Source: Acidobacteriota bacterium (GTDB taxonomy: Bacteria; Acidobacteriota; JAAYUB01). Taken from it: a stretch of DNA of 32,549 nucleotides. Of this stretch, positions 1-32,549 are shown one piece after another. Position 1 is the stretch's first letter. Each line of letters opens with the position of its first letter. Made by a program: the position numbers and the translations under genes. Under the pieces are notes generated by a model. That model did no database searches. It saw only the letters and a list, made by a program, of their open reading frames with translations, and was not told where the DNA came from. The stretch covers positions 1-32,549 of the forward strand of contig JAAYUB010000121.1 in the NCBI GenBank assembly GCA_012517875.1, read 5' to 3'.

Positions 1-2884
1 CATCGAACAGCACGCGGGGGAGCTTTTCGGGTTCCACGCCGTCCAGCCCGCCCATGACCTGTTCGCGCCACTGCTCCTGCAAGGCGCAACCGGTCTCCAT
101 CATGCAGTAATCCAACGCCTGGTCCAAGGGTGCCTGGACCAGCGACCAGGCGACGGCGGGATCGCCTTGGGTCTCCACGATGCCGTAGAGAGAGCCCAGG
201 CTGGCATGAGCCTGATTGAAGGGAGACTTGGCGCCGGTCTCCGCCGTCTGTCCCGGCGTGAAGTTTTCCGGGAAGTAGTCGGAGATCATATGGAAGCAGG
301 TTTCCCGTGAGATGACCGCGGGGGCGATATTCTGGAGCGCCTCGAGATAGCGCTTCCAGATTTTCACCTCGGTGGTGCGGCGATCGGCCAGGCGGGCCTG
401 CTCCGGATCGATGCTTTCCTCGAGCTTCTGGACGAGCTGCTTCTCCTCCTGCTTCAATCTGTCCACCAGGCCGCTGGTCGTTTTAGGTCGGGGCTGCTGC
501 TCGGCTGCCAGCTTTTGGATGGCCGCCAGCTCCACCACCGGCGCGACCCATGTCGGCGGCACCGGATCTTCCAGTTGGGTGAGCTCCTGGGCCATCCTCT
601 GGATCAATAAGAAGAAGGGATTCTGGTCGGTGGTCATGAGGGTGGCGAGACGCTCCCGGCCCTGGGGGGTGCGCATGCCGTCCCGGGCCGAAGCGAAGCC
701 GGCGGCGAATCGTGTCCAGCTGGTGTAGTACTCGGAACGATACCACTCCCAGAATTCCTTCTTCGATTCGGTGATCACCGCCGGATCCGCCAGAACGGTA
801 TCGATCTGTCGGATGAACGCGTCGATATTCCTTCGGCCGGCGGCCGTGAACGCGCCCGGGACGAACATCGTCAGGTCGTAGTCCTGCTCGGGCGTCGGCC
901 AGAAGTTGATCAGGTCCACGTCGGGCGAATCGGGGATCCAGCTCTTGACCAGCCAGTGGAGGTTGCTGCCCTTGTGCTGGAGCAGATGGAGGAGATGCTG
1001 TTGCAGCTCCTGCACCTTCTGCTCACGCTCGAGCTTGTCGGTGAACCAGTAGAGATAGGTGTAGTAGATGTCGCCGAATTTGGCGGCTATCGCCGGCGGC
1101 AGCGTGGGGTATTCCAGTTCCAGCAGATCCGTGGTCGCGCGGCGGAATTCGTTGACGGTCGGCGGCGGCTGGTCGGGGGATGGCGACTCGCTGCGTAGAT
1201 AGTCCCGGATGAGCGATATGCGGGTGACCACGTAGCCGACGTAATCGGCCATCTCCTCCTCGGGTGTTTGCGGCGTCACGGCGTCAATGCGCCGGGCGAG
1301 GGATTCGTCCAGCGGAACCAGGAATCCGCCCCGGAACAGCCGCACAAAGTGCGCCCGCACGCGCGTCTCCAGTTTCAGGCTCTGGTTCAAGCCGAACCGG
1401 GGTACCCACCAATCCCGGTTGGCGGTTTGCAGATCGATGAGCTCCAGCCGCATTCGGTCCAGCATCAGCAGGTTGGTGGTGGCATCCTCGGTCAGTGTCG
1501 GCGGTTCGTGGAACTCCTCTTGGAACTCGTTGATCGTCCGGATGTTGAGGTGGAACGCCAGGCTCAGCAATCCGCAGAGGAAGGCCCAGAGCAGGCCCCA
1601 GGCGGCGAAGCCGAGGGTGCGGGTGAGCCTCCGCCATCGGATGAGTTCCGGCAGGGGACGGTAGACGTATCGGTCGGCCGGAAGCACTTCTTTGAAAACG
1701 TCTTTGAGAAAGTAGCCGTCCTCGCGCGTTCCCGCGGGCCGGGCGGCCGCGTCCAGTCCCGTGCTCCGAAGAAAGTCGCTGACGGGCGGTTCGCCCTGTC
1801 GGGCGCTGCTGAAGCAGATGCCGCGCAGCAGCGGCGTCTCCTGGTATGGATTGTCGCCGAAGACCGCTCGCAGAAAGTGGTTCAAGCCGCCGGTGAGCCG
1901 GCTGAACTCAGTGGGGAATAAGAGCGCGCCGGGTTCCGCCTCGGGCGTCTGGTGCACGAGGATGAAGCGGAGCTGGCGCAACCGTCGCCCCACCACCGTC
2001 ATGGCCTGGTCCAGCACGTCTTTCCACCGGAGCGTCTGCTGCTCGTTGATGAATCCCATGGCCTGGGTCAGGCGGTCAGGCGGCAAGGGCCGGCAGAACG
2101 GCACCATCCCGTGCACGAGGTCCATCTTGGTTACCAAGATGTAGACGGGAAAGCGCGCGCCGACGACCCGCATGACCTGATCGATCCGTTGGCGGACGTC
2201 CTCCCCGTCGGCATGCAGTCGGGCGGCATCCTCGGCCAGCAGGCGGTCTGCGGCGATGGCCACCACGAGACCATTGAGCGGCTCTCGCCGGCGGTACTGG
2301 GCCAGCAGCGTCAGGAATTTTTCCCATTCCTCGCGATCGGGCCCCGGATCCACCGGAATGGTGTAGCGGCCGGCAGTGTCCAAGACGATGGCCTGATCGA
2401 AAAACCACCACTCGCAGTTGCGGGTCGCCGCCAGGCCGGCGGTGCGGACGGTGTCGGCCAGCGGCGTGCTCAAGGTCGCGTTCTTGATGGCCGAGGTCTT
2501 GCCGGCACCGGACTCGCCGATGACCAGAAACCAGGGGAGGACGTAGAGGGGATTGCCCCGCTTACGCAGCTTGGACGCGCGCAATCGCTCCACAGACTCC
2601 TGCCACTTGGTCTGCAGGTCCTGCAGCTGCTCTCGTTCGTGGAGCGGGGCGGCCTGGATGGCCGCCGTGTCTTGGGCGATCACCCGCCGGACGAACTCGC
2701 GCTCCCGCTTGCGCAGGAAATATTTCCGGATGTACAAGATCGCCACCCACACCCCGACCACGCCCAGGAAGATCGCGACGCCGAACCACCAGGGCCACTG
2801 CCGCCAGATCACCAGCAAGGCGATTGCCCCGACCAGGAGGGCCAGCAGGAAGACATACAGGAGGATCTTGAGAAACTTGCGCAC
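1..2884 (-). CDS. tssM: Type VI secretion inner-membrane protein TssM (IcmF family), 3' end outside window
   Basis: TssM is the large inner-membrane subunit of the T6SS membrane complex, working with TssL and lipoprotein TssJ. About 961 residues are visible before the frame runs off the left edge. The first 55 residues hold two hydrophobic segments. A Walker A motif GESGAGKT lies at about residues 123-130, followed by LDTAGRY, as in the cytoplasmic NTPase domain of IcmF proteins. A third membrane segment (about residues 425-445) is followed by the start of the long periplasmic part. The start is GTG at 2884, because no other start lies in frame between the tssL stop at 2916 and this point. 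It is the fourth gene of tssJKLM. Full-length family members usually exceed 1,100 residues, so the C-terminal part is missing here only because the window ends. The reading frame is intact across the window. Confidence 0.93.
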   Translation of the reverse strand, partial: MRKFLKILLYVFLLALLVGAIALLVIWRQWPWWFGVAIFLGVVGVWVAILYIRKYFLRKREREFVRRVIAQDTAAIQAAPLHEREQLQDLQTKWQESVERLRASKLRKRGNPLYVLPWFLVIGESGAGKTSAIKNATLSTPLADTVRTAGLAATRNCEWWFFDQAIVLDTAGRYTIPVDPGPDREEWEKFLTLLAQYRRREPLNGLVVAIAADRLLAEDAARLHADGEDVRQRIDQVMRVVGARFPVYILVTKMDLVHGMVPFCRPLPPDRLTQAMGFINEQQTLRWKDVLDQAMTVVGRRLRQLRFILVHQTPEAEPGALLFPTEFSRLTGGLNHFLRAVFGDNPYQETPLLRGICFSSARQGEPPVSDFLRSTGLDAAARPAGTREDGYFLKDVFKEVLPADRYVYRPLPELIRWRRLTRTLGFAAWGLLWAFLCGLLSLAFHLNIRTINEFQEEFHEPPTLTEDATTNLLMLDRMRLELIDLQTANRDWWVPRFGLNQSLKLETRVRAHFVRLFRGGFLVPLDESLARRIDAVTPQTPEEEMADYVGYVVTRISLIRDYLRSESPSPDQPPPTVNEFRRATTDLLELEYPTLPPAIAAKFGDIYYTYLYWFTDKLEREQKVQELQQHLLHLLQHKGSNLHWLVKSWIPDSPDVDLINFWPTPEQDYDLTMFVPGAFTAAGRRNIDAFIRQIDTVLADPAVITESKKEFWEWYRSEYYTSWTRFAAGFASARDGMRTPQGRERLATLMTTDQNPFFLLIQRMAQELTQLEDPVPPTWVAPVVELAAIQKLAAEQQPRPKTTSGLVDRLKQEEKQLVQKLEESIDPEQARLADRRTTEVKIWKRYLEALQNIAPAVISRETCFHMISDYFPENFTPGQTAETGAKSPFNQAHASLGSLYGIVETQGDPAVAWSLVQAPLDQALDYCMMETGCALQEQWREQVMGGLDGVEPEKLPRVLFD

Positions 2885-2915
2885 GGCTTCACTTGTCCGT
2901 CGAGATACGTATCGG

Positions 2916-3653
2916 CTAAAACACGCTGCTGAAATAATTGAAAATCAGGTTGTTCAGCAGTTTGTCATACAGGATGTACAGGGCGATGAAGATGACCACC
3001 GGCGCCGCGCACAGCAGTGTGTAGCATGCTAACGCCAGAGGGAAACGGCCCTTTTTCCGCTTGGGCGGGGAGACCGGCTGCGCCTCGGGAAAGAGCTGGT
3101 CGGGCAGCGGCAGATCCTTAGTGTCCGCCACCAGGTGGAGGTTCTCGCGACGGATGTCCGCCAGTCGGGTTTGATCGGCGGGCAGAAAATAGCGTCCCTT
3201 GAAACCGAGCGCCAGGCAGTAGTCGTAGACCTCGCGCACGTCCCGCGCATCGGGCGGCAACCGGTCCAGTTGGTCGAAAAAGCCTTCGCCCGCCAAGGTG
3301 GTCTGGAACAGGGCGCGTTGCAGCTGGGCCAACTGCCACTTGTCCCGGTCGGGCCAATCGGAACAGAGCACGATTTCATCCACCCAGGCGCAGACCGCGT
3401 AAAGTCCGGCCTGCCAAGGCGCGTCCGGCACACCCGCGGCCTGACGGGACTGCTCCGCGCGGTCTATCAATCGGCGGAACTGGCGGTCCAGTTCGGCCTG
3501 CGTGGTCGGCCGCGTTTCCGGATACCGAGCGAAGTAGAGCGTGTAGGCAAACAACTCGAGGAAATGCTCCACCAAACCGGCTTCAGCCGGGGCGGCCACC
3601 GGCGAAAGGGGTAAATCGGTCGTGAGATTCAACCTGTTGATGGTCTGCTTCAT
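2916..3653 (-). CDS. tssL: Type VI secretion protein TssL (DotU family), short form
   Basis: TssL is the tail-anchored inner-membrane protein that pairs with TssM and contacts the TssK baseplate subunit. The 245-residue protein has the DotU pattern: an N-terminal helical cytoplasmic domain with the typical ALYAVCAWVDEIVL-like segment at about residues 85-98, then GEGFFDQLDRL and a CLALGFKGRY segment. One transmembrane helix (about 205-230) lies near the C-terminus. There is no OmpA-like peptidoglycan-binding extension, so this is the short TssL type; peptidoglycan anchoring, if present, must come from another protein. It lies 4 bases after tssK and 31 bases before tssM, which supports co-transcription. 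Confidence 0.93.
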   Translation of the reverse strand: MKQTINRLNLTTDLPLSPVAAPAEAGLVEHFLELFAYTLYFARYPETRPTTQAELDRQFRRLIDRAEQSRQAAGVPDAPWQAGLYAVCAWVDEIVLCSDWPDRDKWQLAQLQRALFQTTLAGEGFFDQLDRLPPDARDVREVYDYCLALGFKGRYFLPADQTRLADIRRENLHLVADTKDLPLPDQLFPEAQPVSPPKRKKGRFPLALACYTLLCAAPVVIFIALYILYDKLLNNLIFNYFSSVF

Positions 3654-3657
3654 ACAC

Positions 3658-5046
3658 CTACTTGCGCACGATAATCAGCTCCGCCTTGGTGTCAGCGGGC
3701 GCATTGTCCCAATACAAGCAGAAATTCTGCCGTTTCATGATCTCCAGCCAGTGACCGTGGGCCTGGTCCAGCCTGAAGTAAAGTGAACCCGGACGCTTGG
3801 GCAAACCCGGAGGCGGCACTTCGTTGTACTGCATCGGCAGGCCGGGCAGCGCCCGGGCCAGCAGCGTGGGCAGCATCTCGATGCTGCCGGATTTGGCCAG
3901 GTTGCGCAGCGCGTCGAGTGACCGCTGCCGGTCCTCGGCGGTCCGCACCACCAGGTAGAACACGTTCCGGCTGTCGAACAGGGTGGCGGGGATGACGCCG
4001 CGGAACCACTCGCCCTCACGGACCAGATCGATGATGCCCTCCGGCCCCACCAGAATGGCGTTGAGCAGCTCCTCGATCAGCGTTTGCGCCTCCTCGAAGC
4101 AGGGGCCGGGGTTTTCGTGGTCGTAATCCGGAAGGAGGGGTCGGCCGTCGGGGAGCCGGCCCAGGGCGTTCACCCGGTCGGAGAACGTGCTCAGCTCGCC
4201 CACCAGCTGCCGGAGCAGTCCGTAGAACGCCCACGGATGCACGACGGGCGTCTCCGTGAGATGATGGAGCGGCGGCAGATACCGGTTCAGGGAGCGGAGC
4301 GCGAGCAGGAACACCGTGTAACCGCTTTCAAATTCGGCCGTCTGGACATCCCGCGGCACCTTGTACTCCTCCAGGCTCCGTGTGCGCGACGCCACCAGTT
4401 CCCGGATGTTTTTGGCGATCTGCAGCAGCACTGGCGAGGCGCTGAGCACCACCGAGGGCGGCGCGAAGCGCTCCGACAGGTGCACACCGCTCCGGTCGCT
4501 CTCCAGCTCCGCCACGGGCAGAAGATGGTAGTCACCGACGCTGGGGATCTCCGATTCCCAGAACACCTTGAGTGTATACTGCATCAGCCGCACGTGTGCT
4601 GTGGGGCCGCTGTGATGCATGTCTTTGATCTCTTGGGGGACGATGTGGCAGGCGAGGCGGGTGTTGACTTTGCCGACATCCCCTTCCTGCTCGAGCACCG
4701 TGACGTTTTCCTCGGATGATTCCCACTTGTGCAACCCCAAGTAAACCTTGAACGGCCGTTCGGTATCAGTCCAGGCCGTCTTGAATGAGCGCGCCTGGAG
4801 AACGCCGTTGCCCGGCAACGTCACCCAGGTACCGTCCTGAAAAATGAACGATCCTTCGCTGAGATCGAACGTCTGGTTCAGCAGCAGGGGCTCGTCCACG
4901 CGCCATGAGGCGGCGCCCCAGGTGTACGGTTGGACAAATTGCCGAAACGGATCCAGGAGGGAATGGAAATAGCGTTCCTGCAACTGGAAATGGTGCGGCT
5001 GAAGAAAGAGTCCCTGATGCCAGAAAATGGGTTTGCTCGCTTGCAT
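3658..5046 (-). CDS. tssK: Type VI secretion baseplate protein TssK
   Basis: TssK links the T6SS baseplate to the TssJLM membrane complex. The N-terminal signature FWHQGLFLQPHHFQ is diagnostic of the TssK/ImpJ/VasE family, and the length (462 residues from this start) is normal. The upstream ATG at 5067 would add seven residues and overlap tssJ by 17 bases. I prefer the ATG at 5046, which follows the tssJ stop by four bases and has GGAG about seven bases ahead. The reading frame is intact. No membrane segment is evident, as expected for a cytoplasmic baseplate protein. Confidence 0.92.
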   Translation of the reverse strand: MQASKPIFWHQGLFLQPHHFQLQERYFHSLLDPFRQFVQPYTWGAASWRVDEPLLLNQTFDLSEGSFIFQDGTWVTLPGNGVLQARSFKTAWTDTERPFKVYLGLHKWESSEENVTVLEQEGDVGKVNTRLACHIVPQEIKDMHHSGPTAHVRLMQYTLKVFWESEIPSVGDYHLLPVAELESDRSGVHLSERFAPPSVVLSASPVLLQIAKNIRELVASRTRSLEEYKVPRDVQTAEFESGYTVFLLALRSLNRYLPPLHHLTETPVVHPWAFYGLLRQLVGELSTFSDRVNALGRLPDGRPLLPDYDHENPGPCFEEAQTLIEELLNAILVGPEGIIDLVREGEWFRGVIPATLFDSRNVFYLVVRTAEDRQRSLDALRNLAKSGSIEMLPTLLARALPGLPMQYNEVPPPGLPKRPGSLYFRLDQAHGHWLEIMKRQNFCLYWDNAPADTKAELIIVRK

Positions 5047-5050
5047 GGGC

Positions 5051-5620
5051 TCACTCCAACTCGTCATATGGGTCGATTTCCTGCGGTGCCCGCGGACCCA
5101 AAAACAGGTGCACGCTGAGATGGTCCACCCGCGCCGAGGTCTTCTTGAAAATCTTCCCGTGGTGTTCGATCAGGACCGGGATGTTCAGCAATCGGGTGAC
5201 CACGCCGGGGGTCAGCTGGTAATATCCCGCCACCACGCCCACCCATTGGGCGCTCTTCGCCCGAGCCAGGGTGAGGGTATTCCGCTCGCCGGGTTGAACG
5301 AAGAACCGGTTTGCCGCTGCGACGGTCGCGTCATAGGGCTGGGCCTGCAGCAGTTTCTGCAGGCCTTCGGCAGACTGGGCCAAGTTGTTGAAACTGTTGA
5401 TATCCGTAAGTTGATAAATCGCCAGCACGGTGGCGTGGGCGCTGCCGTCGTACGCGTTGAGCAGCGGGTCGGCGATGTAGGTGATCTGAATGGCTCTGGG
5501 TTCAAACCGCCAGTCGGGCGCCGGTGGCGGCGTGACATTTTTTTTGCACGCGCAGACGCACACCGCCAACAGCAGACCCAGTCCGACGAGTCTTTGGTGG
5601 ACAACGACGCGAGCGATCAC
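5051..5620 (-). CDS. tssJ: Type VI secretion outer-membrane lipoprotein TssJ
   Basis: TssJ is the outer-membrane lipoprotein of the T6SS trans-envelope complex and binds the periplasmic domain of TssM. The 189-residue product begins with a hydrophobic signal (residues 5-24) ending in a cysteine-rich stretch. C25, preceded by alanine, is the best lipidation site and is followed by two lysines. The rest reads as a soluble beta-rich domain with YIADPLLNAY and PVLIEHHGKIFKK segments, in keeping with SciN/VasD proteins. Start is GTG at 5620 with AAGGAT about seven bases upstream. It is the first gene of tssJKLM and has its own promoter. The family call rests on size, lipobox and position as much as on sequence. 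Confidence 0.87.
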   Translation of the reverse strand: MIARVVVHQRLVGLGLLLAVCVCACKKNVTPPPAPDWRFEPRAIQITYIADPLLNAYDGSAHATVLAIYQLTDINSFNNLAQSAEGLQKLLQAQPYDATVAAANRFFVQPGERNTLTLARAKSAQWVGVVAGYYQLTPGVVTRLLNIPVLIEHHGKIFKKTSARVDHLSVHLFLGPRAPQEIDPYDELE

Positions 5621-5637
5621 TTGATATCCTTGAGTTA

Positions 5638-5666
5638 AATATATATACAGATTAACTTTAAATCAA
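5638..5666 (-). promoter_or_regulatory. Sigma70-type promoter for the tssJKLM operon
   Basis: Reading the minus strand, TTGATT (5661-5666) and TATATT (5638-5643) are separated by 17 bases, giving a predicted start near 5630, ten bases ahead of the tssJ GTG. The roughly 70-base gap between the SYLF gene and tssJ is strikingly AT-rich in an otherwise GC-rich window. That helps the promoter stand out but also raises the chance of random -10-like matches. Confidence 0.55.
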
Positions 5667-5692
5667 CACACTCTATTCTGCAATATTATTTT

Positions 5693-6484
5693 CTAATCGA
5701 TCCGCGGCTTGAATTTGAACTCCGAGGCAGGCAAGAGGAGGATCCGCTCCTGGGTATACCCCCGCAACAGCCGGAGCAGCGGCTTGACTTCGTCCGGGTA
5801 AGGCAGCATTCGGTCGAACAGGAATTGATAGTCCGAAATGATCTGGCCCCGCTCGTACAGGCGACGGTAGAATGAACGGTTGGCGTCTTCGTCGAGGCTC
5901 AGGGCCGAACCTTTGAGAGAAACGCCGGCAAAGAGCCCCTTGCTCAGGCAATACGCGAGCACTTCGGACCTGAGATGAAAGTCCGTACCCGCCTCGGCAT
6001 ATCGCCCCAGCGGTCCCACGGCCAGGCCGGCATCCACCCCCAATGTGAATTTGTTATTCAGGATCGCCTCCAGGCCCTGGCGTCGGTTGATGACCAGCAC
6101 GAGATCCACGAACTGACCACCGGCCTGGAAGCCGATGTCGCCGCCGCGGAGCTGGATGAAACACGGATTGCTCCAGCGCCCGTCGGGCGAGTGATGCACA
6201 AGCACGCCCCGCCCGTAGTTCCCGCCCACGAGAAACGCCGCCTTGGTCATGCGGGGAATGATGACCAGCCCTTCGCAATGGTCCAGCAGTCCGGTGGGGA
6301 TGCCGCTCTCTTTGATGGCGACAACGTGCTGCATGACCCGGGTGGCTTGCTGTACCCGGTTGACGATTTTGGGCCGCTCCACCGCCGCCCCGCCAACCGC
6401 TGTCCCCGCCCACGCTAGCAGGACCGCGCCCAGCCAGCGACAAACGCGGAGCGCCATGCGGCTTTTGGAGGATAGATCTGTCAT
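5693..6484 (-). CDS. SYLF (Ysc84-type) lipid-binding domain protein, exported
   Basis: The 263-residue protein has a hydrophobic N-terminal segment (about residues 10-30) that looks like a signal peptide. A SYLF domain follows: CEGLVIIPRMTKAAFLVGGNYGRG near residues 70-93, then GGDIGFQAGGQFVDLVLVI and the conserved SKGLFAGVSLKGS stretch near residue 185. SYLF domains bind phosphoinositides or other lipids in eukaryotes; the role of the bacterial exported versions is unknown. The ATG at 6484 has no Shine-Dalgarno but sits six bases after a TATAAT box, so the transcript may be leaderless. A start at the second methionine (6457) also lacks a ribosome-binding site. It is on the same strand as tssJ, but the promoter between them suggests separate transcription. 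Confidence 0.88.
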   Translation of the reverse strand: MTDLSSKSRMALRVCRWLGAVLLAWAGTAVGGAAVERPKIVNRVQQATRVMQHVVAIKESGIPTGLLDHCEGLVIIPRMTKAAFLVGGNYGRGVLVHHSPDGRWSNPCFIQLRGGDIGFQAGGQFVDLVLVINRRQGLEAILNNKFTLGVDAGLAVGPLGRYAEAGTDFHLRSEVLAYCLSKGLFAGVSLKGSALSLDEDANRSFYRRLYERGQIISDYQFLFDRMLPYPDEVKPLLRLLRGYTQERILLLPASEFKFKPRID

Positions 6485-6490
6485 TGGGAT

Positions 6491-6519
6491 ATTATAGCCG
6501 TGGATATCGATGCAGGCAA
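6491..6519 (-). promoter_or_regulatory. Promoter of the SYLF gene, leaderless arrangement
   Basis: On the minus strand TTGCCT (6514-6519), a 17-base spacer and a perfect TATAAT (6491-6496) are followed after exactly six bases by the ATG at 6484. Transcription starts about seven bases after a -10 box, so the mRNA would begin at or next to the A of the start codon. Confidence 0.6.
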
Positions 6520-6639
6520 TTGGTACGGGATGGCGCCGACTGCCAGCCGGATCCGCACGGCTGCATGTTGAATGGCGAGCTACCGGCCGGGGCGTGATCC
6601 GGTAACTCCTGCGGGGGAAGGCGTTGAAGCGCGGCGCTG

Positions 6640-7624
6640 TCAGGCGGGATCCGCCAGACGGTTGATGACCATCAGGCTGACGTCATCGGTCTTGGGCGCT
6701 CCGGCACGAAAAACCAGCCAGTCCCGGCGGCAGGTCTCCAGCCATTCGGCCGGAGGCAACGGGTGCAGGGATGCGGCCAGTCGGCTGAGACAGTCGACGC
6801 CGCATTCGTAACTGTCGGCGTTGCGGGCTTCCACCAGCCCGTCGGAGTCCAGCAGCAGCGCATCATCGGGTTGGCGGTCCAGTCGATGTCCTAAAAACTG
6901 TTCGTCGCAGAACACGTCCAGCGGCAGGCCGGTGGCCGGGAGCAGCGTCACCGTGCCATCCTGGTGGAGCAACGGCGGTACCTGGCCGGCGTTGCATAAG
7001 GTGACGGAGCCGTCGGTGCGGGCGCATCCGTCGACCAGGGTGGCATAGTGGCTGGGCAGAGTGTGCTCGCAGAGGGACCGGCTGGCCCGCTCCAGGAAGT
7101 GCGGCAGGGGCAATCTTGTGGTGACCAGGGCCTGGAGGGTCGCGTGCAGGCAGGCCACCAGGATGGACGCGGCGATGCCCTTGCCGGCGACATCTCCGAG
7201 AAAGAAACAGAATCCGCCATCGCCGGCCGGCACCAGGTCACAGAGGTCGCCGCGCACCGAACCGAATCCTTCGTCGTGATAGGTGGCGAACCAGCCCGGA
7301 AGCGTCAGCTCCGGCGGCGGCAGCAGGGCGCCCGGGGTGCGGCCGGTCAGCTCGATGTCTCCCTGCAGGACGCGCTGTTGGCGGGGGAGTCAGGTGGTCC
7401 AGGCAGAATTCAATCAGGAAGTCGGCGTGGAGCCGTTCCGGTTCGATGGGTTGGTGGCATTACCGGCACAGGCCGTAGGTGCCGGCCTCGATCCGTTCGA
7501 GCGCCGCAACCACTTGGTTGATCAGGTGTTCCATCTGAGCAGACTATCCGGCCCGAACGGCCTCCAGCCGCCGGCGGCGCTGCAAGAGCTGGACGCGCGT
7601 GTGATCGAGGACCGTCTCATCCAC
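6640..7624 (-). pseudogene. Decayed TraR/DksA zinc-finger + SpoIIE/PP2C phosphatase gene
   Basis: The 3' part (6640 to about 7389) is an open SpoIIE/RsbU-type serine/threonine phosphatase domain. It has VRGDLCDL, LGDVAGKG, LLLDSDGLVEA and KTDDVSL, so the metal-binding aspartates are kept. Upstream the coding signal continues but is broken three times: a frameshift in a run of five C around 7386, a TAA at 7460-7462, and a TAG at 7544-7546. Joining the pieces gives ALERIEAGTYGLC, then CHQPIEPERL, then FCLDHL, a C4-type TraR/DksA zinc finger. The TAA falls between the two cysteines of its first knuckle. From experience, this finger precedes the phosphatase domain in one protein family. The original start was probably GTG at 7624 or 7630. 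A shorter protein could start at GTG 7257, but it would cut off the start of the phosphatase fold. Sequencing error cannot be excluded. Confidence 0.75.
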
Positions 7625-7653
7625 GGACACTCCCCGGCCGGAGGTGTGTCTGA

Positions 7654-9006
7654 TTATGGCTTTTTGGCTGTGGCTCGCCATGCCGCCGGTTCAAATTTCA
7701 AACTCTGCCAGGCGGCGTCATCGACGCGCACCGCATAGGCGTATTCGCTGTTGCGGGCGTGGCGCTGCCCGTTGGCCACGGACCCGAACAGGAGCGTGAT
7801 GCCGGCCTTGTTTTCTACGTCGAGGATGACTCGCGCGGCGGGCGGATTGAACCCCAAACGGGTGGGATCGGGCAGGTCGACGAACGCCGTCACTTTCAAA
7901 TCACGCAGACGGCCAAGGAACTCGTCCACCGGGGCGGTGTCGAGGGACGCGGCGCCCTCTTTGCGCTTCCAGACCCACTGGCCCGCCTGGTTTTTGGCCA
8001 GCACGCTTTTGGAGCCGCTCGCATCCCAGGTGATCCCCTTCACCTCAAACGGATAGAAGCGCGCCAAGTCGTGACTGCGCAGTTTGTCCAGCGGCGCGTC
8101 GAGGGCAGCGACGGCGGTCAGGGGCAACGTGAAATAGTCGGTCCGGGCGACGTTCAGCGCCAGCACCTGACCGGAGTTGGCCGGGAAAGGGTCCGCCGCG
8201 CCGATTTCCACCACCTGCTGCTCGCCTTTTTCCAGGGTGACGGTCACGCGGTAGCGGACCGGGCCAAAGGCCTTCTTCAGCAGTGCCGGATCGGCTTCGT
8301 CCAGATGGTCCTGCACCCGCAGCTCGCTGCACTGGCGCAGGATGGTCTCCAGTTCGTTGTCGTCGGCGGGGCCGGCGACGGGCGCCTCGAGAAACCAGTT
8401 CCAGTCCTTCTTGCGGAACTGGACGGTCCCGGCGGGCCGGTCCAGCTGAAGGGCCGTGGCCGCGTACATGTCAAATTTCATAGCGGCGCCTTCGCGCAGG
8501 CGGTCGAGACCGGCGGTGAACTTGTCGCGGGAGTAACCCGAAACCAGATACACCTTCGGATCGTTGCCACGCCGGGCGAAGTACGAGCCGCCGGAGAAAT
8601 TGGGCGCTCCCAGCTCCAGCTTATGCACCTCGCCCTTGTCCAGCTCGAAGGTGATCACCAGTTCGGGGTTGCTAAGCCCGTACTGGCCAAGGTTTTTCGG
8701 TTGTTCTTCCACCACCCGCTCGAAGTCGAAGGCGGAAAGCGCCAGCGCCAGCCCGTTCCACTCGTCCTTGTTGCCCTCGGCCCGGACCGGCTGTTCGATG
8801 GTCCACTGCTTGTCCCCGCGGACGGCGGCCACGGTGGCACCGTCCCGGACCAGGGCGATCCGGCGGATCTTGCCTTCCTCCACCTTGAAGAGCTGCTTGC
8901 TCTCACCGGCTCCGTCGGACTTGCCGCCGTTCTTGTCCAGCAGCAGGACGACGGCCAAGAGCAAGGCGCAGAGGATGATCAGGACGAGCGTGCCCTTGAA
9001 TTTCAT
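7654..9006 (-). CDS. DUF4340 protein of the Gld-type ABC cassette
   Basis: The 450-residue protein has one N-terminal membrane anchor (about residues 5-24) and a large extracytoplasmic region with repeated units of the kind seen in DUF4340 proteins. Examples are GKIRRIALVRDG near residue 45, LGQYGLSNPELVITFEL near 105, and a second copy-like LGFNPPAARVILDVENKAGITLLFG near 385. DUF4340 proteins usually sit beside GldG-like proteins; their biochemical role is unknown. Its ATG overlaps the end of the GldG-like gene by four bases (ATGA), indicating translational coupling. The end is TAA at 7654. Confidence 0.85.
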   Translation of the reverse strand: MKFKGTLVLIILCALLLAVVLLLDKNGGKSDGAGESKQLFKVEEGKIRRIALVRDGATVAAVRGDKQWTIEQPVRAEGNKDEWNGLALALSAFDFERVVEEQPKNLGQYGLSNPELVITFELDKGEVHKLELGAPNFSGGSYFARRGNDPKVYLVSGYSRDKFTAGLDRLREGAAMKFDMYAATALQLDRPAGTVQFRKKDWNWFLEAPVAGPADDNELETILRQCSELRVQDHLDEADPALLKKAFGPVRYRVTVTLEKGEQQVVEIGAADPFPANSGQVLALNVARTDYFTLPLTAVAALDAPLDKLRSHDLARFYPFEVKGITWDASGSKSVLAKNQAGQWVWKRKEGAASLDTAPVDEFLGRLRDLKVTAFVDLPDPTRLGFNPPAARVILDVENKAGITLLFGSVANGQRHARNSEYAYAVRVDDAAWQSLKFEPAAWRATAKKP

Positions 9007-10550
9007 CGCTTCCTTCTCCGGATGACCCGCACCACGACGCCGATCACCAGGGGGATCAGCGGCAGCAACACCACGGAGAAATAGAACATCAGCTTCTCGT
9101 GCGCCGCGGTGAGCATCACCCGCTTGTCCGCGGGATTTTTGGGGCGGATCGAGATGAGGTTTTCGTCCACCGCCAGCCAGTTGACACAGTTCAGAAAGAT
9201 GTCGCCGTTGAATTGCGCGCCGAAGTAGGCGTTGGCGGCGAACTCGGAATCACCGATGACCACGAGGCGCGCCGCCGTTTTTGCGGCGTCGGGCCCGTCG
9301 CCGGATTTGAATTCCCGCTCCGCGGCCAGCCCGATGGTTACCGGGCCGCGGGTATCCTGCCCTTCGGTGAATTCCGCTTGGCCGGTCTTGTCCAGAGCCG
9401 AGAAATCGGTTTCCGCCCAGCTTTCCGGATCGGTTTCGAGCAGCCGCTGCACGGTGACCCCGGCGGGCGCGGGTGCAATCTCCTCCAGCGAGCGGACCAG
9501 CGGGAACACGGACATCCCGCGCATGCCCCGGGTAATGGCATGATCCGGGTAGCGCGTCACCAGCGGCACACCCGGGCTCGAGCCGAGCAGGCGGTTGATG
9601 TTGCTCGTGTCCAGCACAAGGTCGTTGCGCGGCCGGATGCCCCATTCCGCCACCAGCGGCTCCAGGGTCGCCGCCATGGGGTCAGTGAGCACCAGCAGAG
9701 CTCCCCCTTTGCGGGTGTAGTTCCGGATCCAGTCGAGCTCCTGCGGGAACGGCTCCTTCTGGGCGCCGGCAACGACAAGCACGGTGCAGTCGTCCGGCAC
9801 GCCCTGCTTCTGCACCAGATTGACGGCGGCGATCTCGTAACCGTCTTTTTTGAGCGCCTCGGTCAGGATGGTGTAACCGCGCTCTTGGGCGTCGGTGATG
9901 GATTTTTCACCGTGCCCCTCAACGAAATATACTTTTCGGGTGCGCTTTTGGGTGAGCTTCAGAATGGCCGAGGTCAGTTTGGCCTCGTCGGCGGCTTCCA
10001 CGAGCTCAAACCGGTCGCCGCTCTCCAGCACGATGGTGTTGTAGCTGCGGACGCCGTACTTCTGGGCCTTGTCCAGATTGCGATCGGGATCGAGCACCTG
10101 CCACCGCAGCTTGTCCGTGGCCGACTGGTACTCCTTCAGGAGGTCGGTGACCGGTTCCGAGGCCCGGTCGGCGAACACGTAGGCCTGGATCGGCGACTTC
10201 AGGCCGCCGACGATTTTGCGGGTCTGGTCGGAGAGCGAGTACAGCTTGTCGGGCGTCGTGTCCAGCCGCTGGTTATGCCGGACCACCAGCACGTTGATCA
10301 GACCGAGCACCGCCAGGAGGACGGCCACCGAGATGAGGAAATTGCCGCCATGGAGCGCCTTCCGGGTGCGGAGGGCGTGCACGAGCTCCGCCTGGTTCAG
10401 CACCGCCCCGGCCAGCAGCAGGACGCCGCCGGCGATGAGCACATAGAGGTGGAAGGGGAACCATTCGCCCACCACGCTGTAGTGGACGGGTGCCGCCACC
10501 ACGAGCGCCAAGCCGACCCAGGGGCAGGTTCGTTTCAGATAGTCCAGCAT
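9003..10550 (-). CDS. GldG-like ABC transporter auxiliary protein
   Basis: The 515-residue protein has two or three membrane segments in the first 100 residues, then the GldG/ABC_transp_aux pattern: NQRLDTTPDKLYSLSDQTRKI near residue 112 and YFVEGHGEKSI near 212. A DUF4350-like region follows (LVVIGDSEFAAN near 430), and a final membrane helix precedes the basic C-terminus. The family is related to IFT52/GldG domains and is thought to be the periplasmic partner of a GldF-type permease. In Bacteroidota, GldFG act in gliding motility, but most homologues outside that group have unknown substrates, so I do not infer motility. It begins one base after the permease gene ends. Confidence 0.88.
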   Translation of the reverse strand: MLDYLKRTCPWVGLALVVAAPVHYSVVGEWFPFHLYVLIAGGVLLLAGAVLNQAELVHALRTRKALHGGNFLISVAVLLAVLGLINVLVVRHNQRLDTTPDKLYSLSDQTRKIVGGLKSPIQAYVFADRASEPVTDLLKEYQSATDKLRWQVLDPDRNLDKAQKYGVRSYNTIVLESGDRFELVEAADEAKLTSAILKLTQKRTRKVYFVEGHGEKSITDAQERGYTILTEALKKDGYEIAAVNLVQKQGVPDDCTVLVVAGAQKEPFPQELDWIRNYTRKGGALLVLTDPMAATLEPLVAEWGIRPRNDLVLDTSNINRLLGSSPGVPLVTRYPDHAITRGMRGMSVFPLVRSLEEIAPAPAGVTVQRLLETDPESWAETDFSALDKTGQAEFTEGQDTRGPVTIGLAAEREFKSGDGPDAAKTAARLVVIGDSEFAANAYFGAQFNGDIFLNCVNWLAVDENLISIRPKNPADKRVMLTAAHEKLMFYFSVVLLPLIPLVIGVVVRVIRRRKR

Positions 10551-10551
10551 C

Positions 10552-11310
10552 TCATCCCCTCCACCGCAGAGATTCCAGTGACCGGTACGTCAGAAAGATC
10601 CCGAGGGCGGTCACGCTGAGGAAGTACACCCCGTGGGCCAGGTCCAGCACGCCCTTCTGAAAATCTTCGAGATGACGCAGGGGCGACAGGTAGGCCAGCA
10701 CGCCCTGGACGCCATCGGTGCCCGTCTGGGTGAACACGTTCATGAACCAGAGCAGCAGCACCAGCACGAAGGTCAGGATGGCCGCGATGATCTGGTTTTC
10801 GGTGAGTGACGACAGGAAGTTGCCGAGGCTCAGCACCGCCGCCAGGAACAGCACCAGGCCCAGGTATCCCACCAGCAGGGGAACCGGATCGGGCGGCTCG
10901 CTCAGGAACAGCGGCAGCATGACCAGAGCGGAACCGGCGAAGAGGATCAGGCCGAAGGCGAGGTTGGCCAGAAATTTGCCCAGAATGATCTGCAGGTTGG
11001 TCAACGGCGAGGTGAAGAGCAGCTCGTACGTCCCCTTCTTCTTCTCCTCAGCGTACACGCCCATGGTGATGAGCGGAACAAGGAACAGCAGCACCGTGCT
11101 GAGCCAGCCGAAGTAGTAGCGAACCACCATCTGGGGAACGTTCACCGGCTGGTAGCCCATGCCCACTGCAGTCTCGCGGGCGAGGTCGGAGAAGATCAGG
11201 TAAAAGACGAATCCCGAGATGAGCAGGAACAGGGTCAGTGTAACGTAGGCGATGGGCGAAAAAAAGTAGCTTTTCAGTTCTTTGACGAACATGTGGATGG
11301 TGTTTTTCAT
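10552..11310 (-). CDS. ABC-2 type permease, GldF-like
   Basis: The 252-residue integral membrane protein has about six hydrophobic helices. It opens with a cytoplasmic KELKSYFFSPIAYV segment and carries FLVPLITMGVYAEEKKKGTYELLFTSPL, typical of ABC-2 permeases of the GldF/NatB type. It would form the membrane channel for the ATPase encoded just upstream; the ATPase stop and this ATG overlap as ATGA (11307-11310). The substrate is unknown. Confidence 0.9.
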   Translation of the reverse strand: MKNTIHMFVKELKSYFFSPIAYVTLTLFLLISGFVFYLIFSDLARETAVGMGYQPVNVPQMVVRYYFGWLSTVLLFLVPLITMGVYAEEKKKGTYELLFTSPLTNLQIILGKFLANLAFGLILFAGSALVMLPLFLSEPPDPVPLLVGYLGLVLFLAAVLSLGNFLSSLTENQIIAAILTFVLVLLLWFMNVFTQTGTDGVQGVLAYLSPLRHLEDFQKGVLDLAHGVYFLSVTALGIFLTYRSLESLRWRG

Positions 11311-12317
11311 TGGTCGGCCTCCTCCGGAGCGGGGGACACGGGGGCGGAGTCGGCGGGCGCCGCTTCGGCCTCCGCGGGGGTCTCGCGGTGCTCATCGGTG
11401 ATCAGTTCCAGGAACACGTCCTCCAGCGTGGCCCGGCGCGGCGTCAGCTCGTGCAGCTCCAGGCCCGCCTCCACGATGCGGCGGGCGAGCCGCGGCGGAC
11501 GGCCGGGGTCGTCCAGCGGCACCGTCACCCGCCACAGGCCGCTGTCCTCGGGCTGAGCGATCGCGGCGGGCTGGAGGGTTTCGGCTTCGAGCGCTGCGTT
11601 GAGCGTCGCTTCGTCCCCGCCCACGCGCAGCACGAGCGACGCCCGGCCGGCGGCGGAGACCGTCAGGTTCTCGGGCGTGTCCTCGGCCACGATGCGCCCC
11701 TTGTTGATGATGACCACGCGGTCGCACACCTGGCTCACTTCGGGCAGGATGTGCGAGGAGAGGATGATGGTGTGGTCGCGACCCAGACCCTTGATCAGCT
11801 CGCGCACCTCGCGAATCTGGGCGGGATCGAGCCCGATGGTGGGCTCGTCCAGCACGATGACCTCGGGGTCGTGCACCAGCGCCTGGGCCAAGCCCACCCG
11901 CTGGCGATACCCCTTGGACAGCTGGGCGATGAGGCGGTGGCGCACGCTCTCCAGTCCGCAGCGGCCGATGATCCGCTCCAGCACGGCCGGCAAGTCGGCT
12001 TTGGGCACACCCTTGATCCGGGCCACGAACTGCAGATATTCGCACACGGTAAACTCGGGGTAGAGCGGGACGTTTTCGGGCAGATAGCCGATCTGGCGCT
12101 TCACCGCCACCGGTTGCTCAAACACGTCGAGACCGCCCACCCGGCAGGCGCCCCCCGTGGCGGGCATGTAACCGGTCAGGATGCGCATGGTCGTGGTCTT
12201 GCCGGCGCCGTTGGGCCCGAGGAACCCCAGGATTTCGCCGCGCTGGACCGTGAAGCTGACGTCCTCGATGGCTTTGAAAGTGCCGTAATACTTGGTCAGT
12301 CCGGATACTTCGATCAC
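11307..12317 (-). CDS. ABC transporter ATPase, Gld/Nat type
   Basis: The protein couples ATP hydrolysis to the downstream permease. From GTG 12317 it is 336 residues, with Walker A GPNGAGKTT (about residues 36-44), Q-loop, signature LSKGYRQRVG, Walker B VIVLDEP and the H-loop in ILSSHIL. A C-terminal domain of about 100 residues resembles the DUF4162-type tail of drug/gliding ATPases and ends in an acidic, alanine- and proline-rich stretch. I chose GTG 12317 because AGGAGG lies four bases upstream and the product then begins at the domain boundary (VIEVSGLTKYYG). The frame stays open to an ATG at 12473, but the operon promoter (12386-12414) lies inside that extension. Confidence 0.92.
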   Translation of the reverse strand: MIEVSGLTKYYGTFKAIEDVSFTVQRGEILGFLGPNGAGKTTTMRILTGYMPATGGACRVGGLDVFEQPVAVKRQIGYLPENVPLYPEFTVCEYLQFVARIKGVPKADLPAVLERIIGRCGLESVRHRLIAQLSKGYRQRVGLAQALVHDPEVIVLDEPTIGLDPAQIREVRELIKGLGRDHTIILSSHILPEVSQVCDRVVIINKGRIVAEDTPENLTVSAAGRASLVLRVGGDEATLNAALEAETLQPAAIAQPEDSGLWRVTVPLDDPGRPPRLARRIVEAGLELHELTPRRATLEDVFLELITDEHRETPAEAEAAPADSAPVSPAPEEADQ

Positions 12318-12347
12318 AGGCCCTCCTGGCGTTGGTCTGAAACGAAT

Positions 12348-12367
12348 ACATACGCTCGCGCGTACGT
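12348..12367. repeat. Imperfect inverted repeat in the ABC operon leader
   Basis: Eight-base arms ACATACGC (12348-12355) and GCGTACGT (12360-12367) match in seven of eight positions around a four-base loop. The element lies just downstream of the predicted transcription start and could be an operator or a small leader hairpin. One short repeat in GC-rich DNA is weak evidence. Confidence 0.25.
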
Positions 12368-12385
12368 CCGGTTTCAAAGCCCCCC

Positions 12386-12414
12386 AATATAGCGGAAAAA
12401 GCCGGTGATGTAAA
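12386..12414 (-). promoter_or_regulatory. Sigma70-type promoter for the ABC/Gld operon
   Basis: On the minus strand TTTACA (12409-12414) and TATATT (12386-12391) are spaced by 17 bases, each one mismatch from consensus. The predicted start near 12379 gives a leader of about 60 bases before the GTG at 12317. Confidence 0.62.
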
Positions 12415-12454
12415 GGTTGCCAATGGTTGTCGTCCATGGCCGGCGAAAAGCCGA

Positions 12455-12483
12455 TTGCATGGCGGGAGGGCATCCGCTAGACT
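12455..12483 (+). promoter_or_regulatory. Possible promoter for the glmS-like gene
   Basis: TTGCAT (12455-12460) and TAGACT (12478-12483) are 17 bases apart and lead to a start near 12490, about 45 bases before the ATG. Both boxes are weak matches. The element would fire divergently from the ABC operon promoter. Confidence 0.35.
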
Positions 12484-12535
12484 AACACTCTGGCCGGTGT
12501 GACCGGTCGCCAAGCCCCCCTCTGGAGATATCTGC

Positions 12536-15220
12536 ATGACCGTCACCGTCTGTTTGCGCCGGTTGCAGCCCAAACGGCGTTGCCTGTCGCGGCTGGCCGG
12601 CACGGCCCGCCGACGGGTCGCCGGCTGGCGGCTCACCCTACCGGTGCCCGTGCCCGCCGTCGGCTGCGGGGTGCTGGGCATGGTCTGCGCCAGGCGTACC
12701 GTCCGCCTGGGTGAAGTTGCGTCGCGCCTGCTGGAGAAGCTGGAATACCGGGGGTATGACTCGACGGGCCTGTGCATCCAGGACGACGAGCGGATCGTGC
12801 TCAAAAAATCAGTGGGCGCCCCGTCCAACGTGGTCAAGGCGCTGGAGCTGGAAACCCTGCCGGGCCGCCTGTTTTGCGGCCAGGTCCGCTGGGCCACCTT
12901 CGGTGCGGTGGACGATCTCAACGCCCAGCCGCACCTGGTCGCCTGTAAGACCCGCATCTACGGAGCACACAACGGCAACCTCACCAACTGCGAGGCGCTC
13001 AAGGACGACCTGCGGCTGGAGGGGCATGTCGTCCTCAGTGACAACGACGGTGAAATGCTGGTCCACACCATGGAGCATTTCTTTTTCCTCAACCTGGAGA
13101 AGCACCCCGCCGACCGGCGTGAGGAGCGGACGGTGCGGCGCGCCTGCATGATCGAGGCCATCCGCCAGGGGAGCCGGAAGATCCGCGGCTCGTACGCCGC
13201 GGTGATCGTGGATCCGGTGCTGGAAGAGGCCTACGCCATCAAGAGCGGCAGTTCGCTGTATGTGGGCAAAGGGTTCGATGACAACGGCGATTTCATCCTC
13301 ACTTCCAGCGACCTGTCGGCGGTGCTGAGCCTGACGCGCATCCTCATCCCGCTGTCCGAGGGGGAGTTTATCCATTTCGACCATTCGGACTGGACGGTGT
13401 ACTCGCTGACGGATCCGCACCTGTCCGAACGGCGGCTCCCCAAGCGGTCCAAGCTGCGCGTCCGCGACATGGCGCTGCGCCCGCCGTTCCAGTTCTTCAT
13501 GGAGCAGGAGATCGCCGCCCAGAGCGAGGCCGCCGCGGAACTGATCGACCTGTTCCAACCCGGCAACGGCATCCGGGAGGCATTGTTCGCCCGGTACGAC
13601 GGCATGCGGGAGCTGGCCTTCCGCGTCCGCCAGTCGGTGCGCCAGGCCAGTTTTCAGACCGACACCCGCCGTCTCCTCGACGACCTCGCGGCGATTTTCG
13701 GCGGCGAAGACTTCCGCCGACTGGAGGCGGCGGTGGGCGGCGACGGGCTCTTCCGCCGCTACGCCGAGGCGGTGCCTGAAACCCGGCCGTTCGCCTCCGT
13801 CGAGGAGGGCTTCCTGCAGGAGATGCACCGTCTCTCCGGCGGCGAGTGGCGGGAGCGGCTGATGATCACCGACACTCTCTTCCAGTACAAGCACCGCTTT
13901 TCGCTGTGCGGCTGGGTGGAGAAATTCGCGCGGGAGCTGGAGGCACACCGGACGCGGCGGATCTACATGGTGGCCTGCGGTTCCTCCTACAACGCGGCGC
14001 GGGCCGGGGCGGCCATCCTGAACCGGCTGGCCGGCATCCCGGTCGCGTGCATGCTCCCGGGCGAGTTCCGCGCCGAAGCCCACGAATCCGTCACCGCCGA
14101 CGATCTGTTCATCGGCATTTCGCAGAGCGGCGAAACCAAGGATCTGGTGGATATCTGCAATGCCCTGGCGGCGCGCGTGCCGGTCCGGCGGCTGATGATC
14201 GTCAACAACGTCAACTCCACGCTGGCTCAGGAGAAGTGCGACTTCTATCTCCCGATCCTGTGCGGTCCGGAGATCGCCGTGCCCGCCACCAAGAGCTTCA
14301 CCAACCAGCTGGTGCTGCTCTTCGGGCTGGCGCTCAAGTGCCTCGAACTGCGCGGCGAGACGGGCGCCGCCTACGAGTCGGCGCGCCAGCAGTTCCTCCG
14401 GATCCCCCAGCTCCTCGACGAGACCCACCGCCAGGTGCGGCTCCGCGTCCGGGAGCTGGCCGAGGAGATCTACCTGAGCCCGTCGGCCCACATCCTCTCG
14501 GCCGCCAACGTGGGGCTGGCCCGCGAGGGAGCGCTGAAGATCCGTGAGGTGGTTCTGAATCACAGCGAGGGGATGGAGGCATCGGAGTTCAAGCACGGCC
14601 CCAACACCATTCTGGGCAAAAATTTCACCTTCGGCCTGGAGCAAATCCAGCACGGACTGGCCGGGTTCACCGGCCTGTACGCGGAGCTTGCCGAGCGGGT
14701 CCGGGAAGCCGGGCTTCCGCCGGCGGCGCTGGGGCCGCTGGCCGCGGCGCTGGCCGACTACCTGGTGCATCACAGCCGGCCATTCCACCTGCGCCCGGAG
14801 GAGGAGCAGGCGCTCCAGCCGCTCCTGCAGCGCGACTTCTACTCGCCGCTCTTCGCGCCGTACCCGCTCCTGTTCCTCACCCCGCCCACCCAGCGCGATG
14901 TGGAGCTGACCATCTCCCAGATCAACACCCATAAGATCCGGGGCGCCGCCATCTACGTCATTGCCGAGGAAAACGAAGAACTGCGCCAGGCGGCGGTCCG
15001 GCCTCCGGCCGACGCGCCCGGCTACCGGAGCTACTATCTGACGCTGCCCCGCACCGGCAGCGAACTGCTTTATCCGTTCTCGGCCGTCGTCGCTCTGCAG
15101 ATGCTGGCGCTCGAGATGAGCGTCCTGAAGATGAAATACCTGAATCGGCTGAAAATCCCGATGCACGGCGTGCACCCCGACGTGCCCAAAAACGTCAGCA
15201 AGTCGATCACCGTGGACTGA
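12536..15220 (+). CDS. GlmS-like glutamine--fructose-6-phosphate aminotransferase, oversized, with N-terminal extension
   Basis: GlmS makes glucosamine-6-phosphate from fructose-6-phosphate and glutamine, feeding cell-wall synthesis. The class II amidotransferase domain is recognisable: CGVLGM at residue 44, KLEYRGYDSTG, GQVRWATFG and AHNGNLTN. Two SIS domains follow: ACGSSYNAARAG near 480 with ISQSGETKDL near 528, and EGALKIREVVLNHSEGMEA with EFKHGP near 685. The C-terminal SKSITVD keeps the lysine equivalent to the E. coli GlmS Schiff-base lysine. At 894 residues it is far longer than the usual 600, with extra segments between the amidotransferase and SIS1 and inside SIS2. The nucleophile cysteine is normally residue 1 after Met removal; here 43 arginine-rich residues precede it, with GGC, not a start codon, directly before it. 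GGAG lies about eight bases before ATG 12536. It is followed by dnaE after 25 bases. It may be a divergent paralogue, not the housekeeping GlmS. Confidence 0.82.
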   Translation: MTVTVCLRRLQPKRRCLSRLAGTARRRVAGWRLTLPVPVPAVGCGVLGMVCARRTVRLGEVASRLLEKLEYRGYDSTGLCIQDDERIVLKKSVGAPSNVVKALELETLPGRLFCGQVRWATFGAVDDLNAQPHLVACKTRIYGAHNGNLTNCEALKDDLRLEGHVVLSDNDGEMLVHTMEHFFFLNLEKHPADRREERTVRRACMIEAIRQGSRKIRGSYAAVIVDPVLEEAYAIKSGSSLYVGKGFDDNGDFILTSSDLSAVLSLTRILIPLSEGEFIHFDHSDWTVYSLTDPHLSERRLPKRSKLRVRDMALRPPFQFFMEQEIAAQSEAAAELIDLFQPGNGIREALFARYDGMRELAFRVRQSVRQASFQTDTRRLLDDLAAIFGGEDFRRLEAAVGGDGLFRRYAEAVPETRPFASVEEGFLQEMHRLSGGEWRERLMITDTLFQYKHRFSLCGWVEKFARELEAHRTRRIYMVACGSSYNAARAGAAILNRLAGIPVACMLPGEFRAEAHESVTADDLFIGISQSGETKDLVDICNALAARVPVRRLMIVNNVNSTLAQEKCDFYLPILCGPEIAVPATKSFTNQLVLLFGLALKCLELRGETGAAYESARQQFLRIPQLLDETHRQVRLRVRELAEEIYLSPSAHILSAANVGLAREGALKIREVVLNHSEGMEASEFKHGPNTILGKNFTFGLEQIQHGLAGFTGLYAELAERVREAGLPPAALGPLAAALADYLVHHSRPFHLRPEEEQALQPLLQRDFYSPLFAPYPLLFLTPPTQRDVELTISQINTHKIRGAAIYVIAEENEELRQAAVRPPADAPGYRSYYLTLPRTGSELLYPFSAVVALQMLALEMSVLKMKYLNRLKIPMHGVHPDVPKNVSKSITVD

Positions 15221-15245
15221 GACATCCGGCGGAGTCGCGAATCCC

Positions 15246-18200
15246 ATGAGCCAACCGTTTGTGCATCTGCACGTCCACACCGACTACTCGCTGCTCGACG
15301 GCGCCTGCGCCATCGACCGGCTGGTGGCCAAGGCCGCCGCCAGCAAGATGCCGGCTCTAGCCATCACCGACCACGGCAACCTGTACGGCGCCGTGCAATT
15401 CTACGAGAAGGCGAAAAAGGTCGGCATCAAGCCCATCATCGGCAGCGAGGTGTACATCGTTTCGGGCAGCCGGCACGAGAAGACTCGCGCCAGCGAAGAC
15501 AGCTTCCACCTCATCCTGCTGGTGAAGGACCGGGACGGCTATCAAAACCTGTGCCGACTGGTCTCCCTGAGCTACCTGGAGGGATTTTACTACCGCCCCC
15601 GCATCGACTTCGAGCTGCTTCGCCGTCACAGCCGCGGTCTGATCGGCCTGTCCGCCTGCCTGGCCGGAGAAATCCCCACGTGCATCATGGCCGGCAACGA
15701 GGCCGGAGCCGAAGCCGCCGCCCGCCGCTACGCGGAGATCTTCGGCGACGGCAACTTCTACCTGGAGCTCCAGGACCACGGCCTGCCCAACCAGGCGCCG
15801 GTCAACGAGGCGCTCGTCGCGCTGTCCCGGCGGACCGGCATCCCCCTCGTCGCGACGAACGACTGCCACTATCTGGAGCCCGCCGACGCCCTGGCTCACG
15901 AAGTGCTCGTGTGCATCCAGACCGGCAAGCTCCTGGCCGATGAAAACCGGATGGAATTCCAGTCGAAGGAATTCTACGTCAAGACCGCCGACGAGATGGC
16001 CGCCCGCTTCGGCCACGTGCCGGAGGCGCTGGCCAACACGCTGCAGGTGGCCGAACGGTGCCAGTTCGAGTTCGACCTGCAGTCCCGCTATTACCCGCGC
16101 TTCGACATCCCCACCGGCTCCACCATCGATGAGTATTTCGAGGCGGTCACCCGCGCCGGCTTCGCCGAACGGCTCAAGAGCATCGAGGCGGACATCGCCG
16201 CGGGCCGGACCCGCCACACCCTCGACGAGTACCAGCAGCGGCTGGAGTACGAAATCGGCGTCATCAAGCGCCAAGATTTTTCCAGCTACTTCCTCATCGT
16301 CTGGGATTTCATCCGCCAAGCCCGCGAGCGAGGCATCGCTGTCGGACCCGGCCGCGGTTCGGCGGCCGGCAGCCTGGTCGCCTACTCGCTCCGCATCACG
16401 GACCTGGATCCGCTGCGGTACGACCTGCTGTTCGAACGTTTTCTCAACCCCGAGCGCATTTCGCCCCCCGACATCGATATCGATTTCTGCGCCCGGCGCC
16501 GTGAGGAGGTCATCCGCTACGTCACCGAGAAGTACGGCAAGGACTGCGTCTGCCAGATCGTCACCTTCGGCACCATGAAGGCCCGGGCGGTGGTCCGCGA
16601 TGTGGGGCGTGTGCTGGGCATGTCCTACACCGATGTGGACCGCATCGCCAAACTCATCCCGATGGAGCTGAACATCACCCTGGAGCGGGCGCTTCAGGAG
16701 GAGCCGCGCCTGCAGGAGACCATTGATGCGATGGCCGAGCGGAATCCCGAAGTGCTGCGGCTCATCGACATTTCCCGCCGCCTGGAGGGGCTGAGCCGGC
16801 ACAGCTCCATCCATGCCGCCGGCGTGGTCATTGCCCCGCAGCCGCTGGTGGACATCATCCCCGTCGCCACCCGCGGCGAGGGCGAGGTCCTGACCCAGTA
16901 CAACATGAAGGACATCGAGAAGCTCGGCTTCCTGAAGATGGACTTCCTGGGACTCATCACCCTCACGGTGATCCAGGACACCCTGCGGATGATCCAGATC
17001 AACCACGGGCTCGAGCTGGACATCGACCACATTCCGCTTGACGACGCACCCACCTATCAGATCTTCTGCGAGGGTCGCACCGCCGGCATCTTCCAGTTTG
17101 AAAGCTCGGGCATGCGCAACTACCTGCGGCAACTCAAGCCCAGCCGCATCGAAGATCTGATCGCCATGAACGCCCTCTACCGGCCCGGTCCCATCAAGGG
17201 GAAGATGGTGGACGATTTCATCCGGCGCAAGAACGGCGAGAGCGTCAGCCAGTACACCGTGCCGGAGCTGGAGCCCATCCTGAAGGACACCTACGGCGTG
17301 ATCGCCTACCAGGAACAGGTCATGCAGATCGTGTCCCGCCTGGCCGGCTTCACCCCGGGCGAGGCGGACACGTTGCGCAAGGCCATGGGCAAGAAGCAGC
17401 AGGATGTGATGAACAAGATGGAGGGGAAGTTTGTGACCGGCTCCATCGAGCGGGGCATCAAGCCCAACAAGGCCAAGGAGCTGTACGAGCTGATGCGCGG
17501 CTTCGGCGAGTACGGGTTCAACAAGTCCCATTCGGCCGCCTACGCCTGGGTTGCCTACCAGACCGCCTTCCTCAAGGCGCACTACCCGAACGAATTCATG
17601 GCCGCGCTGCTGACCAGCGAGAAGAACGACACTAAAAAGGTGGTCAAGTACATCTCCGAATGCAAGCAGATGGGCATCCGCATTCTGCCGCCGTCGGTCA
17701 ACCAGAGCGAACTGGACTTCCTGCCCACCCGGGAAGGAATTCGCTTTGGCCTCGGCGCGCTCAAGAACGTGGGTGAGACGGCCATCCTGCAGATCCTCGG
17801 TGCTCGGCGCACCGGTGGGCCGTTCCGGTCACTGAGCGACTTCTGCTGCCGGGTGGACCTGCGCCAGGTCAATTCGCGCGTGCTGGAAAGCATGATCAAA
17901 GCCGGTGTGTTCGACGAGGTGGGCCGCAGCCGGGCGCAGCTCATGCAGGGGCTGGAACGGACCATGGCGTTCGCCCAGAACCGTCAGCGGGATCGGAATC
18001 TCGGCCAGAAGAGCCTTTTCGGTGGAATGGACGGCGGCGACGACGCCGCACTGGCGGGGCCCGAACCGGAGGCGGACGTGCCCGAGTGGGACGAGAAGAC
18101 GATCCTCTCGTTCGAAAAGGAAATCATGGGCTTCTACATCTCGGGCCACCCCCTGAACACGTATGCCGAATTCATCGGCAAGTACACCGATTGCACGCTG

Positions 18201-18734
18201 GACCAGATCACCGAGAACCTGATCGACAAGCGGGTGCGGGTCGGGTGCGTCCTCAGTGAATTGCGGTACAAGAAGACGATGAAGAACCGGGAGCAGATGT
18301 GTGTGGGGTTGCTCGAAGACCTCACCGGCACAATCGATTTCGTGGTGTTCCCGAAGGTGTTTGAAGCGCACGAGAAGCTGATCCAGCCGGATCGACCGCT
18401 GCTGGCCATCGGTGTGGTGGACCAGGAGGAGAACGGCAACCTGAAGGTGGTGGTCCGGGAATTGTATCCGCTGGAGGACGCCAAGGACCTGCAGGTCAGC
18501 CTGATCCGGCTTGAGTTGGATTTGGAGCGGATCTCGGAACAGAACGCCGTGGAACTCGCCGACCTGCTGGCCACCCAGAAAGGCGAGTGCGGCGTGGAGA
18601 TCCTCCTGCGACGACCGGGGACCGGCGTCGCCTGGCTGGAGGCGAACGAGTTTTTCAAGATCCGGTGGTCGGCGGAACTCAAGCTCCAGATCGAAGCCCT
18701 GACATATCCGGGCGCCGTGCAGTACATCGCCTGA
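15246..18734 (+). CDS. dnaE: DNA polymerase III alpha subunit
   Basis: This is the replicative DNA polymerase, a cytoplasmic C-family polymerase. The 1,162 residues match the usual DnaE length. In order: PHP domain starting FVHLHVHTDYSLLDG, palm with GPGRGSAAGSL and catalytic PDIDIDF near residue 408, the third catalytic aspartate in KMDFLGL near 565, fingers, a helix-hairpin-helix region, and an OB fold (RVRVGCVLSELR near 995) followed by a short C-terminal domain. PHP histidines and aspartates appear intact. ATG 15246 has GGAG about eleven bases upstream and lies 25 bases after the glmS-like gene, so the two may be co-transcribed. Confidence 0.98.
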   Translation: MSQPFVHLHVHTDYSLLDGACAIDRLVAKAAASKMPALAITDHGNLYGAVQFYEKAKKVGIKPIIGSEVYIVSGSRHEKTRASEDSFHLILLVKDRDGYQNLCRLVSLSYLEGFYYRPRIDFELLRRHSRGLIGLSACLAGEIPTCIMAGNEAGAEAAARRYAEIFGDGNFYLELQDHGLPNQAPVNEALVALSRRTGIPLVATNDCHYLEPADALAHEVLVCIQTGKLLADENRMEFQSKEFYVKTADEMAARFGHVPEALANTLQVAERCQFEFDLQSRYYPRFDIPTGSTIDEYFEAVTRAGFAERLKSIEADIAAGRTRHTLDEYQQRLEYEIGVIKRQDFSSYFLIVWDFIRQARERGIAVGPGRGSAAGSLVAYSLRITDLDPLRYDLLFERFLNPERISPPDIDIDFCARRREEVIRYVTEKYGKDCVCQIVTFGTMKARAVVRDVGRVLGMSYTDVDRIAKLIPMELNITLERALQEEPRLQETIDAMAERNPEVLRLIDISRRLEGLSRHSSIHAAGVVIAPQPLVDIIPVATRGEGEVLTQYNMKDIEKLGFLKMDFLGLITLTVIQDTLRMIQINHGLELDIDHIPLDDAPTYQIFCEGRTAGIFQFESSGMRNYLRQLKPSRIEDLIAMNALYRPGPIKGKMVDDFIRRKNGESVSQYTVPELEPILKDTYGVIAYQEQVMQIVSRLAGFTPGEADTLRKAMGKKQQDVMNKMEGKFVTGSIERGIKPNKAKELYELMRGFGEYGFNKSHSAAYAWVAYQTAFLKAHYPNEFMAALLTSEKNDTKKVVKYISECKQMGIRILPPSVNQSELDFLPTREGIRFGLGALKNVGETAILQILGARRTGGPFRSLSDFCCRVDLRQVNSRVLESMIKAGVFDEVGRSRAQLMQGLERTMAFAQNRQRDRNLGQKSLFGGMDGGDDAALAGPEPEADVPEWDEKTILSFEKEIMGFYISGHPLNTYAEFIGKYTDCTLDQITENLIDKRVRVGCVLSELRYKKTMKNREQMCVGLLEDLTGTIDFVVFPKVFEAHEKLIQPDRPLLAIGVVDQEENGNLKVVVRELYPLEDAKDLQVSLIRLELDLERISEQNAVELADLLATQKGECGVEILLRRPGTGVAWLEANEFFKIRWSAELKLQIEALTYPGAVQYIA

Positions 18735-18747
18735 GCCGGCAGTGGCG

Positions 18748-18763
18748 GACCGGCTCGCCGGTC
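18748..18763 (+). terminator. Short GC hairpin after dnaE, possible terminator
   Basis: GACCGG and CCGGTC pair around a CTCG loop, 14 bases after the dnaE stop. No T-run follows, so it may only stabilise the 3' end. The next gene has its own promoter, which fits a transcript boundary here. Confidence 0.3.
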
Positions 18764-18804
18764 GTTGCAGCCGGCCCTTCCAACCGACGCCCATCTCCGG
18801 TCCG

Positions 18805-18813
18805 TGATATAAT
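18805..18813 (+). promoter_or_regulatory. Extended -10 promoter, leaderless arrangement
   Basis: TGA followed directly by a perfect TATAAT (18808-18813) forms an extended -10 element. Six bases later comes the ATG at 18820, so the mRNA would start at or next to the start codon. No convincing -35 is present, as is common with extended -10 promoters. The same -10-to-ATG spacing occurs at the SYLF gene. Confidence 0.55.
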
Positions 18814-18819
18814 CCGGAT

Positions 18820-19737
18820 ATGCCCGTCCCGCCCGCACTCATGCTCGGAGTGTGCGCTGCCGCGCTGGTCTTGGCGTTCCTGCTGGATCTGCTCATCGCA
18901 TCGCGCCTGCGGGGACATCTGCGTCGGGAGTTGGACCCCGCCGGGCCGGCCGACCGAGCGGAAGAAGAGCCGGCCGGCGACCAGCGAATCGCCGGCCGGG
19001 CCGTGACCGTATCCGGCACACCGGAACCGCTGATGCTGCTGTTGGCGCTGGCCATGCGTCCGTCAATCCCGCTCGACATACTGCTGGCCGTGCGCCGGGT
19101 TTGTTTGAAAGTGCCCGGTCTGGCGGCGGCGTGCCGGATGGCACCTTTTGGTCCGCTGTTCGAGCTGATGTTTGTGGCTGTGACTGCGGGACTGTTGGGC
19201 GTGCACGGATGGAGCGAGACCTTCCGACACGCGATGCTGTTCCTGGCGTGCGCCTGGCCGCTGGGGTGGGTGTCCTGGCAAGACGCGGGGAGCTCCATCT
19301 CTCCGGATATCTTCACCGTTGGCGGGACCATCGCCGGATTCGCCGCCGCTTGCGCATCGCCATCGCGGGGATTGCCCGCCGGTTTGCTGGAGGCGCCCCT
19401 CGACGCCCTGGCCGGTGCCGTCCTGCTGGGCGGTGGTGGCTGGCTGGTCGGTTGGTTGTACAAACGACGTCGGGGCAGCGAAGGTCTGGGTTTCGGCGCC
19501 GTCAAGGCCATGATGATGACCGGGGCGTTCTGGGGCGTGGTGGGCGGCTGCGCCTGCACGTTCATCGCTTCATGCACCGGTTCTCTGATCGGACTCGGCA
19601 TCATGGCGCTGCGCCGCGGCAGGATCTCGGGCGAGATTCCGTTCACGCCGCTGCTGATGCTGGCTGGGCTTGTCTGGGCGTTTGTCGGCTGGGCCGTGAT
19701 GGTTTGGTACGTCTCGCTGCCGTCGATCGGGCCATGA
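18820..19737 (+). CDS. A24 prepilin peptidase-like membrane protein lacking the second catalytic Asp
   Basis: Prepilin peptidases are aspartyl membrane proteases that cleave type IV pilin leaders using two aspartates. The 305-residue protein has about seven hydrophobic segments. The first catalytic motif is present (WQDAGSSISPD, D155, followed by a membrane helix). The second motif, normally GxGDxK, reads GFGAVK: alanine 227, codon GCC at 19498-19500. The N-terminal part has no CxxC zinc-binding methylase domain; it is a membrane segment plus a charged, proline-rich linker (about residues 30-65). It is therefore likely to be proteolytically inactive or to have changed function. No pilin or secretion genes are adjacent. 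The family call rests on the first motif and topology and is not certain. Confidence 0.62.
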   Translation: MPVPPALMLGVCAAALVLAFLLDLLIASRLRGHLRRELDPAGPADRAEEEPAGDQRIAGRAVTVSGTPEPLMLLLALAMRPSIPLDILLAVRRVCLKVPGLAAACRMAPFGPLFELMFVAVTAGLLGVHGWSETFRHAMLFLACAWPLGWVSWQDAGSSISPDIFTVGGTIAGFAAACASPSRGLPAGLLEAPLDALAGAVLLGGGGWLVGWLYKRRRGSEGLGFGAVKAMMMTGAFWGVVGGCACTFIASCTGSLIGLGIMALRRGRISGEIPFTPLLMLAGLVWAFVGWAVMVWYVSLPSIGP

Positions 19738-19788
19738 TAGCCGATGAAAGGCCCCCTGCTTGACGACCGGAATGCTCGCGAGGTGCCC

Positions 19789-21354
19789 ATGAGTTGCAGC
19801 CACCGTGCGCGTGCCGCCGTCCTGCTGCTTGCCGTGCTGGTATCCGGATGCGCCTCCGATGACTCCCGGTTGACCCTCGACGGCCGCTCCGAAGTGGTCA
19901 TCGCCACGGCCACGGGGCCAATGGACCTGGACCTGCACAGCAACTCCGAGGAGATCACCAACACCATTTGCTTTCACCTCTTTGATCCGTTGGTCTTCTT
20001 GGATCGCAATTTCAAAGTGATTCCCTGGGTGGCCGCGTCCTGGCGCAACCCGGACCCCGTCACCTGGATCATCAATCTCCGGCCCGACATCGTGTTTCAC
20101 GACGGCAGCCGGCTCACCGCCCGCGACGTGGTGTACAGCTTCGAGCGCATCTTGAGCCTGCCCGGCTCGCCGCGCAAGCCGTTCCTCGTCAACATCCAGT
20201 CGTTCCAGGTGCTGGACGACACCACCATCCGCGTGGTGACGCGCCAACCCTACATGCCGCTCATGTCGAAGCTGGCACAGATCCTGATCGTGCCCGAGCG
20301 GTTCTACCGCAGCAAGAGCGCCGAGTTCCTGCAGTTCAATCCCGTGGGCTCGGGACCCTATCGGCTGGAGCGCTACGAGCGCAACCGTGAAATCACGCTG
20401 CGGGCCACCCGCCGGCACTGGCGGTCCACGCCGCTGTTCGAGACGGTCCGCTTCCGGATTATCGGCGACAACGTCCGGCGCACGCGCCAGCTGCTGGCCG
20501 GGCAGGTCGATTTTGTCAAGGACCCTGATCCCTCGGTCATGCCGGAGATCCAGGCGGCGGCCGATTACCGGACCAATATCGTGACCGGCATCCGGCTCAT
20601 CTATATTGGCCTGACCTGCAAACCCACGCTGACCGGCGGTGCGCCCAATCCGTTCGTGCACCCGGAGATCCGCCGGGCGGTGTCCATGGCCGTCAACCGG
20701 GACACGCTCTGCCGCCAGACCATGAGCGACCTGGCCGAGCCGGCGCGACAACTCGTGTCGCCGCTGGTGTTCGGTTATGCCGACAAGGTGTCCATCCCGC
20801 CGTACAATCCGTCCGGAGCGCTGGAAATCCTGAAGCGGCATCGGTTTCCGTTCGACCACGAGTTTCCCTTGTACTACCCCGCCCATAAGTACTTCCGGAT
20901 TCGGGAGACGGTGATGGAATGCAGCCGGCACCTCGCGGCGGTGGGGATCCGCACCCGGCCGATGCCCATCCCGTTCGATTCCTTCCTGTCGAGTCTGCCC
21001 AACCGGGAATACGACTGCTTCGTTTCCGGGTGGCTGGCCATATCCGGCGATAGCTCCGATTTTTTCGAAAACTGCTTCCACTCGGGCCGGGGGAATCCCA
21101 ATTTCGGTTTTTACAATCCGGTCGGCTACAACAATCCGGCGATGGACCTGCTCATCGAACGCAGCACCCAGACCGCCGACCGAGAACAACGCCTGGCGGT
21201 GCTCCAGCAAATCATGGGCAAGTGCGTGGAGGAGATGGTCTGGATCCCGCTCTACTTCCTCCGGGACGGCTATGCCTACCGGCGGGACATCGTCTGGCAA
21301 CCCCGTTACGACCGCTATGTTCTGGCGATGCAAATGAGTGTCGCGGACGAGTGA
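19789..21354 (+). CDS. ABC transporter substrate-binding lipoprotein, family 5
   Basis: Family-5 binding proteins (DppA/OppA/NikA type) deliver peptides or other solutes to an ABC permease. The protein starts with a lipoprotein signal: arginines, a hydrophobic stretch and lipobox VSGC at C21. The family pattern follows: LFDPLVFLDRNFKVIPWVAASW, IINLRPDIVFHDGSRLTARDVVYSF, FNPVGSGPYRLERYERN, and a C-terminal IMGKCVEEMVWIPLYF stretch. The length, about 521 residues, is usual. I start at ATG 19789 because the signal peptide then begins properly and AGGTG lies nearby; the open frame begins at ATG 19744. No permease or ATPase gene is adjacent, so it is an orphan whose partners lie elsewhere. Confidence 0.87.
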   Translation: MSCSHRARAAVLLLAVLVSGCASDDSRLTLDGRSEVVIATATGPMDLDLHSNSEEITNTICFHLFDPLVFLDRNFKVIPWVAASWRNPDPVTWIINLRPDIVFHDGSRLTARDVVYSFERILSLPGSPRKPFLVNIQSFQVLDDTTIRVVTRQPYMPLMSKLAQILIVPERFYRSKSAEFLQFNPVGSGPYRLERYERNREITLRATRRHWRSTPLFETVRFRIIGDNVRRTRQLLAGQVDFVKDPDPSVMPEIQAAADYRTNIVTGIRLIYIGLTCKPTLTGGAPNPFVHPEIRRAVSMAVNRDTLCRQTMSDLAEPARQLVSPLVFGYADKVSIPPYNPSGALEILKRHRFPFDHEFPLYYPAHKYFRIRETVMECSRHLAAVGIRTRPMPIPFDSFLSSLPNREYDCFVSGWLAISGDSSDFFENCFHSGRGNPNFGFYNPVGYNNPAMDLLIERSTQTADREQRLAVLQQIMGKCVEEMVWIPLYFLRDGYAYRRDIVWQPRYDRYVLAMQMSVADE

Positions 21355-21374
21355 GCCGGCCTTCCGTGGCTGCG

Positions 21375-21383
21375 TGCTATAAT
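21375..21383 (+). promoter_or_regulatory. Extended -10 promoter upstream of the DUF6599 gene
   Basis: TGC precedes a perfect TATAAT (21378-21383), an extended -10 element, and no -35 is clear. It lies just after the stop of the binding-protein gene and gives a leader of about 58 bases before ATG 21449. Confidence 0.45.
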
Positions 21384-21448
21384 GATCCCGCTCGACCCCT
21401 GCCGTTTCCGCGCCGGCGATCCGTCCAATCCTGCGGGTGGGTGGGTAT

Positions 21449-22399
21449 ATGCATCTGTCCTTCAAACAAGCCGCGGGCGTTGTAGCCCTGGTCCTCGTTC
21501 TGGCTGCCGTGTTGTTGGTCTGGCGGGGCCGCGGCCGACTGACCGCCGACAGTGGTGATATCGACGATCCGCTCGCCGGGGTGCGGGACCGGTTGCCCCA
21601 AACCGTGGGCGCCTGGCGGGCCGAGGCGCCCGACCGGGAGTACGACCCCGACTCGATCTTCAGCTACATTGACGGGGCGGGCGAGGTGTACCGGGCCTTT
21701 GACATGCAGCGCTGCCTCTCGCGTCGTTACAACCGGCCGGGCGGTCCGGCGCTGGTCTTGGACCTGTTCGTCATGGCCACACCGGCCGATGCCCTGGGTG
21801 TGTTCACTCACGACCTCGACGGCGAACCGGCGGGGATCGGCGAGGACTCCCGCTACCGTCCGGGGTGGCTGTGTTTCTGGCAGGGCCGGCTTTACGCGTC
21901 GATCTATGCGGAGGCCGAGGCCGACGGTGTCCGGGAGGCGGTGCGCCAACTCGGGGCGGCGACGGCCGCCCTCGTCCCCCCGGCCGGGACCCGGCCGCCC
22001 ATTCTCGCCGCGCTGCCGGCGCCCGGGCTGGACGCGGGACGCATCCGCTATTTCCACCACCCCGTCATCCTGAGCGCCCACTACTTTCTGGCCAATGTGA
22101 ATCTACTGCGGCTGGGGCCCGGCACGGCGGCCGTGCTGGCCGATTACCGGCGTGGCGGGAGCGACGCCAAGCTCCTGGTGGTGGAGTACGCCACCGTCAC
22201 CGAGGCGGAGCGCGCCGTGACCGATTTTCTGGCCGCCTATCTGCCCGAAGGGCAGGCCGGCGCGGCGACCCGTCTGGAGAACGACCGGTGGGCCGGGGCG
22301 CAACGGGCGGATCGGCGGTTGGCGGTGGTGCTCGAAGCGAGCGACGCCGACACCACCGAGGCCCTGCTGCGGGAATCTCTTTCCGGAGGCGGACAATGA
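21449..22399 (+). CDS. DUF6599-type membrane-anchored protein
   Basis: The 316-residue product has an N-terminal hydrophobic anchor (about residues 6-24). An extracytoplasmic region follows with SIFSYIDGAGEVYRAFDMQRCLSR near residue 70 and LVLDLFVMATPADALGVFTHD near 105, the pattern I associate with DUF6599 proteins. Their function is unknown. ATG 21449 follows a GGGTGGGTGGG stretch; GTG 21437 in the same frame would add four residues. Its stop overlaps the start of the DUF362 gene (ATGA at 22396-22399), so the two are translationally coupled and probably act together. Confidence 0.72.
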   Translation: MHLSFKQAAGVVALVLVLAAVLLVWRGRGRLTADSGDIDDPLAGVRDRLPQTVGAWRAEAPDREYDPDSIFSYIDGAGEVYRAFDMQRCLSRRYNRPGGPALVLDLFVMATPADALGVFTHDLDGEPAGIGEDSRYRPGWLCFWQGRLYASIYAEAEADGVREAVRQLGAATAALVPPAGTRPPILAALPAPGLDAGRIRYFHHPVILSAHYFLANVNLLRLGPGTAAVLADYRRGGSDAKLLVVEYATVTEAERAVTDFLAAYLPEGQAGAATRLENDRWAGAQRADRRLAVVLEASDADTTEALLRESLSGGGQ

Positions 22400-23304
22400 C
22401 CCCATCTTCCTGGACCATCACCCGTCGCGATCTGATCCGGACCGGGGCACTGGCGGTCGCCGCCGGGACGTTGGGTCTGCCCTTGCCGGGAGCGCCGCCG
22501 GCCGCCTCAACGCCCCGGAGCCGGGTGGTGCTGGCGCGGGACCCGGCCGTGTTCGACGCGAGCGGCAGGATCGTCAGCGAACGACTGGAAACCCTGCTGG
22601 ACCAGGCTGTCTGCAACCTGTTCGGTGTCCGGGATGTCCGGAACGCGCCGGACGCCTGGCGGCAGATCGCCGGGCCGAAGGACGTTGTGGGAATCAAGAG
22701 CAACGTCTGGCAGTTCCTGCCCACGCCGAAGGAACTGGAGAGCGCCATCCGCCGCCGGCTGGAGGCGGCGGGCGTGGCCCCGGAAGACATCGCCGTGGAC
22801 GATCGGGGCGTGCTGAAAAACAATGTGTTTCGGCGGGCGACGGTCCTGGTCAATATCCGCACGGCGCGCACCCACCACTGGTCCGGGTTGGGCACGTGCC
22901 TGAAGAACTATATCATGTTCGTCCCGGACCCGTGGTCGTACCATCCCAATGCCTGCGAGAACCTCGGCGCCCTCTGGCAACTGCCGTTGGTCAAGGGGAA
23001 GACCCGCCTCAACATCCTGGTGATGCTCACCCCGCTTTTCCACGGCATCGGGCCGCATCACTTCAGCGCCACCTACACCTGGCCGTATGCCGGACTGGTG
23101 GTGGGCCGCGATCCGGTGTCCGTGGACAGCGTCGGTGCCCGGATCATACAGGCCAGGCGGTTGGGGTATTTCAAGGAAGAGCGGCCCATCAGCCCGCCGC
23201 CCCTGCACATCGCCACTGCCGATACCAAGTTTGGTCTGGGCCCCAGCACCATGGACCGCATCGAACTCGTCCGGTTGGGTGCAACCGACGGGTCGTTGAT
23301 CTGA
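22396..23304 (+). CDS. Tat-exported DUF362 protein
   Basis: The 302-residue protein starts with a twin-arginine signal (TRRDLIRTGALAVAAGTLG), so it is probably exported folded, perhaps with a cofactor. The DUF362 region includes VVGIKSNVWQFLPT near residue 98 and RTHHWSGLGTCLKNYIMF near residue 160. No ferredoxin-like CxxCxxC cluster is present, unlike DUF362 proteins fused to 4Fe-4S domains. ATG 22396 has GGAGG six bases upstream. The open frame extends back into the DUF6599 gene, but that part is a shadow frame. The biochemical function is unknown; a redox role is inferred only from Tat export and distant relatives. Confidence 0.78.
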   Translation: MTPSSWTITRRDLIRTGALAVAAGTLGLPLPGAPPAASTPRSRVVLARDPAVFDASGRIVSERLETLLDQAVCNLFGVRDVRNAPDAWRQIAGPKDVVGIKSNVWQFLPTPKELESAIRRRLEAAGVAPEDIAVDDRGVLKNNVFRRATVLVNIRTARTHHWSGLGTCLKNYIMFVPDPWSYHPNACENLGALWQLPLVKGKTRLNILVMLTPLFHGIGPHHFSATYTWPYAGLVVGRDPVSVDSVGARIIQARRLGYFKEERPISPPPLHIATADTKFGLGPSTMDRIELVRLGATDGSLI

Positions 23305-23311
23305 TCCGGCG

Positions 23312-24037
23312 ATGGGCTTCGTTTATCCCTTCCCCTTCACCTGCCGGCCGGCCCGCTTTCTGCGCCGGCTCAACCGGTTCGTGGTGGAAGCGGAACTGGA
23401 CGGCCATGCCGTGTCGGCCCACCTCCACGATCCGGGCCGGCTGACGGAGATCTTGACGCCCGGGGCGGAAATCTTTCTGCGTCCCACCGAGGACGCCCGC
23501 CGTCGAACGCCGTTCACCGTGGCGCTGGCCCGGACGGACAATGTCCTGGTCTCGGTGGACACCTCGCTGCCCAACCGCTTTCTCGACCGCTGCCTCCGGG
23601 CGGGAGCCCTGTACGAGTTCCGCGACTACATCGTGGCACGCCGGGAGGCGCCGTACGGCCGCAGCCGGTTCGACTTCCATCTCATGGCCGCGGGCGTGGA
23701 CATGCTCTTGGAGGTGAAGTCGGTCACGCTGGTCCGGGACGGCCGTGCGTTGTTTCCCGACGCACCGACGCGCCGGGGGGCGCGCCATGTCGAGGAGCTG
23801 GCGGCGGCCGCCCGGTCGGGCTTCGTCGGCACGGTGCTGTTCCTCGTGCAGCGGCCCGACGCCGCCGCACTGAGTCCCCACTGGGCCGTGGATCCGGCAT
23901 TCGCCCGGGCCTTGACGCACGGGTTCCGGCAGGGGCTGGAGATCCTCGCCTACACGTGCCGTGTCTCGCTGGACGGGATGGCGCTGGACCGGCGGATCCC
24001 GGTGGACCTCCACTTTGACGGAGAGGCGCCCGCCTGA
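23312..24037 (+). CDS. sfsA: SfsA family DNA/RNA nuclease
   Basis: SfsA was first described as a sugar-fermentation stimulation protein and has an OB-like N-terminal domain plus a PD-(D/E)XK nuclease fold. The 241 residues match the family. HLHDPGRLTEIL near residue 36, RSRFDFHL near 115 and LLEVKSVTL near 132 are the family signatures; the latter two carry the D and ExK nuclease residues. APTRRGARHVEEL follows, as in other SfsA proteins. Start ATG 23312 is seven bases after the DUF362 stop. Its stop overlaps the sigma-factor ATG by one base (TGATG). Confidence 0.95.
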   Translation: MGFVYPFPFTCRPARFLRRLNRFVVEAELDGHAVSAHLHDPGRLTEILTPGAEIFLRPTEDARRRTPFTVALARTDNVLVSVDTSLPNRFLDRCLRAGALYEFRDYIVARREAPYGRSRFDFHLMAAGVDMLLEVKSVTLVRDGRALFPDAPTRRGARHVEELAAAARSGFVGTVLFLVQRPDAAALSPHWAVDPAFARALTHGFRQGLEILAYTCRVSLDGMALDRRIPVDLHFDGEAPA

Positions 24038-24822
24038 TGTCCGACGCCGCACCCGGCACCTGCCCCTCCACCTACCGCTATCCCGAAGCGGCGTTTGGCG
24101 ACTACCTGCGCGCCCGCGGACTCCTGCTCCGGGAACTGTCACCGGAGCGTTTGCAGGAATTGCACCTGGCGGCGGGCTGCGCGGCCGGGGACCCGGCGGC
24201 CTGGGATGCGTTCTTCCGGGAGTACCGTTCATTCCTGCGGCACGTGGCCGGGCGGCTCACCGGTCAGCCAGCCGATGCCGATGATCTGGTGTCCCAGGTG
24301 ATCGAAGGGCTGATGGCCGGCGGCAAGATGGCCCGCTATTCGGGTCGCGGTTCGTTCCGCGGCTGGCTGCGGGCGGTGACCGCCCACCTGTTTCTGGACG
24401 GGCAGCGGCGCCGGCGGCACATGCGGTGGGAATCGTTGGAGAACAAAGCGGATCGCGCCGCGACCGAAGTCGCGCCGGACAACGAGTGCGAGCAGTATTT
24501 CCACCCAAGGTTTCTGAACGAGCTGGCCGACGGTCTGGCCGGCGCGCTGCGGGCGCTGCCGCAAGTCAAGGCGGCCTTCCTGAACATGTATTACTTCCAG
24601 GGCCTGACCCTGGCTGAGGCGGCGGCCGAGCTGGCGGTGCACGAGTCCACCGCCAGCCGGTGGAACGCCGCCATCGTCGATGAGCTGCAGCGGCGCATGG
24701 ACCGGTTCCTGCGCCGCGACAAGGGCTGGACGGCGGCTGATGTGGCTGATTTCATGGAGCGCTGCCTCGGCTACCTGGCGGGGCGGCTGGAAAAACTGCG
24801 CCGGTCGCTGCTGCCGGATTGA
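24037..24822 (+). CDS. ECF-type RNA polymerase sigma factor
   Basis: The 261-residue protein has a sigma region 2 (about residues 55-125: ADADDLVSQVIEGLMAG, SFRGWLRAVTAHLFLDGQRRRRH). It also has a sigma region 4 (about 178-235: LRALPQVKAAFLNMYYFQGLTLAEAAAEL, then a DNA-recognition helix with HESTASRW). An acidic linker joins them. There is an extra N-terminal segment of about 50 residues and a C-terminal tail, so it is longer than a minimal ECF sigma. It overlaps sfsA by one base, and the gene 45 bases downstream encodes a zinc-finger anti-sigma-like protein, its likely partner. No autoregulated promoter is visible at this junction. Confidence 0.9.
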   Translation: MSDAAPGTCPSTYRYPEAAFGDYLRARGLLLRELSPERLQELHLAAGCAAGDPAAWDAFFREYRSFLRHVAGRLTGQPADADDLVSQVIEGLMAGGKMARYSGRGSFRGWLRAVTAHLFLDGQRRRRHMRWESLENKADRAATEVAPDNECEQYFHPRFLNELADGLAGALRALPQVKAAFLNMYYFQGLTLAEAAAELAVHESTASRWNAAIVDELQRRMDRFLRRDKGWTAADVADFMERCLGYLAGRLEKLRRSLLPD

Positions 24823-24867
24823 GCTCCGGCGTGCAAGTCCGACGCCCGGGGTGCGTCTATAGGGTGT

Positions 24868-25920
24868 ATGAGTAAACGAACGTCCGAACAGTTTTGGCGT
24901 CTGGTACTCGGCGGCTTCGGCCGCCGCGGCGGCGACGGCTGCGTCGGCGACGAGGAGCTGGCCATGTTCGCCGCCGGCGAGCCGATGGGAGGCGGGGCGC
25001 GCCGCCGGGTGGCGCGGCACGTGGCCCGCTGCCCGGCCTGCCTGGAACAGACGCTCGTGCTCCGCCGGCTGTCCGGCGCAACGCACCCCCTGTTCCATCG
25101 CACGGGGGCAGGCGTCTGGTCGGCGGCGTGGCGTCCGGCGGCCACGGTGGCGGCGGCGCTGGTGCTGGCCGGTTTGCTCTACCTGGGCGGAATCGGCGGA
25201 CTGCGGGGGCCGGATCAGGCCGGGGTTCCTCCGGTGCCGGTGACGCCGCCGCCGGCACAGTTGGAGCGCCAGGCCACCTCGTCCGCAGACGTAAAGGACG
25301 AAGAGAAGCAATCGGTCCAGCCGGAACCCTCCCGCCGCAAGGCGGAGCGGATCGGCGTGCCGGCGGAACCGCCGCCGTCATCCGGCCCGGCGGCGCCGGA
25401 GCCTGGCTATGCCCCCGAGCTGACGCTGGGCGTGGCGCCGGCGCCTCCCCCGGCTGTCGAGATGCGGGAACGAAAGGACGTCGTCGACAAGCAGGTGGCG
25501 AAAGAAGCCGGCACCCGTGAGGAAATGGACTATGCGCGGACGGAGATCGCCCAGGACGCCCCGGCCGCCAAGGCGGCTAGCGCGCCCCAGGCGGAGGGCG
25601 GATCGGCCACGGGGGCGGTGCGTCTGGGGCTGAACGAGGCGGAGCGGTCCAAGGGCCGGCCCGCCGGCGACCCGGTGAGCCGCCTGGCGGCTTGGTGCCA
25701 GGCGCGGCGGCCGGACAGTCCGCGGCTCAACTGGCTGGGTCGCGGATTCTTCCTGGTCGAGGGCGTGCTGATCGAAGAAGGAATCTGCGGCCGGTTGGGG
25801 CACTGGCCGGTGCGACGTGCGACGCCGGACGAGGTGGGGCGGCTGCAGGGTGCCGCGGGTTACAATCCGGAGTGGCGGGGTGTCTGGCTGCTCGGCGCCG
25901 ATGAAATCATGGGTTGGTGA
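24868..25920 (+). CDS. Zinc-finger anti-sigma-like membrane protein
   Basis: The 350-residue protein fits an anti-sigma factor for the sigma encoded upstream. The N-terminus has a zf-HC2-like motif (DEELAMFAAGE, then H51-x3-C55-x2-C58; C25 may be a further ligand). One transmembrane segment lies at about residues 91-112. A long proline-, alanine- and glutamate-rich linker (about 115-270) follows. The C-terminus is a compact domain (about 275-350) containing WLGRGFFLVEGVLIEEGICGRLGHWPV, which I do not recognise and which would lie outside the cytoplasm as a possible sensor. Start ATG 24868 has only a weak ribosome-binding site. Its 3' end overlaps the convergent CBS-HEPN gene by 14 bases. Confidence 0.78.
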   Translation: MSKRTSEQFWRLVLGGFGRRGGDGCVGDEELAMFAAGEPMGGGARRRVARHVARCPACLEQTLVLRRLSGATHPLFHRTGAGVWSAAWRPAATVAAALVLAGLLYLGGIGGLRGPDQAGVPPVPVTPPPAQLERQATSSADVKDEEKQSVQPEPSRRKAERIGVPAEPPPSSGPAAPEPGYAPELTLGVAPAPPPAVEMRERKDVVDKQVAKEAGTREEMDYARTEIAQDAPAAKAASAPQAEGGSATGAVRLGLNEAERSKGRPAGDPVSRLAAWCQARRPDSPRLNWLGRGFFLVEGVLIEEGICGRLGHWPVRRATPDEVGRLQGAAGYNPEWRGVWLLGADEIMGW

Positions 25921-26752
25921 CGGCCGGTCCGCGCGGGTCGGGGGCGGCGATTATCTCGTCTCTCAACGTTTGCAACCGCGGTCGCAGCAACATGCGGTCC
26001 AGGTCGGTGGCCAGCGTCACGATGATGGGCCAGTCGTGGGGGACCAGATCCTGGGCGTGTGCCAGATTGTTGCGCAGGGATTCGAGCTCCTTTACCCGGA
26101 CCTTGAACTGGCGGCGGGATTCCACCTGGGTGACTGAGCAGAAGTGGCCGTTACGGGCCAGCAGCTGGACTTTGTCGGACAGCTGCAGACACTCCTCGAG
26201 CCGGCAGGGGTGCCCCCGCCGCAGTCGCTCGGCACGAAGCGCTTCGGCCTTGGCCAGACGGCCGGGGGCCAGATGCTCCCGCCACGGCTGGTTCGCATAG
26301 ACCAGGTCGATGGCCACCGTGGCCCGCATGTCCAGCAGCGTGACCATCCCGAACAACCACATCCGGCCAGGCGGTTTTTCGATCCCGGCCGGGTGGATGA
26401 CGCCGTTAACCTCACCGAGGGTCCGGACGAAGAGGAACGGCTCGTCCGCCAGCCGGCCGATCACCAGGTGCAGCGGGGTTTCGCCATGGACCACCTGTTC
26501 GGGCCGGATGGGCAGCGCATCGCCGCGGTCGCCCGGGGTGTCCCCATCACGCCGTCGGTATCGGGTCACCAGGCCGCCCTCGCGGATGCCGGCAACGTCC
26601 TGGCCGCGGCTGACCATGGCGGTGTGCACCTGTGCGGGTTCGGTTTCCGTGTCGAAGGAGATCAGCGGATCCGCAATGTCGGCGGCATGAAATGACGTGA
26701 CGAAAAAATCCCACAACCTCTCGGCGGGTTCGATCAGTTCGTCCAGATTCAT
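25907..26752 (-). CDS. CBS-domain pair with C-terminal HEPN-like region, putative ribonuclease
   Basis: I do not recognise a named family for the whole 281-residue protein. The first 150 residues contain two CBS-like units: FDTETEPAQVHTAMVSRG leading to VTRY, and ETPLHLVIGRLADEPFLFV leading to a VNGVIHPAGIEKPPGRMWLFG segment and a helix. CBS pairs bind adenine nucleotides. The C-terminal part is helical and carries RNNLAH (R227 to H232), matching the R-x4-6-H motif with the polar residue next to R that marks HEPN ribonucleases. Together these suggest a nucleotide-regulated HEPN nuclease, which is an inference. ATG 26752 has GGAGG about seven bases upstream; the open frame to 26923 lacks such support and contains the promoter. 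No partner antitoxin-like gene sits on the same strand. Confidence 0.7.
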   Translation of the reverse strand: MNLDELIEPAERLWDFFVTSFHAADIADPLISFDTETEPAQVHTAMVSRGQDVAGIREGGLVTRYRRRDGDTPGDRGDALPIRPEQVVHGETPLHLVIGRLADEPFLFVRTLGEVNGVIHPAGIEKPPGRMWLFGMVTLLDMRATVAIDLVYANQPWREHLAPGRLAKAEALRAERLRRGHPCRLEECLQLSDKVQLLARNGHFCSVTQVESRRQFKVRVKELESLRNNLAHAQDLVPHDWPIIVTLATDLDRMLLRPRLQTLRDEIIAAPDPRGPAVTNP

Positions 26753-26795
26753 CCAGGTTCCTCCCGTACATCGCCCATTCGTCGCCGTCAACCCT

Positions 26796-26824
26796 ATTGT
26801 GACAGAACGCGGACAGCCTGACAA
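26796..26824 (-). promoter_or_regulatory. Promoter for the CBS-HEPN gene
   Basis: On the minus strand TTGTCA (26819-26824, one mismatch) and CACAAT (26796-26801, two mismatches) are 17 bases apart. The predicted start near 26789 leaves a leader of about 37 bases containing the GGAGG ribosome-binding site. Confidence 0.5.
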
Positions 26825-26833
26825 CTCGAGTTG
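26822..26833. repeat. Perfect 12-base palindrome overlapping the -35 box
   Basis: CAACTCGAGTTG is a perfect palindrome that overlaps the -35 element of the CBS-HEPN promoter by three bases, where a repressor would block RNA polymerase. Chance occurrence is possible and no regulator gene is adjacent. Confidence 0.35.
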
Positions 26834-26987
26834 CGGAACCCGAATCGGCCGTCCGGAATTCTTGGCGACGATTCCGCGCGCAGCGCCCGCGCAGCCGGGT
26901 GCGTGACCGACCGTACACCTCACAGATTGTCTCGCCCCAGGCAGGTTTTCGGACGCATGCGATCTGTGCGGGCGGGGATCTTTGCGA

Positions 26988-27015
26988 TTGCAGGCATCTG
27001 AACGGATTTGATAAT
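26988..27015 (+). promoter_or_regulatory. Possible promoter for the outer-membrane protein gene
   Basis: GATAAT (27010-27015) is one mismatch from the -10 consensus; TTGCAG (26988-26993) is a weak -35 at 16 bases. The leader to ATG 27071 would be about 50 bases. Confidence 0.42.
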
Positions 27016-27070
27016 ATGGACATCAAACGAGATGCTGCGTCCAAAATCTTTACATTCAAGGAGAGCCGTC

Positions 27071-27766
27071 ATGAAACGGACATTGCTGCTGCTAGTGGTG
27101 TGGGTGATCGTGCTGTCGGCCTTCGCCGGTGACGCTCTGGCCCAACGCTACGGTCGGACCAAAAAAGGCGGATCGTTCGAAATCACGCCGTTCGTCGGCT
27201 ACACGTTCAGCACCGGGGTGGAAATCGTGCCCGACGAGTTCAATCCGGACGAATTCATCGACGAAGTGACCCCCGTGAGCGGATTCAGTTACGGCCTGGC
27301 CGCCGATTATTTCTTCGGCCGTGAGCAGCAATTCGGAGTCGGCTTCCAGTTTTCCGAGCAAGACAGCGCGCTCGAGATCGGCTTCGTGGGCGGCGGCAGG
27401 GAGGAGATCGCCGACATGAAGGTGCGCAACTATCACGGCGTCTTCACCGTCCAGTTTCTAGACGGCGACAGCGCGGTGCGCCCGTTTGTCTACGTCGGCG
27501 TGGGCGCCACCCAGTTTGCCCCGGGAAACTACCAGGATGTCGAGATCGACGGTGAAACCAAGTTCTCCAGCACCTTCGGCGGCGGCGTCAAACTGTACTT
27601 CAACGAGCACCTCGGCGCCCGGCTCATGGCGCGGTGGACGCCCACCTATATTTATTCGGAGACGGAAGGAATCTGGTGCCACCCGTACTGGGGGTGTTGG
27701 GAATACGGTGAAGCCAAGTACGCCCACCAGTTTGAACTCAGCGCCGGCATGATCCTCCGGTTCTGA
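27071..27766 (+). CDS. Outer-membrane beta-barrel protein
   Basis: The 231-residue protein has a signal peptide (residues 1-24, ending near DALAQ). It then shows alternating hydrophobic and polar strands typical of an eight-stranded OmpW/OmpA-like barrel: GSFEITPFVGYTFSTG, FGVGFQFSEQDSALEIGFVGG, VRPFVYVGVGATQF, and ARLMARWTPTYIYSE. It ends in ...LRF, with the terminal phenylalanine recognised by the BAM assembly machinery. I start at ATG 27071 because AAGGAGA lies seven bases upstream and the signal peptide begins there; the frame is open from 27008. It is monocistronic and followed by a terminator. The function of the barrel is unknown. Confidence 0.85.
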   Translation: MKRTLLLLVVWVIVLSAFAGDALAQRYGRTKKGGSFEITPFVGYTFSTGVEIVPDEFNPDEFIDEVTPVSGFSYGLAADYFFGREQQFGVGFQFSEQDSALEIGFVGGGREEIADMKVRNYHGVFTVQFLDGDSAVRPFVYVGVGATQFAPGNYQDVEIDGETKFSSTFGGGVKLYFNEHLGARLMARWTPTYIYSETEGIWCHPYWGCWEYGEAKYAHQFELSAGMILRF

Positions 27767-27832
27767 GCGGGCGATTCTCGGGTCCTCAGGCGCAGCAGCC
27801 GGAGGCCCCGGCGGTGAGTGCATGAAGGAATT

Positions 27833-27854
27833 GCGGCCGTTTGTGACCGGCCGC
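27833..27854. repeat. GC-rich hairpin downstream of the outer-membrane protein gene
   Basis: GCGGCCG and CGGCCGC form a seven-base perfect stem around an eight-base loop between the convergent genes, ahead of the main terminator. No T-run follows. It may be a 3'-UTR structure. Confidence 0.3.
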
Positions 27855-27880
27855 CTGTCGGTGCTGCAGAGCGGAACAAA

Positions 27881-27912
27881 CGAAACGCCCGGCGATGAAG
27901 CCGGGCGTTTCG
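27881..27912. terminator. Bidirectional intrinsic terminator
   Basis: A perfect 13-base stem (27881-27893 pairs with 27900-27912) encloses a six-base loop. On the minus strand the stem is followed by TTTGTT, and on the plus strand its end contains GTTTCG and is followed by CATTTCATT. It separates the convergent outer-membrane protein (plus) and DUF4136 (minus) genes and can serve both. Confidence 0.85.
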
Positions 27913-27937
27913 CATTTCATTGGCGGACCGTGTCGGG

Positions 27938-28465
27938 TCAGCGGGCCTTCGGGGGGTAGTGCTTGAACATCTTTCCGACGATATGCTTCACGTTCTTTTC
28001 CTGCTTTTTGGGATTGACCTTGATGCCGCCTGCAGCGTGCCAGATCCGGTGGCCGGTCTGAGCGCTGAACATCTCCATCACCAGCGTGCCCCGGAGCTCG
28101 TCGGTCACCCACACCTGCTCAAATTTGGTGTTGGACGTCGGGCTGCCCGGATCGACCGACTGTGCGCTGGATTTGAAATCCACCATCATGTAATAGGCGA
28201 GGATCGCATCCGCGCCGGCTGTGGCATCCTTGAGGGTCATGCCCTTCTTGCCGAGCTCGTCGTTCACCGCGCTCTTGATCCGCGCGTCCAGCTGCTCCGA
28301 GTTGGTTCCGGGGATGGGACCCTGGCCTTCGACCGGCACCCGCCAGGCAAAGGATTGCAGTCGGGTGAAGTCGACCGCGCTGTCATACTCGATCTTGATT
28401 TTTTGAGCCCCGATTGACACGGCCAACACACTCACGGCGAGAATCAGCGAAAACGCCAGTTTCAT
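27938..28465 (-). CDS. DUF4136 domain protein, exported
   Basis: The 175-residue protein has a signal peptide (about residues 1-20, cleaved near SIGAQ) with no lipobox cysteine, so it is probably periplasmic and not a lipoprotein. The DUF4136 pattern follows: IEYDSAVDFTRLQSFAW near residue 25, DARIKSAVNDELGKKGM near 60, DAILAYYMMV near 86, and GTLVMEMFSAQTGHRIWHA near 126. The function is unknown; family members are common cell-envelope proteins. ATG 28465 has AGGAG seven bases upstream. A TACAAT box at 28501-28506 may be its -10. Confidence 0.88.
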   Translation of the reverse strand: MKLAFSLILAVSVLAVSIGAQKIKIEYDSAVDFTRLQSFAWRVPVEGQGPIPGTNSEQLDARIKSAVNDELGKKGMTLKDATAGADAILAYYMMVDFKSSAQSVDPGSPTSNTKFEQVWVTDELRGTLVMEMFSAQTGHRIWHAAGGIKVNPKKQEKNVKHIVGKMFKHYPPKAR

Positions 28466-28518
28466 GGATCGACTCCTGCCCGATCGTTCCTCTGTCTCTC
28501 ATTGTAGCCGATTTCTGT

Positions 28519-28545
28519 AAAAATGCATCAGCAGCGGATGATGCA
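28519..28545 (-). terminator. Intrinsic terminator after the GH127 gene
   Basis: On the minus strand TGCATCA and TGATGCA form a seven-base stem with an eight-base loop, followed directly by TTTTT. It begins about seven bases after the GH127 stop and would end the TPR-selD-GH127 transcript before the DUF4136 promoter. Confidence 0.65.
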
Positions 28546-28551
28546 CCAACT

Positions 28552-30564
28552 TCACTCGGCGAGGGGCCGCGGGGGCCGCACCGGCACTTCCGCCGGAAAC
28601 CAGACGGTCATCTCACCGGCGCCGCGGTGGGACCAGGCGTAATACGGCACCAGGGTGATCCGCTCGCGCTGCTCCGCCCCCCGGCGTCGGGCGGTCCCCG
28701 TGAGCAGCCCGACTCCGCCCAGGAGGTCGCTCCGGAACGTGTAGTCAAAATCGGCCCGAGATTCGTCGCGCAGCGGGATCGCCAGATCCAGCACCCGGTT
28801 GGCGTTATCGACCCCCTCGGCGCAGAAGACGATGGGGCCGCGCTGGAACGCGATCCGGCCCCGGTTGGCCGCCACGTCGTCGCGTGCGCCCACCGTGCGC
28901 ACCGGCAGCGGCAGGTGCAGTGTCACCGTGTCCCCCGGCTGCCAATGGCGCGCGATGACCGCGAAGCCGCGCTCCGGCTTCACCGGTACGGGACGGCCGT
29001 TGACGACCAGCGTGACGGCGTCCAGCCGCCGGTCCAGAAACCGGTACAGGCCGCCGGGGATCGCCTCGTGCCGGGCCCAGCCGGGGACGCGCACCCGTAG
29101 GGTGAACGTGGCTGCGGCGTCTGGCTCCACTCGAATCCGGATGTCTCCCTGCCACGGATAGTCAGACTGCTGGGTGAGCCGCAGTGCGACGCCGTCCACT
29201 GACAGCCGGGCCGTCCCGTTGACGAACTGGTTCACGTAGACGGTGCGGCCGGTTTGAGCGTACACGTAACCCGGCAAGGATGCCATGAGGCGGGCGATAT
29301 TGGGCGGGCAGCAGGCGCACTGGAACCAAGGAACGCGGGTGGCGCCTCCTTCGTTGAAAGCCGTCCGTCCGTCGCTGGCCAGGGGGTTCGGATAAAAGAA
29401 GCGATCACCGGACAGGCTGACCCCCGACAGGAATCCGTTGTACAGAATCCGCTCCAGCACGTCCAGATAGCGGCCGTCACCCGTCAGGAGGAACAGCCGG
29501 TAATGCCAGAAGATCTGGGCGATCGCCGCGCAGGTTTCATTGTAGGCCGTGGCGTTGGGCAGGTCGAAATTTTCCCCGAAGTCCTCGCCTGACTCGGAGG
29601 CGCCCACGCCGCCGGTGAGGTACATCTTCCGCCCCACGACGTTTCGCCAGAGGGTGTCGACGGCCCGCCGGTACGCAGCATCGCCGGTCAGGGCGGTGAG
29701 GTCGGTCATGCCGGCGTACATGTAGCCGGCCCGGACGGCGTGCCCCACCGCCTCGGTCTGCGCGGTCACCGGGGCGAAATCCTGGGCGTAGTACCGGTTG
29801 TACGGCGATGGGAGCCAGTCGTAGACGTAGAGCGGCCGCCGGTCGGCCCGCCCGCGCATGTCCAGGAAGAAGCGGGCCAGGTCCAGGTACGCGCGCCGGC
29901 CGGTGGTCCGATAGAGCTTCACCAGACCGAGTTCGATCTCCTGGTGGCCGGGTACGGCAATCCGCTTCCCTTCGCCGAACGTGGTCAGCAGGAAGTCCGC
30001 GTTCCTGAGAGCGACGTCGAGCAGGGTCCGCCGGCCCGTGGCCTGGTGGTGAGCGACGGCGGCCTCGTACATATGGCCGACATTGTACAGCTCATGGCTG
30101 TCGCGCAGGTTGGACCACCGCTCGGCGCCGGCGTTTGCGGGGACGGCGGCGCCGAGGATGGTCCGCATGGTGTACAGATAGCCGTCCGGCTCCTGCGCCG
30201 CGGCGATTTTGGCGATGATGCCGTCGAGCCGGGCCGCCAGCGCCGGATCGGGGTGCTGGGCCAGGGTGTAGGCCGCGGCCTCGATGGTCTTGTAGACGTC
30301 GGAGTCGTCGTAGCGCAGCCCCTTGAATGTACCGGCCTGGAGCTTGCCGGCCACGGCGAAATTGTCGATCCGGCCGGTGTCCTGGCACTTTTGCAACGCG
30401 AAGGGGACCGTGACGGTGCGGTTAGTCTCCAGACGCGGTTGCCAGAATCCCGGCGCCAGCTGCACCGCGGTGAACGGGACCGGCACGATGGGGTAGTCCG
30501 GGCCGGCGGCCACGACGGCCGCGGGCAGGATCAGGGTGACAGCCAGCACCAGCAGCTGTTTCAT
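28552..30564 (-). CDS. GH127 family glycosidase (beta-L-arabinofuranosidase type), exported
   Basis: GH127 enzymes remove beta-L-arabinofuranose from plant glycans using a zinc-bound cysteine nucleophile. From ATG 30564 the protein has 670 residues with a signal peptide (residues 1-20). YNETC supplies E343 and C345, and CACCPPN supplies C418 and C419. Their spacing matches the zinc site (E338, C340, C417, C418) described for the Bifidobacterium enzyme HypBA1. An (alpha/alpha)6 barrel region and a C-terminal beta-sandwich region follow the family order (DSDVYKTIEAAAY, NGFLSGVSLSGDRFFYPNPL). The open frame continues to 30990, but the added part overlaps selD and has no signal peptide. Weak GGAG lies ten bases before ATG. 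Actual sugar specificity cannot be read from the sequence. Confidence 0.92.
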   Translation of the reverse strand: MKQLLVLAVTLILPAAVVAAGPDYPIVPVPFTAVQLAPGFWQPRLETNRTVTVPFALQKCQDTGRIDNFAVAGKLQAGTFKGLRYDDSDVYKTIEAAAYTLAQHPDPALAARLDGIIAKIAAAQEPDGYLYTMRTILGAAVPANAGAERWSNLRDSHELYNVGHMYEAAVAHHQATGRRTLLDVALRNADFLLTTFGEGKRIAVPGHQEIELGLVKLYRTTGRRAYLDLARFFLDMRGRADRRPLYVYDWLPSPYNRYYAQDFAPVTAQTEAVGHAVRAGYMYAGMTDLTALTGDAAYRRAVDTLWRNVVGRKMYLTGGVGASESGEDFGENFDLPNATAYNETCAAIAQIFWHYRLFLLTGDGRYLDVLERILYNGFLSGVSLSGDRFFYPNPLASDGRTAFNEGGATRVPWFQCACCPPNIARLMASLPGYVYAQTGRTVYVNQFVNGTARLSVDGVALRLTQQSDYPWQGDIRIRVEPDAAATFTLRVRVPGWARHEAIPGGLYRFLDRRLDAVTLVVNGRPVPVKPERGFAVIARHWQPGDTVTLHLPLPVRTVGARDDVAANRGRIAFQRGPIVFCAEGVDNANRVLDLAIPLRDESRADFDYTFRSDLLGGVGLLTGTARRRGAEQRERITLVPYYAWSHRGAGEMTVWFPAEVPVRPPRPLAE

Positions 30565-30608
30565 GGTCGCTTCACTCCGGATAATGGCGGCCGGTGGCGC
30601 CGGCAGCG

Positions 30609-31643
30609 TTACGGCCGGATGACAATGGCGCCGCCGGCGGTGATCTCGCCGACGCGTCGGCTCCACGGATAATCGGGAAGCAGCTCCGTGAGCAGCGGCG
30701 CAGCACTCGCGGGCGCGACCGCCAGGAGCAGCCCGCCCGACGTCTGGGCGTCGTACAGCACGTTGACCACGCCCTCGTCCACGGGACCGTCTACCGTCAC
30801 GTGCGGCTGCAGGTATTCCATGTTGGCCACGCTGCCGCCGGGCATCTTCCACGCCCGCGCCAGCTCCAGTGCGGCGGGAAAGGCGGGCACGGCGTCCGCC
30901 GCGATCACCGCGCCCGTCCCGCTGGCTGCGCACATTTCCCACAAGTGGCCCAGAAAGCCGAACCCGGTGATGTCCGTGACGGCGTGGCACTCGTGCCGCA
31001 GCATGATCCGGGCCGCGGCGGCGTTGAGCTGCTCCATGGCGGCGACGGCCGGGGCGAGATCCGCTTCGGACAGGTCGTCGTTTTTGAGGGCGGTGGTCAG
31101 GACGCCGATACCCAGCGGTTTGGTCAGGATCAGGATGTCGCCGGGCCGGGCGCCGCGGTTGAGCCGGAGGTCGGCCCGCTGGACCACGCCAGTCACCGCC
31201 AATCCGTACTTCGGCTCGGGGTCGTCGATGGTGTGACCACCGGCGATGGCGATGCCGGCCTCGGCCGCCTTCTCGGCGCCGCCGCGGAAGATCTCGCCCA
31301 GCAATGCCATGCCCAGTTTTTTAGGAAATGCGGCGACGTTGAGCGCGGTCACGGGGGTCGCACCCATGGCATAGACGTCCGACAGTGCGTTTGCTACCGC
31401 GATCTTGCCAAACAAGTAGGGATCATCCACTACCGGTGTGAAGAAATCGACGGTGGATACCAGCAGGAGCCCGTCGGCAATTTCGTACACCGCGGCGTCG
31501 TCGGACGTCTCGTATCCCACCAGCAGGCGGGGGTCATGAAAGGTCGGCATACCGGCCAGCGCCAAGCCCAGCTCCGCCGGGCTCATTTTGGACGCTCAAC
31601 CGGCGCAGCGGACCAGCTGGGTCAGGCGGACACGTTCGTTCAC
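30609..31643 (-). CDS. selD: Selenide, water dikinase SelD with in-frame UGA (selenocysteine)
   Basis: SelD makes selenophosphate from selenide and ATP for selenocysteine and selenouridine synthesis. Conventional calling would start at ATG 31586 (MSPAELGLAL), cutting off the catalytic site. Upstream in frame, from GTG 31643, the product reads RLTQLVRCAG, then UGA (31596-31598), then ASKMSPAEL. The UGA aligns with the catalytic Cys17 of E. coli SelD, and the lysine three residues later aligns with Lys20. The full length, 344 residues, fits the family. Later motifs include STVDFFTPVVDDPYLFGKIA, ALSDVYAMGA, GGHTIDDPEPKYGL and DITGFGFLGHL. GGAGG lies about ten bases before GTG. It sits 18 bases after the TPR gene and 44 bases before the GH127 gene. 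Confidence 0.95.
31559..31595 (-). promoter_or_regulatory. Putative bacterial SECIS hairpin in selD
   Basis: Directly after the UGA the minus-strand RNA can fold as GCG, a bulged U, CCA, an internal bulge, AGCCC, a nine-base loop GGCGGAGCU, then GGGCU, UGG, CGC. The apical loop begins about 18 bases after the UGA and starts with GG, which fits published bacterial SECIS rules (loop 16-37 nt downstream, G in the first two loop positions). A bulged U is also present, as in the fdhF element. Confidence 0.6.
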
Positions 31644-31661
31644 TCGGGTTGTGCCTCCGGT

Positions 31662-32396
31662 TCAAGGTTGGGTCATCAGCGCCTGGATGCGCGAGTCCGG
31701 GAGGAAGGGCGCGAAGTCCGGATCCTCCCTGAGTTCCTTGAAGTCTTTGAAGCCGCTGTCCACGGCCAGCTTCAGGAAGTGGACCACCTTCTCCAGGTCG
31801 TTGACCTGCGCGTACAGTTTGGCGTAATAGAAATTCCGCTTGGCGGCATCGATGTCCAGCGAGCCGATCTCCAGGCCGCCGCGGTCCTTCATCAGGTATT
31901 CTGGATCGATCTGGACCAGCTTGTGCATCGTGTCCACCGCCTGAAGATATTTCTTCTGCGCAAAGTACGCGTTGGCCAGGTTGAAGTAGGCGAGCAGGAA
32001 CTGCGGATCCTTCTCGACGGCTTTCTTGTACTGCTTGATCGCGGACTTATACTGTTTGCGGACGTGGTAGATGGCCGCCAGGTTGTTGTAGGCCCGGGCG
32101 TAATTCTTGTCCATGCGGATGGAGCGTTTGAAGTAGGAACGGGCGGCGTCGAAATTCCCCGTTTGCAAAAAAACGACGCCCAAAAAATTGGGGATCTCGG
32201 GATTCTTGGGATCCTCCTGCATGGCCTTGAGAAGGGCGTTGACAGCCTGGTCGTACTGCTTGAGGGCGATTTTGACCTTGGCCTTCTCCAGCTGCGGCGC
32301 CTGTTCGGCGGCTTCCGGCGCCTGCGCGGCCAGGCTGCCGGTGGCGACAAGAAGTGTCACGACGAGGGCCAGGACACGAACTCCGTTTCTGGACAT
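31662..32396 (-). CDS. Exported TPR-repeat protein
   Basis: The 244-residue protein has a signal peptide (residues 1-24, cleaved near SLAAQ) and at least four tetratricopeptide repeats between about residues 33 and 175: LKQYDQAVNALLKAMQEDP, TGNFDAARSYFKRSIRMD, ARAYNNLAAIYHVRKQYKSA and LAYFNLANAYFAQKKYLQA. A final helical segment carries ...LKLAVDSGFKDFKELREDPDF, as in TPR-end regions. It probably acts as a periplasmic protein-protein scaffold; the partner is unknown. ATG 32396 has GGGAGG about seven bases upstream. It is the first gene of the unit that includes selD and GH127. Confidence 0.87.
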   Translation of the reverse strand: MSRNGVRVLALVVTLLVATGSLAAQAPEAAEQAPQLEKAKVKIALKQYDQAVNALLKAMQEDPKNPEIPNFLGVVFLQTGNFDAARSYFKRSIRMDKNYARAYNNLAAIYHVRKQYKSAIKQYKKAVEKDPQFLLAYFNLANAYFAQKKYLQAVDTMHKLVQIDPEYLMKDRGGLEIGSLDIDAAKRNFYYAKLYAQVNDLEKVVHFLKLAVDSGFKDFKELREDPDFAPFLPDSRIQALMTQP

Positions 32397-32426
32397 GGCG
32401 AACCTCCCGATATGGGAATTGTTCCT

Positions 32427-32454
32427 ATTATACGACGGGGGTCGGCAATGTTCA
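32427..32454 (-). promoter_or_regulatory. Sigma70-type promoter for the TPR-selD-GH127 unit
   Basis: On the minus strand TGAACA (32449-32454, four of six) and a perfect TATAAT (32427-32432) are 16 bases apart. The predicted start near 32419 gives a short leader that contains the GGGAGG ribosome-binding site. Confidence 0.6.
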
Positions 32455-32466
32455 CCTGAAAGCGAC

Positions 32467-32484
32467 GCCGCCGGATCCGGCGGC
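32467..32484. repeat. Perfect 18-base palindrome near the right edge
   Basis: GCCGCCGGATCCGGCGGC is self-complementary and lies about 13 bases upstream of the -35 box of the TPR promoter. It may be an operator or the 3' hairpin of a gene beyond the window; no T-run follows on either side. Confidence 0.3.
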
Positions 32485-32549
32485 ATGAACACGGCGCTCG
32501 GGAATCTGCATCTATACCGGGCGCGTGGCGCGGGCGGCCGACACGGTCC

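What the first reader, a model, noticed from the sequence alone, without database searches (positions are those of the whole stretch)
31559..31643. SelD is a selenoprotein: UGA at the catalytic position, usually lost by automatic start calling
The conventional ORF begins at MSPAELGLAL, after the active site. Reading TGA at 31596-31598 as selenocysteine restores RLTQLVRCAG-U-ASK, in which U aligns with the catalytic Cys17 and K with Lys20 of E. coli SelD. A hairpin directly downstream fits bacterial SECIS rules. Selenocysteine-containing SelD is a known phenomenon. Its presence here predicts selA, selB and selC elsewhere in the genome and other hidden selenoproteins.
Basis: partly seen in the sequence, partly recalled or inferred. 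Interest (0 to 1): 0.72.

Follow-up and report, generated by a model that had tools for sequence, protein, structure and literature searches.

The report
Ordinary selenocysteine-containing SelD gene

Summary
Confirmed, and ordinary. The selD gene is on the minus strand. A table-11 reading starts at MSPAEL (31586), after the active site. Reading TGA 31598-31596 as Sec joins it in frame to VNERVRLTQLVRCAG-U-ASK, with a GTG start (31643) and a GGAGG Shine-Dalgarno 10 nt upstream; Sec aligns with Cys17 and Lys with Lys20 of E. coli SelD. The codon is TGA in 94 of 110 relatives and TGT/TGC in the other 16. A 10-bp hairpin with a GGA loop 20 nt after UGA meets the published bacterial SECIS rules, is stronger than synonymous recodings (p about 0.017) and shows three compensatory pairs across the order; Cys-type genes lack such hairpins as a class. 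The same genome holds selA, selB (split over two contig ends), tRNA-Sec and a Sec formate dehydrogenase, but no SelU; sister species add a Sec peroxiredoxin. Sec-SelD has been published since at least 2006, so this is a new member of a known kind. Mildly interesting side finding: the active-site neighbour cysteine is at -3 (CxxU, as here) or +2 (UxC), never both, and has switched several times; CxxU SelD itself was reported in 2008.

The parts
30609..31643 (-). selD coding sequence, GTG start to stop, 344 residues with one Sec
   Evidence: TIGR00476 selD equivalog 378.6 bits against a cut-off of 125
31596..31598 (-). in-frame TGA read as selenocysteine, at the position of Cys17 of E. coli SelD
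   Evidence: TGA in 94 of 110 relatives, TGT/TGC in 16
31587..31643 (-). N-terminal segment VNERVRLTQLVRCAGUASK that a table-11 ORF call leaves out
   Evidence: protein-level conservation upstream of the TGA
31654..31658 (-). GGAGG, Shine-Dalgarno-like, 10 nt before the GTG start; GGAGG is kept in both same-genus genomes
   Evidence: sequence
31563..31585 (-). bacterial SECIS hairpin, 10 bp, apical loop GGA (31575-31573) beginning 20 nt after the UGA
   Evidence: covariation in six genomes of the same order
31662..32492 (-). preceding gene, TPR-repeat protein, ending 18 nt before the selD start

Best explanation
The gene encodes selenide, water dikinase (SelD), which makes selenophosphate from selenide and ATP. 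Its catalytic residue is selenocysteine. Translation starts at GTG 31643. At UGA 31598-31596, SelB bound to the hairpin just downstream delivers Sec-tRNA-Sec, and the ribosome continues to 30609. SelD thus makes the selenium donor that SelA uses to charge the tRNA needed for SelD itself and for other selenoproteins, including formate dehydrogenase. Shown here: the reading frame, conservation of the TGA, the hairpin with covariation, and the sel genes in the genome. Inferred from established knowledge of the E. coli system: actual Sec insertion and the enzyme activity.
For: The only TGA lies at the catalytic codon, and the reading frame upstream is conserved as protein. Among 110 SelD loci the codon is TGA in 94 and TGT/TGC in 16, never TAA, TAG or another sense codon. 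Hairpins meeting the SECIS rules are much stronger than synonymous recodings in TGA genes (mean z -2.15, n=94) but not in Cys genes (mean z -0.29, n=16; Mann-Whitney p=4e-7). In the six same-order genomes, taken without choosing for a hairpin, the helix has three pairs with changes on both sides; 0 of 500 shuffles reach the covariation score. Genome: tRNA-Sec, SelA, SelB, FdhA with Sec at CARLUH and a GGUCU-loop hairpin 18 nt on. Across 60 related genomes, a strong tRNA-Sec goes with a strong SelD (39 of 45 with SelD, 1 of 15 without; Fisher p=3e-8, not corrected for kinship).
Against: No direct proof of Sec insertion. Rfam has no family that matches this hairpin; SECIS elements differ widely between genes, so this says little. 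The window hairpin alone is only moderately unusual: p about 0.017 against synonymous recodings, and z -1.30 against dinucleotide shuffles. The FdhA hairpin of the own genome is not significant on its own against recodings (p 0.14). SelB lies on two contig ends, so its integrity is inferred.
Confidence: 0.97

Rival explanations
1. The protein starts at MSPAEL (ATG 31586) and the upstream reading frame is a coincidence; SelD lacks the catalytic Cys/Sec.
For: It is the longest plain ORF under table 11.
Against: No Shine-Dalgarno precedes ATG 31586, whereas GGAGG precedes GTG 31643. The upstream segment is conserved as protein far beyond the phylum, with synonymous changes. It would remove the catalytic residue.
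Confidence: 0.01
2. The TGA is a sequencing or assembly error for TGC/TGT, or a recent nonsense mutation in a decaying gene.
For: One base separates TGA from TGC/TGT, and the contigs come from a draft assembly.
Against: Independent assemblies of two sister species and most of the phylum have the same TGA. The rest of the gene is intact, and the SECIS hairpin covaries.
Confidence: 0.005
3. UGA is read through by something other than the Sec machinery (suppressor tRNA or near-cognate readthrough), giving a different residue.
For: None found.
Against: The Sec machinery is present. The alternative codon in relatives is always Cys, and a SECIS hairpin is present.
Confidence: 0.01

Closest known systems
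Sec-containing SelD / SPS2 of bacteria (TIGR00476; PMC1794560, PMC4561486)
   Same: Same family, Sec at the same codon, in-gene bacterial SECIS, with SelA, SelB and tRNA-Sec in the genome.
   Different: Nothing of kind. The SECIS loop is 20 nt after UGA here and in the same order; 33 nt is commonest in the loci compared.
CxxU-type single-domain SelD (noted in PMC2398784, about 5.6% of marine Sec-SelDs)
   Same: Active site CAGU: Cys three residues before Sec, no Cys at +2.
   Different: Here in an Acidobacteriota genome; in this sample 27 of 93 non-redundant TGA loci, from several phyla, are of this type.
E. coli SelD (PDB 3u0o)
   Same: Sequence family, Cys17/Lys20 positions, AIRS domains.
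   Different: E. coli has Cys at the catalytic codon and Cys19 at +2; the window has Sec, with Ser at +2.

Membership tests
SelD (selenide, water dikinase) | TIGR00476 equivalog model above its curated cut-off | tested here: met
   378.6 bits against 125
SelD (selenide, water dikinase) | catalytic Cys/Sec and Lys (E. coli Cys17, Lys20) | tested here: met
   alignment; U22 and K25 of the frame
SelD (selenide, water dikinase) | selenophosphate synthesis activity | not testable with these tools
   needs an enzyme assay
Bacterial selenoprotein gene | in-frame UGA aligned with Cys in homologues | tested here: met
   94 TGA, 16 TGT/TGC, no other codon
Bacterial selenoprotein gene | SECIS: 3-9 nt loop with G in its first two positions, 4-16 bp stem, 16-37 nt from UGA to loop | tested here: met
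   loop GGA, 10 bp, 20 nt; rules quoted from PMC13188914; covariation
Bacterial selenoprotein gene | selA, selB and tRNA-Sec in the genome | tested here: met
Bacterial selenoprotein gene | Sec detected in the protein | not testable with these tools
   needs mass spectrometry or 75Se labelling

The most novel reading that the evidence does not exclude
In SelD the catalytic Sec works with one neighbouring thiol that may sit on either side (CxxU or UxC). The side has switched repeatedly in evolution, so the neighbour Cys (dispensable in E. coli, as I recall) would have a real but position-flexible redox or resolving role. In the 93 non-redundant TGA loci compared, 27 have Cys at -3 only, 57 at +2 only, 9 neither and none both; a quick tree needs about 9 changes of the -3 state, at least 3 of them forced by well-supported branches.
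Probability: 0.3. Interest if true: 0.35.

Novelty: new member of a known kind. Interest (0 to 1): 0.15.

Why it matters
It matters mainly for annotation. The active site of SelD, and a Sec formate dehydrogenase in the same genome, would be missed or split by a caller that stops at UGA. It adds this Acidobacteriota order to the selenoprotein users and suggests that selenophosphate there serves Sec rather than selenouridine, as no SelU was found. The CxxU/UxC exclusivity makes an old question, what the second active-site thiol of SelD does, testable by mutating pairs.

Tried and rejected
Rfam at gathering and relaxed thresholds found no SECIS or other credible RNA family in the region. Own-genome tRNA-Sec matches of about 50 bits and below are not tRNA-Sec; the two checked are tRNA-Ser and tRNA-Trp. 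The own-genome AhpC-TSA protein at C134 is a Cys type, not a selenoprotein. The molybdopterin-type hit at C77 has its TGA in a trailing read-through with no selenoprotein motif and was set aside. The Fe-S CCG (HdrB/GlpC) and AhpD-like families show no TGA in this order. The idea that SelD might be the sole selenoprotein was rejected because of FdhA.

Full report
The window is one contig (C121) of a 4.02 Mb, 182-contig genome, 95.9% complete. A same-genus genome whose selD contig has the same length in both collections (82,471 bases) is named Acidobacteriota bacterium USMO_maxbin.051, so the organism is an uncultured Acidobacteriota.

Observation. The selD gene is on the minus strand. The table-11 ORF is 30609..31586 and begins MSPAELGLAL. 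With TGA 31598-31596 read as U, the frame is open upstream and contains VNERVRLTQLVRCAGUASKMSPAEL. GTG 31643-31641 is preceded by GGAGG at 31658-31654, 10 nt away; no such element precedes ATG 31586. The preceding TPR gene ends 18 nt before the GTG. In the same-genus genomes the protein sequence from the GTG to the Sec is identical and the DNA differs before it. Between more distant relatives, 3 to 5 of the 6 to 8 shared residues just before the TGA are written with different synonymous codons, which is the mark of coding sequence.

Identity. The translated protein scores 378.6 bits against TIGR00476 SelD, cut-off 125. Aligned to E. coli SelD (PDB 3u0o), U falls on Cys17 and K on Lys20.

Conservation of the UGA. 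In 60 genomes of the phylum most full-length SelD matches contain exactly one TGA. Over 110 loci (30 from this search, 80 from genome contigs; one pair is the same genome), the codon is TGA in 94 and TGT or TGC in 16, with no other codon.

SECIS. The hairpin TGAGCCCGGC-GGA-GCTGGGCTTG has 10 pairs and a GGA loop starting 20 nt after UGA. The published bacterial rules are a 3-9 nt loop with a G in its first two positions, a 4-16 bp upper stem and 16-37 nt spacing (PMC13188914). Against 300 recodings that keep the protein and the gene's own codon usage, the window hairpin is reached in 1.7% of cases. Over all TGA genes the mean z is -2.15, over the Cys genes -0.29 (p=4e-7, loci treated as independent). 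In the six genomes of the same order, chosen by kinship and not by hairpin, 3 of 10 pairs change on both sides while still pairing, 91.7% of cells pair, no shuffle of 500 reaches the covariation score, and sliding the partner destroys the pattern. In most other TGA genes the best hairpin is at +33.

Machinery. tRNA-Sec: C85:63292-63385, 79.3 bits, ARAGORN tRNA-SeC with TCA anticodon. SelA: C92:88334-89701, 474.5 bits. SelB: N-terminal half at the end of C40, 320 bits, over its cut-off, C-terminal half as an open frame at the end of C170. No SelU. FdhA: C92:62681-64687, 832 bits with one TGA, at VDHCARLUHSS, with a GGUCU-loop hairpin 18 nt on that is not significant on its own in this genome (p 0.14) but is in a sister species (p 0.02). 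Same-genus genomes add a Sec peroxiredoxin, DFTFVUPTE, with a strong hairpin. So selenium in this lineage goes into proteins, and selD is not the only selenoprotein gene.

Relation to the known. [quoted passage not shown] The present gene meets every defining feature that could be tested. It is a new member of a known kind.

Side finding. The motif around Sec has Cys at -3 or at +2, not both: 27 and 57 of 93 non-redundant TGA loci, with 9 having neither. On a quick tree built without the motif the -3 state needs about 9 changes, of which well-supported branches force at least 3. Kinship inflates any simple test of exclusivity, so the Fisher value is not used as a probability. CxxU SelD was already noted in marine metagenomes at about 5.6% (PMC2398784); the passages I read do not discuss exclusivity.

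Loose end. Six genomes with TGA-type SelD and SelB showed no tRNA-Sec. At most 150 candidates per genome are scored and these are multi-contig drafts, so this is probably a search or assembly gap.

Noticed in passing
window 31596-31607; loci L017-L128: SelD active-site motif is either CxxU or UxC, never both, and has switched several times. CxxU SelD is known (PMC2398784); exclusivity was not mentioned in the passages read.
   Followed up: partly
window 31563-31585 against other SelD loci: The SECIS hairpin sits 20 nt after UGA in this order but 33 nt after it in most other Sec-SelD genes: the element has moved within the same gene.
   Followed up: partly
L141 (G001), L140 (G002), L144 (G003): Sec peroxiredoxin DFTFVU(P/A)TE with a GGUC-loop hairpin in sister genomes; not found in the window's own assembly.
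   Followed up: partly
L148, complement of C92:62681-64687: Sec formate dehydrogenase FdhA on the same contig as selA.
   Followed up: partly
L009 (C40) and L147 (C170): selB is split across two contig ends; by inspection the gene just upstream of selB looks like a radical SAM protein of the AmmeMemoRadiSam type.
   Followed up: no
G002, G003, G010, G017, G026, G030: TGA-type SelD and SelB but no tRNA-Sec found; probably search or assembly gaps.
   Followed up: partly
G003:C60, G018:C13, G028, G052 and others: SelD matches without stop in frames of about 750 aa, probably the known Ndh-SelD fusions, some beside a Sec-SelD in the same genome.
   Followed up: no
window 2-5620, minus strand: Type VI secretion genes: IcmF/TssM, DotU/TssL, VasE/TssK and TssJ.
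   Followed up: no
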